DNA from: Clostridia bacterium
Lineage (GTDB): Bacteria; Bacillota; Clostridia; Oscillospirales; Acutalibacteraceae
Direction of reading: 5' to 3'
Assembly (NCBI GenBank): GCA_017513195.1
Contig: JAFXGM010000013.1
Coordinates: 103,416-167,415, forward strand
Length of the DNA: 64,000 nt
Shown: piece by piece, positions 1 through 64,000 of the stretch
Numbering within the stretch: the first letter of the stretch is position 1
How the letters are laid out: each line of letters begins with the position of its first letter
The notes under the pieces: model-generated
Told to the model about the DNA's origin: nothing
The model's database searches: none
Seen by the model: the letters and a program-made list of their open reading frames with translations, nothing else
Made by a program: the position numbers and the translations under genes

Positions 1-40
1 TTTGTTATATCTTGTTGAAATCTGTAAGGAGGATAAATTT

Positions 41-538
41 ATGAAAAAGAAAATCAGCAAACTTCCCTTTAAAGGCACTGCCGAACAGGAAGCACAACTC
101 AAAGCAGTTATCGCTGAAAATTGCCACGACAAAAGCAACGTTATGGTAGTTATGCAAAAGGCACAAGATATCTACGGATATTTGCCAATTGAGGTTCAGG
201 AAATGATTGCTGAAGGTATGGGCGTATCACTTGAAAAAGTATACGGCGTTGCTACCTTCTATGCTCAGTTCTCACTCTCACCTAAGGGTAAGTACAACAT
301 TTCTGTTTGTCTTGGTACAGCTTGCTACGTTGTAGGCTCAGGCGATATCTTTGACAAGCTCAGCGAAAAGCTTGGTATCGGTGCCGACGAATGTACCGAA
401 GATGGTAAATTCTCACTTACCGCTTGCCGTTGTATCGGCGCTTGCGGCTTGGCTCCGGTTCTTACTGTTAACGAAGAAGTTTACGGTCGTCTTACTGTTG
501 ACGATGTTGACAGCATCCTCGCTAAATACGCTGACTAA
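41..538 (+). CDS. hydC: NuoE-like [2Fe-2S] subunit of NAD-linked [FeFe] hydrogenase
   Basis: Thioredoxin-fold [2Fe-2S] electron-transfer subunit of a soluble multimeric hydrogenase, which passes electrons between the NuoF-like flavin subunit and HydA. The 165-residue protein has an N-terminal helical domain followed by the cluster domain, with CLGTAC and CRCIGAC supplying the four ligand cysteines. I chose ATG 41 because AGGAGG lies 8 bases upstream; an in-frame TTG at position 2 has no ribosome site in view. It is the first gene seen of a plus-strand operon whose other catalytic subunits lie at 4636-8229. The promoter is outside the window. Family (NuoE/HndA/HydC) is clear; the exact complex stoichiometry is inferred. 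Confidence 0.92.
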   Translation: MKKKISKLPFKGTAEQEAQLKAVIAENCHDKSNVMVVMQKAQDIYGYLPIEVQEMIAEGMGVSLEKVYGVATFYAQFSLSPKGKYNISVCLGTACYVVGSGDIFDKLSEKLGIGADECTEDGKFSLTACRCIGACGLAPVLTVNEEVYGRLTVDDVDSILAKYAD

Positions 539-568
539 TTCTTAACTGATTTAAAGGATAGATTACTT

Positions 569-922
569 ATGAAAATAAGTCAAATGCAACAGCTTCTTGA
601 AGCAAGGGTTCTTTGCTGCAAGGAAAACCTCGAGCACGAGATACATTCTGCGTGCGGTTGTGACCTTATGAGCGACGTTTTGGCCTTTGTTAAGGATCAG
701 GCTGTTTTGCTTACGGGACTTGTTAATCCTCAGGTTATTCGTACAGCCGAAATGATGGATATGATTTGTGTTGTTTTTGTCCGTTCTAAAGTACCTACTC
801 AGGAGATGATCGATTTAGCTCGCGAGAGCGGAATCGTTCTTATGGTTTCTGACAAAAGACTTTATGAGGCTTGTGGACTATTGTACACAAATGGCCTTGT
901 AGGAAATAAGGTTAAAGAATGA
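569..922 (+). CDS. DRTGG-domain protein, hydrogenase-associated (first copy)
   Basis: A 117-residue protein recognised as a stand-alone DRTGG domain, a small fold otherwise attached to phosphotransacetylase-like or CBS-domain proteins and thought to sense ligands. The sequence shows an N-terminal cysteine-rich helix (LEARVLCCKE, then SACGCDL), a central LLTGLVNPQ segment and a C-terminal beta-alpha unit ending in a glycine-rich tail. Its last four bases (ATGA) overlap the next gene, so translation is probably coupled. A second member of the family is encoded at 2610-2936. DRTGG genes are found beside sensory-type hydrogenases in other Clostridia, but no biochemical role is established that I know of. 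Confidence 0.75.
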   Translation: MKISQMQQLLEARVLCCKENLEHEIHSACGCDLMSDVLAFVKDQAVLLTGLVNPQVIRTAEMMDMICVVFVRSKVPTQEMIDLARESGIVLMVSDKRLYEACGLLYTNGLVGNKVKE

Positions 923-1341
923 GCGAAGTATTAAACTTCCATTTTAACGTTGACGGTAACGATTTTACATCGGCCGGTCAAGCATCAATACAAATCAAAA
1001 AAAATCTAAGACGGTTAGGGCTCGACCCTGAAACCATCAGACGAGTGTCTATCGCTATGTACGAAGGCGAAATTAATATGGTTATTCACGCGCACGGCGG
1101 CGAAGCTGACGTAAACGTTTATGAAGACCGTATTGAAATAATCCTGAAAGACAATGGCCCCGGAATTGAAAATATTGAACAAGCAATGCAAGAAGGCTTT
1201 TCTACCGCACACGATCAAATTCGTTCGCTCGGTTTTGGCGCAGGTATGGGACTTCCCAATATGAAGCGTTACACCGACGATATGAAGATTGAGTCAGTGG
1301 TAGGAGTTGGCACCACAGTTACAATGTGTGTTAATTTATAA
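919..1341 (+). CDS. RsbW/SpoIIAB-like GHKL ATPase (anti-sigma-type serine kinase fold)
   Basis: A 140-residue single-domain GHKL ATPase. The N-box is in AMYEGEINMVIHAHGGE, the G1 box is DNGPGIEN, the G2 box is GFGAGMGLPNM and the final strand is GVGTTVTM. Size and architecture match anti-sigma-factor serine kinases such as RsbW and SpoIIAB rather than a two-component histidine kinase, because there is no phospho-acceptor helix. No sigma factor or STAS-domain antagonist is encoded nearby. It overlaps the DRTGG gene by four bases and precedes the sensory hydrogenase by ten, suggesting a sensing module. Its target is unknown. Confidence 0.8.
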   Translation: MSEVLNFHFNVDGNDFTSAGQASIQIKKNLRRLGLDPETIRRVSIAMYEGEINMVIHAHGGEADVNVYEDRIEIILKDNGPGIENIEQAMQEGFSTAHDQIRSLGFGAGMGLPNMKRYTDDMKIESVVGVGTTVTMCVNL

Positions 1342-1351
1342 GGAGGTCGTT

Positions 1352-2608
1352 ATGCAAACTTATGAACATTCGGTTTTACTGGACACCAGCAAATGTACCG
1401 GCTGTACCACCTGTTTGCGTCACTGCCCTACCGAAGCAATACGCATAAAAGACGGTCACGCTGTTATAAACAGCGACAGGTGTATCGATTGCGGCGAGTG
1501 TATTCGTGTGTGTGCGCACAAGGCTAAAAAGGCCGTGTGCAGCAAACTTGAAAGTATGGACCGCTTTAAGTGGAAAATAGCCCTCCCCGCGCCTACTTTG
1601 TACGGTCAGTTTGATAATCTTGACGATATTGATTGCGTGCTGAGCGGACTTTTAAACATAGGCTTTGATGATGTCTTTGAAGTATCAAAGGCGGCTGAGC
1701 TTGTATCCGCTTATACACGACTATATCTTAAAACCGACGGTATCAACAAACCCGCTATCAGTTCAGCATGCCCTGTGGTTATGCGACTAATAGCACTTAG
1801 GTATCCGTCACTTAACGATAACATTATTCACATGCTACCCCCTATGGAGGTTGCCGCACGTCTTGCACGTGAGCGCGCGCTTAAAAATCACCCCGAGCTT
1901 AAGGCAGAAGATGTCGGCGTATGCTTTATATCGCCCTGCCCTGCAAAAGCAAGCTACGTAAAAAACGGTTTTGCCGGCTATAAAAGTCAGGTTGACGAGG
2001 TTGTTTCAATAAGCGATATATATTTCTTGCTTATAAACGCAATGAATCGTGAAACTTCTGTTGAAACGCTTTCAGAATCGGGTATGATTGGTATTGGTTG
2101 GGCGCGTTCAGGCGGTGAAGCCACAGCAATTTTTAACGAAAATTACTTGGCGGCTGACGGCATTGAAAATGTTAACCGTGTTCTCGACCAAATTGAAAAC
2201 GGCAATATACCTAACCTTGAGTTTGTAGAGCTTAATGCATGTACCGGCGGTTGTGTAGGCGGCGTGCTTACAATGCAAAATCCGTTTATAGCAAAAGCAA
2301 GACTACAAACACTTAGAAGATATTTACCCGTTTCACAAAATTTCTTAAACGGCGAAGATTCTAAATACATTCCCGAAGGCTATCTCTTTAACGAGTTACC
2401 CGAATATCAACCGATAGCGCGACTAAGCTCAAGTATGGCCGAGTCAATGCGTATGATGGCCGATATTCAAAAACTTCGTGAAACACTGCCCGGTATAGAT
2501 TGCGGCTCTTGCGGAGCACCTACCTGCCGAGCATTTGCCGAAGACGTAGTAAAAGGAAATGCTAAAATAGAAGATTGCCTTATAAATCTATACAAAAAGG
2601 AAGATTAA
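1352..2608 (+). CDS. Sensory-type [FeFe] hydrogenase-like protein with C-terminal 4Fe-4S domain
   Basis: A 418-residue protein with two [4Fe-4S] ferredoxin motifs (Cys15/18/21/25 and 44/47/50/54), an [FeFe] hydrogenase H-domain, and a C-terminal four-cysteine Fe-S domain (Cys384, 387, 392, 409). The H-domain keeps cysteines that match H-cluster ligands: Cys140 in SSACP, Cys196 in SPCPAK, and Cys297/Cys301 in ACTGGC. The first cysteine of the usual TSCCP motif, the proton relay in catalytic enzymes, is alanine here. That pattern is known from sensory HydS-type proteins with weak turnover, so a hydrogen or redox sensor role is inferred. ATG 1352 is preceded by AAGGAGGT; an upstream in-frame start at 1307 lies inside the previous gene and is unlikely. 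Confidence 0.85.
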   Translation: MQTYEHSVLLDTSKCTGCTTCLRHCPTEAIRIKDGHAVINSDRCIDCGECIRVCAHKAKKAVCSKLESMDRFKWKIALPAPTLYGQFDNLDDIDCVLSGLLNIGFDDVFEVSKAAELVSAYTRLYLKTDGINKPAISSACPVVMRLIALRYPSLNDNIIHMLPPMEVAARLARERALKNHPELKAEDVGVCFISPCPAKASYVKNGFAGYKSQVDEVVSISDIYFLLINAMNRETSVETLSESGMIGIGWARSGGEATAIFNENYLAADGIENVNRVLDQIENGNIPNLEFVELNACTGGCVGGVLTMQNPFIAKARLQTLRRYLPVSQNFLNGEDSKYIPEGYLFNELPEYQPIARLSSSMAESMRMMADIQKLRETLPGIDCGSCGAPTCRAFAEDVVKGNAKIEDCLINLYKKED

Positions 2609-2609
2609 A

Positions 2610-2936
2610 ATGACGGTATATGATTTAAGCAAAAACAGTCAGTTTAATGTTCTTACTATGCCCGAACCCGAGCGTGAAATAAACGGAGTTTACATAGGCG
2701 ACCTGCTTAGCTGGGTGATGGGCAAAGCACAGTACGATAACGTGTGGATTACCATTATGTCCAACATAAACGTTATTGCTGTGGCTTCTCTTTCAGATGT
2801 TTCCTGTGTTCTATTGGCAGAAGATGTAACTCTTGATAATGAGGTACTATCTACCGCTAAACAAAAGGGAATAAATATTCTTTCTACACCAATGTCAGCC
2901 TACGATGCAGCTATAGAATTATCGGGTATGATATAA
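2610..2936 (+). CDS. DRTGG-domain protein, hydrogenase-associated (second copy)
   Basis: A 108-residue protein of the same family as the product of 569-922, beginning with a short unrelated N-terminus and an INGVYIGDLLSWVMG segment. The C-terminal half (INILSTPMSAYDAA) parallels the VLMVSDKRLYEACG end of the first copy. It starts one base after the sensory hydrogenase stop and shares one base (TAATG) with the PHP gene, so it is part of a tightly coupled block. Ligand and partner are unknown. Two diverged copies flanking the sensory hydrogenase suggest a hetero-oligomer, which is only a guess. Confidence 0.7.
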   Translation: MTVYDLSKNSQFNVLTMPEPEREINGVYIGDLLSWVMGKAQYDNVWITIMSNINVIAVASLSDVSCVLLAEDVTLDNEVLSTAKQKGINILSTPMSAYDAAIELSGMI

Positions 2937-3661
2937 TGAACAGGTATTATTACGACCTACACATTCATTCCTGTCTCTCCCCTTGTGGTGACGATGACAA
3001 CACCCCTAATAACATTGCGGGCATGGCTTCACTTTGCGGACTTAATATTGTGGCTCTTACCGACCATAATTCAACCGCCAACTGCCCCGCATTTTTTGAG
3101 GCGGCGCGCCGCTACGGCATTATACCAATTGCGGGAATGGAGCTTACAACAAGCGAAGATATACACGTTGTGTGTCTTTTCGAAACGTTAGAAAATGCTA
3201 TGACGTTTGGTGAAAGAGTAAAAAACTTAAGTATCCCTATTGAAAACCGTCCCGATATTTTTGGGGCTCAACAAATTTTAGACGGTCAGGACAATATTAT
3301 TGGAGAAGAAAAAAATCTGCTTATAAATGCAACGCTTATTTCTATTGAAGAAGTTCCGTCAATGGTAACACAGCTTGGTGGTATATGCTACCCTGCCCAC
3401 ATCGACAGACAGTCAAACGGTATTATATCGGTGCTTGGCACCTTCCCTGCTACTCCGCATTTTAGTTGTGTAGAGTTTCACGATGGAGAAAAGGCCGATG
3501 AATACATACAGAAATACGGCTTGCAAGATAAAAAAATTATTGTAAGTTCGGATGCGCATAACCTAACCGATATGCGTGACCGCCAAAACTATTTTGACCT
3601 TGACGATGAGCCATACAGCAGTGCTCTTGTCAGGAAAAAGCTTTTCGAATTGTTGAGGTAA
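2936..3661 (+). CDS. PHP-domain metal-dependent phosphoesterase
   Basis: A 241-residue PHP-family protein. The metal-binding motifs are all visible: DLHIHSCLSP near the N-terminus, LTDHN, GMELTT, the CYPAHID motif and SSDAHN near the C-terminus. Members of this family hydrolyse phosphoesters such as 3',5'-nucleoside bisphosphates, histidinol phosphate or DNA ends, and the substrate cannot be read from sequence. It is translationally coupled to the second DRTGG gene and followed four bases later by a GHKL ATPase. Its presence in a hydrogenase operon suggests that it removes a phosphorylated metabolite or signal made by this module; that link is inference. Confidence 0.82.
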   Translation: MNRYYYDLHIHSCLSPCGDDDNTPNNIAGMASLCGLNIVALTDHNSTANCPAFFEAARRYGIIPIAGMELTTSEDIHVVCLFETLENAMTFGERVKNLSIPIENRPDIFGAQQILDGQDNIIGEEKNLLINATLISIEEVPSMVTQLGGICYPAHIDRQSNGIISVLGTFPATPHFSCVEFHDGEKADEYIQKYGLQDKKIIVSSDAHNLTDMRDRQNYFDLDDEPYSSALVRKKLFELLR

Positions 3662-3665
3662 TGTT

Positions 3666-4214
3666 ATGAAAGAATTATCACTAAACGTTCTTGATATTAC
3701 CGAAAATTCGGTAAAAGCGGGCGCTACCTTAACCGAAATATCTATACTTGAAAATAGTGATACACTCACTATGATCGTAAAAGATGACGGTTGCGGCATG
3801 AGTGAGGAAATACTCCGCACGGTTGAAAATCCGTTTTACACCACACGTACCACACGTAAGGTGGGTCTTGGCATTCCGCTGCTTAAAATGGCGGCCGAAA
3901 TGACAGGCGGAAGCGTAAAAATAGTTTCAAGTACTGATGCCGCAACGCACGGCACTACAGTAACGGCAGTGTTTTATAAAAACCATCTGGACTTTACACC
4001 GCTTGGCGACATAAAAGAAACGGTTGTGACTTTAATACAAGGTCATCCCGATACCGATTTCCTTTTTGTTCACCAAACACCATCAGGCGAAGTAAAACTT
4101 GACACCCGCGAGCTTCGCGTAATACTTGAGGGTGTCCCACTTGACACATACGAGGTTATCGTGTGGATAAAAGAGTATCTTAACGAGCAGTATGAGCTGC
4201 TGGAAAATAGATAA
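3666..4214 (+). CDS. GHKL-type ATP-binding protein (histidine-kinase catalytic domain only)
   Basis: A 182-residue protein with an N-box (DITENSVKAGA), a G1 box (DDGCGMSEE), a G2 box (RKVGLGIPLLK) and a closing GTTVTAVF strand. A roughly 60-residue C-terminal extension contains LDTRELRVILEG. There is no dimerisation or phospho-accepting histidine helix, so it cannot be a complete histidine kinase by itself. It is the second GHKL ATPase of this operon and is more kinase-like than the RsbW-like one at 919-1341. Homologues occur in clostridial hydrogenase clusters, but the substrate is not known to me. Confidence 0.8.
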   Translation: MKELSLNVLDITENSVKAGATLTEISILENSDTLTMIVKDDGCGMSEEILRTVENPFYTTRTTRKVGLGIPLLKMAAEMTGGSVKIVSSTDAATHGTTVTAVFYKNHLDFTPLGDIKETVVTLIQGHPDTDFLFVHQTPSGEVKLDTRELRVILEGVPLDTYEVIVWIKEYLNEQYELLENR

Positions 4215-4249
4215 GCAAATAAATAATTCCAAGAAAGGAAGTTATAAAA

Positions 4250-4618
4250 ATGAAATCTTTGGCTGAACTTCAAGCAATCAAAGACAAAATGAAAGACAAG
4301 GTTGTAATCCGTGAAGGTGCAAGCTCAACACGTGTTGTTGTTGGTATGGCTACCTGCGGCATTGCAGCAGGCGCACGTCCGGTACTTGGCGCTTTTGTTG
4401 AAGCTGTAAACGAGGGTGGACTTGCTCAAAGCGTTACTGTTTCACAGACAGGTTGCGTAGGTCTTTGCCAGTACGAACCTATCGTAGAGGTTTACGAAGC
4501 AGGTAAGGACAAGGTTACCTACGTTAAAATGACCGCTGACAAAGCAAAAGAGGTTGTAGAAAAGCATCTTAAGGGTGGCAAGGTTGTAACAGAATACACC
4601 GTTGCTAACTGTGAATAA
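4250..4618 (+). CDS. Thioredoxin-like [2Fe-2S] ferredoxin (HndB-like)
   Basis: A 122-residue protein of the (2Fe-2S) ferredoxin family, resembling the small HndB-type subunit of NADP-reducing hydrogenases. Visible cysteines are Cys36 in ATCGIAAGA, the pair in TGCVGLC, and a cysteine close to the C-terminus; the classical second ligand of the first pair is not obvious. An AAGGAAG ribosome site precedes the ATG. It lies directly upstream of the NuoF-like gene, whose own N-terminus carries a related domain, so it is likely an accessory electron-transfer subunit of the same complex. Confidence 0.82.
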   Translation: MKSLAELQAIKDKMKDKVVIREGASSTRVVVGMATCGIAAGARPVLGAFVEAVNEGGLAQSVTVSQTGCVGLCQYEPIVEVYEAGKDKVTYVKMTADKAKEVVEKHLKGGKVVTEYTVANCE

Positions 4619-4635
4619 TATTTGGAGGTAAAGTT

Positions 4636-6456
4636 ATGATTCGTGCACATGTACTTATTTGTGGCGGTACAGGCTGTACCTCGTCAGGTAGTAAGAAAAT
4701 TCAGGAAGCATTTGAGCAAAACATTGCAGCCGCAGGTCTAGAGGAAGAAGTAAAACTTGTTCAGACGGGCTGTTTCGGTCTTTGCGCATTGGGCCCTGTT
4801 GTTATCGTTTATCCTGACGGTACTTTTTATAGCCGTGTAACCACAGACGACGTAAAAGAAATTGTTGAAGAGCATCTTCTTAAAGGCCGTCCTGTAGAGC
4901 GTTTGGTTTACAGCGATACAGGCGCTGAAGAGGTAGTAGAGGCTGCAAGCGTATCACTTAACGACACAGCATTCTACAAATCACAAAATCGTGTTGTTCT
5001 TCGTAACTGCGGCGTTATCGACCCCGAAAACATAGACGAATATATCGCTATGGACGGTTACGCAGCACTTGGTAAGGTTCTTACCGAAATGAAGCCTGAA
5101 GACGTTATCCAAACCGTTTTAGATTCAGGTCTTCGCGGTCGTGGTGGCGGCGGCTTCCCAACCGGTCTTAAATGGAAATTCTGCGCTCCTAACAAGGCAG
5201 CTCAAAAATACGTAGTATGTAATGCCGACGAAGGTGACCCAGGTGCATTTATGGACCGTTCTGTTCTTGAGGGTGACCCACACTGTATTATCGAGGCTAT
5301 GGCTATTGCAGGTTACGCAGTAGGCGCTACAAAAGGTTACGTTTACGTTCGTGCTGAATACCCAATCGCTGTTGCTCGTTTACAAAAGGCTATTGATCAG
5401 GCTAACGAATATGGTCTTTTAGGTAAAGACATCTTTGGTTCAGGCTTTGACTTCGACCTTCAGATTCGTCTTGGTGCAGGCGCATTCGTTTGCGGTGAAG
5501 AAACCGCTCTTATGACATCTATCGAAGGCAACCGTGGCGAACCACGTCCACGTCCTCCATTCCCTGCTGTTAAGGGTCTTTACAATTCACCAACCGTTGA
5601 AAATAACGTTGAAACCTTTGCTAACATTCCACAAATCATCCTTAAGGGTGCTGACTGGTTTAAGACAATGGGTACCGAAAAGGCACCTGGTACAAAGGTA
5701 TTCGCACTTGGCGGTAAGATTGAGCACACAGGTCTTGTAGAAATTTCTATGGGTACTACACTTCGTCACATTATAGAGGACATCGGTGGCGGTATTCCTA
5801 ACGGTAAGAAATTCAAGGCTGCTCAAACAGGTGGTCCTTCAGGCGGTTGTATTCCTGAATCACTTATCGATACCGAGGTTGACTTTGACAACCTTACTGC
5901 TATCGGTTGTATGATGGGTTCTGGCGGTCTTATCGTTATGGACGAAGACAACTGTATGGTTGATATGGCTAAATTCTTCCTTGAATTTACCGTTGACGAG
6001 TCTTGCGGCAAGTGTACTCCTTGCCGTGTTGGTACAAAGCGTCTTCTTGAAATGCTTGATAAGATTACCGAGGGTAAGGCAACACTTGAAGACCTCGACA
6101 AGCTTGAAGAGCTTTGCTACTACATTAAGCAAAACTCTCTTTGCGGTCTTGGCCAGACAGCTCCAAACCCTGTACTTGCAACACTTAAGTTCTTCCGCGA
6201 TGAGTATGTAGCTCACGTTGTTGACAAAAAGTGTCCTGCAGGCGTATGTAAGGATCTTCTTACATTTGTTATTGATAAAGATAAATGTATCGGTTGCGGT
6301 CTTTGCGCTCGTAACTGTCCTGTTGGAGCAATTGAAAAGACCGACTACATAGCACCCGGTCACAAACTTGCTTCTTACAATATTGATACTACCAAGTGTA
6401 TTAAGTGCGGCGTATGTATCGGTAACTGTAAGTTTAAGGCAATCAGCAAGGTTTAA
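4636..6456 (+). CDS. hydB: NuoF-like flavin/NADH subunit of bifurcating-type hydrogenase
   Basis: A 606-residue flavoprotein predicted to bind FMN and NAD(H) and to couple them to ferredoxin and hydrogen. Domains in order: an N-terminal thioredoxin-like [2Fe-2S] unit (cysteines in GGTGCTSSG and TGCFGLC); the NuoF core with the glycine-rich GRGGGGFPTG loop and ADEGDPGAF; a SLBB region; the SCGKCTPC...LCGLG cluster motif near residues 455-505; and two C-terminal [4Fe-4S] ferredoxin motifs (CIGCGLCARNC and CIKCGVCIGNC). This layout matches HydB/HndC of trimeric and tetrameric [FeFe] hydrogenases. It starts 17 bases after the ferredoxin gene with GGAGG upstream. Confidence 0.93.
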   Translation: MIRAHVLICGGTGCTSSGSKKIQEAFEQNIAAAGLEEEVKLVQTGCFGLCALGPVVIVYPDGTFYSRVTTDDVKEIVEEHLLKGRPVERLVYSDTGAEEVVEAASVSLNDTAFYKSQNRVVLRNCGVIDPENIDEYIAMDGYAALGKVLTEMKPEDVIQTVLDSGLRGRGGGGFPTGLKWKFCAPNKAAQKYVVCNADEGDPGAFMDRSVLEGDPHCIIEAMAIAGYAVGATKGYVYVRAEYPIAVARLQKAIDQANEYGLLGKDIFGSGFDFDLQIRLGAGAFVCGEETALMTSIEGNRGEPRPRPPFPAVKGLYNSPTVENNVETFANIPQIILKGADWFKTMGTEKAPGTKVFALGGKIEHTGLVEISMGTTLRHIIEDIGGGIPNGKKFKAAQTGGPSGGCIPESLIDTEVDFDNLTAIGCMMGSGGLIVMDEDNCMVDMAKFFLEFTVDESCGKCTPCRVGTKRLLEMLDKITEGKATLEDLDKLEELCYYIKQNSLCGLGQTAPNPVLATLKFFRDEYVAHVVDKKCPAGVCKDLLTFVIDKDKCIGCGLCARNCPVGAIEKTDYIAPGHKLASYNIDTTKCIKCGVCIGNCKFKAISKV

Positions 6457-6474
6457 GAAAGGAGCCGAACACAA

Positions 6475-8229
6475 ATGGATATGATTAACGTAAAAATTAA
6501 CGGCATTGCAGTAAGCGTGCCAAAGGGCTCCACTGTTTTAGAGGCTGCCCGCGTAGCAGGTGTAGAAATTCCTACCCTTTGCTTTATGAAAGAGCGTAAC
6601 GAGATTGGTGCTTGCCGTATTTGTATGGTAGAGGTTAACGAAGGTCGCGGTTTCCGTATGGTTACTGCCTGCGTATATCCTTGCACCGACGGTATGGAGG
6701 TTATCACCAACTCCGAAAAGGTTCAAAAGTCACGTAAAACTACACTTGAGCTTATTCTTTCAACACATGACAAAAAATGTCTTTCTTGCGCACGTTCAAC
6801 CAATTGCGAGCTTCAAAAGCTTTGCCGCGACTACGGCGTAGATGAAGGCGCATTTGAAGGCTTTAAGCCTGTATACGAGCTTGACTACAGCACACCACAC
6901 CTTGTACGTGACAACAACAAGTGTATTCTTTGCCGTCGTTGCGTTGCAGTTTGTGAAGAGCAGTATGTAAGCGTTATCGGCGCAAATGACCGTGGTATCG
7001 ACACCAACATCGGTCAGGCATTTGAGCTTTCTCTTAATAATACTCCTTGTATCTCTTGCGGTCAGTGTACTGCAGTTTGTCCTACAGGCGCACTTACCGA
7101 AAAGGACGATACCGATAAAATTTGGGCAGCTTTGGCTGATCCTACCAAAACTGTTGTTGTTCAGACTGCTCCATCAGTTCGTGCAACCTTGGGCGAATGC
7201 TTTGGTATGCCAATTGGCTCTAATGTAGAGGGCAAAATGGTTGCTGCTCTTCGTCGTCTTGGCTTCGCAAAAGTATTTGATACCAACTTTGCAGCTGACC
7301 TTACAATCGTTGAAGAGGCTAACGAGCTTATCGACCGCGTTAAGAACGGCGGCGTACTCCCAATGATTACATCTTGCTCACCTGGTTGGGTTAAGTTCTG
7401 CGAATTCTACTACCCGGATATGATTAATCATCTTTCTACCTGTAAGTCACCACAGCAAATGGCTGGCGCAGTTATTAAGACCTACTGGGCAGAAAAAGAA
7501 GGCATTGACGCTAAAGATATCGTAAGCGTATCAGTTATGCCTTGTACTGCTAAGAAGTTTGAAATTGGCCGTGAAGATCAGTCTGCTGCAGGTGTTCCCG
7601 ATGTTGATATTGCTATCACCACTCGTGAGCTTGGCCGTATGATTGAGCGCGCTGGTCTTAACTTCGTAAATCTTCCTGACGAAGACTTCGATAATCCTCT
7701 CGGCGAAGATACCGGTGCTGCTGTTATCTTTGGTGCAACAGGCGGTGTTATGGAAGCAGCTTTACGTACAGCTAACGACTGGATTAGCGGTAAAGACAAC
7801 GCTGACGTTGACTACACTGCAGTTCGTGGCACAATGGGACTTAAACAAGCTACTGCTAAGCTTGGCGATATGGAAGTTAAGGTAGCTGTAGCGTCTGGCG
7901 CTGCTGCTGCAAAGGTTGTTATGGACCGTATGAAGGCAGGCAACCCAGACGGATGGACCTTTGTTGAAATTATGGGATGCCCCGGCGGTTGCGTAAACGG
8001 CGGCGGTCAGCCAATTCAGCCACAGTCAGTTCGTGACACGGTTGATCTTAAGGCTGTTCGCGCTAAAGCACTCTACGACGCTGACGCTGCAAGCGCTATT
8101 CGTAAGTCACACGAGTCACCCGTTGTAAAGGCACTTTACAGCGAATGGTACGACGGTTTTGGCGGCCACAAGGCTCACCACGACCTCCACACAAGCTATG
8201 TAGCTCGTAAAAAGTACAACGTTGAATAA
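6475..8229 (+). CDS. hydA: NAD-linked [FeFe] hydrogenase catalytic subunit HydA
   Basis: A 584-residue catalytic subunit that makes or oxidises H2. Domains: N-terminal plant-type [2Fe-2S] (Cys36, 47, 50, 66); a His-Cys [4Fe-4S] site (His98, Cys102, 105, 111); two [4Fe-4S] ferredoxin motifs (Cys150-160 and Cys192-202); then the H-domain with TSCSPGW (Cys301), MPCTAKKFE (Cys357) and GCPGGCVNGGG (Cys502, Cys506), plus a C-terminal small-subunit-like tail. The second residue of the usual TSCCP cysteine pair is serine. With HydB and HydC this is the bifurcating-type (group A3) architecture, inferred to use NADH plus reduced ferredoxin. It is the last gene of the operon and is followed by a strong terminator. 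Confidence 0.94.
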   Translation: MDMINVKINGIAVSVPKGSTVLEAARVAGVEIPTLCFMKERNEIGACRICMVEVNEGRGFRMVTACVYPCTDGMEVITNSEKVQKSRKTTLELILSTHDKKCLSCARSTNCELQKLCRDYGVDEGAFEGFKPVYELDYSTPHLVRDNNKCILCRRCVAVCEEQYVSVIGANDRGIDTNIGQAFELSLNNTPCISCGQCTAVCPTGALTEKDDTDKIWAALADPTKTVVVQTAPSVRATLGECFGMPIGSNVEGKMVAALRRLGFAKVFDTNFAADLTIVEEANELIDRVKNGGVLPMITSCSPGWVKFCEFYYPDMINHLSTCKSPQQMAGAVIKTYWAEKEGIDAKDIVSVSVMPCTAKKFEIGREDQSAAGVPDVDIAITTRELGRMIERAGLNFVNLPDEDFDNPLGEDTGAAVIFGATGGVMEAALRTANDWISGKDNADVDYTAVRGTMGLKQATAKLGDMEVKVAVASGAAAAKVVMDRMKAGNPDGWTFVEIMGCPGGCVNGGGQPIQPQSVRDTVDLKAVRAKALYDADAASAIRKSHESPVVKALYSEWYDGFGGHKAHHDLHTSYVARKKYNVE

Positions 8230-8241
8230 TAAATAATTATT

Positions 8242-8276
8242 ACACCCGAAGGTTTTATTCCTTCGGGTGTTTTTTA
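8242..8276 (+). terminator. Rho-independent terminator of the hydrogenase operon
   Basis: Perfect 11-base stem, ACACCCGAAGG paired with CCTTCGGGTGT around a TTTTATT loop, followed on the plus strand by six T residues. It starts 12 bases after the hydA stop. Its right edge overlaps the stop codon of the convergent malQ gene. The minus-strand flank is AT-rich but not a clean T run. Confidence 0.9.
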
Positions 8277-9752
8277 ATTTCTCTCTTTTGTTAACTTTTT
8301 AAGCAATTTTGCGTTATCGGGATTTATATCATCACCCTTTACTCGCCAAGTCCAATTATCATCTATCGTGCCGGGTGTGTTCATTCGCGCTGATGAGTCA
8401 AGGCATAATACGTCTTGCATAGGAATAATACAAAGCATCGAATTAGATTTTGATAACGCGCGTATCATATCATGCGCAATACAACCCGTATTATTTCTTA
8501 TAAGGGTATTGAAAATAACGCGTTCTTTTGTGGACGCCTTATTATACCAACCAAGCGCAGTATCGTTATCGTGGGTGCCGGTATAGCATACACAGTTATA
8601 CGGATAGTTTTGCGGCAAATACATATTTTGCATATCACCCGTAAAGCCAAACTGCAAAATTTTCATATTAGGGAAATCGGTATGCTTTAAAAGTTCTATT
8701 ACCGGCGGGTCCTCTTCGCCGCCCAGGTCCTCGGCAATTATATTTATATCTCCCATTTCCTCTCGTATCTTATCCCAAAACGCCGTACCCTCACCTGCTA
8801 CCCACTCACCCTCGGTAGCACTTTTGCCTAAAGGTATTTGATAATAGTTTGCAAAGGCTCTAAAATGGTCTATGCGTATTACGTCATACATATCTTTGCA
8901 AAACGCAAGTCGTCTTTTCCACCAGCGGTATTCGTTTTCTTGCATATTTTGCCAGTTGTATATCGGGTTGCCCCACAGTTGACCACTATGCGAAAATATA
9001 TCGGGCGGAACTCCTGCTACAATACTGGGTGTAAAATCGCGGTCAAGCATAAAATCATCGGGGTTGCCCCACACATCCGCACTGTCGGGCGACACGTAAA
9101 AAGGTATGTCACCAATAATTTTAACGCCGTTATTGTTAGCATAGCGCTTTAACTCATAATACTGGCAAAAGAAAAAATACTGTGCTATTTTGTAAAATTC
9201 AATTTCACATTGGTATTTTCTCTTGAAACCGTTTATAAACTCGGGCACCTTGTATTTAAAACCCTCGGGCAAATCAGACATATTATTTGCTTTATATACG
9301 CAAAATGCTGCTTCAAAAAGTGCATAATCGTCAAGCCAAAATTCATTTTCACTTAAAAAGCTTTTATAATTTTTATTATTTGTATCAAAGTTTTGCGCCG
9401 CTTTTTTAATTATCGGAATTTTAAATCGGCGCACCGTGTCATAATCCACATTTTGTGTAAATTCAAAGTCTTGTATATCACTTTTTTGAAGCAGCCCGTC
9501 ACGCAATAGAAAATCTATATCTATATAAAGCATCTCGCCCGCAAACGTGCTTGGTGATTTATATGGTGAATTACCCTCACCCAATGGGCAAAGCGGCAGT
9601 ATCTGCCAAAAGTGTTGATTAGCCTCGCGCAAAAAATCTACAAGCTCATACGCTTTTACCCCAAAGCTACCTATGCCATAGCCAGAAGGCAGTGACGATA
9701 CGCTAAGCAACACGCCGCTATATCTTCTTTCGTTTTTATCCCTTAACTGCAC
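8274..9752 (-). CDS. malQ: 4-alpha-glucanotransferase (amylomaltase, GH77)
   Basis: A 492-residue GH77 enzyme that disproportionates maltodextrins by moving alpha-1,4-glucan segments. Recognisable family features include SSLPSGYGIGSFG at the N-terminus, WQILPLCPLG, SPYKSPSTFAG, GDIPFYVSPDSADVWGNP, the VIRIDHFRAF nucleophile region, IIAEDLG with the acid/base glutamate, and the YTGTHDNDT motif. The start is GTG 9752, preceded by GGGAG at a good distance; it overlaps the end of the permease gene by 17 bases in another frame. It closes a sugar-transport operon, so the transported substrate is probably a maltodextrin or related glucan. Confidence 0.93.
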   Translation of the reverse strand: MQLRDKNERRYSGVLLSVSSLPSGYGIGSFGVKAYELVDFLREANQHFWQILPLCPLGEGNSPYKSPSTFAGEMLYIDIDFLLRDGLLQKSDIQDFEFTQNVDYDTVRRFKIPIIKKAAQNFDTNNKNYKSFLSENEFWLDDYALFEAAFCVYKANNMSDLPEGFKYKVPEFINGFKRKYQCEIEFYKIAQYFFFCQYYELKRYANNNGVKIIGDIPFYVSPDSADVWGNPDDFMLDRDFTPSIVAGVPPDIFSHSGQLWGNPIYNWQNMQENEYRWWKRRLAFCKDMYDVIRIDHFRAFANYYQIPLGKSATEGEWVAGEGTAFWDKIREEMGDINIIAEDLGGEEDPPVIELLKHTDFPNMKILQFGFTGDMQNMYLPQNYPYNCVCYTGTHDNDTALGWYNKASTKERVIFNTLIRNNTGCIAHDMIRALSKSNSMLCIIPMQDVLCLDSSARMNTPGTIDDNWTWRVKGDDINPDNAKLLKKLTKERN

Positions 9753-10569
9753 CGGCTGCCACTCCCTTTATGATATATTTTTGGCAAGCCAGATAAAAAA
9801 TTACTACCGGCAAAATACTCAGCACCAGCATTGCCATCATAGCGCCCATATCTACCGAGCCGTAACCACCCTTTAGATATTGCACCGCAATCGGTATGGT
9901 TTTGTAGTCGCTACCTATTACAAGGTATGGTAACAAATAGTCGTTCCACACCCACATAGTATTAAGAATTGCAACGGTTATAGCGGTAGGCTTTAGTATT
10001 GGAAACACCACGTGCCAAAAGGTTTGCAGGCGGTTACAGCCGTCTATTATTGCGGCTTCCTCAAGGCTTATCGGTATTGATTTTACAAATCCCGAAAAGA
10101 TAAACACCGAAAGCCCCGCACCAAAGCCAAGATATATGAATATTAGTCCCACAGGGTTATCGAGTCGTAACACGTTTGCCATTTTTGACATAGTAAACAT
10201 AACCATCTGAAACGGCACAATCATCGAAAAGACAAACAAATAATATAGTAAGCTGTTAAACCGCGTTTTTATCCTTGTGATATACCAAGCAGTCATAGAG
10301 GTAAACAAAACTATTACGGCAACCGAACAAACAGTAATAAACAGCGACCAAAAAAGTGCCGACAAAAAACCTGTGTCATTAATGCCGCTTATATAGTTTT
10401 CTATACCCACAAAGGTTTCCCTGTTTGGAAGCACAAAGGGTGTTTGACTGATTGAAAACTTGTCTTTAAATGAATTTACAATAACCGTGACAATAGGTAT
10501 TAAAAAAACAACACTTAAAGCAAGCAACAAAATAAAGATTAAAACGTTTGAGAATTTTATTTTTTTCAT
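9736..10569 (-). CDS. Sugar ABC transporter permease, MalG/LacG type
   Basis: A 277-residue integral membrane permease with about six predicted hydrophobic segments. The cytoplasmic EAA loop is clear (EEAAIIDGCNRLQTFWHVVFPILKP region) and marks docking to an ABC ATPase. It carries a short N-terminal cytoplasmic tail before the first membrane span. It shares one base (TGATG) with the upstream permease gene and overlaps malQ. Together with the MalF-like permease and lipoprotein it forms a CUT1-type carbohydrate importer. No ATPase gene is nearby, so a shared MsmK-like subunit encoded elsewhere is expected. Confidence 0.92.
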   Translation of the reverse strand: MKKIKFSNVLIFILLLALSVVFLIPIVTVIVNSFKDKFSISQTPFVLPNRETFVGIENYISGINDTGFLSALFWSLFITVCSVAVIVLFTSMTAWYITRIKTRFNSLLYYLFVFSMIVPFQMVMFTMSKMANVLRLDNPVGLIFIYLGFGAGLSVFIFSGFVKSIPISLEEAAIIDGCNRLQTFWHVVFPILKPTAITVAILNTMWVWNDYLLPYLVIGSDYKTIPIAVQYLKGGYGSVDMGAMMAMLVLSILPVVIFYLACQKYIIKGVAAGAVKG

Positions 10570-11414
10570 CAGTTTTCAACCTCTCGGCTTCTTGTAAGAT
10601 ACAGCTGCATTAGCGCCACAACTGCAACTAATACAAAAAACACAACCGCCTTGGCTTGACCTACACCCTCGTAACCGACTCTACCATAGAAGGTGTTATA
10701 AATGTCAAGTGCTAACATTTGCGTCTGTTTTGACGGTGCGCCTGCGGTAAGCGCTAAATTTTGGTCAAACAGCTTAAACGAATTTGTGATGGTAAGAAAT
10801 AGACAAATAGTAATTGACGGCATAACCGATGGAATTATAATGCTGCGCAGTATCCTAAAAGGCGATGCGCCGTCAACGCGTGCCGCCTCTAATATAGCGT
10901 TTGAAATATTTTGAATTCCTGCGATGTAAATTATCATCATATAACCTATCATCTGCCAACTGCTAAGTGCCACAAGTCCCCAATAACCAAAGCTTGAGTT
11001 AGATATAATAGAATAGCCGTAATTAAACAAAATACCGTTAATTATAAGCTGCCATATATAGCCGAGCACTATACCACCGATAAGATTTGGCATAAAAAAC
11101 ACCGTGCGAAAAAGATTGGTTCCCCTTATTCGCTTGGTTAGCATCAGCGCCAGCAAAAACGCTATCACGTTTATTAAAATTACAGCTACAAAGGTAAACT
11201 TTACGGTAAACCATAATGCATTTATAAAATCGCCGTTATCGCTAAATGCCCGTATATAATTTTGAATTCCTACAAATCGTGCGTCACTTACCGTTCTGAA
11301 TTCACAAAACGATAAATATAGTCCCATAAAAAACGGTATTAAAAATGCTATGCTAAAGGCTGCAAGGGTTGGCATCACAAATACGATAAACCATCGCTTT
11401 GATGCTTTTCTCAC
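10569..11414 (-). CDS. Sugar ABC transporter permease, MalF/LacF type
   Basis: A 281-residue membrane permease of the CUT1 family with six predicted spans and an EAA loop (LEAARVDGASPFRILRSIIIPSV region). The GTG start at 11414 overlaps the stop of the binding-protein gene by four bases, indicating coupled translation. It is expected to pair with the MalG-like permease at 9736-10569 to form the translocation pore. Confidence 0.92.
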   Translation of the reverse strand: MRKASKRWFIVFVMPTLAAFSIAFLIPFFMGLYLSFCEFRTVSDARFVGIQNYIRAFSDNGDFINALWFTVKFTFVAVILINVIAFLLALMLTKRIRGTNLFRTVFFMPNLIGGIVLGYIWQLIINGILFNYGYSIISNSSFGYWGLVALSSWQMIGYMMIIYIAGIQNISNAILEAARVDGASPFRILRSIIIPSVMPSITICLFLTITNSFKLFDQNLALTAGAPSKQTQMLALDIYNTFYGRVGYEGVGQAKAVVFFVLVAVVALMQLYLTRSREVEN

Positions 11415-12757
11415 TTGCGCTCACTCTTCCACATAGATTTTACCTTTTGCTCTACGTCTTCATACTTATTGTTACCCTGAACGTACTGGAGCAGACTACC
11501 GCCTACCTCTGTTTTGAACACGTCGCTTGGGAAGGAAGTAAAAATCCAAGGAACAGTCTGCTTTGTTTCATCGTTCATATAACGTACAACCTCACGCGCA
11601 AGTGGGTCTTTTGGTAACTCATCATCACTAAAGCTGTTAAACGGCGTAATAAAGTCAAGTTTGTTGGTAACATAATCTTTTCCCGTTTTGCTGGTAAATA
11701 ACCAGTTTAAAAAGTCGAGAGATTTCTTTTGCTGGTCCTCGGTGGCATTTTTATTTATTGCAAAATAGTTTTCGGTGCCTATACAAAGGCCCTGCTTTTC
11801 TTCGCCGTCAATTCCGGTGTAAAGCGGTAAAAATTTTATATCATTTTCATTTACGGTGTTACCCTTTACATCCTTAATTTGTGACCATGCCCAGTTACCG
11901 TTTTGCACCATAGCAACAGACCCGAGCGCAAACTCTGCCATAGAATCACTTGTAGATTTAGAACCTAAAATGCCTTTTTCACTTATTGAGTTATTAATAT
12001 AAAGGTCAAATAAATTACGATAATTTTTAGAGTATCTAAAGGCAATCTCTTTAGCATTTAGTCCTGCAATTGTGGGGTCCTTATAATCCTCACTACCCAT
12101 AAATTCGTAATAAAGCGGCACGTTAAGCAAATGTGTCTGCCAACGCCAATCCTCACCTGCCGATAAAGAGGTAGATGCAAAAACGCCCCTTATTCCAAGC
12201 TCGTTTTTGTGGGCGGTCATATCCTCTACTACCGATTTAAGTGTTTCAAAATTTATAATCTCATCGGCAGATTTAATGGTTGTAGCGCGGTTTTTAAGTG
12301 CAAAATACTTCTTCATAATAGCGTTATTATATATAATGCCATAACCCTCTACAACGTAAGGAACGGCATAAATGCCATTGCCATCGCTTCCTTTTATTGC
12401 AAGGCTTTGGTCGCTGAGCAGCTTTGCAAAATCGCTGTTTTCAATATTAAGACAATAATCCTTCCAAGACTGATAACCAATAGGTCCGTTCACCTGAAAT
12501 ATTGTAGGGGCGCTTGACTTTGCAATTTCAGATTTTAGTGTTTGCTCATAAGTGTTTGCGGCAGCGGTTACCACCTTTACCGAAACGCCTGTTTCCTGCT
12601 CATATTTTTTTGCAATTTCTCTGTACACGTCAGCCGATTCGGGCTTGAAGTTTAAAAAATAAACCTCATTACTGCCGTTGTCACCACAACCGGCAAGCAT
12701 CATTAACGAAAAGACGATAATCACGCTTAAAATCAAAGATATAATTTTTTTAGACAT
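11411..12757 (-). CDS. Extracellular sugar-binding lipoprotein of ABC transporter
   Basis: A 448-residue solute-binding protein. The first 23 residues are a lipoprotein signal with LAGC lipobox (Cys24), so the mature protein is anchored outside the membrane. The rest fits the family 1 carbohydrate-binding fold, including YEQETGVSVKVVT, GIYAVPYVVEGYG and MVQNGNWAWSQIKD, the last typical of the sugar-contacting region. AAAGGAGG precedes the ATG. It heads the minus-strand operon with two permeases and malQ. Maltodextrin is the likely substrate because of malQ, but the specificity cannot be fixed by reading. Confidence 0.92.
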   Translation of the reverse strand: MSKKIISLILSVIIVFSLMMLAGCGDNGSNEVYFLNFKPESADVYREIAKKYEQETGVSVKVVTAAANTYEQTLKSEIAKSSAPTIFQVNGPIGYQSWKDYCLNIENSDFAKLLSDQSLAIKGSDGNGIYAVPYVVEGYGIIYNNAIMKKYFALKNRATTIKSADEIINFETLKSVVEDMTAHKNELGIRGVFASTSLSAGEDWRWQTHLLNVPLYYEFMGSEDYKDPTIAGLNAKEIAFRYSKNYRNLFDLYINNSISEKGILGSKSTSDSMAEFALGSVAMVQNGNWAWSQIKDVKGNTVNENDIKFLPLYTGIDGEEKQGLCIGTENYFAINKNATEDQQKKSLDFLNWLFTSKTGKDYVTNKLDFITPFNSFSDDELPKDPLAREVVRYMNDETKQTVPWIFTSFPSDVFKTEVGGSLLQYVQGNNKYEDVEQKVKSMWKSERK

Positions 12758-12824
12758 AAAAAATCCTCCTTTTTAATACTGATAATATCTTTGCCGAAAT
12801 TTTTACAAATAATACAAAAATTTA

Positions 12825-12859
12825 AAAACCCGATTGTTATAAACTCACAATAGGGTTTT
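12825..12859. repeat. Inverted repeat between divergent sugar-transport and parA-like operons
   Basis: AAAACCC-G-ATTGT and ACAAT-A-GGGTTTT form an imperfect palindrome around a nine-base centre (one internal mismatch). On the minus strand the right arm runs into TAAATTTTT, as a terminator would, yet nothing is transcribed toward it from the plus side. It abuts the -35 box of the parA-like promoter by two bases. It may be an operator for one or both divergent genes, or a barrier to antisense transcription. Confidence 0.5.
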
Positions 12860-12861
12860 AA

Positions 12862-12890
12862 TTGACATTACTGTTTTAAAACTATATAAT
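12862..12890 (+). promoter_or_regulatory. Sigma-A-type promoter of the parA-like operon
   Basis: Consensus -35 TTGACA (12862-12867) and consensus -10 TATAAT (12885-12890), separated by exactly 17 bases. Transcription would start near 12897, about 20 bases before the TTG start. This is the best-matching promoter in the window, so the operon should be strongly expressed unless repressed. Confidence 0.88.
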
Positions 12891-12917
12891 GTATACATAT
12901 AAAGGAGTGTGTTTGCC

Positions 12918-13706
12918 TTGAAAACTAAAACTATTTGTTTTGCCAATAACAAGGGCGGCAGTGGTAAATCCACCACCTGCTGTAACGTTGGTTTCGAGCT
13001 TTCTAAAATGGGTTATCGCGTACTAATGATTGACGGCGATATGCAGATGAATTTGTCATTGTCACTTTTTGGCGAGGATGAAGTGCTCCACTCTGCTCAA
13101 AGCGGTAACAATATATATACCGCTATAACACAGCAAGCCGATATATGTGATTACATAACACCTACCAAATATGAAAATTTAGATATGGTTTTGTCCTCAA
13201 GTCTTATGAGTAATATCGAATTTGACCTGTTTTCAAAATGGCAACGCGAGCTAATACTTAAAAACTGTCTTGCATCGGTTAAAGACAGCGGCAAGTATGA
13301 CTTTATTCTTATGGACGCTCCCCCTACCTTGGGCGGTTGGGTTATGAATATGCTTTGCGCGTCGGATTACCTTGTAATTCCCGTAGAGGCAAGCCCGTGG
13401 GGACTGTTTGGTCTTGCAAATATGTTTGAGTTTTTTGCAACAGTAAAGCAAATCAATTCTGACATCTCACTTTTAGGTGTTGCAATAACAAAGGTTGACA
13501 CACGCAAAAATTACTTTAAACAAACGGTTGACGCTTTACAAAACACCGATGGCGTTCACATGTTCCAAAACTATATTCGTACTGACAGTAGTATAGAATG
13601 GGCGCAGGATGCTTCACTGCCGGTAGCGGTGTATAAGCCGTCTGCCAGAAGTGCTAAAGAATACAAAGCTCTCACACAGGAGGTTGTTTCACTTGTCAAT
13701 AGGTAA
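12918..13706 (+). CDS. ParA/Soj-family ATPase (orphan)
   Basis: A 262-residue deviant Walker-A ATPase of the ParA/MinD superfamily. The NKGGSGKSTT P-loop with its signature lysine lies near the N-terminus, followed by VLMIDGDMQMN and YDFILMDAPPT (Walker B). Such proteins form ATP-dependent dimers on DNA or membranes and position plasmids, chromosomes or other cargo. I prefer TTG 12918 because GGAG lies 10 bases upstream; the in-frame GTG at 12909 is only one base from that site. It overlaps a small ParB-like gene by 14 bases. The context (ThrH, sugar transporter) does not look like the chromosomal soj-spo0J locus, so cargo is unknown. Confidence 0.87.
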   Translation: MKTKTICFANNKGGSGKSTTCCNVGFELSKMGYRVLMIDGDMQMNLSLSLFGEDEVLHSAQSGNNIYTAITQQADICDYITPTKYENLDMVLSSSLMSNIEFDLFSKWQRELILKNCLASVKDSGKYDFILMDAPPTLGGWVMNMLCASDYLVIPVEASPWGLFGLANMFEFFATVKQINSDISLLGVAITKVDTRKNYFKQTVDALQNTDGVHMFQNYIRTDSSIEWAQDASLPVAVYKPSARSAKEYKALTQEVVSLVNR

Positions 13707-14172
13707 AAACAGTATTGCCCGTGCGGTAAATGCAACGGCAAATCAAAAAACTACCACCACAAACGATAATGTAATAACAAAGTTTTCACTTGATAAAATT
13801 GGTCTATTGTCGGTAGCAAAAGTGCCCGACGACATCGACAACGTAAAATCAAGCGTTTCGAAACGCGGTGTGCTTTGCCCCGTTATAGTGGCAGCTACAC
13901 CAAAGGGTGAGGTTTGGCTTGTTGATGGCTATCGCAGATATTATGCCGCAAAAGAGCTTTCTGTGTTGCAAATTAACGCAGTAGTTATAAACGCCCAAAA
14001 CAAGTCTGAGGCTAACCGCCTTTATACCGAGCTTTCAAAAACAAAGTCGGTTATTAAAGAAACAATTATCAAGGAAACCATTGTTAAAGAAAGTGTTACC
14101 ACCGACATTCACGAGGAGAAATTCCGTGTTCTTCACGTAAAAGACCACGATTTACCCGTACATCTACTATAA
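13693..14172 (+). CDS. ParB/Srx-fold domain protein without HTH (ParA partner)
   Basis: A 159-residue protein with a recognisable ParB N-terminal nuclease/CTPase-type fold: RGVLCPVIVA, then WLVDGYRRYYAAKEL, which corresponds to the DGxRRxxA motif. The helix-turn-helix and dimerisation domains of full ParB proteins are absent; instead there is a lysine/glutamate/isoleucine-rich repeat (IKETIIKETIVKE). The TTG start at 13693 is supported by AGGAGG nine bases upstream and lies inside the end of the ParA gene. It probably acts with the ParA-like ATPase, but it cannot read parS as classical ParB does. Confidence 0.75.
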   Translation: MSIGKNSIARAVNATANQKTTTTNDNVITKFSLDKIGLLSVAKVPDDIDNVKSSVSKRGVLCPVIVAATPKGEVWLVDGYRRYYAAKELSVLQINAVVINAQNKSEANRLYTELSKTKSVIKETIIKETIVKESVTTDIHEEKFRVLHVKDHDLPVHLL

Positions 14173-14187
14173 TATAGGAGTTAAAAT

Positions 14188-14787
14188 ATGAACGTAGTAT
14201 GTTTAGATATGGAGGGCGTATTAGTCCCTGAAATTTGGATTGCCTTTGCAAACGAGGTAGGTATCCCCGAATTGAAGCGCACCACCCGTGACGAGCCCGA
14301 TTATGATAAGCTTATGCAATATCGCCTTAACATTTTAAAAGAACACAATTTAGGCCTTAACGAAATTCAGGCAGTTATCGAAAAAATTGACGTTATGGAA
14401 GGCGCAAAAGAATTTTTAGACGAGCTTAGAAGTGTTACGCAAGTAATAATTTTAAGTGACACCTTTGAACAGTTTGCAGCTCCACTTATGAAAAAGCTTG
14501 GAATGCCAACTATTTTTTGCAATACGTTAGAGGTAGCTTCAAACGGTGAAATCACCGGCTACAAAATGCGCTGTGAAAAATCAAAGCTTACCACCGTTAA
14601 GGCGCTTCAGTCTTGCGGTTTCCAGACTATTGCCGCAGGCGACAGCTTTAACGACCTTGGTATGATTATGGCAAGCAAGGCGGGCTTTTTGTTTAAGTCT
14701 ACCGAACAAATTAAAAAGGACTACCCCGAGCTTCCGGCCTTTGAAGAATATGACGAATTGCTAACGGCTATAAAATCAGTATTATAA
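14188..14787 (+). CDS. thrH: ThrH-type phosphoserine phosphatase / homoserine phosphotransferase
   Basis: A 199-residue HAD-superfamily enzyme. It matches ThrH along its length: DMEGVLVPEIWIAFA with the nucleophile aspartate, TTRDEPDYDKLM, VIILSDTFEQF, and the AAGDSFNDLGM metal site. ThrH dephosphorylates phosphoserine and can pass the phosphate to homoserine, linking serine and threonine synthesis; this is known for the Pseudomonas enzyme. A ribosome site (TAGGAG) lies 9 bases upstream. It follows the ParB-like gene by 15 bases and so is probably co-transcribed with it, an odd combination with no obvious functional link. Confidence 0.88.
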   Translation: MNVVCLDMEGVLVPEIWIAFANEVGIPELKRTTRDEPDYDKLMQYRLNILKEHNLGLNEIQAVIEKIDVMEGAKEFLDELRSVTQVIILSDTFEQFAAPLMKKLGMPTIFCNTLEVASNGEITGYKMRCEKSKLTTVKALQSCGFQTIAAGDSFNDLGMIMASKAGFLFKSTEQIKKDYPELPAFEEYDELLTAIKSVL

Positions 14788-14793
14788 AATGGT

Positions 14794-14827
14794 CTTGGGC
14801 ACAATCCGCCTTTGGATTGCGCCCAAG
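14794..14827 (+). terminator. Probable terminator after thrH
   Basis: Stem CTTGGGC-A-CAATCC pairs with GGATTG-C-GCCCAAG (one mismatch) around a six-base loop, followed by TAATCTTTT. The T run is short, so efficiency may be partial. Confidence 0.6.
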
Positions 14828-14840
14828 TAATCTTTTAACA

Positions 14841-14912
14841 CTATGCCGTTTAGTATAAAATACCGTCGGCTTATTCAAGGCGATTGCCCTGACATCAGTA
14901 TTTTATACATAG
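14841..14912 (+). repeat. Nested inverted repeat upstream of the M24 peptidase gene
   Basis: GTATAAAATAC (14853-14863) and GTATTTTATAC (14898-14908) are perfect complements of 11 bases. Outer CTATG (14841-14845) can pair with CATAG (14908-14912, sharing one base with the arm), and inside lies an imperfect TCAAGGC/GCCCTGA hairpin. If transcribed it would be a branched structure in the leader of the gene at 14998. Its function is unknown; it could also be an operator or part of the preceding termination region. Confidence 0.5.
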
Positions 14913-14997
14913 CACGGATTATTCCGTTATTAAAATTATACTGCTTAAATTTAAAATAAATTACTCTTTTGTGTAAACAAATTTTTAAGGTGATAAG

Positions 14998-16068
14998 ATG
15001 ATAAAGGAACGAATTTTAAATTTACAAGAAATTCTAAAAGACGATGAAGCCTTTTTGGTATCAAGCGGCTCAAATCGATTTTATTTAACCGGCTTTAATT
15101 CAAGTGCAGGTAGCGTTTTGGTAACAAAAGACAGCGCCATTTTCTTTATAGATTTCAGATATTTTGAAAAGGCAAAACAAACGGTAAGCAGTTGTGACGT
15201 TGTGCTTTATGACAAGGGTGACAAAGGCATTTACGAGTTTTGCAATGGAAAAAACATTAAAACCATTTTTGTAGAGGCCACACACACACCGCTTACGCAA
15301 CATAAGTATTTGAGCGAATTGTTTGAAGGTATAAACATCTCTACCGATAATATTTTGGATTTAAACTTGAACAAAATGCGCGCTGTTAAATCAAAAACAG
15401 AATTAGAATATATAAAACAAGCACAAAATCTCACCGAGCAGACGCTTGACTATATTCTACCACGTATTGCCGTCGGTAGAACCGAGCGCGAAATAATGCT
15501 TGATATGGAATTTTTTATGCGCGGTCTTGGTGCTACCGGTGTATCGTTTGATTTTATTGTAGTATCGGGTAAAAATTCTTCGCTACCACATGGCGTGCCA
15601 ACCGATAAAAGGATTGAAAACGGTGACTTTATTACAATGGATTTTGGCGGAATTGTTGGTGGCTACTGTAGCGATATGACACGTACCGTGGCTATTGGCG
15701 GTATCACCGACGAACAAAAAAAGGTGTATGACACTACGCTTAAAGCACAGCTTGCTGCAATAGATGCAATAAAAGCAGGTGCCGTTTGCGGTGATATTGA
15801 TAAAATTGCCCGCGATATAATTTATGATGCAGGCTACAAGGGCTGCTTTGGTCACGCACTCGGTCATTCAGTAGGTATCGACGTTCACGAATCCCCCAAT
15901 TTAAGCCCAAACAATAAAGCGGTTTTAGAGGTTGGAAACATTGTTACCGTAGAGCCCGGAATTTACCTTGAAAATAAATTCGGTGTTAGAATAGAAGATA
16001 TGGTTTATGTCACAAAAGATGGTTGTATTAACTTAACCAGCAGCAATAAAGAACTTATTATATTGTAA
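14998..16068 (+). CDS. pepP: M24-family Xaa-Pro aminopeptidase/dipeptidase
   Basis: A 356-residue cytoplasmic metallopeptidase that removes residues next to proline. It has a creatinase-like N-terminal domain (residues about 1-125) and a pita-bread catalytic domain. Metal ligands can be read in MDFGGIVGGYCSDMTRT (two Asp), FGHALGHSVGIDVHE (His), VEPGIYLE (Glu) and GVRIEDM (Glu). AAGGTGAT precedes the ATG. It stands alone between two terminators. PepP and PepQ cannot be told apart with certainty by eye; the length fits the short 350-360-residue clostridial aminopeptidase type. Confidence 0.9.
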   Translation: MIKERILNLQEILKDDEAFLVSSGSNRFYLTGFNSSAGSVLVTKDSAIFFIDFRYFEKAKQTVSSCDVVLYDKGDKGIYEFCNGKNIKTIFVEATHTPLTQHKYLSELFEGINISTDNILDLNLNKMRAVKSKTELEYIKQAQNLTEQTLDYILPRIAVGRTEREIMLDMEFFMRGLGATGVSFDFIVVSGKNSSLPHGVPTDKRIENGDFITMDFGGIVGGYCSDMTRTVAIGGITDEQKKVYDTTLKAQLAAIDAIKAGAVCGDIDKIARDIIYDAGYKGCFGHALGHSVGIDVHESPNLSPNNKAVLEVGNIVTVEPGIYLENKFGVRIEDMVYVTKDGCINLTSSNKELIIL

Positions 16069-16071
16069 AAA

Positions 16072-16107
16072 AAATTCCTTACAAAGAAATTTCTTTGTAA
16101 GGAATTT
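16072..16107. terminator. Bidirectional terminator between pepP and a lipoprotein gene
   Basis: A perfect 36-base palindrome, with halves ending in ...ACAAAGAAA and TTTCTTTGT..., flanked by A-rich sequence on the left and T-rich on the right. It lies four bases after the pepP stop and six before the stop of the convergent gene, so it serves both. Confidence 0.9.
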
Positions 16108-16112
16108 TAATT

Positions 16113-16535
16113 TTAGCCTTCATAAGATTCGTAAAGCTTAACTAAATCTATGTATGCTTGACGTCCATTTTTTACTGTATATAAATTTTCAAATTCTTCG
16201 CCCAAGCAGCAGGAACCGTTTTCATAAATAGAAAATATTATTAAAGTGGAATAATCCTCATTATAAAAACGCAAATAAAGATATGCCGCATCCAATTCGC
16301 CCTCTTGGTCGGTGTTAATTTCAAGAGAATCGAACTTTTCAAACAGCTTTTTAGCAAATACAGGATCATTAATATTTTTTTTATAATGTTCGCCACCGAT
16401 AAAGTCGTTGATATAAACACCAGCAGGCTCAAAATTATCATAGTCGGGGTAGATTACCTCTTGGCTGCAACCGACAGCACAAAAAGCAATACATATAACC
16501 ATTATTAAAGCAATCGATTTTTTAAAAATATTCAT
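16113..16535 (-). CDS. Small lipoprotein of unknown function
   Basis: A 140-residue protein with a hydrophobic signal and a lipobox ending AVGC (Cys23), so it should be lipid-anchored outside the cell. The mature part is acidic and tyrosine-rich, with an EGELDAAYLYLRFYNED strand region that reads like a small beta-sandwich domain. I recognise no family. The ATG lies 13 bases downstream of the end of the glycosyltransferase gene and an AGAAAGGAC ribosome site covers the junction, so it is probably co-transcribed with it. Confidence 0.7.
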   Translation of the reverse strand: MNIFKKSIALIMVICIAFCAVGCSQEVIYPDYDNFEPAGVYINDFIGGEHYKKNINDPVFAKKLFEKFDSLEINTDQEGELDAAYLYLRFYNEDYSTLIIFSIYENGSCCLGEEFENLYTVKNGRQAYIDLVKLYESYEG

Positions 16536-16548
16536 TTGTTAGTCCTTT

Positions 16549-17466
16549 CTAAGTTAAAAAATATTGACCCATTACACGAAGTCGCGTGCATTTTTTAAAT
16601 CCATATTTTTTAATAGTACGTATTTTTTTAAACTTGTTCATTTTTGGAATATCGCAATATTTTTCAATTATATTTCTTTGTTCATCATTTAATACATCAC
16701 CATAGCGACTTAGCAACGCTTTTGCCTGCGTATACGTAGCGTTATAATTTTCTCGCACCTTGTCAAGTGTTTGAAGTTTTCGCTTTACAAAAGATAAACC
16801 GTATGCTGCTTTTGCGCCCACTTGATTGTCTTCGTGCTGGCGGTAAAGCATAGTCTGCTCGCTTACACAAACAAGCTCGCCAAACAAAACTGCAACTAGT
16901 GCCAACCACCAATCATGCATAATGCAATCGTTTGGTATTTGACCGCATTTTTCTTTTAATGCGCGATTTATCATTACCGTACAACCGGTTACGTAATTTT
17001 GTACCAATAGTTTTGGTAATGTGATGTCCTTTTGAACTAACTTTTGAAATTCAAAAAATGATGGCGCTATCTCAGAAAGCTCTTGATTTACAACCTTTAA
17101 ATCGGTATGTACCAAGACGGGTTTTGTGCCGCTTTGCTCAGCTAGTTTCATAGCGTTAAATGTTTTTTCTATCTTTTGTGGAAGCCATATGTCATCCTGA
17201 TCGCAAAACATTATATAATCGCTATCACATTGTCTTAAAAGCTCGGCAAAATTTTTCTGAGCACTACCTGTCGGTACACCGATAATACTGGTTATTTTCT
17301 CGGGATATTGGTTACAGTAAAACGATATAATCTCTGCAGAATTATCGGTCGAACCATCATCGCGAATAACAATTTTAATATCTTTGATAGACTGATTAAG
17401 CAGTGACTCAATCTGTTCTTTTAAATACTTTTCGCCGTTGTAAACAGCAAGCAAAACTGTAATCAA
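16549..17466 (-). CDS. Family 2 glycosyltransferase, rhamnosyltransferase-like
   Basis: A 305-residue GT-A fold glycosyltransferase. The N-terminal nucleotide-binding strand (ITVLLAVYNGEKYL), IRDDGSTD, and the metal-binding CDQDDIW motif are clear, and NYVTGCTVMINR plus MHDWWLAL match the RfbF/rhamnosyltransferase subgroup. It likely adds a sugar to a cell-surface polysaccharide from the cytoplasmic side. The start is TTG 17466 with GGAGG eight bases upstream. It follows the PASTA pseudokinase gene by 25 bases on the same strand. Confidence 0.87.
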   Translation of the reverse strand: MITVLLAVYNGEKYLKEQIESLLNQSIKDIKIVIRDDGSTDNSAEIISFYCNQYPEKITSIIGVPTGSAQKNFAELLRQCDSDYIMFCDQDDIWLPQKIEKTFNAMKLAEQSGTKPVLVHTDLKVVNQELSEIAPSFFEFQKLVQKDITLPKLLVQNYVTGCTVMINRALKEKCGQIPNDCIMHDWWLALVAVLFGELVCVSEQTMLYRQHEDNQVGAKAAYGLSFVKRKLQTLDKVRENYNATYTQAKALLSRYGDVLNDEQRNIIEKYCDIPKMNKFKKIRTIKKYGFKKCTRLRVMGQYFLT

Positions 17467-17491
17467 ACGTGAATCCTCCGCTTGCTAAAAT

Positions 17492-19243
17492 TTATTCGTG
17501 TCTAAACTCGTCTTCTGAATAATCGCTTGAAGTATCGTTCGAACTTGAACTATTATCTGAATTATCAGATGGCGTTTCGTCTTCGGGTTCTTCAGGTACA
17601 TAATCATTAATTTCTATTCTTATATATGATTCTAACGTAACCGTTTCACCCGGCTCCGGGAATTGACCAATAACTGTTTCCGGTTCTTTGGTAGGATCTT
17701 CTCTATGTACGATCTCTATGTTTTCAAACAAAAATCCTTGTTTTAGAAGTTCTACTACAGCGCCCGTTTCATCAAAGCCCATAACATCTTTAATTTTTAA
17801 CTCTTTTGGTCCTAGACTTATAACCACCTCAATAGGCGTTTCATTTTTTACAGCTGTGTCAGCCGCTACCGATTGAGAACAGATTTGTCCTCGTCCGTAT
17901 TTATCGGAATATTCTTTACCCTTTATACTAAATTTAAAACGCTCGTAATTATCCAAGTCTTCCAATTCATAATAATACATACCGGTCAAATCCGGAACCT
18001 TATGCAGTATTGCAGAATCCTGTGCATTAGGATCACGGTCACCTATAGATTCAACCTGTGGTGTTGATTCAAATTCGGTATTGCTAACCGTAGGACCATC
18101 ATCGCCAAACAATTGATCCCTGAACACAGTAAAACACAATATGCCAACGATTACCAAGCATACCGCAACAGTAATACCTGCCGAGATTATAACGTATTTC
18201 ACAGCACTGTTTTTTGATTGGCCGGCTTCATCTTTTACTTTTTTATCTGCTACGGAAGCATTGTTTGCTCGTCGTGTGTTCTCACGAGTTTCACCATAAA
18301 CTAATTCGTTTTTAAAACTGTCTATTGTATCGGTACGATTTTCTACCCTCACCTGCATACCGTTAGCAATTGCAACCAATACCTGACGAGGTAGTTCATC
18401 AGCAAAACGTGCAGGAATTGAAAGTGTATCGGTGGTAAGTCTAGACTCTGCCGATGGAGGAGCTATACCAATAATAACTCTAAACAGCACCGCGCTAAGT
18501 GCGTAGACGTCTGACGCCGCACACAAACTATTTTCTAATTTTCCATATTGCTCAACAGCTGCATACCCACTGTAAAGCTCTACAGGTCTATTTTCAGAGG
18601 TCATTCTTAAGCGTGGTATTAAAATATTGCTTATACGTAGTTTGCCATCACGACCCACGATTACAGTTTCGGGAGAAATTCCGCCATGCACTATGCCCAT
18701 TTCGTGAAGACCCTTTAGTGTATCAATAAGCGGTAAGAAAAGTGGGCGAGCCTGCTCCCAACGAAGATTTCCGCCATTTCGGTCTAGGAAATTATTGAGA
18801 GTAATGCTGGGTATCACAGGGCTTACAGAATAAACTGTTCCGTTTTCCTCGAACACGGTAAGTACCGGAACTATTGACTGTAATTCGCTTGCAATAAATT
18901 TTTTATTAATTTCCAAAAAGTCAATAAGACCTTCATTAAAATAAAATTCACCGCCCGGCACAACAGATACGGTTTTATCCGGATTTCTGGTTGCAATTCC
19001 TTTCGGATAATACTCTTTTATATGTACTGATGAATCCGAAGCATTGTCCCAAGCAATATAGGTAATTCCTTCTAAATCAGCAGATACAACCTTTCCTATA
19101 ACATATCTTTCTGAAAGCAAAAATTTTATCGGCAAACAATAGTTTTCATTGTTCGCTGATTGATCATATCCACATATACTACATATTTTTTCTCCGCCAT
19201 TGTCGTTCATACAACCCGGACACAATCTATCAATGTTTGCCAT
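17492..19243 (-). CDS. Zinc-ribbon, kinase-fold, PASTA-domain membrane protein (predicted pseudokinase)
   Basis: A 583-residue protein related to PknB/PrkC Ser/Thr kinases. Order: N-terminal zinc ribbon (Cys8, 11, 21, 24), kinase-like domain (about 45-315), one membrane span (about 349-374), two PASTA-like repeats (about 415-477 and 482-547) and an acidic Ser/Asp tail. Catalytic motifs are degenerate: the glycine loop is not GxGxxG, HRD reads HGG (186-188) so the catalytic aspartate is missing, and DFG reads SNI. The VHIKEYYP lysine and SDVYALS aspartate remain. It probably binds muropeptides or lipid II outside and signals without phosphotransfer; this is inference. TTAGGAGGT precedes the ATG. 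Confidence 0.85.
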   Translation of the reverse strand: MANIDRLCPGCMNDNGGEKICSICGYDQSANNENYCLPIKFLLSERYVIGKVVSADLEGITYIAWDNASDSSVHIKEYYPKGIATRNPDKTVSVVPGGEFYFNEGLIDFLEINKKFIASELQSIVPVLTVFEENGTVYSVSPVIPSITLNNFLDRNGGNLRWEQARPLFLPLIDTLKGLHEMGIVHGGISPETVIVGRDGKLRISNILIPRLRMTSENRPVELYSGYAAVEQYGKLENSLCAASDVYALSAVLFRVIIGIAPPSAESRLTTDTLSIPARFADELPRQVLVAIANGMQVRVENRTDTIDSFKNELVYGETRENTRRANNASVADKKVKDEAGQSKNSAVKYVIISAGITVAVCLVIVGILCFTVFRDQLFGDDGPTVSNTEFESTPQVESIGDRDPNAQDSAILHKVPDLTGMYYYELEDLDNYERFKFSIKGKEYSDKYGRGQICSQSVAADTAVKNETPIEVVISLGPKELKIKDVMGFDETGAVVELLKQGFLFENIEIVHREDPTKEPETVIGQFPEPGETVTLESYIRIEINDYVPEEPEDETPSDNSDNSSSSNDTSSDYSEDEFRHE

Positions 19244-19304
19244 AACAACCTCCTAAAATAATGAGATTTGATTGATATTGTATTATATCATATATGATAT
19301 AAAA

Positions 19305-19997
19305 TTACAAGTTTTTAGCATCGGTAGGTACAGGTAATAGCTTTTTAAAAACACAAGTGTGATGCTCGGTAATAACACGATCCTCATGAAGCGAGCCAAA
19401 GTACCAACGTTTATATACGCAGGATCTACCAATTTCTTCAAGATAACCATTAAGCTTGTTTATGTTATCATTATCGCCTCTGCGAAGCAGAATTGCACTT
19501 TTTACGAGGGCAGGTGGTTCGTGGGTAATAATATAATCTACTTCACATCCGGCCTCGTCAAGCACACGAGCACCGTCTGCCATTTCGTCAGGTGTCGGTT
19601 CTTCTTGTCGCCACCAAAAGCCCTGCGCTACACGCATATCTTTATCGGTGCTTTCTCCACCGCCAAAGGTAAAAAAGCGGTTACCATCTATATTAAAAAT
19701 CTGCCCTCTCATAAGATGCAACAGATTACCCTTTATTCTATGCACCTTACCGCCTTTCCATACGGTTTCACGCGAGCGGTTTATTTTATCAAGATTATCA
19801 TGCGTTCCTTCCACAAAGGCAGTTATAAATTTACGTTTTGCAAAATAATTCACAATCTGTTTTTCACTCTTTGAACCGTCAAATATATATCCAAAATCGC
19901 CACACACAATAAGTATATCGCCACGGCGAAGTTTGCGAAACTCTTTATCATAAAGTCTTTCTATGTCGCCGTGCATATCCCCTGTTATATAAACCAT
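19305..19997 (-). CDS. Calcineurin-like metallophosphatase
   Basis: A 230-residue phosphoesterase with the motifs GDMHGD, GDFGY, GTHD, THEPP and a terminal YFGSLHED motif where family members have GHxH. The usual GNH[DE] asparagine that bridges the metals is threonine here (EGTHDN). I prefer ATG 19997, preceded by a GGCGGTG segment; an ATG five codons upstream has no ribosome site. Substrate unknown. It is transcribed toward the pseudokinase gene but separated by about 60 AT-rich bases that include a TATATCA/TGATATA palindrome. Confidence 0.78.
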   Translation of the reverse strand: MVYITGDMHGDIERLYDKEFRKLRRGDILIVCGDFGYIFDGSKSEKQIVNYFAKRKFITAFVEGTHDNLDKINRSRETVWKGGKVHRIKGNLLHLMRGQIFNIDGNRFFTFGGGESTDKDMRVAQGFWWRQEEPTPDEMADGARVLDEAGCEVDYIITHEPPALVKSAILLRRGDNDNINKLNGYLEEIGRSCVYKRWYFGSLHEDRVITEHHTCVFKKLLPVPTDAKNL

Positions 19998-20099
19998 TTT
20001 TTCACCGCCCATCTGAATAATTATTTTATAAAATATAACTTTATTTTTAAGAATTTATAATGTATAATAATAGTATAACATACTTTTGGAGAGATTTCT

Positions 20100-21425
20100 A
20101 TGCTAAAAAAGTTTTTTTGCGCATTATTAATAATTTGTTTAATATTTACACCTGTTCTTACCGTAAGCGCCTATGAGCCCACCGGCATTGAAATTAGCGC
20201 TAATGCTGCTATGCTGGTATCTGTGGACACCGATGAGGTGTTGTATGAAAAAAATGCTAATACAAGAGTATACCCTGCTTCTATAACAAAAATAATGACT
20301 ACACTCTTGATTTTAGAAAGCGACAAATATAATCCGAATGCAAAAATTGCTATGACCGAGGAAGCGCTTGACCTTATTAGCGGTACAGGCAGCAGTGTAT
20401 CATTATTTAATGCGGGTGTAGAATTCACACAACTTGATTTAGTTTATATGGTACTTATGTCCTCTTATGGCGATTGCGCACTGCTTGCTGCAGATTATTA
20501 TGGCGGAAGTGTTGAAAATTTTGTTGCTATGATGAACACCCGCGCCAATGAACTAGGTCTTACCGGTACCCACTACGAAAACCCCATAGGACTTCACCAT
20601 GAGCAAAACTATACAACTGCACGCGACACATACACACTAACCAAATTTGCTTTGCAAAACGAAACTTTTAAGGAAGTATGCGAAAGCACAAGACACACCG
20701 TTAATTCCAGTGCCGGTACGCGAGTGCTTTCAACCACAAACTTTTTGCAAGACAATACCACAAATTATTATTATCAATACGCAAAAGGCGTTAAAACGGG
20801 TTTTACAGATGAAGCTGGGCGTTGTCTTGTAAGCACAGCAAGCTATAATGGATATAATTATATGTGCATTGTGTTCGGTTGCCCACCAAATGCAAAAAAT
20901 CATTTTACCGAAAGCAAAGAATTATACCGTTGGGCATTTAATAATTTTGAATTTAAAACGGTTGCCGACGTAACCACGCCCGTAGCTGAAATAGCCGTTG
21001 AAAAATCTTTTGACACCGATTTTGTATCACTTTACGTAGAAAAAAGCTTTACCTCAGTATTGCCAAAGGATGCCAACGATTCTACCATAAGCATAGTTCC
21101 GAAACCTACGGCGGATACTGTAAGCGCACCAATAAAAAAAGGACAAGTGTTGGGAACCGCAGATATTATATATGCAGAAAAGGTAATTGGCACCGTAAAT
21201 CTTGTGGCGAATGAAAACATTGAGCAAAGCTTTATACTAAACACGCTTGATATTGTAGGAAATTTCCTTACCTCATCATATATGATAGTTGTATATGTTT
21301 TAGTTGGCGTAATAATACTAATTTTTGTAATTGCAATTATAAAAATGAATAGCAAAAAAAGTAAAAAACGAAAAATAAAATATAAGCCGTATAACGAAAA
21401 TAAGGAAAATAAAAAATCTCGCTAA
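20100..21425 (+). CDS. D-alanyl-D-alanine carboxypeptidase family protein (S11, DacF-like)
   Basis: A 441-residue penicillin-binding protein. It has a signal peptide ending VSA near residue 24, the active-site SITK motif (Ser61, Lys64), a KTG motif (232-234), a beta-rich C-terminal domain (about 280-385) and a membrane-spanning segment before a very basic tail. Family members trim the last D-alanine from peptidoglycan stem peptides. The middle SxN motif reads SYG (122-124), so its asparagine is replaced by glycine. A GGAGAG ribosome site precedes the ATG. It is a single-gene unit closed by a terminator that overlaps its stop codon. Confidence 0.88.
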   Translation: MLKKFFCALLIICLIFTPVLTVSAYEPTGIEISANAAMLVSVDTDEVLYEKNANTRVYPASITKIMTTLLILESDKYNPNAKIAMTEEALDLISGTGSSVSLFNAGVEFTQLDLVYMVLMSSYGDCALLAADYYGGSVENFVAMMNTRANELGLTGTHYENPIGLHHEQNYTTARDTYTLTKFALQNETFKEVCESTRHTVNSSAGTRVLSTTNFLQDNTTNYYYQYAKGVKTGFTDEAGRCLVSTASYNGYNYMCIVFGCPPNAKNHFTESKELYRWAFNNFEFKTVADVTTPVAEIAVEKSFDTDFVSLYVEKSFTSVLPKDANDSTISIVPKPTADTVSAPIKKGQVLGTADIIYAEKVIGTVNLVANENIEQSFILNTLDIVGNFLTSSYMIVVYVLVGVIILIFVIAIIKMNSKKSKKRKIKYKPYNENKENKKSR

Positions 21426-21438
21426 AAGCGAGATTTTT
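21412..21438. terminator. Bidirectional terminator between dac and pfkA
   Basis: AAAAATCTCGCT pairs with AGCGAGATTTTT around an AAA loop. The A-rich left arm and T-rich right arm let it work for both convergent genes; the dac stop codon lies inside the hairpin and the pfkA stop is four bases away. Confidence 0.88.
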
Positions 21439-21442
21439 ATTT

Positions 21443-22402
21443 TTATATTGCTGTTTCAAGCGCAATCTTAAGCATTTGTTGATCGAGCTGTTTTGTCATA
21501 ACAAGCGCTTCTTCAATATCGTAACTTACAACACTGCTGCCCTGATATGCTACAACACGATTGCCCTTACCCTTGTTAAGAAGTTGAACAGCCTCATAGC
21601 CCATTTGTGTAGCGCGAAGTCTATCGCGAAGTGTTGGGTTGCCACCACGCTGAACGTGACCGAGTATTGTTGCACGAGAATCAATGTCGGTAGCAGCCAT
21701 AATTTGCTTTGCAATATCCTCTACGCCGCCAACGCCTTCGGCAACTATTACGATAAAGTGCTTTTTACCGTTACGTTGCGCGGTCTTAATCTTACGGATT
21801 ATGCTATCCATACCAACAGGCACTTCAGGTATCATAATGGCTGTAGCACCAACGGCAATACCCGTTTGTACTGCAATATAGCCTGCGTGTCTACCCATAA
21901 CCTCAATAACGCTGCAACGCTCGTGTGATTGAGCAGTATCACGAATTTTATCTATCATTTCAACAGCTGTATTCATAGCAGTATCAAAGCCAATGGTATA
22001 TTCGGTACAACCGATATCGTTATCAATGGTGCCCGGTACACCAATACAAGGTACACCATGACGCGAAAGCTGAAGCGCACCCTTAAATGAACCGTCACCA
22101 CCGATTACCACCAGACCCTCGATTCCGTGCTTTTTGCAGTTTTCAACTGCTTCTAGCACACCCTCTTCGGTTCTGAACTTTGGACAACGTGCAGTGTAAA
22201 GCACTGTACCGCCACGATTTATAATATCGCAAACCGAGCGAGAATCCATATCAAAAATATCATCTTCAATAAGACCTGCATAACCACGTCTTATACCTTT
22301 AACTGTCATACCAAGTGATATAGCTGTACGCACTACGGCACGCACCGCAGCGTTCATACCCGGCGCATCGCCGCCACTTGTTAAAACACCTATAGTTTTC
22401 AT
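21443..22402 (-). CDS. pfkA: ATP-dependent 6-phosphofructokinase
   Basis: A 319-residue glycolytic enzyme that phosphorylates fructose 6-phosphate. It shows the ATP-binding LTSGGDAPGMNAA motif, the GGDGS motif whose glycine marks ATP rather than pyrophosphate use, the catalytic GTIDND aspartate, and the substrate-binding MGRHAGY motif. Length equals that of the classic bacterial PfkA. It is last in the row hprK to pfkA on the minus strand, 68 bases after dnaE. Confidence 0.96.
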   Translation of the reverse strand: MKTIGVLTSGGDAPGMNAAVRAVVRTAISLGMTVKGIRRGYAGLIEDDIFDMDSRSVCDIINRGGTVLYTARCPKFRTEEGVLEAVENCKKHGIEGLVVIGGDGSFKGALQLSRHGVPCIGVPGTIDNDIGCTEYTIGFDTAMNTAVEMIDKIRDTAQSHERCSVIEVMGRHAGYIAVQTGIAVGATAIMIPEVPVGMDSIIRKIKTAQRNGKKHFIVIVAEGVGGVEDIAKQIMAATDIDSRATILGHVQRGGNPTLRDRLRATQMGYEAVQLLNKGKGNRVVAYQGSSVVSYDIEEALVMTKQLDQQMLKIALETAI

Positions 22403-22470
22403 TTACTATCATCTCCAAAATAAATGCCAAATTATTATACAACATAATAATAAAAAATACAACAATTTTT

Positions 22471-25400
22471 TTATTTTGTTACAAGCTTAACATTATTCTG
22501 TCCCAAAATTTCAGATAACGCTTTTTCAAGCTCGTTAGAGGGTTGTATTTTTAACCTATCCGGCGCCATTATTCTTTTACCTGAATCCTCACAAACCATA
22601 ATAACGTCACTGTCTCCACTATGCTTTGACAACACATTACACACTTGATTAAATTCTTTTGAATTTACGCTCGGAATTTTAAGATAAAGCGTGACAATCT
22701 GCACAGTGTTTTGTGCGCTTTCGGGTACAAGCTCTACCGATTCGCAAACTATTTCAGCATCTCGGTCCTCGCGCTCGCTGACTTTACCGTTTATAACAAC
22801 TACACTGCCTTCGGTCATAATAGAGCGATACGAGGCAAGCACAGCAGAAAAAACAATAATATCAACAGTACCCGTAGTATCTTCTAAAGTAGTATATGCA
22901 ATCGTATTCTTGTTTTTTAGTTGCTTAAGCTTTATGTCGCCCAAAACGCCAACTACACTAATACGTCTACCGTCTGCAATTTTTTTAGAAACGATATCAG
23001 AGATTGGTATAAAGCGAGCATTATTTGCAAACGCACGATAGCTATTCATAGGATGACCCGATAAATACATTCCCGTTGCTGCTTTTTCCATACTAAGCAA
23101 TTCTTGGCGCGGCATTTCGTCAATATGTGTAAGCTCAAAGCTAACACTTTCACGACTATCGCCAAACAAATCCATCTGGTCTTGTGATGAAAAGCGCTGT
23201 GTTTCATCTATTACCGATAGCACTTTATCAATATTATAAAGCATTTTTCGGCGGTTATCCTCAAGAGTATCCATAGCACCGCTTTTTATAAGTCCTTCAA
23301 GCGCTCGGCGATTAAAGTTGCGATTATAATTGCGGGAACAAAAATCATACATAGAGGTATATTTTCCGTTCTCGCGCTGTGCGACTAACTGATTAATTAG
23401 ATTAGAACCTAAATTGCGCACAGCCAAAAGTCCAAAACGAATATTTTTGCCGTTTGCTGTAAAATTTTCAAAGCTTTCGTTTACGTCGGGCGGCAAAATT
23501 TTAATACCAATACGCTTGCACTCGGCCGTATATTGCGCAATTTTACCAGGGCTGTCAAGCACACTTGTAAGAAGCGCAGCAAAATACTGCGTAGGATAGT
23601 GGCATTTAAGATATGCCGTACGATATGCTACAACAGCGTATGCCGCAGCATGAGATTTGTTAAAAGCGTAAGAGCTAAATGCCGAAATTTCATCAAATAA
23701 CTTTTCGGCTACCGATTCGCTAACACCACGATTTACAGCACCCTCGCATATAACATTTCCGTTTTCGTCCTTTTCGCCATATATAAATGTGTTTCGCTCA
23801 CGCGCCAAAACATCGTGCTTTTTCTTTGACATAGCGCGTCGCACTATATCTGCACGACCTAAAGAATATCCCGCAAGCGAACGAAATATCTGCATTACCT
23901 GCTCTTGATACACAATACATCCGTATGTCATATTAAGTATCGGTTCAAGAAGTGGTGTATCGTATTTTACGTCCTGCGGATTGTGTCTGTTATGAATATA
24001 ACGCGGTATCGAATCCATAGGACCGGGGCGATAAAGCGAAATAATGGCAATCAAATCTTCAAGCGTTTCAGGCTTGAATTTTCTCATAACGTTTTTCATA
24101 CCGTCCGATTCAAACTGGAACACGCCGTCGGTAAAGCCCTCACCCATCATTTTAAACGTATCGGCATCGTCCATCGGTATTTTTTCTATGTCAAAATTGG
24201 TACTTATTTTACGTATATCATTTTGAGTATCTTCTATAACGGTCAAGTTACGAAGTCCCAAAAAGTCCATCTTTAAAAGGCCCAATTCGTCTAATGCCGT
24301 CATTGTATACTGCGTTACAACCGACTCGTCATTTGTAGCAAGTGGCACGTAATCACTAACCGGTCGGTCGGAAATTACTACACCTGCCGCGTGTGTTGAG
24401 GCGTGTCTGGGCATACCCTCTAACTTGATTGCCATATCAATCAAATCTTTTGTAAGGGTGTCGCCATCATATAAATTTTTAAGCTCTCTTGATCCTGCAA
24501 GAGCACGTTCAAGTGTCATACCGGGCGACTGTGGTATAAGCTTTGCCGTCTTATCACAAGTAGCGTACGGTATATCCATAGCGCGACCAACGTCACGCAC
24601 CGCCGCGCGCGCCGCCATAGTACCAAATGTTACTATCTGCGCTACGTGGTCTTCACCGTATTTTTCTATAACGTAATCTATAACCTTTTGACGATTAACG
24701 TAACAAAAATCGACGTCAAAATCGGGCATAGAAACACGCTCGGGGTTTAAAAAGCGTTCAAAAAGAAGATTATATTTTATAGGGTCAACACCCGTAATAC
24801 CAATACAATATGCCGCAAGACTACCAGCACCCGAGCCTCGTCCCGGTCCTACTGGTATGTTGTGCGTCTTTGCATAGTTTATAAAATCCCAAACAATAAG
24901 ATAGTAATCTACGTACCCCATTTGATTGATAACAGAAAGCTCATATTCAAGTCTGTCTATTACCTGACTGTCGGGATTATCACCATAAATTTTATAAAGC
25001 CCGTCATAGCATTTGCGACGGAAATATTGGTAATGATCTTCACCGTTTGTATCAAAAAACGGTAATTTTATTTTACCAAACTCAAACTCTACGTTACACC
25101 TATCGGCAATAGTTTGTGTGTTCCAAACGGCTTCGGGCGTATTCTTGAAAAGAGATAGCATTTCATCTTCGGTTTTAAGATAAAATTCTTCGGTTTGAAA
25201 TTCAAGATTATTTTTGTCACCAATTTTACTACCCGTCTGCACGCATAGTAGCACCTTGTGCATAAAGCTATCGTCTTTTTCAATATAATGCACGTCATTA
25301 GTGGCAACAAGCGGTATGCCTGTCTCGCGCGAGAGCTTTTGAATATAAGAATTAACCTTTTGTTGCTCGGCTATTCCGTGGTCCTGCATTTCAAGAAAAT

Positions 25401-25908
25401 AATTATTTTCTCCAAAAACGTTTTTATACCAAAGCGCAGTATCACGCGCCTTATCATAGTCGTCGTTCATAATAGCACGCGGAATCTCGCCTGCAAGACA
25501 GGCAGAAAGTGCAATAAGGCCACTGTGATACTTTTCAAGCAGCTCGCGGTCAACACGCGGTCTTGTATAAAACCCTTCTGTAAAACCGGCAGATACTAAC
25601 TTAATAAGATTTTGATAGCCTTCGTTATTTTCGCACAACAATACAAGATGGCTATAATTACCGTCGGGCTGTTTTGTTTTGTCAAATCTACTGTTAGGCG
25701 CAACATAAACCTCGCAGCCAATAATAGGTTTTATGCCCTTTTTCTTTGCCGCTTTGTAAAAATCAATAGCGCCATACATAACGCCGTGGTCGGTAATTGC
25801 AACTGCTGTTTGTCCCCTTGCGGCTACTGCGTCAATAAGCTTGTTTATACGGCAGCAGCCGTCAAGCAAACTGTATTCCGTATGTAAATGCAGATGCGTA
25901 AAGCTCAT
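22471..25908 (-). CDS. dnaE: DNA polymerase III alpha subunit, DnaE type
   Basis: A 1145-residue replicative or lagging-strand polymerase. The N-terminal PHP domain begins HLHTEYSLLDGCCRIN. The polymerase domain contains GPGRGSGAGSLAAYC and PDFDVDFCY, with the catalytic aspartates, then YRPGPMDSIP and the FNKSHAAAYA fingers region. A helix-hairpin-helix region and a C-terminal OB fold (about residue 985 onward) follow. AAGGAG lies upstream of the ATG. Clostridia normally also have PolC, which is not in this window. It sits 14 bases after whiA, so both may share a transcript. Confidence 0.96.
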   Translation of the reverse strand: MSFTHLHLHTEYSLLDGCCRINKLIDAVAARGQTAVAITDHGVMYGAIDFYKAAKKKGIKPIIGCEVYVAPNSRFDKTKQPDGNYSHLVLLCENNEGYQNLIKLVSAGFTEGFYTRPRVDRELLEKYHSGLIALSACLAGEIPRAIMNDDYDKARDTALWYKNVFGENNYFLEMQDHGIAEQQKVNSYIQKLSRETGIPLVATNDVHYIEKDDSFMHKVLLCVQTGSKIGDKNNLEFQTEEFYLKTEDEMLSLFKNTPEAVWNTQTIADRCNVEFEFGKIKLPFFDTNGEDHYQYFRRKCYDGLYKIYGDNPDSQVIDRLEYELSVINQMGYVDYYLIVWDFINYAKTHNIPVGPGRGSGAGSLAAYCIGITGVDPIKYNLLFERFLNPERVSMPDFDVDFCYVNRQKVIDYVIEKYGEDHVAQIVTFGTMAARAAVRDVGRAMDIPYATCDKTAKLIPQSPGMTLERALAGSRELKNLYDGDTLTKDLIDMAIKLEGMPRHASTHAAGVVISDRPVSDYVPLATNDESVVTQYTMTALDELGLLKMDFLGLRNLTVIEDTQNDIRKISTNFDIEKIPMDDADTFKMMGEGFTDGVFQFESDGMKNVMRKFKPETLEDLIAIISLYRPGPMDSIPRYIHNRHNPQDVKYDTPLLEPILNMTYGCIVYQEQVMQIFRSLAGYSLGRADIVRRAMSKKKHDVLARERNTFIYGEKDENGNVICEGAVNRGVSESVAEKLFDEISAFSSYAFNKSHAAAYAVVAYRTAYLKCHYPTQYFAALLTSVLDSPGKIAQYTAECKRIGIKILPPDVNESFENFTANGKNIRFGLLAVRNLGSNLINQLVAQRENGKYTSMYDFCSRNYNRNFNRRALEGLIKSGAMDTLEDNRRKMLYNIDKVLSVIDETQRFSSQDQMDLFGDSRESVSFELTHIDEMPRQELLSMEKAATGMYLSGHPMNSYRAFANNARFIPISDIVSKKIADGRRISVVGVLGDIKLKQLKNKNTIAYTTLEDTTGTVDIIVFSAVLASYRSIMTEGSVVVINGKVSEREDRDAEIVCESVELVPESAQNTVQIVTLYLKIPSVNSKEFNQVCNVLSKHSGDSDVIMVCEDSGKRIMAPDRLKIQPSNELEKALSEILGQNNVKLVTK

Positions 25909-25922
25909 GCCGTATCAACTCC

Positions 25923-26819
25923 TTATCTTGATTTTATGTCTTCGTAAATTTCTATTATTTTTTTAAGTCTATGATTAAGCCCCGAAACAGTTATTGGCTC
26001 AGGTGAGTTTTTACATAGCTCTTTAAGCGAACTTTCGGGATATTCCATACGCAAATTAGCTGCCGAAATAAGTTCTTCGGGCAAGGACGACAGCATTTCT
26101 CTTTTGATTAAATATTCTATGGCCGTTCTTTGTTTAAATGAAGCCTCAATAGTTTTATTTATATTAGCTCCATCACAGTTAAATATTCGATTTGTCTTGT
26201 TGTTTGCTTCTTTAATAATGGTGGTTTCTATAAGCTCAAGGCTTCTTACTGATGCACCCATAAGTGCTAGTAAATTTATTATCATCTCGCTACGCTTAAT
26301 ATATACAACGTATCCACTGCCGCGGGTCGAAATATTTGCCGATACCTCATGGCGCAACAAAATATCACGCAACTCGGTAGCTAACGCTTCACTTTTTACG
26401 GGAAAATCAACCCTATAACTTTTTTCGGGGTCACTCATTTGACCACAGCTTAAAAACGCACCGCGTACAAAAGCCGCCTCACAACACGCACGATTAAAAA
26501 ATTCGTGGCTTATTTTGCCCTCTACCATACCAAAATCTACGGATGCTAATATCTTTAACCTGTCTATTTCGTCTGTGACTTCGGCGCGATAGGTAACGTT
26601 TTTACTCTCGCCCTTATTAACTTTAACACTCACATCATAGCTTTTTTGTATCATTGTAGCATATAGCCTTATCACCGCCTCATTTTCGCTTTGCATCGAA
26701 ATTTTTTGCGGTTTAAATGCTCTTCCAAACAATAACAACCCGTAAGTAAGCGCCTGCATGCAACAGCGCGATACCCTTATTGCGCTAAGCTCGGTTTTAA
26801 TATCTGAACAAAAAGACAT
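25923..26819 (-). CDS. whiA: Sporulation/cell-division regulator WhiA
   Basis: A 298-residue DNA-binding protein of the WhiA family, with an N-terminal LAGLIDADG homing-endonuclease-like domain without nuclease residues (residues about 1-190, including FVRGAFLSCGQMSDPEKSYR) and a C-terminal helix-turn-helix (LPEELISAANLRMEYPE region). In Gram-positive bacteria it influences division and chromosome segregation. It lies just after the RapZ C-terminal-domain gene (three bases apart), in the usual neighbourhood but without yvcK between. Confidence 0.93.
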   Translation of the reverse strand: MSFCSDIKTELSAIRVSRCCMQALTYGLLLFGRAFKPQKISMQSENEAVIRLYATMIQKSYDVSVKVNKGESKNVTYRAEVTDEIDRLKILASVDFGMVEGKISHEFFNRACCEAAFVRGAFLSCGQMSDPEKSYRVDFPVKSEALATELRDILLRHEVSANISTRGSGYVVYIKRSEMIINLLALMGASVRSLELIETTIIKEANNKTNRIFNCDGANINKTIEASFKQRTAIEYLIKREMLSSLPEELISAANLRMEYPESSLKELCKNSPEPITVSGLNHRLKKIIEIYEDIKSR

Positions 26820-26822
26820 AAT

Positions 26823-27197
26823 TCAATCCTCTATATTTATATCACGATGAAAACAACAAACATCATATCCGTTTTGCTTTAAAGCATTACTTACCTCTAT
26901 AGCAAAGGTTACCGAACGGTGATGACCACCTGTGCAGCCAAATGATATTGTCATTTTTTCGACACCGTATTTTTCCTTAATAGGTATTATAAGCAGTAGT
27001 ATATCTATAATTTTTTGTAAATACTCTTTAGCTTTTTTATCATCCAATACATAGTCTCGAACAGGCTTGTCCAAACCCGTTTTATGCTTTAAATGCTCTA
27101 TGTAAAAAGGATTAGGCAGACAGCGCACATCGAAAACGAAGTCTGCATGCGCGTCTGCCCCATTTTTAAACCCAAAAGACCTACACTCTATTTTCAT
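26823..27197 (-). CDS. RapZ C-terminal domain protein (P-loop half absent)
   Basis: A 124-residue protein equivalent only to the C-terminal half of RapZ/YvcJ: SFGFKNGADAHADFVFDVRCLPNP, then the ligand-binding CTGGHHRSV motif and a C-terminal HRDI. In full-length RapZ (about 290 residues) this half binds the regulatory small RNA or GlcN6P, while the N-terminal half is a P-loop ATPase/GTPase; that half is missing here. The ATG directly follows the murB stop with AGGAAG upstream, so the short form is a true gene and not a frameshift remnant. I see no P-loop sequence in the preceding region, which is murB. Confidence 0.88.
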   Translation of the reverse strand: MKIECRSFGFKNGADAHADFVFDVRCLPNPFYIEHLKHKTGLDKPVRDYVLDDKKAKEYLQKIIDILLLIIPIKEKYGVEKMTISFGCTGGHHRSVTFAIEVSNALKQNGYDVCCFHRDINIED

Positions 27198-28103
27198 TTA
27201 TTTTCTTCCTACAAATATAACCTCGGGCTCTAAATCTACACCGTCGGCTGATTTTACTGTATCTTTTATCTTTTCTATCAATGATAAAACATCGTTACAG
27301 GTAGCATTTCCCGTGTTTATAACAAAACCGGCGTGCTTTTCGCTTACCTGAGCGCCGCCTACTGAAACACCTTTAAGATTGTTTTGTTCAACAAGCGCGC
27401 CTGCAAAATAACCTTCCGGGCGTTTAAAGGTGCTGCCGGCACTCGGATATTCAAGCGGTTGCTTATCACGCCTACGGCTAAAGAAATCATCCATAGCGTT
27501 TTTAATTTCCGTGCAATCGCCTTTTTGAAGCTTCATATTAATGCTTGTAATTGTTAAATTTGAATTTTTAAACACACTTGTTCTATATCCAAGTTTCATA
27601 TCAGATAGCTCAAGCTTTACCTCATTGCCATCAGCATCAACTGCGGTAGCAGAAGCTACTACCTGCGACATTTCGCCACCGTAAGCGCCTGCGTTCATAT
27701 AAAGCGCACCACCTACGGTACCGGGTATACCATAAGCAAACTCAAGCCCTGAAAGTGATGCCTTTTGTGCCGCAATACAAACACTGCGCAAGCTAGCCCC
27801 TGCGCCACAAACTATGGTATCGCCGTTAATCTCAATTCCATCAATTCCTTGAAGGCTGATTACCGCGCCTTCAATACCACTGTCAGATACCAAAAGATTT
27901 GAACCCTTGCCCAAAATAAAGCGAGGAACTTCCAATTCGTTAGTAATTGAAATTACCTGTTTTAGCTCTGACACCGATTTAATTTTGATAAGCACGTCGG
28001 CATTACCACCTATTTTAAAGGTAGTATGACGGCTCATTGACTCGCTCTTTGCATATTCAATTTTAAGTTCTGATAATCTGTTTGTCAGGTTATCAAGCTT
28101 CAT
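27198..28103 (-). CDS. murB: UDP-N-acetylenolpyruvoylglucosamine reductase
   Basis: A 301-residue FAD enzyme that reduces UDP-GlcNAc-enolpyruvate to UDP-MurNAc with NADPH, an early step of peptidoglycan synthesis. The FAD-binding motifs GKGSNLLVSD and GIPGTVGGALYMNAGAYG, the catalytic serine in SAGSTFKRP, and the C-terminal LEPEVIFVG glutamate are present. Type II MurB length. It lies 10 bases after the ROK kinase gene and abuts the RapZ-C gene. Confidence 0.96.
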   Translation of the reverse strand: MKLDNLTNRLSELKIEYAKSESMSRHTTFKIGGNADVLIKIKSVSELKQVISITNELEVPRFILGKGSNLLVSDSGIEGAVISLQGIDGIEINGDTIVCGAGASLRSVCIAAQKASLSGLEFAYGIPGTVGGALYMNAGAYGGEMSQVVASATAVDADGNEVKLELSDMKLGYRTSVFKNSNLTITSINMKLQKGDCTEIKNAMDDFFSRRRDKQPLEYPSAGSTFKRPEGYFAGALVEQNNLKGVSVGGAQVSEKHAGFVINTGNATCNDVLSLIEKIKDTVKSADGVDLEPEVIFVGRK

Positions 28104-28112
28104 AAAATCACC

Positions 28113-29069
28113 TTATTCGTAAAGATTGCAAAGATATGCGGCACCTATAATGCCGGCATCGTTACCAAGGTCAGCGGTTTTGATAATGGTTTTAGTTTTC
28201 ATATGACGAGCATAATTTTCGCCCTCAACGTATTCGTTAATCGGGTCGGTAAGGTATTCGCCCTCTTTTGATACACCGCCGCCAATGCATATAACGTCAG
28301 GCTGGAAAATATCAAGCACGTTTGCAATACCAACTGCTACGTAGCGTATATATTCATCAACAACCATTGCGCCTACACGGTCGCCAAGACGTTTAGCCTT
28401 GAAAGCAGTTCTTCCGTTAGCGTTGTTAATATCATTGTTGCATATTTCCCACATTCTGCTACTCTTATAACGCATCATAGCCTGCTTTGTTTGACGAACA
28501 AGCGCTGTAGCGGAAGCGTAGGTTTCCCAACAACCGAATCGACCACAGGTGCATGCCTGACCGCCCATTTGTATAACAGTGTGACCAAGTTCACCACCGG
28601 CGCCGTTAGAACCGGAATAAATTTTGCCATCAATTATAATACCACCGCCAACACCGGTACCAAGTGTTATTGCAATAAAGTTTTTAGTACCCTTACCCGC
28701 ACCTGCGATGTATTCGCCATAAGCTGCTGCATTGGCGTCGTTTTCTACGTAAAACTTTTTGCCTGTTTTCTCATAGAGCATCTTGCCAAGTGGTAAATCG
28801 TAAAACTCAAGATTGTTAGAGTATGGTACGTTGCCTGTTTCGTGTTCAATAGAACCGGGGCAGCCTATACCAAAGCCGTCAACTTCATCTATTGTAATAT
28901 CGGCAGCCTCAATAGCCTCGAACGCCACTGCAACGATATCATCAACTATTTCTTCTGCGGGACGTGGTAAATTTGTTTTTCTTTTTGCAGTTGCTACGAT
29001 TCTGTACTTTTCGTCAACTACACCCGCAACTATATTTGTACCACCTAAATCTATACCTAATTTATACAT
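28113..29069 (-). CDS. ROK-family glucokinase
   Basis: A 318-residue sugar kinase with the N-terminal ATP-binding LGIDLGGTNIVAGVV motif, the sugar-site ENDANAAAYGE, and the zinc-binding CTCGRFGCWE motif. It probably makes glucose 6-phosphate in the cytoplasm; ROK kinases can also act on other hexoses. A ribosome site (AGGAG) precedes the ATG. The operon position just after hprK, the carbon-catabolite sensor, agrees with a role at the entry to glycolysis. Confidence 0.9.
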   Translation of the reverse strand: MYKLGIDLGGTNIVAGVVDEKYRIVATAKRKTNLPRPAEEIVDDIVAVAFEAIEAADITIDEVDGFGIGCPGSIEHETGNVPYSNNLEFYDLPLGKMLYEKTGKKFYVENDANAAAYGEYIAGAGKGTKNFIAITLGTGVGGGIIIDGKIYSGSNGAGGELGHTVIQMGGQACTCGRFGCWETYASATALVRQTKQAMMRYKSSRMWEICNNDINNANGRTAFKAKRLGDRVGAMVVDEYIRYVAVGIANVLDIFQPDVICIGGGVSKEGEYLTDPINEYVEGENYARHMKTKTIIKTADLGNDAGIIGAAYLCNLYE

Positions 29070-29088
29070 TTTTATTTCTCCTGTCTAT

Positions 29089-30048
29089 TTAAAAGGGTGT
29101 TACCTTTGTTTCTTCTCTACCTGTATCGAAGTCATCGTTCATACCAAGGCGGTTAAGCAAATCCTCTGCTGCGTTGTAGCCAAGCTTTTTCTGACGGCTG
29201 TTCATAGCAGCAACCTCTATAATTACGGCCAAATTTCTACCGGGTTTTACAGGAATTGTAAGCGAAGGAATCTGCAAGCCTAAAATTTCCGTCTTTTGTG
29301 TTTCGAGACCCATTCGGTCATAATTTTTATTGGTGTCCCACGGTTCCATATTTATAACCAAGTCAATCTTTTCGGTAAGCTTTACAGCGCCTGCACCAAA
29401 GGTACGACTTGCATTAATTATTCCTATGCCGCGAAGCTCAATAAAATGCCGAATGTTATCAGGCGCGGTACCTACAAGTGATTTGCTCGACACACGTCGA
29501 ATTTCTACCGCATCATCGGCAATAAGTCGGTGTCCACGTTTTACAAGTTCAATAGCTGTTTCACTTTTACCAACGCCACTTTCACCAAGAAGCAAAATAC
29601 CCTCACCGTAAACCTCTACCAAAACACCGTGGCGGGTAATGCGGGGTGCCAAATGAAGATTTAAAAACGCAATAAGCGCCGCTTCAAAATCGGAGGTTGC
29701 TTCATGGGTAACAAGTAGCGGTACGTCATATTTTTTTGCAGTTTCTGAATATATAATATCATCTGCAAGATTACGCGCAATTATAACGGCTGCGGGTTTT
29801 TTAGCAAAGAATTCGTCGACCATTTTTTTCTTTTTATCTTCGTCAAAGCCTCGCAAAAAGCCTATCTCGTTCATACCTAGTATTTGTATGCGTTTTGCGT
29901 CAAAATATTCGTAATAGCCGGCAAGGTGAAGTCCGGGTCGGCTTGTTTCTGTAGATGAAACAAGAACATCACCCTCAGGCATATTAAGAACCTCTAAAGA
30001 AAATTCTTTAACTATTCGTGACAGTTCAATTTTACAATCGGTTTTCAT
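29089..30048 (-). CDS. hprK: HPr kinase/phosphorylase
   Basis: A 319-residue bifunctional enzyme that phosphorylates or dephosphorylates Ser46 of HPr to control carbon catabolite repression. The Walker-A motif GESGVGKSETAIELVKRGH is followed by LIADDAVEIRR; the HPrK family signature LEVRGIGI reads ELRGIGIINASRTFGAGA here. The N-terminal domain (about 1-130) is typical. It heads the minus-strand block hprK-ROK-murB-rapZ-whiA-dnaE-pfkA. A possible -10 TATAAT lies about 40 bases upstream on the minus strand, with a weak -35. Confidence 0.96.
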   Translation of the reverse strand: MKTDCKIELSRIVKEFSLEVLNMPEGDVLVSSTETSRPGLHLAGYYEYFDAKRIQILGMNEIGFLRGFDEDKKKKMVDEFFAKKPAAVIIARNLADDIIYSETAKKYDVPLLVTHEATSDFEAALIAFLNLHLAPRITRHGVLVEVYGEGILLLGESGVGKSETAIELVKRGHRLIADDAVEIRRVSSKSLVGTAPDNIRHFIELRGIGIINASRTFGAGAVKLTEKIDLVINMEPWDTNKNYDRMGLETQKTEILGLQIPSLTIPVKPGRNLAVIIEVAAMNSRQKKLGYNAAEDLLNRLGMNDDFDTGREETKVTPF

Positions 30049-30138
30049 GAGTTAAACACCTCATTTTCTTTAATCATAAATATTATATCATATATATTAT
30101 AATTTTTAAATATATTTTTTATATTTTAGCAAAAAAAT

Positions 30139-30166
30139 AAAACACCAAGCAAAAACTTGGTGTTTT
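30139..30166 (-). terminator. Terminator after the YitT-family gene
   Basis: AAAACACCAAG pairs with CTTGGTGTTTT around a six-base loop; on the minus strand it continues into TTTTATTTTTTT. It lies six bases after the stop of the gene at 30173-31045. Confidence 0.92.
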
Positions 30167-30172
30167 AACGCC

Positions 30173-31045
30173 TTATTTGTCATTATTAAGTGAATACACA
30201 TCGGCGACCTCGCTTATTGTTATATAAGCGTGTGGGTCTATTTTGTGTACAATATCTTTCATTCTTGCAACCTGAAATCTGTTTACTATAAAGTAAATCA
30301 TAGCTTTGTCTTTGTTAGAGTAACCACCCTTTGCGTCAAGCTTTGTTATGCCACATTCAAAATGAGATGAAAGCGCGTCACAAATCTCGGTTGGATGTTC
30401 GGTAATAATGATAGCTGATTTTGCACGATCGACACCATCTACGATGAAGTCGATGGTTTTAAGCCCTGCGTAATACGTAACTATTGAATATAGTGGTAAA
30501 ATCCAGTCTTGCATAAATAGACCGCAAACAACGTAAAGCAGTACGTTATAAAGCATTACGAAGGTACCAACACTAATTCCAACTCGCTTTGCAAAAACGA
30601 CCGCCATAACCTCTATACCGTCCATAGCTCCACCATAACGAATGGCAAGACCACTGCCAGTACCCGAAATGATACCACCAAACAACGCGCAAAGTAATAA
30701 ATCCTTCTTGGCTATCGGAGATGCAACGCTAACGTCTATGGGCAATACGTCATTTATAAGCCACGCCGCAACGGAATAAATAATAACCGTATATATAGCG
30801 TATGTGGTAAAGGTTGTGCCTTGTTTTTTTGTTCCGTAAATAAAAAGAGGAATGTTTAGCAAAACAAGAAATACAGACAGTGAAAGTGGTGTTAATTGTG
30901 ACAAAAGTATTGACGTGCCCGATATACCACTATCGTATAAATTTACGGGTGAAATAAACATAGTTACACCAATGGCATTAATGATACCTGCTATTGTCAG
31001 CATTATAAAGTTTTTAAGTTTTAATTCTTTTAAAAAGTTCATCAC
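30173..31045 (-). CDS. YitT-family membrane protein (DUF161/DUF2179)
   Basis: A 290-residue membrane protein with about five hydrophobic segments in the first 200 residues, including the YDSGISGTSILL and GSGLAIRYGGAMDGIEV motifs of the family, and a C-terminal soluble DUF2179 domain (about 205-290). Function is not established; members have been proposed as transporters. It stands alone between two terminators on the minus strand. Confidence 0.88.
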   Translation of the reverse strand: MMNFLKELKLKNFIMLTIAGIINAIGVTMFISPVNLYDSGISGTSILLSQLTPLSLSVFLVLLNIPLFIYGTKKQGTTFTTYAIYTVIIYSVAAWLINDVLPIDVSVASPIAKKDLLLCALFGGIISGTGSGLAIRYGGAMDGIEVMAVVFAKRVGISVGTFVMLYNVLLYVVCGLFMQDWILPLYSIVTYYAGLKTIDFIVDGVDRAKSAIIITEHPTEICDALSSHFECGITKLDAKGGYSNKDKAMIYFIVNRFQVARMKDIVHKIDPHAYITISEVADVYSLNNDK

Positions 31046-31120
31046 AAGATCCTTATAAATTTAATTTGATAATATCTCAACATAATACTATCTATTTCTC
31101 AAATATATACGCAAAATTTT

Positions 31121-31147
31121 AAAAAGGCGCTAAAACAGCGCCTTTTT
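31121..31147 (-). terminator. Terminator of the BMC operon
   Basis: AAAAAGGCGCT pairs with AGCGCCTTTTT around a five-base loop and is followed on the minus strand by TTTTTAAAATTTT. It lies one base after the pduL stop and closes the 13.6-kb microcompartment operon. Confidence 0.92.
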
Positions 31148-31148
31148 C

Positions 31149-31805
31149 TTATCTTTTAATTACCTTTACCTTTGCGCCGTTACCAATTCCAGCCGCATTG
31201 GCATCATCTGTATCAATATGCATTTCAAGGCGGAAATCTTTATGCACACGTACCTGTACATCGTAAAATTTGGTGCGACGCTCGCCGTTTACCTCTACGT
31301 CAACATACTGCCCATCGACAAGACCAAAAGCTGCGCCCTCGTCAGTGCTCATATGTATATGACGGTTAGCGATTATGCAACCCTCTTTAAGTGTTACAAC
31401 ACCTTTGGGTCCTATAATTGTAACGGGTGCAGAACCCGCTATATCGCCCGATTCGCGCACGGGTGGTTTTACTTTAAGCGTAAAAGAATCGGTGCGAGAA
31501 ATCTCTACCTGAGAAGCCTTACGAACGGGGCCTAAAACTCGTACATTTTCAATGGGACGAAGTGATGGGCCAACTATAGTCAAGGTCTCTTTGCAAGCAA
31601 ATTGACCGGGTTGAGAAAGGTCTTTTATTGGGGTAAGTTCATAACCTTTGCCGAAAAGTGTTTCAAGGTCGGCTGTAGATAAGTGAATATGACGGTTTGA
31701 TACGCCGACAGGAACTGTATCATTATTACCGCTTGTGCTTTCGGTGCCAAGGCCTGCCATTACGCGCGACACTATTTCGGCAACTATTTTATCATCATAA
31801 GCCAT
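31149..31805 (-). CDS. pduL: Phosphate propanoyltransferase PduL of the microcompartment
   Basis: A 218-residue enzyme converting propionyl-CoA and phosphate to propionyl-phosphate and free CoA inside the shell. The two zinc-binding NRHIHLS and NRHIHMS motifs and the closing RLEMHIDTDDANAAG are diagnostic of PduL. Residues 1-20 form an amphipathic helix (IVAEIVSRVMAGL), the type of encapsulation peptide that docks enzymes to shells, followed by a short Gly/Ser/Thr/Asn linker. It is the last gene of the operon, 20 bases after the aldehyde dehydrogenase. Confidence 0.95.
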   Translation of the reverse strand: MAYDDKIVAEIVSRVMAGLGTESTSGNNDTVPVGVSNRHIHLSTADLETLFGKGYELTPIKDLSQPGQFACKETLTIVGPSLRPIENVRVLGPVRKASQVEISRTDSFTLKVKPPVRESGDIAGSAPVTIIGPKGVVTLKEGCIIANRHIHMSTDEGAAFGLVDGQYVDVEVNGERRTKFYDVQVRVHKDFRLEMHIDTDDANAAGIGNGAKVKVIKR

Positions 31806-31825
31806 TTTACAAGCCTCTTTTCAAA

Positions 31826-33274
31826 TTAAATAATTCTAAAGCTTTCTGCCATTACACAGCGACGTTGACGTGTAAAGCTGCGAGCCGAGGTAATGCCCTC
31901 GCCTGTAGGACCTGCAATAGTAAAGGTTGCGTGGCCCTCGCCGCCAAAGCCAATGCCTGCGTAAGAAGGCGCATTTTTGACAAAGATTGTGGTTTCAACC
32001 TCACGAGCAAAGCGAGAAAGGTTGTCTACGTTTTTAGAGTGCATATGTGCAGTATGGCGGTTGCCGTGCTCTGCCTTTACAGCCAAGTCAATAGCCTCGT
32101 CAATATCGTTTACGCGAACGATGGGAAGGATTGGCATCATAAGCTCTTCTTGCACAAATGGGTGATTAAAATCGGTTTCACAAATGATGCAACGAATATC
32201 GTCACTAACGGTAATACCAAGCTTTGAAAGAATAACCTTTGCGTCACGGCCAACGCAATCGCGATTAACTATTTTACGAACGTTGCCCTTTTTATCGGTT
32301 TTATCAACAAGAACTATGTCTGCAAGCTTAGCAGCCTGAGCTGAATCTATCATATAAGCGCCGTTTTTAAGCATAATAGAGATAAGCTCATCAGCAATAT
32401 TCCTAAAAGCAAATACCTCTTTTTCAGCAATACAAGGTAGGTTGTTGTCAAATGTGCAACCGTCAATTATATCTTTGCCTGCCTTTGCGATGTCGGCGGT
32501 ATCATCAACTATAACGGGTGGGTTACCTGCGCCCGCGCCGATTGCCTTTTTACCCGAAGAAAGCACAGCCTTTACAACACCGGGACCACCTGTGCAAACA
32601 AGAAGTCTGATAAGTGGATGTGACTGCATAATAGCGGCTGATTCAAGTGTTGGCTTTTTCATAGAGCAAACCAAAATTTCAGGGCCGCCCATTGCTTTAC
32701 TTGCGCGGTTTACAAGGTCAACTGCGTAGTTAGAGGTAGCAATAGCGTTTGGATGCGGGTTAAACACAACACCGTTACCTGCAGCTATCATACCGATTGA
32801 ATTGCAAATTACGGTTTCACTTGGATTAGTACTTGGAGTGATAGCACCAACAACACCAAACGGTGCCATTTCAACAAGTGTAAGACCGTTATCGCCTGTT
32901 TTTGCAGCAGATACAATATCCTCAGTGCCGGGGGTTTTGTCCGCTACAAGCATATGCTTTGCAGTTTTGTGGTCCACCCTGCCCATTCCTGTCTCTTTAA
33001 CGCCGATTTCTGCCATAATGTGTGCTTCAGCACGTGTAAGACGACGAATTTCAGTGATAAGCTGTTCACGTTTTTCTACCGACATCGCGCGCACTGCCTT
33101 ATAGGCTACCTGTGCTGCTGCAATAGCGTCGTTCATATCGTCAAATACACCTACAAATTTTTTGCCGGCATATTGTGTGCTGTCAAAGCTTGCTGTGGGG
33201 GCTGCGGCAGATACCTGATTAAGCACCTGACTAACTACCTCACGGATTTCGGCTTCAGTAAGATTTCTTGCCAT
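31826..33274 (-). CDS. pduP: CoA-acylating propionaldehyde dehydrogenase (PduP-like)
   Basis: A 482-residue aldehyde dehydrogenase that oxidises propionaldehyde to propionyl-CoA with NAD+. It shows VGAITPSTNPSETV, GAGAGNPPVIVD, and the nucleophilic cysteine in DNNLPCIAE. The N-terminal 20 residues (TEAEIREVVSQVLNQV) are a predicted encapsulation helix, followed by an Ala/Pro linker. ATG 33274 is preceded by AAGGAG; the GTG three codons upstream overlaps that site and is not the start. With PduL and the alcohol dehydrogenase it recycles CoA and NAD within the compartment. Confidence 0.94.
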   Translation of the reverse strand: MARNLTEAEIREVVSQVLNQVSAAAPTASFDSTQYAGKKFVGVFDDMNDAIAAAQVAYKAVRAMSVEKREQLITEIRRLTRAEAHIMAEIGVKETGMGRVDHKTAKHMLVADKTPGTEDIVSAAKTGDNGLTLVEMAPFGVVGAITPSTNPSETVICNSIGMIAAGNGVVFNPHPNAIATSNYAVDLVNRASKAMGGPEILVCSMKKPTLESAAIMQSHPLIRLLVCTGGPGVVKAVLSSGKKAIGAGAGNPPVIVDDTADIAKAGKDIIDGCTFDNNLPCIAEKEVFAFRNIADELISIMLKNGAYMIDSAQAAKLADIVLVDKTDKKGNVRKIVNRDCVGRDAKVILSKLGITVSDDIRCIICETDFNHPFVQEELMMPILPIVRVNDIDEAIDLAVKAEHGNRHTAHMHSKNVDNLSRFAREVETTIFVKNAPSYAGIGFGGEGHATFTIAGPTGEGITSARSFTRQRRCVMAESFRII

Positions 33275-33302
33275 ATATAACACTCCTTGTGATACTTTAA
33301 AA

Positions 33303-34061
33303 TCAATAAATCAGTTCAACGTTTTTTCTCTTTAAATATTCCTGCCAATTAGCACTAGGCTCAGTATCGGTGGCAATTATATCAACCTCGTTAACATTGC
33401 CAACCTTTATAAGTGAAATTTTATCAAATTTACTTGAATCTACGCACAAAATCTTAGTTTCTGCTGATTCAAAAATTGCCTGCTTCATTTCGGAATCCTT
33501 TTCGTTTGAATCGGTAATTCCGCGTGTAATATCAAGTCCTTTAGATGAACAAACCGCGTAGTCAACGTGGAAAGAACGTATTGTCTTTTCGGCCGATGGT
33601 CCAACAAGAGAAAGCGAACCTTTTTTTAGCTTACCGCCGGTCGAGAAAACGTTCCAATCGTCTTTGTCTGAAAGTTCTATAAGCGCTTCAACCGAGTTGG
33701 TAATAAGGGTAATATTTTTTAAATTTCTTATATAATTGAGAAGCAAAAGAGCTGTTGAGCTTGCATCCAACATAATGCAGTCACCGTCTTGGAACAGTGT
33801 GCTTATCTTTTCTGCTATTTTTTGTTTTGCTTCTACGTTTGCTTTTTTTCTAACACTATGAGGTAGGTCGGTACTAAAGTTTTGAACAAGTACTGCACCG
33901 CCGTAGCTCTTTTTAACAAGACCTTCTTTGTCTAGTTTGTCAAGATCTCGACGGATTGTTTCTTCGGTTACGTCAAATTCTTGACTAAGCGCCGAAACAA
34001 TAACCTTGCCGTCTAAATATAGCTTGGAAAGAATGGCATTGCGTCTTTCTATTGCAAGCAT
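33303..34061 (-). CDS. DeoR-family transcriptional regulator of the BMC operon
   Basis: A 252-residue regulator. Its N-terminal winged helix contains VIVSALSQEFDVTEETIRRDLDKL, the DeoR signature, and the C-terminal sugar-phosphate-sensing domain includes MLDASSTALLLLNYI and a CVDSSKFDK region. DeoR members in fucose and rhamnose loci usually repress until a phosphorylated sugar intermediate binds. It lies inside the BMC operon between pduT and pduP, so it may control its own operon. Candidate target words are the TGTGGTTTT repeats near both operon promoters (40611-40633 and 44871-44883). Confidence 0.9.
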   Translation of the reverse strand: MLAIERRNAILSKLYLDGKVIVSALSQEFDVTEETIRRDLDKLDKEGLVKKSYGGAVLVQNFSTDLPHSVRKKANVEAKQKIAEKISTLFQDGDCIMLDASSTALLLLNYIRNLKNITLITNSVEALIELSDKDDWNVFSTGGKLKKGSLSLVGPSAEKTIRSFHVDYAVCSSKGLDITRGITDSNEKDSEMKQAIFESAETKILCVDSSKFDKISLIKVGNVNEVDIIATDTEPSANWQEYLKRKNVELIY

Positions 34062-34105
34062 CTAAACAGTTCTCCCTTTCTATAAATTTCGAATTCTTGG
34101 TGCTG

Positions 34106-34657
34106 TTAAATAATACTGTTCCACATTTTTTCGTCCGGATGAGGAATTACAGCTGAATCAAGGAACATACCCTGTTCTCCGGCACCCTGCTTTGCGCGTT
34201 CAATCGCTGCATCCACTGCCGCAATCTCACCTGTAAGCAGTAGGTAAGATTTACCGCACATACCGCGTGAAAGGCGAAGCTCTACAAGCTCTACAAGCGA
34301 TGTCTTTGCAGCTATATCAGCCGCAACAATGGCAGCCGATGACGAGAAGGTTTCAAGCACGCCCAGCGCATTAGGGCTTTCAATTTCGGTTGTACCGTAA
34401 AGCGCTGTAAAGATACTGTCATGCGGATTGCCAAGTACAAACTTGTCAATAAGCATATCCGGTATTCTGGTTGCCGTCGCATCGACAGCCGCGCGCACTG
34501 CACTGAGCTCACCAGAGATTAGCACCATATATTTACCCGGACACACTGTAGTAGCCTCTATGATTTCAACCTCGGCGGTCTTAACCATTATATCTACTGC
34601 ACGCATACCCGATGATACTGTTTTGTATTCTACCATTGCGAGTGCTTTTTTCATCAT
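34106..34657 (-). CDS. pduT: BMC-T shell protein, PduT-like (tandem BMC domains)
   Basis: A 183-residue shell protein with two BMC domains, one starting KKALAMVEYKTVSSG and the other ALGVLETFSSSAAIV. It would form pseudohexameric trimers. The first domain carries CPGKY at the position where PduT has its pore cysteine ligating a [4Fe-4S] cluster, so an electron conduit through the shell is plausible. It lies next to the PduS-like flavoprotein gene, its known partner in other systems. Two ATG codons are adjacent; AGGTG is closer to the ideal distance for the second. Confidence 0.92.
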   Translation of the reverse strand: MMKKALAMVEYKTVSSGMRAVDIMVKTAEVEIIEATTVCPGKYMVLISGELSAVRAAVDATATRIPDMLIDKFVLGNPHDSIFTALYGTTEIESPNALGVLETFSSSAAIVAADIAAKTSLVELVELRLSRGMCGKSYLLLTGEIAAVDAAIERAKQGAGEQGMFLDSAVIPHPDEKMWNSII

Positions 34658-34663
34658 TTACAC

Positions 34664-35986
34664 CTATTGTTTTTCTATTATGATGGCGGTTTTACCAACC
34701 GCGGTAACAACGCCGTTTACCGGTGAATGTAGGGCAACACTTAGTCCATCGCCGGCATTGGCTATTAATTGCTTTTCGTGTACCTGGTCACCTTTTTTCA
34801 CAATTGGAACGCTTGGGCTTCCTACGTGCTGGCTAAGAAGTACCGTTACTTTTTTAAAGTCGGGCACCGCCTCGATTATGGGGGCTGACTTATTATACTT
34901 TTTAAGACCTATACGACTTGTAAGTCTGCTCATAGGCACCTGACGAAGCGGACGGTCAGGATTTACTACAGGCTCAGGCTGTGGTTGTGGCTTAATGCCC
35001 GCCTTGCGAAGCTCGAGCTTGCACGCTGCCAGTAGCATTCGAGGGGATAGGTTTTGTACGCAAGAATATTGCTCGCAAAGTCCGCAACCCGAACAGTACA
35101 TAGCGTTTATATATGGCGCCGCATCATTTGTAATGCTGTTGGATGCAACACGCATAAATTCGGACGGATTAATTGGATGACCTAATAGATTTCGCGAGCA
35201 AAGACTTGTGCAATAACTGCACTGACAGCAAGCTGCCATAGCGCGCTTCATATCTATAAAGGTTTTAGACTGTCTTCTTCTGATAAGTGAATGGCTGCTT
35301 GGCAGTACCAATACTGCATTTGTAGTTTTGGTAACAATGTTGGCTTTGCTTCCAAGCGAACCCATCATAGGACCGCCAATTATAAAGGCAGGGTCTTCGG
35401 TTGTGATGTTACCTGCAAGCTTTATAATCTCTCCTACCGTCACACCGATCGGCACACGCACGGTTACGGGATTTTCTACCTCGCCTGCTATTGTTACATA
35501 CTTACGTGTTACGGGACGTCCGTTCATAGCGCGGTAAAGATTATATATCGTTTCAACGTTTAGTACCATAACGCCAACCGATAGCGGTATATCACCGGGG
35601 GGAACAATTCTACCCGTTACCTCATAGGTAAGAATAACCTCGTCGCCTGCGGGATATACGTCGTCAAGAAGACATATTTCTATATTTTCAAAAAACTCTA
35701 CAAAAGGCTTTATAGCGTTAGCCGTAGCAGTGTACGATTTTTTAAGCGCTACACATACCCTTTTAGCGTTTACTGTTTTCGAGATTATCTGGAGGGCTTC
35801 AAAAATTTCCTGAGGATGAGTTTCAAGCACCTGACGGTGCAATTTAAGAAGCGGCTCACACTCAGCGCAATTAAGAATAACAGTATCGGCTTTTTCGCTT
35901 AACTTTGCATAGGTTGGAAAACCTGCACCGCCTGCGCCGACAATTCCGTTTTCTTTAAGAATGCCCTGAAGTTCTGAAAGTTTCAT
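34664..35986 (-). CDS. pduS: PduS/RnfC-like flavin and Fe-S electron-transfer protein
   Basis: A 440-residue protein with an RnfC-type N-terminal NADH/FMN domain (GIVGAGGAGFPTYAKL, LNCAECEPLL), a SLBB region, two [4Fe-4S] motifs (CCQCSYCTSLC and CSGCGLCEQYSC) and a C-terminal barrel-sandwich segment. In cobalamin-dependent Pdu systems PduS reduces B12. This operon uses a glycyl-radical dehydratase that needs no B12, so a different acceptor is implied, such as the activase cluster or the PduT cluster. This reassignment is inference. Confidence 0.92.
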   Translation of the reverse strand: MKLSELQGILKENGIVGAGGAGFPTYAKLSEKADTVILNCAECEPLLKLHRQVLETHPQEIFEALQIISKTVNAKRVCVALKKSYTATANAIKPFVEFFENIEICLLDDVYPAGDEVILTYEVTGRIVPPGDIPLSVGVMVLNVETIYNLYRAMNGRPVTRKYVTIAGEVENPVTVRVPIGVTVGEIIKLAGNITTEDPAFIIGGPMMGSLGSKANIVTKTTNAVLVLPSSHSLIRRRQSKTFIDMKRAMAACCQCSYCTSLCSRNLLGHPINPSEFMRVASNSITNDAAPYINAMYCSGCGLCEQYSCVQNLSPRMLLAACKLELRKAGIKPQPQPEPVVNPDRPLRQVPMSRLTSRIGLKKYNKSAPIIEAVPDFKKVTVLLSQHVGSPSVPIVKKGDQVHEKQLIANAGDGLSVALHSPVNGVVTAVGKTAIIIEKQ

Positions 35987-35989
35987 TTA

Positions 35990-36262
35990 TTATAACTCCG
36001 GTAAACCTATTCCGTTATCTACAATACCAACAATAGCAGCATCAACCGGGGCAGTTTCAATATTACAGCCTATTCTTGCGGCAGAACCTGTTGCTACAAG
36101 AACTATTTCGCCAATACCTGCGCCTACATTATCTATAGCTACAAATTTTTTGTTGGGATCGCCAAGCTTTTCAATTGGCTCAATAACCATAAATTTAGAA
36201 CCAACAAGTTTTTCATTTTTTCTGGTTGAAACGATGGTTCCTACTACTTTTCCAACTAACAT
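35990..36262 (-). CDS. pduN: BMC-P pentameric vertex protein (EutN/PduN/CcmL family)
   Basis: A 90-residue protein matching the pentameric vertex family: MLVGKVVGTIVSTRK at the N-terminus, FVAIDNVGAGIGEIVLVATGSAAR in the core, and DAAIVGIVD near the end. Pentamers cap the twelve vertices of the shell. Only one such gene is present in the operon. It starts 53 bases downstream of a strong GC-rich hairpin. Confidence 0.95.
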   Translation of the reverse strand: MLVGKVVGTIVSTRKNEKLVGSKFMVIEPIEKLGDPNKKFVAIDNVGAGIGEIVLVATGSAARIGCNIETAPVDAAIVGIVDNGIGLPEL

Positions 36263-36314
36263 TAATTTTCAATCCCTTCTGATTGATTTTATGTTTTTAC
36301 TCAAAAGCGGATGC

Positions 36315-36340
36315 TCGGGGAGGAGGGGTCCCCTCCCCGA
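36315..36340 (-). repeat. GC-rich intercistronic hairpin between shell genes
   Basis: TCGGGGAGG pairs perfectly with CCTCCCCGA around an eight-base loop that can itself zip partly. This is far more GC-rich than its surroundings. On the minus strand it follows the shell gene at 36351 by ten bases but is not followed directly by a T run, so it is more likely an mRNA-stability or partial-termination element that separates abundant shell proteins from downstream genes. Confidence 0.65.
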
Positions 36341-36350
36341 AAGAAAAATA

Positions 36351-36629
36351 TTACTTCAATGAGGGAAGAATTTTTTCTACATCTGCGTGTGGTCTTGGGA
36401 TTACGTGTGTTGCGATAACTTCGCCCAAAGAACCAGCCGATGAAGAACCTGCTTCTACAGCAGCTTTTACAGCGCCAACGTCGCCACGTACCATAACAGA
36501 TACAAGACCAGAACCTATTTTTTCTGTACCGATAAGCTCTACGTTTGCAGCTTTCACCATTGCATCAGCAGCTTCAATTGCAGCTACAAGACCACGGGTT
36601 TCTACCATGCCTAATGCTTCAAGTGCCAT
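36351..36629 (-). CDS. BMC-H hexameric shell protein, PduA/EutM type (short copy of a duplicate pair)
   Basis: A 92-residue shell protein with a single BMC domain: [24 protein letters not shown], then [23 protein letters not shown] and the [14 protein letters not shown] end. It should form hexamers tiling the facets, with the pore loop at the EKIGSGL region. It differs at only one residue (Ala to Asn in RPHADVEK) from the BMC domain of the preceding gene at 36685, so the two arose by recent duplication or conversion. AGGAGG precedes the ATG. Confidence 0.95.
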
Positions 36630-36684
36630 TTTCGTTTCCTCCTGATTAAGATTTTAATTTATTAAATAAAAATTTAATACGAAA

Positions 36685-37095
36685 TTATTTAAGTGATGGA
36701 AGAATTTTCTCCACATCGTTGTGAGGTCTTGGAATTACGTGTGTTGCAATAACCTCACCTAAAGAACCGGCTGAAGAAGAACCTGCTTCTACAGCAGCTT
36801 TTACAGCGCCTACGTCGCCACGTACCATAACAGATACAAGACCTGAGCCTATTTTTTCTGTACCGATAAGCTCTACGTTTGCAGCTTTCACCATTGCGTC
36901 GGCAGCTTCGATTGCAGCTACAAGACCGCGGGTTTCTACCATGCCTAATGCTTCAAGTGCCATTTTCTTTACCTCCTTTACCATAGGTTCTATTTCCACC
37001 TTTGCTTCTACAGCCTTTTTAGGTGCAGCAGCCTTGGTAGTTGTTGTTTTTTTAGCGGCAGTCGTTTTACTGCCTGTAGTTTTAGAAGTAGCCAT
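36685..37095 (-). CDS. BMC-H shell protein with 44-residue Lys/Thr/Ala-rich N-terminal extension and a second internal start
   Basis: Read from ATG 37095 this is a 136-residue protein. Residues 1-44 are rich in Lys, Thr and Ala ([18 protein letters not shown]) and end acidic ([12 protein letters not shown]). Residues 45-136 are a complete PduA-type BMC domain. AGAAGGAA lies upstream of the first ATG. A second ATG at 36963 begins exactly at the BMC domain and has a near-perfect TAAAGGAGGT seven bases before it, so both a long and a short product are expected. The extension is histone-H1-like in composition; it could face the lumen or bind nucleic acid, but its role is unknown. It shares one base with the upstream gene (TAATG). 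Confidence 0.88.
36971..36980 (-). promoter_or_regulatory. Internal Shine-Dalgarno site for a short BMC-H form
   Basis: On the minus strand this reads TAAAGGAGGT, seven bases before ATG 36963, which starts the BMC domain. It lies within the codons for the VKEVKK end of the extension. The equivalent site of the neighbouring 92-residue copy is AGGAGG. Confidence 0.75.
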
Positions 37096-37394
37096 TATTT
37101 AGTTCCTTCTTTCTTTTCCATTCGTGATGCGCTAAGCTTAAGCAGTCGCTCGACCTCTGCGTGAGGGCTTGCAATCACTGCGTGAGAAACAGGTCGCTTT
37201 ATGGCATTGGCCATAGCGTTATCTACTGCGGCGGTTACTGCCGAAACCTGACCCTCTACCACAACCGTTACAAGTCGTCCACCAAGCTTGCGTTCCCAGG
37301 TTACAAACTCTACGTCTGCCGATTTGCACATTATGTCAAGACAATCAATAGCAGCCGTTACGCCCGAAACCTCTATAAGTCCGATAGACTTCAT
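37095..37394 (-). CDS. BMC-domain shell protein, diverged BMC-H
   Basis: A 99-residue BMC-domain protein distinct from the PduA-like copies. The pore region reads [16 protein letters not shown] in place of [14 protein letters not shown], and the C-terminus adds a short basic helix ([14 protein letters not shown]). [21 protein letters not shown] and [13 protein letters not shown] mark the domain ends. It probably mixes into facets as a minor hexamer with a different pore. Coupled by overlap to the extended BMC-H gene. Confidence 0.9.
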
Positions 37395-37410
37395 TGCTGT
37401 TACCTCTTAA

Positions 37411-37683
37411 TTAGAATTTAGGAAGTATCTTTTCTACATCAGCATGTGGTCTTGGGATTACGTGTACTGCTACAAGCTCGCCAAGGCGTGAAGCGTTTGC
37501 TGAACCTGCTTCAACAGCAGCTTTTACAGCGCCAACATCGCCGCGTACCATTACAGATACAAGACCTGAACCGATTTTTTCGGTACCGATGAGTGTTACT
37601 TCTGCAGCCTTAACCATTGCATCAGCAGCTTCAATTGCAGCTGTAAGGCCACGGGTTTCTACCATACCAAGTGCTTCTTTCAT
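37411..37683 (-). CDS. BMC-H shell protein, PduA/EutM type
   Basis: A 90-residue single-BMC-domain protein very similar to the two PduA-like copies downstream but with its own substitutions ([36 protein letters not shown]). It retains the same EKIGSGL pore loop, so it should form the same kind of hexamer. A GGAGG ribosome site precedes the ATG. Confidence 0.95.
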
Positions 37684-37701
37684 AATATATATCCTCCAAA
37701 G

Positions 37702-38016
37702 TTAGTTTTTATCAAAAGCGTTAAGCTTTAGCATTGGTTCTGTGGATGCTTCTGTTCTTGTAATAATATGACTAGCAACCACGCCTGTAACGTTTTCGGC
37801 AGCCTGTTTTGCAGCAGCCATAGCGGCTTCTACTGCATCAACCGTACCACGAAATTTTATTGCCACAATTAGAGGAACCTCTAATGCATCAGCGTTACCG
37901 GGTTTGTTTTTGTCAAAATTTTCTACAGTAACGTCTGCCGCCTTGCAACCTGCGTCGCAGGCCACGAAAGCGCTTACCAGACCAAACACCTCTAAAATAC
38001 CTGTAGCATTACCCAT
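37702..38016 (-). CDS. BMC-domain shell protein with altered pore region
   Basis: A 104-residue BMC protein beginning ATGILEVFGLVSAFVACDAGCKAA. The strand after the pore carries an insertion (FDKNKPGNADALEVPL) compared with PduA-type copies, and the pore loop lacks the usual GSG. The C-terminal IITRTEASTEPMLKL replaces VIPRPH. It is the first shell gene after the enzymes, 11 bases before the alcohol dehydrogenase end. The changed pore suggests selectivity for another metabolite. Confidence 0.88.
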   Translation of the reverse strand: MGNATGILEVFGLVSAFVACDAGCKAADVTVENFDKNKPGNADALEVPLIVAIKFRGTVDAVEAAMAAAKQAAENVTGVVASHIITRTEASTEPMLKLNAFDKN

Positions 38017-38027
38017 AAGTGTTCTCC

Positions 38028-39224
38028 TTATTTGTTAACTACAGCGATTTTCAGACCTTCCATCTTTAGATTGGTCTTAAATGCCTCGTCAATCTGTTCG
38101 AGAGGATATTTGTGGGTGATAAGCTTTTCAATAGGAAGACCTATTCCCTTAGCACGCTTTAAGAAATCAAAGGTGGTTGCATAATCGCGGAGGGTATATA
38201 CCCAAGAACCAACGGTTGTAATTTCTTTTGAGCAGATATCAAAGTGTGGGTTAATAGTAGCATCGCCACCATTAATAAAGAAGCCCAATTCGCAAAGTCC
38301 ACCGCCGTTGCGTATGAACTTATAGATGTTGCTGTGTGCTACAGGTGAGCCTGTGCACTGGAATGCAAAGTCAGCAAGGTATCCGCCAAATGCATCCTTA
38401 ACACCACCGGCCAGTGCCTCAATACCACTGTGGTTTTTAAAGTTCACAGCAGCTGTAGCACCCATTTCCTTTGCAAAAGAAAGACGTTTTTCTTCGCCGT
38501 CAACAGCTACTATATTTTCAATACCCATTGTACGAAGAACTGCGATACAAATAAGACCGATAGGTCCGCAGCCCTGTACTACAACGCGGCTGTTAAATCT
38601 TAAAATACCGGTTGTTTTTGCGCGCTCTACTGCGTGAATAAGCACGGCGCAGGGTTCGATAAGAATTCTTGAATCAAGATCAAGATCACTTACATTAAAT
38701 ATGGTTGAGCCTCCGCGAACCAAAATGTAATCGCTAAACCAACCGTTTAGGTGAACGTCGTCATCGGGAAGAAGTCCGTAAACATCGGCTCCACCTACGT
38801 TTTGTTTGTTAAGGTCATACATTGTGATATCAGGATTATCCTTAAATATCATGCAGGTAACCACCTTGTCACCAACCTTTAATGGTTTGCCGGCCGAGTC
38901 TACCTTAACATTTTTACCCATCTTAACAATCTCGCCTGTACCCTCGTGGCCGAGTGCTACAGGAATAAGACCAAATGGGTCGCGTTTATATTCGTGAGCA
39001 TCTGTACCGCAAACGCCGCAGCCTTCAACCTTAACCAAGACGTCATCGTCACCAACTAGTGGCATCGGATATTCTTTGATTTCGATTTTTTCAAGACCTG
39101 TAAGCATTGCAACCTTTGCTGTTGCAGGAATTGCGCCGCTTGCTACAACAGCTGCAGGCTTGCCGTTCATGCTGTCAAGTACCTGACGTACAATCTGCTC
39201 TATGTTGGAAGAATTTATATCCAT
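38028..39224 (-). CDS. MDR-family zinc alcohol dehydrogenase with N-terminal encapsulation tag
   Basis: A 398-residue medium-chain dehydrogenase. Catalytic zinc residues lie in EGCGVCGTDAHEY and LGHEGTGEIVKMG, and the NAD-binding fold has GCGPIGL with an aspartate (AVDGEEKR) favouring NAD(H). The structural-zinc four-cysteine loop is not evident. The first 20 residues (SSNIEQIVRQVLDSMNG) form a tag like those of the other cargo enzymes, followed by an Ala-rich linker. It should reduce propionaldehyde to 1-propanol to regenerate NAD+, the job of the iron-type PduQ in other compartments. Confidence 0.9.
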   Translation of the reverse strand: MDINSSNIEQIVRQVLDSMNGKPAAVVASGAIPATAKVAMLTGLEKIEIKEYPMPLVGDDDVLVKVEGCGVCGTDAHEYKRDPFGLIPVALGHEGTGEIVKMGKNVKVDSAGKPLKVGDKVVTCMIFKDNPDITMYDLNKQNVGGADVYGLLPDDDVHLNGWFSDYILVRGGSTIFNVSDLDLDSRILIEPCAVLIHAVERAKTTGILRFNSRVVVQGCGPIGLICIAVLRTMGIENIVAVDGEEKRLSFAKEMGATAAVNFKNHSGIEALAGGVKDAFGGYLADFAFQCTGSPVAHSNIYKFIRNGGGLCELGFFINGGDATINPHFDICSKEITTVGSWVYTLRDYATTFDFLKRAKGIGLPIEKLITHKYPLEQIDEAFKTNLKMEGLKIAVVNK

Positions 39225-39700
39225 TATAGATACTGTCCTTTCTCAAAAATTTCTTTTCCATAAGCGGCAAGCGCCGTGTCTTGCGCTTCCGTACCGCCGC
39301 TAACACCAATACCGCCTACTATTTGGCCTTCACGGTTTTTAAGTGGTTCACCACCGCCAAAAATCACAATTTTACCACCGTTGGTAAACTGTATTCCGTA
39401 AAGTGAGCCGCCCGGTTGGGCCAAGGGTTTTAGTGTAGCCGTCGACATTTTAAGTGATACAACCGTAAATGCCTTTTGCACCGCTATATCATAGCTTGCA
39501 ATATATGCGTCGTCCATACTCTCCACCAGAACCGGACAAGCGGCTCTGTTAGATATTGCAACGACCGCCTTAACACCCATTTTTTCAGCCTTTTCGCGCA
39601 CCTTTTGTGCTACGCTTTGCGCTAAATCAAGTGTTATATCCTTGGGGCTTATTTTACTTACCACCGTCTCGACAATGGATTGTATGGCCTGTTCGTTCAT
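39224..39700 (-). CDS. GlcG/HbpS-like protein (PduO C-terminal-domain family) with N-terminal tag
   Basis: A 158-residue protein of the GlcG/HbpS family, recognised by VESMDDAYIASYDIAVQKAFTVV and the glycine-rich FGGGEPL...GGIGVSGGT end. Family members bind haem or cobinamide-like ligands. Residues 1-18 (EQAIQSIVETVVSKIS) again resemble an encapsulation helix. The ATP:cobalamin adenosyltransferase part of PduO is absent, as expected for a B12-independent pathway. Function in the compartment is unknown. Overlaps the neighbours by one base on each side. Confidence 0.85.
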   Translation of the reverse strand: MNEQAIQSIVETVVSKISPKDITLDLAQSVAQKVREKAEKMGVKAVVAISNRAACPVLVESMDDAYIASYDIAVQKAFTVVSLKMSTATLKPLAQPGGSLYGIQFTNGGKIVIFGGGEPLKNREGQIVGGIGVSGGTEAQDTALAAYGKEIFEKGQYL

Positions 39701-40500
39701 CAGTTTTTACCAAGCTGAGCGAGTACGCGCTTTGTAATTTCTGCTACCATATCAGACTCGCCCTTGCTACCGCATGTGCAGTTGCCGCCACAGCCATGAC
39801 AGCTAGGCTGACCAGCCTTTGCATTTGGGCAAAGGTCTGCAGGATGTTTACCCTTAAGACCAAACTGACGACGGATTTCATAAAGACGCTGTACCTGTGA
39901 TTCAGAAAGCTCTTTCGCACCGCCAAGCTGCTTAGAGATATAAAGTAGTTTTGCATAGAACTCTACAGATTCCATCTTGTGATATGCAGCAAGAAGTGAA
40001 TCAGAGAATGTAAGTGCACCGTGATTTTCAAGAAGCACTGCATCAAATGACTGCAAATACTTTGAAACTGCATCAGGGATTTCTTCGGTAGAAGGTGTGC
40101 CGTATTCAGCAATCGGTACACAACCGAGTGCGATAACTGCCTCAGGCATAATAGGCTGTGTTAGCGGAATGCCTGCAATAGCAAAGCCTGTTGCATACAT
40201 TGGGTGAGCGTGAACTACCGAATTAACGTCAGGACGCTCTTTATACACACGCATGTGCATCTTGATTTCTGAAGATGGCTTAAAGCCCTTGTTTGCTTGG
40301 ATAACTTTACCGTCGCGGTCAACCTTACAAATGAATTCAGGGGTCATAAAGCCCTTACTAACACCTGTTGGTGTGCAAAGGAATTCGTTATCGTTAAGCT
40401 TTACTGAAATGTTACCGTCGTTTGCAGCAACCATTCCCTTGTCATAAATGCGCTTACCGATGTCGCATATTTGTTTTTTGATTTCATACTCGTTTACCAT
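39700..40500 (-). CDS. fucA: Class II aldolase (fuculose/rhamnulose-1-phosphate aldolase type) with C-terminal Cys-rich linker and tag
   Basis: A 266-residue zinc aldolase splitting a 6-deoxy-ketose 1-phosphate to lactaldehyde and DHAP. It shows AANDGNISVKL, TPTGVSKG, the catalytic glutamate in PSSEIKMH, and zinc histidines in VVHAHP and LLENHGAL. Beyond the enzyme core, residues about 224-243 hold five cysteines (C224, 234, 237, 241, 243), then SDMVAEITKRVLAQL, a predicted encapsulation helix at the C-terminus. This end fits the aldolases of fucose/rhamnose glycyl-radical compartments. Fuculose versus rhamnulose phosphate cannot be decided by reading. Own promoter upstream at 40545-40573. 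Confidence 0.92.
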   Translation of the reverse strand: MVNEYEIKKQICDIGKRIYDKGMVAANDGNISVKLNDNEFLCTPTGVSKGFMTPEFICKVDRDGKVIQANKGFKPSSEIKMHMRVYKERPDVNSVVHAHPMYATGFAIAGIPLTQPIMPEAVIALGCVPIAEYGTPSTEEIPDAVSKYLQSFDAVLLENHGALTFSDSLLAAYHKMESVEFYAKLLYISKQLGGAKELSESQVQRLYEIRRQFGLKGKHPADLCPNAKAGQPSCHGCGGNCTCGSKGESDMVAEITKRVLAQLGKN

Positions 40501-40544
40501 GATTTTTTCTCCTTATTATTAAAATTTGCTTTTAAGTCATTATG

Positions 40545-40573
40545 ATAATACCACCAAATTGCGGTAAAGTCAA
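40545..40573 (-). promoter_or_regulatory. Internal sigma-A-type promoter P2 of the BMC operon
   Basis: Minus-strand -35 TTGACT (40573-40568) and -10 TATTAT (40550-40545) with 17 bases between. Transcription would start near 40538, about 38 bases before the aldolase ATG, whose leader contains AAGGAG. It lies in the only sizeable gap of the operon, between eutP and fucA. Confidence 0.8.
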
Positions 40574-40605
40574 CATAAAAAAGATAATTTTTTTGGTTTT
40601 TTGTG

Positions 40606-41043
40606 TTATTTATGTGGTTTTATGTGGTTTTTAAGGTGTTCTAACACTTTGTTTATGCCCGTTCCCGTTTTAGAATCGACGTGAAACACCGTTTCGCACC
40701 CCGAAAGTCTTAACCATTCTTCCGCAGTTGTGGGGTCTGCCTTGTCGCACTTTGTTACAATACCTATAACCTCCCTGTTTACCATACAAGTAATGTTTGG
40801 CGGAAAGAGCGAGTACTGTTCGTCAGCCGCTATCAGCAGTGCTACAACGTCAGCCTCGTAAGCATATAGGCAAAGCGCTGCGCCAAGGTCGTGATTTTCG
40901 GCATATTCACCGGGGGTATCTATCAAAAAATCACCGTAATCAATATACTGTGTTTTGTGATAGTGTGTTTTTTCACCCTTGAGCGCTTGAGTAAGGGTTG
41001 TTTTACCCACCCCACTGCGCCCTATAAGAATTAGTTTTTTCAT
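40606..41043 (-). CDS. eutP: EutP/PduV-family small GTPase-like protein
   Basis: A 145-residue Ras-like P-loop protein: GRSGVGKTTLTQ (Walker A), DTPGEY (switch II) and TKCDKAD (base recognition). EutP/PduV proteins are associated with microcompartments; PduV has been linked to their positioning and EutP to acetate kinase activity, so the role here is open. The 3' end of the gene encodes NHIKPHK and contains the two TATGTGGTTTT words that lie upstream of promoter P2. Confidence 0.9.
   Translation of the reverse strand: MKKLILIGRSGVGKTTLTQALKGEKTHYHKTQYIDYGDFLIDTPGEYAENHDLGAALCLYAYEADVVALLIAADEQYSLFPPNITCMVNREVIGIVTKCDKADPTTAEEWLRLSGCETVFHVDSKTGTGINKVLEHLKNHIKPHK
40611..40633. promoter_or_regulatory. 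Tandem TATGTGGTTTT words upstream of P2 (candidate operator)
   Basis: TATGTGGTTTTA begins at 40611 and TATGTGGTTTTTA at 40621, a ten-base periodic repeat, about one helical turn. The 13-base version recurs exactly at 44871-44883 upstream of P1 in the same orientation. It overlaps the end of eutP, where it also has to encode protein. Confidence 0.45.
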
Positions 41044-41411
41044 TAGGTTTTAGTCACTTCGCAAACCGTAAAGCCAAGCTTGTTTTGAACGTAGTCGGTT
41101 ATGGCAAGCAGTGAAGCCTCAACCTCTGATACAGTGCCTGTAAGGATTACCGTGCCGCTGAATCTATCTACAAATCCAAGTGTTGCACCGGATGATTTGA
41201 TTGCTATATCGCCCGCTATAATTGCCGTTTCACTGGGCGACACAGTCAAAATTCCAATTGCACCCTTATGGTCTTCGGCAGGATTGAGTCCTAATTTTTT
41301 ATAAAGTATTTCATCGGGGTTAGCAATAATGTGCGCGAGTGTAATTTGTTTACCTGGGACAAGCTCTTGAATAATGCGAGCCTTGTCGCCGAAGCTGTTA
41401 TCAAACTGCAT
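41043..41411 (-). CDS. pduU: PduU/EutS-like circularly permuted BMC shell protein
   Basis: A 122-residue BMC-H protein with permuted topology: an N-terminal IIQELVPGKQITLAHIIANP segment that forms the small beta-barrel cap, then AIGILTVSPSETAIIAGDIAIKSSGATLGFVDRFSGTVILTG. PduU and EutS hexamers have their pore closed by this cap. It lies between the activase and the EutP-like gene with one-base and three-base junctions. Confidence 0.92.
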   Translation of the reverse strand: MQFDNSFGDKARIIQELVPGKQITLAHIIANPDEILYKKLGLNPAEDHKGAIGILTVSPSETAIIAGDIAIKSSGATLGFVDRFSGTVILTGTVSEVEASLLAITDYVQNKLGFTVCEVTKT

Positions 41412-41414
41412 ATT

Positions 41415-42200
41415 CTAACCTCCTATTTGTACTTTCAAACCGAACTGCTCGGCCGTTTGTTTTAAAACTTCCATAAGGTCGTTTGTCGGGGATTTTAAAT
41501 CTCCCATACCGTACTCGCGACCAAGTCCCGTGTATTTGTCACGACCCATATTGTGATACGGCAGCAAATGTATTTCATCTACGTTTGGTAAATTAGAAGC
41601 AAAGGCCGCTATCTCGGCAATTTCGGCTACCGTATCATTAAAGGTCGGTATTACCGGAACTCTTATAATAAGCTTTTTTGCCTTGCTTGCTATCAGTTTT
41701 GCGTTTTCAAGAATTCTTTCGTTAGGTTGCTTTGTGAATTCCTTGTGTTTATCGCCATTTATGTGCTTAATATCCATAAGCACGGTATCTAAATATGGTA
41801 AAAATCTTTCAATTACCTCTGCGCTTGCAAATCCCGTGGTTTCGATAGCGGTATTTACGCCGTTATCTTTACACGCTTTAAGTAATGCCACCGCAAAGTC
41901 GGGTTGAAGTAGGCTCTCGCCACCCGAAAGGGTTATTCCACCGCCCGAACGATTGTAATATGGTCGGTCTTGTAAGACCTCGCTTAAAACCTCTTTAACC
42001 GTTACGTCGCGCCCCATAATCTTGGGCTTTCCATTTTGCAACATAGTTTCAATCTCATAAGACTGCGACTCGGGATTGCAACACCAACGACACCGTAGCG
42101 CACACCCTTTTAGAAAAACTATTGTGCGAATACCCGGCCCGTCGTGTGTAGAGAAACGCTGTATGTCGAAGATTCTTCCCATTACAGCGAGGTTATCCAT
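41415..42200 (-). CDS. Glycyl-radical enzyme activase (radical SAM), short form
   Basis: A 261-residue radical SAM enzyme that installs the glycyl radical on the dehydratase. The cluster motif is CALRCRWCCNPES with STHDGPGIRTIVFLKG before it; GGGITLSGGESLLQ and ETTGFA follow. Many dehydratase activases have an insert with two extra [4Fe-4S] clusters after this motif, but none is seen here, so it resembles the compact pyruvate formate-lyase activase in length. It starts two bases after the dehydratase. Confidence 0.94.
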   Translation of the reverse strand: MDNLAVMGRIFDIQRFSTHDGPGIRTIVFLKGCALRCRWCCNPESQSYEIETMLQNGKPKIMGRDVTVKEVLSEVLQDRPYYNRSGGGITLSGGESLLQPDFAVALLKACKDNGVNTAIETTGFASAEVIERFLPYLDTVLMDIKHINGDKHKEFTKQPNERILENAKLIASKAKKLIIRVPVIPTFNDTVAEIAEIAAFASNLPNVDEIHLLPYHNMGRDKYTGLGREYGMGDLKSPTNDLMEVLKQTAEQFGLKVQIGG

Positions 42201-42201
42201 T

Positions 42202-44730
42202 TCAGAAACCTCCCTGCTCGGTACGAGCTATAATGTCATCTTGTAGCGAACGTGATAACGTTGTAAAGAGTGCGCTGTAACCCGCAACGCGAACCACGAG
42301 TGACTTATATTTTTCGGGGTTTTTCTGTGCATCGCGAAGCGTTTCACGGCTTACAACGTTAAACTGCATGTGCATACCCTTTTGATCAAAGAAGCCTCGT
42401 ACCAAAGCCACAAAGCTTTCAAGTCCGCTTTGTCCTGCAAGTGCGCTCGGATGGAACTTCATATTAAATAGCGTTCCGTTTGACGCTATAAAGTGGTCGA
42501 GCTTTGCCACCGAGTTTGCCGACGCGGTAGGACCTTTTGTATCTCTGCCTGCTGCAGGGCCAACACCGTCAGCTATTGGTGTGAAGGCAAGTCTTCCGTC
42601 TGGGGTAGCACCCGTTTGTGCACCAAGAGGCACGTTAGCTGATACAGGATATAAGCCTGCTTGATACATACCGCCGCGTGGGTTTTTGTATTGTTCAAGC
42701 GGTTTTGTATAGGTGTAAGCCACGTCACGTGCAAATGCATCTACATCGGTAAGGTCATTGCCGTATTTCGGTAGTTCTTGTATAGTATCAAGCAACTCGC
42801 CCCAACGAGCTTTATCGGCATCGGATGCGGGGTTTTTAGATACTGCCAAGTAAATAGATTTTATATCTTCCGCGGTAAGCGTTTTACCGTCAGCCACTAA
42901 TTTTTCGGCAACCGTTTTGGTAAGCTTTTCAGCAGTTGCTGTATCCATATCCTTACCAAAGTTATTATCAAGCGCTGCTTTAAGCTCACAAAGCTTTATA
43001 AGCTTTTTATCGTATACAAGAGTTTTTACAGCCAAGAGTGCATCGGTCATATTTGCTATACCAAAGCCTTGAGGGCCGGTAAAGTTATAAACCGCACCAC
43101 CCTCTTGCAAGCTCTTGCCTCTGCCGATACAATCCTCTATCATTGAGGATTGGAAAGGAAGCGGGCAGCGACGAGCATGTGCTAAATCTATAGCGTTATC
43201 TGCGTTTACAAGTAATTTTATAAAATAGTTCATCTGCGCTTTGTAAGCGTCATAGAACTTATCAAACGTGGTAAATTCGTGAAGCTCGCCTGTTCGCAAA
43301 CCTACCTGCACGCCGCGGTCAACACCGTTTGAAAAAACAAGCTCAAGCGGGCGACACATATTAAAGAACGCTGCGTCGTGCCAACCGTCTGTTTTTGCAG
43401 GAGCCTGAGGTTCAACACAACCGATTATGTTGTAGTTACGAGCGTCCTCGAGTGTCACGCCACGGCTCATAAGTGACGGAATAATAACCTCGTCATTGTA
43501 ATAAGCCGGAAGGCCTACACCCGTTCTGGTTACCTCTGCCGCGCGAAGCAAAAATTCATGCGGGCTACCGTTCCAAACACGAACCGAAAACGAAGGCATT
43601 GGAAGCATTACGTGAAGCGTGGCGTTAATGCACATAAACGAAACATCGTTTGTAGCGTCATTGCCATATTTGTCCTGACCGCCTGCGATGAGGTTTTGGA
43701 ACAAGCTATAGCCTGCAAAGCCCTCTGCCGAAGCGGCGTCGCGAACTTTGTTAAGGTCGTTAAGCTTAACCCAAATGCAATCAACAAGCTCTTGTGCAAA
43801 CTCGCGTGTTATTTTGCCTGTATTTAAATCCTTTTCAAAATAAGGATTCATATATTGGTCAAATCTACCGGGAGAAATTGAATGTCCGCTTGATTCAACC
43901 TGCAAAAGCATCTGCACAAACCAGAAGGACTGGCAAGCCTCATAAAAGCTTTCGGCGCCATATCTCGGTACGCGAGTACAGTTTTCTGCGATTTTCAAAA
44001 GCTCTTCACGGCGTTTTGTATCAAACTCGGCCGTCGCCATTTCTTTTGCAAGTGTAGCATAGCGGTCAGCATAGTTTATAACTGCTTCACAGCTAATTAT
44101 TACCGCTTGTAAAAACGTGCTGCGAGATGCGTAATCAGCATCTGCCACATCAAGAGCGTTTAAAGCATCGTTCGCTTCGGCGATAATTCCCTTGTAACCC
44201 TTTTCTAACACCTTGCCGTAATCTACTGTAAAATGACCGATGCCATTATAGAAATAGTTACCTACAGTAAATATATTGTGCTCTATAGCGCAAAGCGCTT
44301 CAGGCGACATATAAGCAGTCGCAAGTTCGCTTGTGGTCTTACCCTTCCAGTAAGGGTAAACCTCACGAAGCTTTGCTTTGGTTTCTTCCGATATATAAAA
44401 CGGGTCGGCGCTACGTGTAGCAACGGTATCAAATTCGGCCTCCAACCACTCGTAAGAATATTCAGGGAATACCTGACAACCGCGCGGAGCCTTTGAGTTG
44501 CTACCTACAATCAATTCTTCAGGACGAATTGTTATTGGCAAATTCTCAAGTATGTGCGCAAAGGCCTTTGCTCTGCGCAATACTATTGGCTGCCCCTCGG
44601 TTGATTTATAACTTTCGGTTATCAGCACTGCACGGTCAGCCTCTATCTCGGGCATCTTTGCATAAAGATGATCAATAAGGCGCCCTATACGCGGTGATTT
44701 TTCTATATTTTTTGTGTATGTGTATGGCAT
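42202..44730 (-). CDS. B12-independent glycyl-radical propanediol dehydratase
   Basis: An 842-residue glycyl-radical enzyme that dehydrates 1,2-propanediol to propionaldehyde. Active-site residues match the B12-independent glycerol/propanediol dehydratases: His166 in GIGHFTVDY, His283-Ser284 in SGHSISPGRFD, Cys438 and Glu440 in GCVEPQ, Asp452 in DGWHDAAFFN, and the radical glycine Gly817 in RVAGYSA. The choline lyase CutC differs in the stretch after GCVEP. I choose ATG 44730, with GAGG nine bases upstream; a GTG five codons earlier overlaps that site. First gene of the BMC operon. No obvious encapsulation tag on the enzyme itself. Confidence 0.95.
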   Translation of the reverse strand: MPYTYTKNIEKSPRIGRLIDHLYAKMPEIEADRAVLITESYKSTEGQPIVLRRAKAFAHILENLPITIRPEELIVGSNSKAPRGCQVFPEYSYEWLEAEFDTVATRSADPFYISEETKAKLREVYPYWKGKTTSELATAYMSPEALCAIEHNIFTVGNYFYNGIGHFTVDYGKVLEKGYKGIIAEANDALNALDVADADYASRSTFLQAVIISCEAVINYADRYATLAKEMATAEFDTKRREELLKIAENCTRVPRYGAESFYEACQSFWFVQMLLQVESSGHSISPGRFDQYMNPYFEKDLNTGKITREFAQELVDCIWVKLNDLNKVRDAASAEGFAGYSLFQNLIAGGQDKYGNDATNDVSFMCINATLHVMLPMPSFSVRVWNGSPHEFLLRAAEVTRTGVGLPAYYNDEVIIPSLMSRGVTLEDARNYNIIGCVEPQAPAKTDGWHDAAFFNMCRPLELVFSNGVDRGVQVGLRTGELHEFTTFDKFYDAYKAQMNYFIKLLVNADNAIDLAHARRCPLPFQSSMIEDCIGRGKSLQEGGAVYNFTGPQGFGIANMTDALLAVKTLVYDKKLIKLCELKAALDNNFGKDMDTATAEKLTKTVAEKLVADGKTLTAEDIKSIYLAVSKNPASDADKARWGELLDTIQELPKYGNDLTDVDAFARDVAYTYTKPLEQYKNPRGGMYQAGLYPVSANVPLGAQTGATPDGRLAFTPIADGVGPAAGRDTKGPTASANSVAKLDHFIASNGTLFNMKFHPSALAGQSGLESFVALVRGFFDQKGMHMQFNVVSRETLRDAQKNPEKYKSLVVRVAGYSALFTTLSRSLQDDIIARTEQGGF

Positions 44731-44761
44731 AAGACAATACCTCACTTTACTGATTGTGTTT

Positions 44762-44790
44762 ATTATAAATCAAAACCACACAAAAGTCAA
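44762..44790 (-). promoter_or_regulatory. Sigma-A-type promoter P1 of the BMC operon
   Basis: Minus-strand -35 TTGACT (44790-44785) and consensus -10 TATAAT (44767-44762), spaced by 17 bases. The start would be near 44755, giving a leader of about 25 bases before the dehydratase ATG. The upstream flank on this strand is a run of TTGG and GGTTTT words. Confidence 0.88.
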
Positions 44791-44820
44791 CACCAAAACC
44801 AACAAAAACCAAACAAATTT

Positions 44821-44968
44821 GGTAAAAAAAAAGATTTTTACCCCGTTTTGTTGTCTTTTTAGTGAAAAAATATGTGGTTTTTATGTAAAAACAAAAGTTA
44901 TCAACATTTTTGTTGATAACTTTTTAAGACAATATTATTGTTTTTTGATTCCAATACTTGATGTATTG
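44821..44968. repeat. Cluster of inverted repeats and a shared 13-base word in the BMC control region
   Basis: The 330-base gap between the dehydratase and transketolase genes holds, in order: GGTAAAAA/TTTTTACC (44821-44842), the word TATGTGGTTTTTA (44871-44883, also at 40621-40633), a perfect 14-base inverted repeat AAAAGTTATCAACA with TTTT loop (44893-44924), and CAATAC/GTATTG (44952-44968). The 14-base repeat has T runs on both sides and may be a back-up terminator for the transketolase operon; the others may be operators. No gene is visible here. Confidence 0.6.
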
Positions 44969-45000
44969 TTATAAATATATATAAATAAATCTTTTCATAA

Positions 45001-45032
45001 ATAAAAAGAACCTCCCGATAGAGAGGTTCTTT
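45001..45032 (-). terminator. Terminator of the transketolase operon
   Basis: AAAGAACCTC (45005-45014) pairs with GAGGTTCTTT (45023-45032); on the minus strand it continues as TTTTTATTT. It lies about 30 bases after the stop of the transketolase C-subunit gene. The bases between hold an imperfect TGCATTATGAATT/TTAATTATGCA palindrome overlapping the stop. Confidence 0.88.
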
Positions 45033-45060
45033 ATTTCAACTGTGCATTATGAATTGTTAA

Positions 45061-46011
45061 TTATGCATTTTTAAGTGCAATGGCTGCCTTTGCCTTTTCT
45101 ACTATATTTACAGCGCGAAGGCCAAATTCATCAAGCAATTTTACTGCAGGACCCGAGTGGCCAAATTGGTCATACACACCAAGCTTTACAACAGGTACCG
45201 GTACTGTTTCGCAAACAACCTCGCTTACAGCAGAGCCAAGACCACCAATTACCGAATGTTCTTCTGCTGTAACGATGGCACCTGTCTCTTTTGCGGCTTT
45301 GATTATAATATCACGGTCAATAGGCTTGATTGTAGCCATATTGATAATACGAGCGTTAATACCCTCGGTTTTTAGAAGGTCGTAAGCCTCGAGTGCTTCC
45401 TTAACCATAAGACCTGTTGCGATAATGGTAACGTCATTACCCTCGCGAAGCTCAACACCCTTACCAATTTGGAAGTTGTAGTTTTCGTCAAATACAACCG
45501 GCACTGCAAGACGGCCAAATCGCATATAAACAGGACCGTCACACTCGAAAGCGGCACGAACAGCCATACGAGCCTCGGTGTCGTCGGCAGGGTTAATAAT
45601 GGTCATACCCGGAATTGTACGCATAAGAGCAATATCCTCGTTACATTGGTGCGTTGCGCCGTCCTCACCAACCGAGATACCTGCGTGTGTAGCACCGATA
45701 ATAACGTTAAGGTGTGGATAACCTACCGAGTTGCGAACCTGCTCAAAAGCACGGCCTGCCGCAAACATAGCAAACGAGCTTACAACTACCTTTTTACCGG
45801 TAGCTGCAATACCTGCCGCAATGCTTACCATATTTTGCTCGGCAATACCGCAGTTGTAAAAACGCTCGGGATATGCCTTTTTAAATTTACCTGTTTGTGT
45901 AGCGGCTGCAAGGTCAGCATCCATTACAATAAAATCGTCACGCTCGGCGCCAAGCTCTACCAAAGTTTCACCAAAGCCTACACGTGTTGCAACTGTTTTA
46001 ACTTCTGACAT
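45061..46011 (-). CDS. Transketolase C-terminal subunit
   Basis: A 316-residue protein corresponding to the pyrimidine-binding and C-terminal domains of transketolase. FYNCGIAEQNMVSIAAGIAATGKK holds the glutamate that activates thiamine diphosphate, and YDQFGHSGPAVKLL is the C-terminal ligand region. It must pair with the N-subunit encoded just upstream. ATG 46011 is preceded by AAGGGGGTG; an in-frame start ten codons earlier lies within the N-subunit gene. Splitting of transketolase into two genes is common in Clostridia. Confidence 0.94.
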   Translation of the reverse strand: MSEVKTVATRVGFGETLVELGAERDDFIVMDADLAAATQTGKFKKAYPERFYNCGIAEQNMVSIAAGIAATGKKVVVSSFAMFAAGRAFEQVRNSVGYPHLNVIIGATHAGISVGEDGATHQCNEDIALMRTIPGMTIINPADDTEARMAVRAAFECDGPVYMRFGRLAVPVVFDENYNFQIGKGVELREGNDVTIIATGLMVKEALEAYDLLKTEGINARIINMATIKPIDRDIIIKAAKETGAIVTAEEHSVIGGLGSAVSEVVCETVPVPVVKLGVYDQFGHSGPAVKLLDEFGLRAVNIVEKAKAAIALKNA

Positions 46012-46024
46012 ATTAGCCACCCCC

Positions 46025-46861
46025 TTAATTAAATGCAGCAAGCGCTGCTGTAAGTTCTTCCATAGCTACGGCATAAAGCTCGTCATTAGGAGCAGCACCA
46101 TGCCAGTTAACCGCGTTTTCCATATAAGATACGCCCTTACCCTTTATGGTATTAGCAATAATTGCTACGGGCTTATCTACGGTTTTAGCTTCTTGGAGAG
46201 CCGCTTCGATAGCGTCGTAATCGTGACCGTCAATGGTAATTACGTGCCAGCCAAATGCCTCAAACTTTTTATCTACAGGCTTTGCACTATTTACTTCGTC
46301 AATAGTACCGTCAATCTGTAAATTGTTAAGGTCAATAAATGCGGTAAGATTTGAAAGTTTTTTATTAGCGGCAAACATTGCAGCCTCCCAAACCTGACCT
46401 TCCTCTATTTCGCCATCGCCAAGAATTGTATAAACGTTATAGTTATCACCGAAATGCTTGCTTGAAAGTGCCATACCAACTGCGGTTGAAATGCCCTGAC
46501 CGAGAGAGCCGGTTGACATATCTACACCGGGGATGTTTTTCATATCGGGATGTCCCTGCAAACGAGAACCTATTTGACGAAGTGTAATAAGCTCGTCAAC
46601 CGGGAAAAATCCACGAAGTGCAAGTGTAGCGTAAAGAGCAGGCGCAGCATGCCCTTTAGAAAGAACAAATCTGTCGCGCTTCGCGTCCTTGGGATTCTCG
46701 GGGTCTATGTTCATCTCTTTAAAATAGAGATATGTAAGTATCTCTGCTATCGAGAGCGAACCGCCCGGGTGACCCGCCTTTGCCGCATGTACACCTTCAA
46801 TAATACCAATACGTACCTTGCAAGCAATTTCCTCTAACTGTTTTTTAAACGTTGCTTCCAT
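46025..46861 (-). CDS. Transketolase N-terminal subunit
   Basis: A 278-residue thiamine diphosphate-binding subunit: HAAKAGHPGGSLSIAEIL, DRFVLSKGHAAPALYA, the GDGEIEEGQVWEAAMFA metal/cofactor motif and the IKGKGVSYMENAVNWHG motif. With the C-subunit it moves two-carbon units in the non-oxidative pentose phosphate pathway. The ATG is preceded by AAAGGAAA and overlaps the end of the HAD phosphatase gene by 17 bases. Confidence 0.94.
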   Translation of the reverse strand: MEATFKKQLEEIACKVRIGIIEGVHAAKAGHPGGSLSIAEILTYLYFKEMNIDPENPKDAKRDRFVLSKGHAAPALYATLALRGFFPVDELITLRQIGSRLQGHPDMKNIPGVDMSTGSLGQGISTAVGMALSSKHFGDNYNVYTILGDGEIEEGQVWEAAMFAANKKLSNLTAFIDLNNLQIDGTIDEVNSAKPVDKKFEAFGWHVITIDGHDYDAIEAALQEAKTVDKPVAIIANTIKGKGVSYMENAVNWHGAAPNDELYAVAMEELTAALAAFN

Positions 46862-47693
46862 TGTTCAGTTTCCTTTCGGTAAGATAATCTATAAAATCGG
46901 CAACAGCGCCGTTTTGTACATTACACACTACCGTAGTAGCCGCAGCCCGAACCTCTTTGGGTGAGTCTATAAGTGCTGCGCCTATGTCGGCAGTTTTTAT
47001 CATTTCAAGATCGTTGTAATAATCGCCTATTGCATAACAACAACCATCTTTTATATTTAATTTTTCACAAAGTATCTTAAGCGTTGCCGCCTTTGAAACA
47101 CCACGCGGCACGTGCTCATAATAATAACGTCTTCTGCCGTCAATCACAGCCGAAGTATCAACAAACTGCGAGTCATGCTCAAAGCGTGATATAATCTCCT
47201 TTGCAACTATAAGCTCGTCATCATTTGCCGAGAGATAAATTACTTTGTTCCAATTATACTGTAAAGCCTCATCGTAATTAAGTAAAACTGTATCAAGATC
47301 CTCGTAAACCGCGTGATCAATAGATTCCTGATTTTGATTTAAAACAATAACCTTTTTACCACAATGCGCCTCAATACCAATTGTTTTACATCCGTCAATA
47401 ACTGCTTTTACAATGCGTTTGTCACTATCGGGTATAAAAAGCTCATAAATCGGCTTATCGTTTTTAATGTCATATATCATACTGCCATTGGCAACAATAG
47501 ACGGCGAAATACAATCTATACGCTTTGTAACCGAAGAAATAGCGCCTGCCGTTCTGCCCGTAGCCAAACAAAAGGCTCCACCCTCGCCTACAAAATATTT
47601 GATTTTATCAATATTTACCTGTGGCATATAATCGTTAAGCAGTAATGTTCCGTCTATATCACAAGCAAGCAGGCAACCATCGAAAATTCCCAT
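46845..47693 (-). CDS. HAD-superfamily (Cof-type) phosphatase
   Basis: A 282-residue HAD IIB hydrolase with the nucleophile motif ACDIDGTLLLND, FCLATGRTAGAI, and GDYYNDLEMIKTAD near the C-terminus. Such enzymes dephosphorylate sugar phosphates or nucleotides of broad range. It lies one base after rluD and overlaps the transketolase N gene, so it shares that transcript. Confidence 0.9.
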   Translation of the reverse strand: MGIFDGCLLACDIDGTLLLNDYMPQVNIDKIKYFVGEGGAFCLATGRTAGAISSVTKRIDCISPSIVANGSMIYDIKNDKPIYELFIPDSDKRIVKAVIDGCKTIGIEAHCGKKVIVLNQNQESIDHAVYEDLDTVLLNYDEALQYNWNKVIYLSANDDELIVAKEIISRFEHDSQFVDTSAVIDGRRRYYYEHVPRGVSKAATLKILCEKLNIKDGCCYAIGDYYNDLEMIKTADIGAALIDSPKEVRAAATTVVCNVQNGAVADFIDYLTERKLNNGSNV

Positions 47694-47694
47694 T

Positions 47695-48609
47695 TTACTT
47701 TGTTTTTCCTCTGCATTCGTTTAAGAATTTTGTAAAATACTGCGGCAGTTCGCTAGAAAATTCCATATACTCGTGAGTTTTTGGATGAATAAACCCTATT
47801 TTTCTAGCGTGCAAGCACTGACCGCCAAGCTTGGTAATTACCTTACTAGGTCCATATACGTCATCGCCTGCAACCGGGTGGCCAAGCGACGCCATATGCA
47901 CCCTTATTTGATGGGTGCGGCCCGTTTCAAGACGTAATCTTACGTGTGTAAAATCTCCAAAGCGTTCCAGCACGGTATAGTGTGTTACAGCTTCTTTTCC
48001 GCCTTCAACTATCGCCATTTGCTTACGCTTTACGGGATGACGTGCTATAGGCGCATTTACTGTACCATTATCATTTTTTAGATTACCATATACAACCGCT
48101 TCGTATTCACGAGTAAGCGAATGCTCTTTTATTTGTTCCGCTAAATACAAATGCGCATTATCATTTTTTGCAACCAGCAGCAGTCCACTTGTATTTTTGT
48201 CAATTCGGTGCAATATGCCCGGTCGCATAACGCCATTTATTCCCGAAAGGCTGTCACCGCAGTGATAAAGTATAGCGTTAACCAGCGTTCCGCTATAATT
48301 ACCTGCAGCGGGATGCACCACCATATCCTTCGGCTTGTTAACCACCAAAAGATGCTCGTCCTCATAAACTATATCAATCGGTATGTTTTCCGGCTCTGCC
48401 GTATATTCTTGTGGGTTGGGAATGGTTACTTGTACCGCATCGCCCATCTTAAGCTTTGTGTTTTTGGCGGCTTTTTTACCGTTTACCAAGACGTTTCCTT
48501 CCCCAATAAGTGTAGCGGCATAGGAACGAGTTATGTCAACTTTTTCCGCTAAAAACACATCAAGACGGCGGCCACAGCCGTCGTCAATAATGTAGTTATA
48601 TATCTCCAT
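47695..48609 (-). CDS. rluD: RluA/RluD-family 23S rRNA pseudouridine synthase
   Basis: A 304-residue enzyme with an N-terminal S4 RNA-binding domain (RRLDVFLAEKVDITRSYAATLI region) and the catalytic GILHRIDKNTSGLLLVAKN motif with the essential aspartate. The closing HQIRVHMASLGHPVAGDDVYG is typical of the RluA group. It probably modifies helix 69 of 23S rRNA. It overlaps lspA by 14 bases, the standard lspA-rluD pairing of Gram-positive bacteria. Confidence 0.94.
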   Translation of the reverse strand: MEIYNYIIDDGCGRRLDVFLAEKVDITRSYAATLIGEGNVLVNGKKAAKNTKLKMGDAVQVTIPNPQEYTAEPENIPIDIVYEDEHLLVVNKPKDMVVHPAAGNYSGTLVNAILYHCGDSLSGINGVMRPGILHRIDKNTSGLLLVAKNDNAHLYLAEQIKEHSLTREYEAVVYGNLKNDNGTVNAPIARHPVKRKQMAIVEGGKEAVTHYTVLERFGDFTHVRLRLETGRTHQIRVHMASLGHPVAGDDVYGPSKVITKLGGQCLHARKIGFIHPKTHEYMEFSSELPQYFTKFLNECRGKTK

Positions 48610-49120
48610 TGTTATCTTCTTGTGGTTCTACCACGACATTAGCACGTGATTTTTTTCTTTGCTCGTCTATTATACTTTTCACCAAAGAAAGCATAATAAG
48701 ACCTGCACCAATTACTATTGCACAGTCGGCAATATTAAATACAGGGAAATCGATAAATGCAAACTCTAAAAAGTCCACAACAAAACCGCTATTAAACACA
48801 CGGTCAATCATATTGCCGATACCACCTGCTAATATAAATGCCGCTGCCCAAAACATAACCTTATCTTTTAGGCCCCATTTAAGCAGTAACGCAATTCCGG
48901 CGAGCATAACAACAATGGTAATTGAAAGTAACAACCACGTATGACCGCCAAGCATACCCCATGCGGCACCGTCATTATGAATGTACGTTATGTTTATTAG
49001 TCCTGGTAAAAAGTCATAAGACTGGCCCTCTATTAAATTTTTTGAAACAAAATATTTTGAAAATTGATCTGCTGCTAGAAAAAATATAGCTGTAATCGAT
49101 GCCAAAATATACGATAACAA
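48596..49120 (-). CDS. lspA: Lipoprotein signal peptidase
   Basis: A 174-residue aspartic protease of the membrane that removes lipoprotein signals after lipid addition. Four hydrophobic segments are visible. The two catalytic aspartates lie in GNMIDRVF and FNIADCAIV, and AADQFSKYFV is the conserved N-terminal motif. The start is TTG 49120 with GGGAG ten bases upstream. A basic C-terminal tail follows the last span. Substrates in this window include the lipoproteins at 11411 and 16113. Confidence 0.93.
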   Translation of the reverse strand: MLSYILASITAIFFLAADQFSKYFVSKNLIEGQSYDFLPGLINITYIHNDGAAWGMLGGHTWLLLSITIVVMLAGIALLLKWGLKDKVMFWAAAFILAGGIGNMIDRVFNSGFVVDFLEFAFIDFPVFNIADCAIVIGAGLIMLSLVKSIIDEQRKKSRANVVVEPQEDNNGDI

Positions 49121-49137
49121 AAAATGTCACTCCCAAA

Positions 49138-49959
49138 TTAAATATCTTCTTCCGTATCAGATGGTTCATCATCAAGATCAAACTCATCCGCATTTATAAC
49201 AAAACCTGTGCCAGCAGTGTACGCTTCAACCAACTTTTCAGCAGGCTCTTCGGTTTCTTGTTCTGTTTGTGGTTCTTCAACCATTTCTTCTGTCTCTTCA
49301 ATAGCCACAGGATTTTCAACATATTCTTTGACAGTAGGAATATTATCAAATGAACTTGCTACAACTGCGGCAATTTCCTCCGGATCATTGGGAACAGTAT
49401 CAGGAAGAGATGCCAAAAGTTCAAGATGCTCTTTATATTTTGCGGTTACCTCAGCCTTAAACGCCGCAATTTCAACCTTCATCTTGTTAAAGAGTAGCTG
49501 CTGACGCTCTACGCAATCTTGAGTAGCGGTTTCGACTGCTGCCTGTTTTTTCTCGGCATTTTCAATGATTTTTTCAATATCGCTTTGAAGTGCATCCTTA
49601 CGCTCACCAGCTTTTTTATCAAATGCATCGGTAAGTTCTTTTTCTTGCTCGGTAATTTTTTCGATACTTGCTTGAGCATTGGAAATAATTTCTGCGCTCT
49701 TAGTTTTTGCCTCTTCAACAATTTGGTCGGCAAATTTTTGTGCACTTATAAGTACGTTTTGTATATTACCCTGAGCATTTTTAGCGTCTTCAAGCTCGAC
49801 TTTAAGCTCACTGATTTTGTTGTTCATCTCGTGAAGAGTACGTTCAAACTGTTCATAATCGGCTTCAACTTTATCAAGAAGGACATCTACCTCCTCCTTT
49901 TTGTAGCCACCCATTGCGGTTGAAAAACGCACGTTTCTTATTTCGTTTGCACTTAACAT
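49138..49959 (-). CDS. divIVA: DivIVA-family cell-division protein
   Basis: A 273-residue DivIVA/GpsB-like protein. The N-terminal lipid-binding domain (residues about 1-55) contains EIRNVRFSTAMGGYKKEEVDVLL, followed by a long charged coiled coil (about 30-190) and a very acidic C-terminal tail rich in Glu-Glu and Thr. It recognises negative membrane curvature at septa and poles. It is placed as usual between ylmH and lspA in the division-associated cluster. Confidence 0.92.
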   Translation of the reverse strand: MLSANEIRNVRFSTAMGGYKKEEVDVLLDKVEADYEQFERTLHEMNNKISELKVELEDAKNAQGNIQNVLISAQKFADQIVEEAKTKSAEIISNAQASIEKITEQEKELTDAFDKKAGERKDALQSDIEKIIENAEKKQAAVETATQDCVERQQLLFNKMKVEIAAFKAEVTAKYKEHLELLASLPDTVPNDPEEIAAVVASSFDNIPTVKEYVENPVAIEETEEMVEEPQTEQETEEPAEKLVEAYTAGTGFVINADEFDLDDEPSDTEEDI

Positions 49960-49971
49960 AGTATATTCTCC

Positions 49972-50703
49972 CTATATGTATTTATTATACTTTAAAATAA
50001 TTCTACCCTTTTTAGACATTTCGTTACAAGATAAAATCTCAAACTTTCCCTTTTGCCTGATTGTGATTTTATCATATGCTCTAACACTTAATGTAGGTTT
50101 GGTAATACAAACCGAATTAACCATAACAAGACCGTCGGTAATCTTTTCGCTTGCCTGCGTTCTTGACATATTACAAATAGCCGCTACAACACAGTCTAGT
50201 CGAACCGATGCCACGGTTTCACTACATTCTAGTTTTTTACCCATTTGTGGTAATGGAGTATCGTAACCTTCACTAAGTGTAACACCAACGTTACCAACCT
50301 TTTCAATTTGAGTTAAAACAAATTTAGAAATATCAGAAGTTACAAAAACTACCGCTCTGCCGTCTTCAATAAGTATATCCCCAACCGTCTCTCGCGTGAT
50401 GCCAAGTGCCATTAGGGCACCCAAAAAATCTCGATGCGAAAGCTTATCGCAAGTGCGGTATGTAAACGTTATAGCAGTTATTGGAAAAATAGGATCGTCA
50501 CACCAATCAGGCAGCACACCAAGCATTACTCGCTCGGCGCCTTCGTAACCGCCAAAAACGGTATGTTTTTCGTTTATACTAAATCGCTTTACAGCTATCG
50601 CTGTTTCCTCCGCAGTTAAAAAACCAATAAACTTTGGCGAGTTTGACTTTTCACTGATTTGTTTTAAATCATCAATTCTTGCTGGCAAAAGTTTAATATC
50701 CAT
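49972..50703 (-). CDS. ylmH: YlmH-family S4-domain RNA-binding protein
   Basis: A 243-residue protein with a YlmH N-terminal domain (HTVFGGYEGAERVMLGVLPDW) and a C-terminal S4 domain (RLDCVVAAICNMSRTQASEKI...VMVNSVCITKPTLSV). YlmH has been linked to stalled-ribosome rescue in Bacillus. Coupled by one-base overlap to sepF upstream, as is common. Confidence 0.93.
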   Translation of the reverse strand: MDIKLLPARIDDLKQISEKSNSPKFIGFLTAEETAIAVKRFSINEKHTVFGGYEGAERVMLGVLPDWCDDPIFPITAITFTYRTCDKLSHRDFLGALMALGITRETVGDILIEDGRAVVFVTSDISKFVLTQIEKVGNVGVTLSEGYDTPLPQMGKKLECSETVASVRLDCVVAAICNMSRTQASEKITDGLVMVNSVCITKPTLSVRAYDKITIRQKGKFEILSCNEMSKKGRIILKYNKYI

Positions 50704-51170
50704 TAAAAGTAAATTTTGCCGTCCTCAAATTCCTCTGGCAAAAGCTCACCCATAACGTCAACACCGCGTGCTACGATGATAAAGGTGTTTTTTGCAACCT
50801 TTCTCATATTACCGCCGTTAGCGTAAGCCACACCGCTTAAAAAGTCTACTATTCTGCGACTGGTTTCACGCTGACTTTCTTCAAGATTTAGTACTACTGT
50901 TTTACCTTCGTTAAGATGATCTGCAATAGTTGTTACCTCATCAAAACGGTCAGGCTTTACAAGAACTACCTGTAGGCTACCGTTGTTTTGTGAATAGTTT
51001 ATTGATTTTGATTTTATAAGCTTTGCCGGTGCTTCCTTTTTAACACTATAAGCAGGTTCTTCTGATACCTTCTCACGTACCGGACGCTCGTTCTCCTCTG
51101 CTAATTCATCCTCGTAATCATCTTCATCAGAGATTACCATAATGTTTTTGATTCTGTCCCAAAGACTCAT
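50703..51170 (-). CDS. sepF: Cell division protein SepF
   Basis: A 155-residue FtsZ-anchoring protein. An N-terminal amphipathic helix (MSLWDRIKNIMVI) for membrane binding is followed by an acidic linker and the SepF core, with VVLVKPDRFDEVTTIADHL and RRIVDFLSGVAYANGGNMRKV. It lies 23 bases downstream of yggS. No ftsZ or ftsA gene is present in the window. Confidence 0.94.
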   Translation of the reverse strand: MSLWDRIKNIMVISDEDDYEDELAEENERPVREKVSEEPAYSVKKEAPAKLIKSKSINYSQNNGSLQVVLVKPDRFDEVTTIADHLNEGKTVVLNLEESQRETSRRIVDFLSGVAYANGGNMRKVAKNTFIIVARGVDVMGELLPEEFEDGKIYF

Positions 51171-51193
51171 AAATACACTTCCCTCTCATTAAT

Positions 51194-51907
51194 TTATATA
51201 TTATAATTTCGTCTACCAAAAAGTGCCGTTCCAAGACGTACCATAGTGGCACCTTCTTCGATTGCAACCTGATAATCATCAGACATACCCATAGACAAAA
51301 TATCCATACTACTATTATCTATTTTTTTACTGCCAATGTCAATAAACAGTTTCTTCATTTTTGCAAAATAAGGTCGATTTTCGTCGGAAGTTGCGCATAT
51401 TGGCGGTATCGCCATTAGTCCCTTGATTTTTATACCGCCCAGTTTTGCTATTTTTTCGACAGCCGCAACGGCTTCATCATATTCGAATCCCGATTTACTT
51501 TGCTCATCACCGATATTTATTTCCAGCAAAATATTAACTATAATATTGCGTTTTACCGCTTGGCGCGATATTTCCTCTGCCAAACGATAAGAATCAACCG
51601 AATGTATAAGCGATACCTTATCAATTATATCTTTTACCTTATTGGTTTGCAAATGTCCAATAAAATGCATATTTACAGGATTATATTGCTCGTACTTTGA
51701 CAAAAACTCTTGAACACGATTTTCACCAATAAAACTAACACCTGCTTCTATTGCATGGTTAATAACCTCAACATCCACCGTTTTAGTTGCGGCAAGTAGC
51801 GTTATATCCTCATATTTTCTGCCGGACTTTTCTGCGGCACGCGCAATGTTTTGAGTTATTTCTTTATAATTATCATTAAATATATCAATCGACAATTTTT
51901 CCATCAT
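51194..51907 (-). CDS. yggS: YggS-family pyridoxal-phosphate homeostasis protein
   Basis: A 237-residue PLP-binding protein of the alanine racemase-like barrel fold: LLAATKTV contains the PLP lysine, and IGENRVQEF, HFIGHLQTNKVKDI and LSMGMSDDYQVAIEEGATMVRLG are diagnostic. It keeps PLP and amino-acid pools balanced. ATG 51907 has AAAGGAAAG upstream; the gene overlaps the end of the HlyD-like gene by 23 bases. A longer in-frame reading from 51961 would lie inside that gene and lacks a ribosome site. Confidence 0.92.
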   Translation of the reverse strand: MMEKLSIDIFNDNYKEITQNIARAAEKSGRKYEDITLLAATKTVDVEVINHAIEAGVSFIGENRVQEFLSKYEQYNPVNMHFIGHLQTNKVKDIIDKVSLIHSVDSYRLAEEISRQAVKRNIIVNILLEINIGDEQSKSGFEYDEAVAAVEKIAKLGGIKIKGLMAIPPICATSDENRPYFAKMKKLFIDIGSKKIDNSSMDILSMGMSDDYQVAIEEGATMVRLGTALFGRRNYNI

Positions 51908-53090
51908 AGAGATTCTTTCCTTTAACCACAACGTCGTCATATAAACGCAACACCGACTCATTGCTTACCTGCTGTTCGCATATTATATATTCGTCGGTAC
52001 GATAAATAACGTTTACCGTAACAAATTTGACTGTCATACCCGAACGAACAAACACGCCTGCCTTGCCATTTTGGAAACGCAAAGCCTTTGCAGGAAGCTT
52101 TAGCCCTGAATGAGTGCTGTTTACAATGGTCATGCTACCGTGTCTAATAGAAGCAAGCTCGCTGTTCATTTGCTCGCAAGAGAAAACAATAACTGCGGCA
52201 TTCTTTTCTTTGGACGTGTTTATCTTTTCAACCTTAACTTCGATTTGGGGTGTGGTTTTAAGAGTAGTTTCAAGCGTAAGCTTATCACCCGCTTTGTATT
52301 TAAGTGAATCACTTATATCAACCTTTGCCGCAATATACCACGTATAACCTGAAACTATTTTTCCAATAGCGTTTTTGGGGGTATTTTCTGCTTTTAGCGA
52401 ATCAATAAATTCGGGTGTAAGAGAGTCGATATTTTCGCAAGAAAGCACCTTCTCATATCCATCAACGGTTGATACAAAATAGCCGGACTCATCGGTTCTA
52501 ACGCTTCCAATAGGTTGTGGCAAAGAAGCATTAAGCGAATCAAGCTCGTTCTTAAGTTCATTTATTCGTGCAGAAAAATCGGTTTGCTCGCCCGTTATCA
52601 TTTGTCTACGACTAATGTTTGTTAGCAGTTCAGCCGAGTCAGCGTCTACCGATGAATAATCGCCTGATGCTATTGTGCGAAGCAGTACGTTAAGCGAATT
52701 ATTGACCTTGTTGTTAATAAGCTTAATGTCAGCCGCTTCAACATCATTGTAGCTTTGTATTTCTTCTATATCGCTGATTCGTTCTTCAAGCTGTTCGATG
52801 CGATTGACCGTAACCGAGGCATTAGCATCAGAATATATGTTTGCAATAATTCCATTTTTTGCAGCTCGCTCACCATCAGTAACCGTGAAATGTAATACAC
52901 CGCTTGTATCGGCAGTGATAACACTTTCCTCGCGAATTATGGTGGCATTTATTGGGAAACCCTCAACAGCTGTATAAAACTCTGCGCTAACCGTAGTAAT
53001 CGGTTTATAGGTAGAAGAATATATTTGATGTATGATAAAAACTAACGCTATAATACAAAGTATTGTTTTTAGCACTTTATTATCACGCAT
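51885..53090 (-). CDS. HlyD-like membrane-anchored adaptor protein
   Basis: A 401-residue protein with one N-terminal membrane segment (about residues 7-25), a barrel-sandwich half (INATIIREESVITADTSG), a helical hairpin rich in Glu/Leu (about 95-195), and C-terminal beta domains (LPAKALRFQNGKAGVFV, then FVTVNVIYR). This is the layout of HlyD/MFP adaptors, but no export ATPase or permease is nearby. Its place between yggS and miaA suggests an envelope or division role. Three bases separate it from miaA. Confidence 0.8.
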   Translation of the reverse strand: MRDNKVLKTILCIIALVFIIHQIYSSTYKPITTVSAEFYTAVEGFPINATIIREESVITADTSGVLHFTVTDGERAAKNGIIANIYSDANASVTVNRIEQLEERISDIEEIQSYNDVEAADIKLINNKVNNSLNVLLRTIASGDYSSVDADSAELLTNISRRQMITGEQTDFSARINELKNELDSLNASLPQPIGSVRTDESGYFVSTVDGYEKVLSCENIDSLTPEFIDSLKAENTPKNAIGKIVSGYTWYIAAKVDISDSLKYKAGDKLTLETTLKTTPQIEVKVEKINTSKEKNAAVIVFSCEQMNSELASIRHGSMTIVNSTHSGLKLPAKALRFQNGKAGVFVRSGMTVKFVTVNVIYRTDEYIICEQQVSNESVLRLYDDVVVKGKNLYDGKIVD

Positions 53091-53092
53091 AA

Positions 53093-54019
53093 TTATCCTT
53101 CTTTCCTTATAAATTTAATTGCTGTATCCACAGCGCTTTCGGTTTCATCTCTATATATCCAGTTTATACGCTCATCCTTGTTAAACCAAGTAAGCTGTCG
53201 CTTAGCATAACGGCGTGTCGAGCGTTTTAAATTTTCTATTGCTTCCTCTAATGAAATTTGTTCTTTAAAGTAATCAAAAAACTCCTTGTGACCTATCGCT
53301 TGAACGGCACCACCACCAAGGTTTTTATCATAAGCGGATTTAGCCTCTTTTAGCAAACCATTTTGCAGCATTAAATCAACACGCAAATTTATTCGCTCAT
53401 ATAACTTTTCTCGGTCACGATATGTGATACCAATCATACAAGCGTCATATGGCGATTCATTTTTTATAGATTGCTCATCATTAAACGATTTTGTATTTCC
53501 CGTGCTTTCATAAATTTCAAAAGCACGAATAATTCGCTTTTTATCATTTTCGTGTAGCTTTGCCGCAGCATCAGGATCAATTTCACAAAGTCTGCTTAGC
53601 ATCTCGGCACCACCGACAAGATCATATTCTTTGGTTATACGCTCACGTAGTTCATAGTCGGTCTCACTTTCAATAAACTCTACGTTGTTGACAAGCGAAT
53701 TTATATAAAGTCCTGTGCCGCCAACAATTATTGGCGTTTTACCACGAGAAGCAATTTCGCCTATCTTTTGGCGTGCCGCTTTTACGTAATCGGCAACAGT
53801 ATAGCTGCTACCATAGGGCAAAAACTCTACAAGGTGATGAGGGATACCCTCGGTTTCACTATCGTCAGGTGCAGCTGAGGCAATATGCATATCGCAGTAA
53901 ATCTGCATAGAGTCTGCCGATATTACCTCGCCGTCAAAATATTTGGCAAGCTCTATTCCAAGTCCTGTCTTACCCGAAGCGGTAGGACCCACCACACAAA
54001 TTATTTTTTGTTTTTTCAT
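53093..54019 (-). CDS. miaA: tRNA dimethylallyltransferase
   Basis: A 308-residue enzyme adding an isopentenyl group to A37 of tRNAs. It shows the P-loop GPTASGKTGLGIELA, SADSMQIY, the IIVGGTGLYINSL motif, and KRSTRRYAKRQLTWF near the C-terminus. MiaB, the next enzyme of the same tRNA modification, is encoded at 59013. It overlaps mutL by four bases (ATGA). Confidence 0.95.
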   Translation of the reverse strand: MKKQKIICVVGPTASGKTGLGIELAKYFDGEVISADSMQIYCDMHIASAAPDDSETEGIPHHLVEFLPYGSSYTVADYVKAARQKIGEIASRGKTPIIVGGTGLYINSLVNNVEFIESETDYELRERITKEYDLVGGAEMLSRLCEIDPDAAAKLHENDKKRIIRAFEIYESTGNTKSFNDEQSIKNESPYDACMIGITYRDREKLYERINLRVDLMLQNGLLKEAKSAYDKNLGGGAVQAIGHKEFFDYFKEQISLEEAIENLKRSTRRYAKRQLTWFNKDERINWIYRDETESAVDTAIKFIRKEG

Positions 54020-55905
54020 TGTATTCTTCCAAAATATTTTTCAAGGTTATACTTTTTAATCTCAAACGCAACAGGTCTGCCGTGTGGACAGTACATAATA
54101 TCATTGTCGCCAAGCACCTTTATAGCAAGATTTAATCTTTCTATATCAGAGGTTATATAACCTGCCTTTATTGCCGCTTTGCAAGCGACGGTATGGAGTA
54201 TATCGTCTATACGCTCAAGGTCAACGTTACCTTTTTGCGAAAGGCTATGTGCCGCTTCGACAATAGTTCCTTCAGCATCTTCTTTAGAAAGCATAGAAGG
54301 TATTGCACGCACCAAAACTGATTCGTTGCCGAAGTCCTCTACCTCAAAACCATATTCAGAGAGAAGTGATACGTTGTTTATCATAGCGGTATATTCATCA
54401 CCAATAAGCTTCACAGTTACGGGAACAAGTAACGACTGACTTTCTATTACGTGATTTTCTTTAAGTTTATTAAATAAAATTCTTTCATGGGCGGCGTGCT
54501 TGTCTATCATAAATACGCTGTCACCTTTTTGTGCTACAATGTATGTGTTAAAGGCTTCGCCTATAAGTTTAATTTCCTCTTTTGGAGAATACTCTTTTTC
54601 TTCCACCTTAACATCATGGATTATCGGCTCTGATTTAAAAATTTCTTTAACAGGTTCTTCTTTTACTATATCAACAACCGTTTTCTTTTGGGGTACGTTG
54701 GGTTTAAACTCATCACGTAAGAAAAACGGAGTATTATCAGCCTTTAGTCGAACAGGCTCGGCCTTTGGTTCTATTGGTTCAGGATTTACCTCAACCTTAG
54801 GTTGTGGCTTTGCTTCCTGAACGGGCAAATTAACCGCTGTTTGACGATACTGCTCGGCAGTCATATGTAAAAATGTATTATTTTTGGGTGGTGTTACGGC
54901 AATTTCGGGGCGGGTGTCGCCCGAAAGAATAGCATTTTTTACAGCGTTATAAACTGCAGTAAATACACGCTTTTCATCACTAAATCGCACCTGCGTTTTT
55001 GCCGGATGCACATTAACGTCAACCGTTTCAAAAGGTATTTCTACACCAAGCACAAATACAGGAAACTTGCCCACCATTGCACTGTTTTTATAGGCTTGCT
55101 CGGTAGCGGCAGTAATAGTACCCGATTGCACATATCGACCATTTAAAAAGGTGAACTGATACGCACGTGACGCACGACAGGAAACCGGCTTGCAAACAAG
55201 ACCTGTAACCTTTACGCCGTCAAGTGTTAAATTAACCGGAATGAGTGTACTTGAAATTTCACGACCCAAAACACTATAAACCGCCGATGATAGCTTTCCG
55301 TCACCCGAGGTTGCAAGTGTTTGCTTGCCGTCACGTATTAGCTTAAAAGCAATTTCAGGGTGTGAAAGTGCCTGACGCTCTATAATAGCCGATACGGTAG
55401 TTCCCTCTGAAACGTCTTTTTTAAGAAACTTCATACGAGCAGGGGTGTTGTAAAAAAGGTCACGTACTATAAGAGTGGTGCCATCGGGGCAACCAACCTC
55501 TTCGTATAAAACCTCTTCTCCACCTTCTATTTTGTAGTGGGTACCAAAGTCCTCGTCGGTAGTTTTGGTAAACATTTCTACACGGGACACAGCACTTGTG
55601 GCCGCCAAGGCTTCTCCGCGGAAGCCGAGTGTTGAAATACTGTCAAGGTCTACCGCTTTTTCGATTTTACTTGTAGCGTGACGCAAAAATGCCTTTGGCA
55701 CATCGTCATTCGCTATACCGCAACCGTTATCGGTAATACGAATATAGGTAATACCACCGTGCTGAATTTCAACCGTTATATGTGTAGCACCTGCGTCTAT
55801 TGAGTTTTCTACCGCTTCCTTTACTATTGAAGCAGGACGCTCTACAACCTCACCTGCCGCTATAAGCTCGGCAATGGATTTTGGCAGTACGTTAATTTTA
55901 GGCAT
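54016..55905 (-). CDS. mutL: DNA mismatch repair protein MutL
   Basis: A 629-residue GHKL ATPase: KSIAELIAAGEVVERPASIVKEAVENSIDAGA, RITDNGCGI and STLGFRGEAL at the N-terminus, a Pro/Lys/Glu-rich linker (about 345-445), and a C-terminal endonuclease/dimerisation domain. The C-terminal motifs DKHAAHERILFN, VACKAAIKAG and MYCPHGRPV resemble endonuclease MutL; the last glutamate of DQHAxxExxxxE is Asn. It works with MutS, encoded 19 bases upstream. Confidence 0.95.
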   Translation of the reverse strand: MPKINVLPKSIAELIAAGEVVERPASIVKEAVENSIDAGATHITVEIQHGGITYIRITDNGCGIANDDVPKAFLRHATSKIEKAVDLDSISTLGFRGEALAATSAVSRVEMFTKTTDEDFGTHYKIEGGEEVLYEEVGCPDGTTLIVRDLFYNTPARMKFLKKDVSEGTTVSAIIERQALSHPEIAFKLIRDGKQTLATSGDGKLSSAVYSVLGREISSTLIPVNLTLDGVKVTGLVCKPVSCRASRAYQFTFLNGRYVQSGTITAATEQAYKNSAMVGKFPVFVLGVEIPFETVDVNVHPAKTQVRFSDEKRVFTAVYNAVKNAILSGDTRPEIAVTPPKNNTFLHMTAEQYRQTAVNLPVQEAKPQPKVEVNPEPIEPKAEPVRLKADNTPFFLRDEFKPNVPQKKTVVDIVKEEPVKEIFKSEPIIHDVKVEEKEYSPKEEIKLIGEAFNTYIVAQKGDSVFMIDKHAAHERILFNKLKENHVIESQSLLVPVTVKLIGDEYTAMINNVSLLSEYGFEVEDFGNESVLVRAIPSMLSKEDAEGTIVEAAHSLSQKGNVDLERIDDILHTVACKAAIKAGYITSDIERLNLAIKVLGDNDIMYCPHGRPVAFEIKKYNLEKYFGRIQ

Positions 55906-55924
55906 TTTTGTTCACCTCTTTTAA

Positions 55925-58516
55925 TTAAATAGATTTTGCTTTATTAGCTAAATCAAATAATATTCCCATCGACTCTATTGGGGTAAGTGTATTTACGTCA
56001 ATTGCCTGCAACTCGCGCAAAATATCGGTAGCGCCCTGCATTTCAAGTGACATTTGGTCGGTATTTGATTCTACCGTTTTATAAGTAACAATTCCGCTTT
56101 CGAGAGTTTGTTTTAGTATTTGTTTAGCGCGGCGAATTACCGAGTCGGGTATGCCGCCTAACTTTGCAACCTCTATACCGTAGCTGTCATCGGCGCCACC
56201 CGGTACTATACGGCGCAGGAAGATTATATCATCGCCGCGTTTTTTAACCGCGATATTATAGTTCTTGATTCCGTCAAGCTCGTTTTCCATTTCGGTAAGC
56301 TCGTGATAATGCGTTGCAAAGAGTGATTTTGCGCCAAGTTTTTTCTTGTCGGCAACAAATTCCAGCACCGCACGTGCTATTGACATACCGTCAAATGTAG
56401 AGGTGCCTCGACCAATCTCGTCAATTATAAGCAGACTGTTTTTTGTTGCGTTTTTAAGTATGTGAGCCATTTCGCTCATCTCTACCATAAAGGTTGATTG
56501 ACCACTTGCAAGGTCGTCCGACGCACCAACACGGGTAAATATAGCGTCTACCACGCCAATTTCAGCCATTTGTGCCGGTACAAAGGAACCCATTTGCGCC
56601 ATAAGTGTAATGATTGCTACCTGACGCATATAGGTAGATTTACCAGCCATATTAGGTCCTGTAATAATGGCACAACGGTCGGTCGAATTATCAAGATAAG
56701 TATCGTTAGAAACAAACGGTGTTTTAAGCAGTTTTTCAACAACGGGGTGTCTGCCACCTTTTATGCTTATTACGCCGTCATTATTTACAAGCGGTCTGCA
56801 ATAGTTGTTTTCTATCGCCACCTGCGCCATAGAACACATTGTGTCAAGGCGGGCAATTGCCGCCGCGGTAGTGCGCACACGATTAGCCGCAGCAGCTACT
56901 GTCTCACGGATAGAGTTAAATATTTCATATTCAAGCTGGAAAACTCGGTCCTTTGCGGTAAGCAAACGATTTTCGAGTTGTTTTAATTCATCGGTTATAA
57001 AACGCTCGGCGTTGGTAAGTGTTTGTTTGCGAATGTAGTCGGCAGGCACTTTATCAAGAAAAGAGTTTGTAACCTCAATATAGTAACCAAACACCTTGTT
57101 ATAACGCACACGCAAGTTTTTAATGCCTGTGCGTTCACGTTCGCGAGCCTCTATATCAGCAAGACGTGAGGTGCCGCCATCCATATCATCACGCAGCATA
57201 TCAACCTGCTCGTTATAGCCTTTTTTGATTATCTTACCCTCACGAACGGTAGCAGGTGCATCCTCGCTGATGGCCGCATCAATAAGCGCTACAATTTCGT
57301 CAAGTGTATCAATATCGTTGTAAATTGACTTTAGCATTTTACAATTTGCCGATGCCAACAACTGCTTTATGTAAGGAAAACGATGTGCCGTAGCGGCAAG
57401 ACCTAAAAGCTCTTTGGCAGTTGCGGTGCCGTAAACTATTTTGGTCATCATACGCTCAATATCGCGTATGCCGCTCATATACTCCTGTGCTTCACAGCGC
57501 ATTACCGTATCGTTGCTTAGTTCTTCTACCGCATTTTGACGCAGTGTTATTTCGGGTATGCTAAGCAGTGGCTGTAAGACATAAGAACGCATAAGGCGTT
57601 TACCCATAGCAGTTTTTGTTTTGTCAAGCACGCCGAGCAGCGAACCGCGCTTTGACTTGGTACGCATTGTCTCACAAAGTTCAAGATTGCGAACGGCTGT
57701 AACATCAAGCCCCATAAACTGTGCCGAGGTATAAACGTTTACGTTTTTAATGGCAATGGTACCCGTTTTGCCGTTTTCTTGCAGGTAATCTATTACCGCA
57801 CCCAAAACACTTTGTGAAACACTGCCTACTTCAATTCCTACATTTTCGGGGCTTATAACACCAAAGTTTTGACAAAGAAGCGCATCGGTAGCTGTTGTAT
57901 CAAAATGAATATCATCGCGAATAGATATTGCCGCAGTGATTTTTTCTTCTAAAAATGCAGAAATCTTATCTTTAAGCTTTGTATCAATCAAAATCTCACT
58001 GGGAGCAAAACGCATAATCTCGTTTTGAAGTTCTGTATACATATCCTCGCCCGAAAGCTCGGTTACGTGAGCTTCGCCCGTTGATGCATCTGCAAAGCAA
58101 ACACCTATTTTGCCCGACTTTTCATAGACTGACGCAAGATAGTTATTGCGACCCTCGTCAAGCATTTCTCCCTCGATAACTGTACCCGGGGTGACAATGC
58201 GAACAATATCACGCTTTACTATTCCCTTGGCAGTTGCAGGGTCCTCAACCTGCTCGCAAATAGCAACCTTGTATCCTTTTTCAACCAAACGGGCAATATA
58301 ACCTTCAGCACTGTGAAAGGGCACTCCGCACATTGGGGCGCGCTCATCTAGACCGCAGTCTCTACCTGTAAGAGTGAGTTCAAGTTCTTCCGAGCCTTTT
58401 ATAGCATCGTCAAAGAACATCTCATAGAAGTCGCCCAATCGGTAAAAGATAATGCAGTCTTGGTTTGCCTCTTTTATCTCCATATACTGTCGCATCATTG
58501 GTGACAGTTCAGCCAT
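55925..58516 (-). CDS. mutS: DNA mismatch recognition protein MutS
   Basis: An 863-residue mismatch-binding ATPase. The mismatch-reading motif lies in RLGDFYEMFFDDA near residue 30; the ATPase has GPNMAGKSTYMRQVA, LLIDEIGRGTSTFDG and FATHYHELTEME. A C-terminal helical extension ends DLANKAKSI. It forms a typical mutS-mutL-miaA run. A 64-base gap with no visible site separates it from the YlbF-like gene. Confidence 0.96.
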   Translation of the reverse strand: MAELSPMMRQYMEIKEANQDCIIFYRLGDFYEMFFDDAIKGSEELELTLTGRDCGLDERAPMCGVPFHSAEGYIARLVEKGYKVAICEQVEDPATAKGIVKRDIVRIVTPGTVIEGEMLDEGRNNYLASVYEKSGKIGVCFADASTGEAHVTELSGEDMYTELQNEIMRFAPSEILIDTKLKDKISAFLEEKITAAISIRDDIHFDTTATDALLCQNFGVISPENVGIEVGSVSQSVLGAVIDYLQENGKTGTIAIKNVNVYTSAQFMGLDVTAVRNLELCETMRTKSKRGSLLGVLDKTKTAMGKRLMRSYVLQPLLSIPEITLRQNAVEELSNDTVMRCEAQEYMSGIRDIERMMTKIVYGTATAKELLGLAATAHRFPYIKQLLASANCKMLKSIYNDIDTLDEIVALIDAAISEDAPATVREGKIIKKGYNEQVDMLRDDMDGGTSRLADIEARERERTGIKNLRVRYNKVFGYYIEVTNSFLDKVPADYIRKQTLTNAERFITDELKQLENRLLTAKDRVFQLEYEIFNSIRETVAAAANRVRTTAAAIARLDTMCSMAQVAIENNYCRPLVNNDGVISIKGGRHPVVEKLLKTPFVSNDTYLDNSTDRCAIITGPNMAGKSTYMRQVAIITLMAQMGSFVPAQMAEIGVVDAIFTRVGASDDLASGQSTFMVEMSEMAHILKNATKNSLLIIDEIGRGTSTFDGMSIARAVLEFVADKKKLGAKSLFATHYHELTEMENELDGIKNYNIAVKKRGDDIIFLRRIVPGGADDSYGIEVAKLGGIPDSVIRRAKQILKQTLESGIVTYKTVESNTDQMSLEMQGATDILRELQAIDVNTLTPIESMGILFDLANKAKSI

Positions 58517-58580
58517 AGTTTTATCCCCTTTGGTTAAAAATTAAATGATTTTTGCGAGCTGTTGTCCCTTGAATAATATT

Positions 58581-58985
58581 TTAGTGACAACCACCACAGG
58601 TTGAGCAAGAGCCTGTACAAGCGGTGTGAGGTTCTGCTGTCATTGGGTCCTCACCCTCAACGCACTGCATAATAATGCTGTTAATGTCATTAAGCATTGC
58701 ATCAACTTCGGCCTTTGCTGTGTTGTATTCAAGCATAGTTTTGCTTGACATAACTGCGGTATAAATTTCACGAAGTTTTTCATTCAATTCTTTGATTTTG
58801 TTTTCGTCTTGTGTTTCGGCGTTCATTTCGCGGTCTAAATTCATTCTAATTGTATTAAATTCGCCGATCCCGCTTTGCAAGGTTTCATCATTGTCGTTTG
58901 CAAGTTTAGCTTTTATAAAGCGAATAAAACGCTCGTCCTTTTGAATTTCTACTCCTAAATTTCTTGTTGCTTCAATAATTCCCAT
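58581..58985 (-). CDS. YlbF/YmcA-family regulator with cysteine-rich C-terminal tail
   Basis: A 134-residue helical protein of the Com_YlbF family, with IIEATRNLGVEIQKDERFIRFIKAK at the N-terminus and a central coiled region. The tail contains CTGSCSTCGGCH, four clustered cysteines. In Bacillus the YlbF-YmcA-YaaT complex controls RNase Y mRNA processing and carries Fe-S clusters, so the tail is a plausible ligand site. It lies 27 bases downstream of miaB. Confidence 0.85.
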   Translation of the reverse strand: MGIIEATRNLGVEIQKDERFIRFIKAKLANDNDETLQSGIGEFNTIRMNLDREMNAETQDENKIKELNEKLREIYTAVMSSKTMLEYNTAKAEVDAMLNDINSIIMQCVEGEDPMTAEPHTACTGSCSTCGGCH

Positions 58986-59012
58986 AATTAAAATCCTTTC
59001 AAAATTTATGTT

Positions 59013-60416
59013 TTAATTTATAACAGTTCCGTAAAGCGTGTTGTTTTCATACTCGTCAACACACACGGTAACAAAATTACCTAACATATCGGGTGTACCG
59101 CTAAAGGTAACACTCGAATAGTATTCACTTTTTCCCGAATATAATCCGTCGCCTAAATCTTCTTCGCATAAAATTCTCATCTTTTTGCCTACAAGCGAAT
59201 TATTAAGCTGCTCAGATATTTCGTCTTGTGCTATCAGCAGTTCGTTAAACCATCTACCCTTTTCTTCACGAGTTATGGGGTCGGGCATTATAGCTGCAGG
59301 TGTACCCTCACGTGGAGAATAAATAAAGGTGAAAAGCGACGTAAACTTAACCTCTTTTACAAGTGAAATCGTTTCGCAAAAATCCTCATAGGTTTCACCG
59401 GGAAAGCCTACTATAATATCACTTGTAAACTCTACGTCGGGCATACGAGAGCGTGCCGCTTTTATAAGTCGCAAATAGCCCTCTCGGTCATAGCGACGAT
59501 TCATTTGTTTTAGTATTTTACTGCTACCGCTTTGAAACGGCAGATGAATATGTCGCTCTACCTTTTCGCAATCGCGAATAGTATCTAAAAGTTCCTCGGT
59601 ACAATCCTTTGGATGCGAGGTCATAAAGCGTATTCTAAAGTCGCCGGGTATATCATTTATCATACTAAGCAGCTTTGCAAAATTAATGCCGTGACTTTCG
59701 CCCGACCCATAAGAATTTACGTTTTGGCCAAGAAGCATAATCTCTTTAAAACCGCTTTGTACCATCTCGGTTGCTTCTTTTATGATTTCCTCCGGCGCGC
59801 GTGAACGCTCACGACCGCGAACGTAGGGCACTATGCAGTAAGTACAAAAGTTGTTACAACCATACATTATAGGCAGCCAACCTTTAAGTGTTCCGTCACG
59901 ACAAACAGGTATATTCTCTACAATTTCTTTATTGTCAAGACCTAATTCGTACACACGCTTAGCTGTCATTCTGCGATAGATAAATTCGGGCAATCGGTGA
60001 TATTGCTGTGTTCCGAAAACTATATCCACATACGGATAACTTTTATAAAACTTATCAGCAACCGACTGCTGCTGTGCCATGCAGCCACAAACAGCCACTA
60101 TCAAATTTTTGTTTTGTTGCTTTATTTTTTTTGTTGCGCCCACGTTGCCGTAAACACGGTCCTCAGCATGTCCGCGAACGGCGCAGGTATTAAAAAGTAT
60201 AAAATCAGCTTCTTCAATATTTTCGGTAAGACTGTAGCCGCAAAGACAAAGCATACCCTTAATTCTTTCGGAATCGCTCACGTTTTGCTGACAACCAAAG
60301 GTTACAATATGCGCCTTTGGATTTACTACCTCACGCTCTGTAAGTAGCGCTTTCACACGAGCGGCGTAACCACATTGCTCGGGCAGATAAGAATTTGTTT
60401 TTATATCAAAATTCAC
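59013..60416 (-). CDS. miaB: tRNA-2-methylthio-N6-dimethylallyladenosine synthase
   Basis: A 467-residue radical SAM methylthiotransferase. The N-terminal UPF0004 domain has TFGCQQNVSDSERIKG and CGCMAQ cysteines, the radical SAM motif is YGCNNFCTYCIVPYVRG, and a TRAM domain closes the protein (about 395-467). It adds methylthio groups to i6A37 made by MiaA. First gene of the minus-strand block running to mutL and miaA. Confidence 0.95.
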   Translation of the reverse strand: MNFDIKTNSYLPEQCGYAARVKALLTEREVVNPKAHIVTFGCQQNVSDSERIKGMLCLCGYSLTENIEEADFILFNTCAVRGHAEDRVYGNVGATKKIKQQNKNLIVAVCGCMAQQQSVADKFYKSYPYVDIVFGTQQYHRLPEFIYRRMTAKRVYELGLDNKEIVENIPVCRDGTLKGWLPIMYGCNNFCTYCIVPYVRGRERSRAPEEIIKEATEMVQSGFKEIMLLGQNVNSYGSGESHGINFAKLLSMINDIPGDFRIRFMTSHPKDCTEELLDTIRDCEKVERHIHLPFQSGSSKILKQMNRRYDREGYLRLIKAARSRMPDVEFTSDIIVGFPGETYEDFCETISLVKEVKFTSLFTFIYSPREGTPAAIMPDPITREEKGRWFNELLIAQDEISEQLNNSLVGKKMRILCEEDLGDGLYSGKSEYYSSVTFSGTPDMLGNFVTVCVDEYENNTLYGTVIN

Positions 60417-60511
60417 CTGAAAAAACCTCTATATTAGATAATCTATAATATTATACTATAAAAAGATATTTAAAGCAAGAAATATATTATTAATAAACAC
60501 AAAAAATTCAC

Positions 60512-60540
60512 TTGCAAGAAACAATATATTTTGATATACT
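60512..60540 (+). promoter_or_regulatory. Probable promoter of the DUF1846 gene
   Basis: TTGCAA (60512-60517) and TATACT (60535-60540) spaced by 17 bases on the plus strand. Transcription would begin near 60547, about 30 bases before the GTG start. Confidence 0.7.
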
Positions 60541-60578
60541 ATTTGTGTATTTTATTTTTCCTTTGAGGAGGTTTTGTT

Positions 60579-62063
60579 GTGGCAAAAATCGGCTTTGATA
60601 ATGACAGATATATAGCACTTCAGTCGCAGAATATACGCGATAGAATCGATATGTTCGGCGGTAAGCTTTATATGGAGTTTGGCGGCAAGCTTTTTGACGA
60701 TTATCACGCTTCGCGCGTACTACCCGGTTTTCGCCCCGACTCAAAGGTTAAAATGCTTTTAGAGCTTAAGGACGAAGCCGAAATTGTTATTGTTATTAAT
60801 GCCGACGCCATTGAAAAAAACAAGCGTCGCGGCGACTTGGGTATTACCTATGACCTCGACACACTACGTCTTATTGACGCATTCCGCGATATCGGTCTTT
60901 TTGTGGGCAGTGTAGTAATTACCTGCTTTACGGGTCAGCCGCTTGCAATAGCGTTTGAAAACCGCCTTAAAGCCTTGGGTATAAAAACCTACCGTCACTA
61001 CCCTATAAAAGACTATCCGTCAGATATTCCGCTAATTGTTAGTGACGACGGTTTTGGTAGAAACGATTATATCGAAACCGAAAGGCATCTCGTTGTGGTG
61101 ACCGCCCCCGGTCCCGGAAGTGGCAAAATGGCAACCTGCCTTTCACAGCTTTATCAAGATCACAAGCGCGGAATCAAGGCGGGTTACGCAAAGTTTGAAA
61201 CCTTCCCTATTTGGAACATTCCGCTAAAGCACCCCGTAAACGTGGCTTATGAGGCGGCAACCGCCGACCTTAGCGACGTTAATATGATAGATCCGTTCCA
61301 TCTTGAAGCCTACGGTCAGACCACAGTTAACTACAACCGTGATGTTGAAATCTTCCCCGTGCTTAATGCTATAATGGAGCGCATTTTGGGCGAGTCGCCT
61401 TATAAGAGTCCTACCGATATGGGTGTTAATATGGCGGGTTGCGCCATTAGTAACGATAATATTGTAGGTGACGCCGCTAAACAAGAAATTATACGCCGCT
61501 ATTACTCGGCCGCTTGTAACGTAAGACAAGGTCTTGGTGAAAAGAGCGAAGTCACAAAAATTGAGCTTCTTATGAATCAATTAGGCATCTCAACAAAAGA
61601 CCGACCGGTAGTTAAAGCGGCACTGGACAAAGCAGAGCTTACTAGTAGTCCTGCCGCTGCAATACAGTTAGAAGACGGCAAAATCATCACGGGCAAAACC
61701 TCGTCCCTTTTGGGCGCAAGCTCGGCAATGCTGCTAAACGTACTCAAAGAGCTTGGCGGCATATCAGATGATGTGTTACTGCTTTCACCCACCGTTATTG
61801 AGCCTATTCAAGATATGAAAACCAACGTGCTTGGTAACCATAACCCACGAATGCACATTGACGAAATTTTAATAGCGCTCTCCATTTGCGCCGCTACCGA
61901 CGAAAAGGCAAAAATAGCGCTCCAGCAGGTAGATAAGCTTAAAGGTCTTGAGGTTCATTCAAGCGTAATTCTTTCTCGCATTGACGAACAAACCTTTAAA
62001 AAGCTTGGTGTTAATCTTACCTGCGAACCAAAGTATCAAACCAAAAAATTATATCATGCATAA
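60579..62063 (+). CDS. DUF1846 family protein
   Basis: A 494-residue member of the DUF1846 family, conserved along its length: KIGFDNDRYIALQSQNIRDRI at the N-terminus, FGGKLFDDYHASRVLPGF, TAPGPGSGKMATCLSQLY (P-loop-like) and HNPRMHIDEILIALS. Its biochemical function is not established to my knowledge; the glycine-rich GPGSGKM motif suggests nucleotide binding. The GTG start is set by GAGGAGG seven bases upstream. It is a single-gene unit with its own promoter and terminator. Confidence 0.9.
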   Translation: MAKIGFDNDRYIALQSQNIRDRIDMFGGKLYMEFGGKLFDDYHASRVLPGFRPDSKVKMLLELKDEAEIVIVINADAIEKNKRRGDLGITYDLDTLRLIDAFRDIGLFVGSVVITCFTGQPLAIAFENRLKALGIKTYRHYPIKDYPSDIPLIVSDDGFGRNDYIETERHLVVVTAPGPGSGKMATCLSQLYQDHKRGIKAGYAKFETFPIWNIPLKHPVNVAYEAATADLSDVNMIDPFHLEAYGQTTVNYNRDVEIFPVLNAIMERILGESPYKSPTDMGVNMAGCAISNDNIVGDAAKQEIIRRYYSAACNVRQGLGEKSEVTKIELLMNQLGISTKDRPVVKAALDKAELTSSPAAAIQLEDGKIITGKTSSLLGASSAMLLNVLKELGGISDDVLLLSPTVIEPIQDMKTNVLGNHNPRMHIDEILIALSICAATDEKAKIALQQVDKLKGLEVHSSVILSRIDEQTFKKLGVNLTCEPKYQTKKLYHA

Positions 62064-62069
62064 ATTTAA

Positions 62070-62099
62070 CGAGGCACTATAAAGTGCCTCGTTTTATCT
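62070..62099 (+). terminator. Terminator after the DUF1846 gene
   Basis: CGAGGCACT pairs perfectly with AGTGCCTCG around ATAA, followed by TTTTATCTTTT. It starts seven bases after the stop and touches the end of the XRE pseudogene on the other strand. Confidence 0.92.
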
Positions 62100-62290
62100 T
62101 TTGGGATATTCTAAATCTAAAATGTAATCAGCGTAAACTTTATAAAACAAAGTTTTTTAAGAGCCGTTAGCGGCAATTGTCGTTTCTCACTTTCATACTG
62201 TTGATATGTGTTTTGTTTACAATTAAGTATTTCCGCTATTTGTTGTTGAGTTAAATCCCTATCTTCTCTTAATTCGCGAAGTTTATATCA
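62094..62290 (-). pseudogene. Broken XRE-family helix-turn-helix regulator
   Basis: On the minus strand this stretch encodes LRELREDRDLTQQQIAEIL, then NCKQNTYQQYESEKRQLP and LTALKKLC, a clear XRE HTH. The end needs a change of frame to read FYKVYADYILDLEYPKR before a TAA stop. The first part reads from 62287 with a stop just upstream and no usable start; adding one T near 62277 would restore an INFRELRED beginning, and one T near 62143 would restore the end. The unbroken protein would be about 65 residues. It lies directly after the alkyltransferase gene. Confidence 0.72.
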
Positions 62291-62304
62291 ACACCACCTT
62301 TGAT

Positions 62305-62607
62305 TTATTTCCATCCGTACTTGTTTAAATCAATATGCCCGTCGGATTCAAAAACTATGCCTTCCGCTTCAAGCATTTGGCGTTGTATATCGCCGCCACC
62401 AAAAACAAAGCTGTCTGCCACCTTGCCTTCGCGGTTTACAACGCGGTGGCAGGGTATTACACCGGGTGCGGGGTTGTTGTGTAGCGCATACCCCACCACG
62501 CGTGCCCAACGCGGATTGCCTGCTAGCAGCGCCACTGTGCCGTAGGTAGCAACCTTGCCTTTAGGTATCTGACAAACCACATCGTATATCCTTTTAAAGA
62601 CGCTCAA
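62305..62607 (-). CDS. MGMT/Ogt-type alkyltransferase-domain protein
   Basis: A 100-residue protein equal to the C-terminal DNA-binding/active-site domain of O6-alkylguanine-DNA alkyltransferase. It has KGKVATYGTVALLAGNPRWARVVG, the alkyl-accepting PCHRVV cysteine and GGGDIQRQMLEAEGI. The N-terminal ribonuclease-like domain is absent, as in many MGMT-family proteins of Clostridia; because PCHR is kept rather than PWHR, self-alkylation remains possible. I prefer TTG 62607, with AGGTG six bases upstream and MSVFKRIYDVV as N-terminus; GTG 62616 is an alternative. One transcript with citrate synthase is likely. Confidence 0.88.
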   Translation of the reverse strand: MSVFKRIYDVVCQIPKGKVATYGTVALLAGNPRWARVVGYALHNNPAPGVIPCHRVVNREGKVADSFVFGGGDIQRQMLEAEGIVFESDGHIDLNKYGWK

Positions 62608-62616
62608 ATCATACAC

Positions 62617-63972
62617 CTATCTTTCATTAATCGGTATATATTTTACCTCGTCTTTAACGTTTATATACGCAGGGCGGATGATTTTGCCCGCATTTTGTAT
62701 CTCTTCTATACGGTGAGCCGACCAACCTGCAATACGAGCCACAGCAAATAGCGGTGTATAAAGCTCGTTTGGCAAACCCAACATTCTATATACCATACCC
62801 GAATAAAAGTCAACGTTTGCGCTAACGCCCTTATATATCTTGCGCTTTTCGGCAATAATTTCGGGCGCCATTTTCTCTACCGTGCGGTAAAGACGGTATT
62901 CGTCCATCATGTCCTTTTCTTCAGATAGCTTTTTAGCATATTCGCGCAAGATTTCAGCTCTTGGGTCAGAAAGCGAATAAACTGCGTGCCCCATACCATA
63001 AATAAGACCTGCATTGTCAAAGGCCTTTTTGTCGAGTAAATTCTCAAGATAACCTCTTATTTGTATTTCGTTGGTAATGTCTATGTTTGCCTTCATATCG
63101 TCAAACATCTGCACAACCTTAATATTTGCGCCGCCGTGACGAGGCCCTTTAAGCGAACCAAGCGCTGCCGAAACTGCGGCATAGGTATCGGTGCCCGAAG
63201 ATGTTACAACGTGGGTTGTAAAGGTGGAATTATTACCGCCTCCGTGTTCGGCATGAAGCACGAGCGCCAAGTCGAGCAGTTTTGCCTCGGTTTCGGTAAA
63301 GCAACCATCCTCACGCAAAATGTAGAGCAAATTTTCTGCCGTATTATATTCTTTTTTAGGGTAATGTATAAACAAGCTTTCGCCCTTGTGATAATGCTGA
63401 TAAGAATGATAGGCATAAACCGCCACCAGCGGAAACTGGGCTATAAGCTGTAAGCACTGACGCATTACATTTGGCACAGAAATATCATCGGGGTTTTCGT
63501 CATAACTGTAAAGCGCCAACACACAGCGTGAAAGTATATTCATCATATCCTTACTTGGTGCTTTAAGTATCATATCACGCACAAATGATGGAGGTAGTGA
63601 ACGATAATTTGAAAGCTGCTCACAAAATTCTAAAAGCTCACTTTTGGTAGGCAAATTACCAGACAGCAACAAATACACCGCCTCTTCAAAACCGGGCTGT
63701 CCGCCCTCTGAAAAGCCTTTTACCAAATCAAAAATATTTATACCGCGATAGTAAAGCTCGCCTCGGCATAAAACCTCGTTACCGTTTTCGTCAATTTTAC
63801 GTGAGTTTATGCAAGAAACCTCGGTAAGACCCGACACTACGCCCTTACCATCAAGGTCGCGCAGTCCGCGTTTTACGTTGTGTTTCATATACATATCATA
63901 CTGAATATTGTTATTGCTGCATGATTTTTCTGCCAAATTTTTTATGTAGGGGGTAATTTCTGAATAGTTCAT
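62617..63972 (-). CDS. gltA: Citrate synthase (Si type)
   Basis: A 451-residue citrate synthase condensing acetyl-CoA and oxaloacetate. Active-site histidines lie in HAEHGGGNNSTF, GPRHGGANIKVV and GMGHAVYSLSDPRA, and the catalytic aspartate is in ANVDFYSGMVYRMLGLP. The first 40 residues extend beyond the usual core start. ATG 63972 is preceded by AAAGGAAT; a TTG five codons upstream overlaps that site. In fermentative Clostridia it feeds glutamate synthesis. The upstream region lies outside the window. Confidence 0.93.
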   Translation of the reverse strand: MNYSEITPYIKNLAEKSCSNNNIQYDMYMKHNVKRGLRDLDGKGVVSGLTEVSCINSRKIDENGNEVLCRGELYYRGINIFDLVKGFSEGGQPGFEEAVYLLLSGNLPTKSELLEFCEQLSNYRSLPPSFVRDMILKAPSKDMMNILSRCVLALYSYDENPDDISVPNVMRQCLQLIAQFPLVAVYAYHSYQHYHKGESLFIHYPKKEYNTAENLLYILREDGCFTETEAKLLDLALVLHAEHGGGNNSTFTTHVVTSSGTDTYAAVSAALGSLKGPRHGGANIKVVQMFDDMKANIDITNEIQIRGYLENLLDKKAFDNAGLIYGMGHAVYSLSDPRAEILREYAKKLSEEKDMMDEYRLYRTVEKMAPEIIAEKRKIYKGVSANVDFYSGMVYRMLGLPNELYTPLFAVARIAGWSAHRIEEIQNAGKIIRPAYINVKDEVKYIPINER

Positions 63973-64000
63973 TTTTATTCCTTTCAAATAGCTTTTAAGT

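Follow-up and report, generated by a model that had tools for sequence, protein, structure and literature searches.

A hexameric shell gene with two in-frame starts in a GRM5-type locus of a Clostridia bacterium: probable source of armed and plain shell proteins

Introduction

Which products does a hexameric shell gene yield when a second start codon with its own ribosome-binding site lies in frame at the beginning of its domain, and what would the N-terminal arm encoded between the two starts contribute to the shell? The question is raised by a gene in a stretch of 64,000 nt from a Clostridia bacterium (GenBank GCA_017513195.1, contig JAFXGM010000013.1), called the window below. The linking of shell and enzyme core and the spacing of shell tiles are understood mainly from the pdu system and from carboxysomes, in which CcmM and other proteins use internal initiation to provide long and short assembly proteins. 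CcmM is a scaffold, whereas the gene considered here encodes a hexameric shell tile. A first-pass annotation of the letters had proposed that it yields a plain BMC-H and a minority form with a cationic arm. Comparison with homologues strongly supports two forms from one gene, and we regard it as very likely that this shell gene gives two products through two in-frame translation starts.

Materials and Methods

Relatives have been collected by scans of the window's genus (matches in 22 of 70 genomes at E 1e-20), family (44 of 300 at E 1e-30) and class (105 of 391 at E 1e-30), with the window's genome counted each time, and from named genomes, which contributed loci as the best 80 of at least 442 relatives. 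Loci L001–L145 contained 83 candidate arm frames, of which 67 non-redundant ones, the window's gene (L001) included, passed fixed rules; 16 were dropped by rule, nine of them for want of an outer start and the others for an arm below 25 aa, aromatic plus Cys content above 5%, or an N run. An inner start was scored where the beginning of the domain has an internal ATG and an in-frame GGAG precedes it by 4–12 nt. A later class-wide sample under the same rules was drawn from the 104 other matched genomes and took loci from the best-scoring 29, a selection that favours armed genes. From these 29 loci 24 genes passed, L227 was dropped (24 aa) and four showed no arm; the arms of L215 and L220 are the same as those of L069 and L077, which leaves 22 of the 24 as new.

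The GRM5 (fucose/rhamnose) type was defined by the gene set of PMC6325248, with PduS and PduT homologues present and GrpU absent as a further criterion, and the locus-type cut-offs (LR 600/400 bits) were chosen by us after the scores had been seen. A quick tree (57 armed, 145 plain, 26 changes) contains duplicate genomes, and no inference has been drawn from it.

Results

The gene and its locus

The first-pass description has been reproduced exactly as regards both ATGs, the SD spacing, the 44-residue arm and the PduA-like domain (Table 1). The PF00936 match covers residues 49–124 of the 136-aa product with 102.4 bits against a curated cut-off of 24.5 and is the only such domain above that cut-off, as expected of a BMC-H. 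Among solved structures, the fold search places PduA chains first; by sequence, only a designed tandem BMC-H fusion ranks above them. AlphaFold2 assigns pLDDT below 50 to residues 1–32, followed by a confident BMC fold (mean pLDDT 72.9), so that a disordered arm on a PduA fold is predicted. The A of the outer ATG is the final base of the TAA of the preceding BMC-H gene.

Table 1. Features of the two-start shell gene and its surroundings, in window coordinates; duplex energies refer to pairing with the anti-SD.
Feature	Coordinates	Strand	Description
BMC-H shell gene, long form	36685..37095	-	136 aa; 44-aa low-complexity arm and PduA-like BMC domain
Predicted short form, plain BMC-H	36685..36963	-	92 aa; internal ATG and SD, kept in 64/67 arm-bearing genes
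N-terminal arm	36964..37095	-	44 residues, K/T/A-rich, predicted disordered
Outer ATG	37093..37095	-	overlaps TAA of upstream BMC-H gene (TAATG)
Outer ribosome-binding site AGAAGGAA	37103..37110	-	7 nt before outer ATG; duplex -9.4 kcal/mol
Internal ATG	36961..36963	-	in frame, at domain start
Internal ribosome-binding site TAAAGGAGGT	36971..36980	-	7 nt before internal ATG; codons V-K-E-V of arm; duplex -13.8 kcal/mol
Upstream BMC-H paralogue	37095..37394	-	1-nt overlap with two-start gene
Downstream plain BMC-H copy	36351..36629	-	96% identical to two-start gene over match
Third PduA-like BMC-H	37411..37683	-	85% identical
GRM5-type locus	31149..44745	-	fucose/rhamnose, glycyl-radical type; PduL, AldDH, DeoR, PduT-like BMC-T, PduS, BMC-P, BMC-Hs, lactaldehyde reductase, GlcG-like, fuculose-P aldolase, EutP, EutS, activase, glycyl radical enzyme

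The locus holds the GRM5 core set of GRE (PF01228, PF02901), class II aldolase (PF00596) and a zinc-dependent dehydrogenase as lactaldehyde reductase (PF00107, PF08240), together with the Pfam domains of a PduS-like protein and a BMC protein of two domains; the names PduL, AldDH, DeoR, BMC-P, GlcG, EutP, EutS and activase have been read from translations. PduB is about 270 aa long. All eight PF00936 matches of the window's genome at E 0.01 lie in this locus and the longest frame has 183 aa; that search has therefore revealed no PduB-sized protein in the genome, and among the matches listed for 20 GRM5 relatives no BMC frame exceeds 197 aa. As a side observation, the shell genes at 36351–36629 and 36685–36963 begin with almost identical DNA, which we read as recent duplication or gene conversion of tandem genes.

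The arm as coding sequence

The outer start of the arm-bearing genes (ATG in 61, GTG in 2, TTG in 4) is accompanied by an SD, and in all 67 it lies between -8 and +105 nt relative to the stop codon of a BMC-H gene upstream. The arm drifts in sequence and in length (26–114 aa) but retains its reading frame, its composition and a start of its own. Lys (21%), Ala (17%), Thr (13%) and Glu (11%) prevail, hydrophobic residues are few, and there are hardly any aromatics, Cys or Leu, the scarcity of aromatics and Cys being due in part to the selection rule. The net charge is positive in 62 arms, zero in one and negative in four; the cationic character claimed at first pass thus describes the great majority and fails as a strict requirement.

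The arm frame contains no stop in 3104 codons, where the two remaining forward frames have 148 and 236; since openness was itself a selection rule and two of the reverse frames also hold few stops (27, 25 and 199), these counts are weak evidence by themselves. The pooled pN/pS of the arm is 0.43 against 0.04 for the domain (15 close pairs chosen by hand), and among these pairs the length of the arm changes in frame. Three genes, L046:1205 (-), L053:2249 (+) and L103:6115 (+), keep the arm and have no inner ATG with SD, so that the arm must be translated in them; we read them as natural long-only forms, and genes of this kind are the clearest sign that the arm is translated. The gene of L025, cut by a contig end, apparently also lacks an inner ATG with SD. 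Coding constraint on the arm is evident at the sequence level.

This evidence bears directly on the view that the short form alone is produced at a useful level and that the frame ahead of it is an annexed leader, open by chance. The rapid drift of the arm sequence would agree with such a leader, as would the inner SD, which exceeds the outer one in strength in 43 of 65 genes. The pN/pS value, the in-frame length changes, a composition and an own start that stay constant over many genera, the three genes devoid of an inner ATG with SD, and the presence of the arm in 31 of 33 GRM5-like loci of the window's genus and family all speak against it, and we consider this view improbable. The same comparison of SD strengths suggests, for the armed form, the minor share assigned to it at first pass, with the inner site not being the stronger one in the other 22 of the 65 genes. 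For the window's gene and the ten relatives nearest to it (L009–L018) the inner SD is clearly the stronger; this does not hold for others of the same genus, among them L019–L021, L023 and L024.

Conservation of the inner start

The internal ATG is accompanied by an in-frame GGAG in 64 of the 67 arm-bearing genes, with a gap of 9 nt in 60 of these 64. With the proteins kept fixed, synonymous recoding of the last six codons at the codon frequencies of the arms themselves predicts GGAG in place in 6.6 of 67 genes, far from the 64 observed. At fixed positions of the 67-gene set, Lys at codon -5 is AAG in 52 cases and AAA in one, and Glu at codon -4 is GAG in 61 and GAA in one, whereas the rest of the arms show the opposite bias (AAA 391 to AAG 199; GAA 219 to GAG 72). 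Fisher tests on the SD codons have been discarded as circular, the positions having been picked by GGAG, in favour of these fixed-position counts and the synonymous recoding; P values of the inner-SD tests ignore relatedness and are not literal. In the class-wide sample, which covers nine other family codes, inner ATG and GGAG occur together in 24 of 24 armed genes, with 1.2 expected. The residues around the inner SD vary (16 tripeptides, e.g., KEV, KEE, KED, REV, MEE, PEV) and GGAG is constant; in one sub-group (L044, L049–L052, L054, L100) the start lies two codons further on, at xxMEALG, and the SD has shifted along with the ATG. Selection on the inner SD is evident from the nucleotide comparison, and the check proposed at first pass, a comparison with homologues, has found both the arm and the internal ATG/SD pair retained in close relatives.

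Internal SD-like motifs need not initiate translation, and on that ground one might hold that only the long form is made, with the inner GGAG serving as a pause site or surviving as a relic of an older start; the joint retention of GGAG and ATG at 9 nt in most genes, their joint displacement in the sub-group, and synonymous sites held against the prevailing codon bias make this very improbable. Proteolysis of disordered, Lys-rich arms, which are easily cleaved, as a further source of the short form beside a minor contribution of the inner start would leave the conserved SD unexplained and is hardly to be expected.

Distribution

Among 67 genus and family stretches and the window, the rules find the arm in 29 of 33 GRM5-like stretches; of the four without it, two are genes cut by contig ends, and reading by eye raises the count to 31 of 33. 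By this co-occurrence, the arm is tied to the GRM5 locus type in the window's genus and family. The related GRE type has the arm in six of six loci, with L209 lacking the inner start, and the other GRE loci have it in none of two. The 27 stretches without GRE or LR over the cut-off include one real armed case (L176); L184, armed by rule, proves by eye to be an R/G-rich chance frame.

The named GRM5-like loci carry the arm in 29 of 50 cases within the best 80 of at least 442 relatives, a proportion that is not a frequency because the 50 were chosen by similarity; the 21 arm-less ones include one at a contig end and one with an N run. Both genomes of genus g59 (G244, G319) are without the arm. 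Given these two genomes and the 21 named loci, the arm is therefore, as judged from its pattern of occurrence, common yet dispensable, and the two-start layout recurs across many gut bacteria. The g59 loci L193 and L205 are LR-positive and have neither an aldolase in the stretch nor an arm, two absences that may be linked. Separately, L068:8667, L078:7770 and L077:10325 show an extra BMC domain about 120 residues upstream of the PduA-like domain and may be two-domain fusion shell proteins belonging to a related type of locus.

Discussion

How two products would arise

Regarding the two translation starts, the following course may be envisaged. Ribosomes ending the upstream BMC-H gene would restart at the overlapping outer ATG and yield a BMC-H whose arm is disordered and usually basic, and other ribosomes would load straight at the strong SD within the last codons of the arm and give a plain BMC-H. 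Because the domain is common to both, long and short forms would co-assemble into hexamers with few arms, whose number would depend on the relative use of the two starts. We infer that both proteins are made, that they mix in the hexamers and that the armed form is in the minority. An SD ahead of the domain ATG is normal for any plain BMC-H, and the fact that it is conserved demonstrates that the inner start is used but does not demonstrate that both are. The short form, moreover, looks redundant because near-identical plain copies (96% and 85%) are already present in the genome.

Relation to described shell proteins

PduB is a two-domain BMC-T, unlike the product of the window's gene with its one PF00936 domain in 136 aa. 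The genes of PduB and PduB' overlap in the pdu system of Salmonella, where the start codon of PduB' lies inside pduB and a 37-aa N-terminal extension is present in PduB and absent from PduB' (PMC9132943); this extension joins shell and core (PMC9132943, PMC12108088), and its first 22 residues are predicted to form an amphipathic, signal-sequence-like helix. The window's gene resembles this arrangement in having an in-frame internal start with its own SD, which would give a short form without the extension. Unlike the PduB helix, the arm in the window is of low complexity, and those of relatives are mostly basic and variable in length.

Another related case is found in the GRM5 fucose/rhamnose locus of Clostridium phytofermentans, where the homologue match of Cphy_1182 is limited to residues 73–161 (Petit et al., PMC3557285, Table 1 note), which therefore implies about 72 extra N-terminal residues. 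The L. phytofermentans locus of our set (L118) has, in likeness to Cphy_1182 as known here from that published residue range, a 71-aa arm with an inner ATG/SD. The word 'extension' is absent from PMC3557285, and its accessible parts offer no comment on an arm or a second start of Cphy_1182. PduK is a BMC-H with a C-terminal extension, EutS/PduU have an N-terminal one, and a BMC catalogue records extensions as long as 200 residues in BMC-H proteins, most frequently at the C-terminus (PMC8217296); in the accessible descriptions all of these are treated as protein parts, not as one of two translation products. Our literature search, based on partly accessible sources, has found no report of a two-start BMC-H; a bioinformatic GRM survey could mention the arm. 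Within these sources, the N-terminal extension of Cphy_1182 is implicit in print and the two-start reading of a BMC-H is apparently new.

Possible role of the arm

At first pass, cargo organisation, binding of nucleic acid and linkage of neighbouring layers had been named as conceivable functions of the arms. We tentatively read the arm, at somewhat short of even chances, as a shell assembly part that would connect the shell with the enzyme core or with its neighbours in the manner of PduB/PduB'. In this genome without a PduB-sized shell protein, linking would be accomplished by a charged low-complexity arm and not by an amphipathic helix. Encapsulation peptides of five enzymes of the same operon reach hydrophobic moments of 0.43–0.59; in a scan of 82 arms (the 67 and 15 of the 24 later ones), the arm of the window has no such amphipathic stretch and only five arms attain 0.35, which counts against a core-linking role. 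In PduA the N-terminus lies on the concave face, and in recombinant shells this face is turned to the cytosol, a further point against a core tether, with contrary evidence for native systems (PMC6109187). If the PduA orientation holds, the arm would exit from the concave face.

With a concave N-terminus and contrary evidence on native orientation, the arms may therefore act outside the shell instead, projecting from the concave, cytosol-facing side, where they would bind the nucleoid, RNA or other polyanions, or prevent sticking, stacking or over-growth of shells. Such an outside action, which we hold possible and rather doubtful, is in line with the recombinant PduA shells and with arms that are mostly cationic (62 of 67), low in hydrophobics and disordered; the opposite orientation reported for native systems and the four arms of negative net charge weigh against it, and polyanion binding is a proposal.

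Returning to linkage as the preferred role, a broader statement, rather unlikely as it stands, would be that two-start hexamer genes form a separate class which sets the number of flexible charged arms per hexamer and takes over from PduB the task of assembly or linkage in compartments of the GRM5 type and of some related glycyl-radical types, in many Clostridia families. A gut compartment type in which no PduB-sized shell protein was found appears to use one gene, two starts and a tunable arm dosage. With a single annotated start, one of the two products of such genes would be overlooked; for engineering, the arrangement would offer a natural route to placing a few disordered arms on hexamers.

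Two minor observations concern encapsulation-like sequences. The arm of L237 (G447), one of the five with a high hydrophobic moment, begins with MAQIPEVDIKEITKQVEQDIAQ, which resembles an encapsulation peptide and would be in keeping with tethering to the core in that lineage. In the window, at 39700–40500, the C-terminal region of the aldolase carries a Cys-rich linker (CHGCGGNCTCG) followed by an encapsulation-like helix (DMVAEITKRVLAQLGK).
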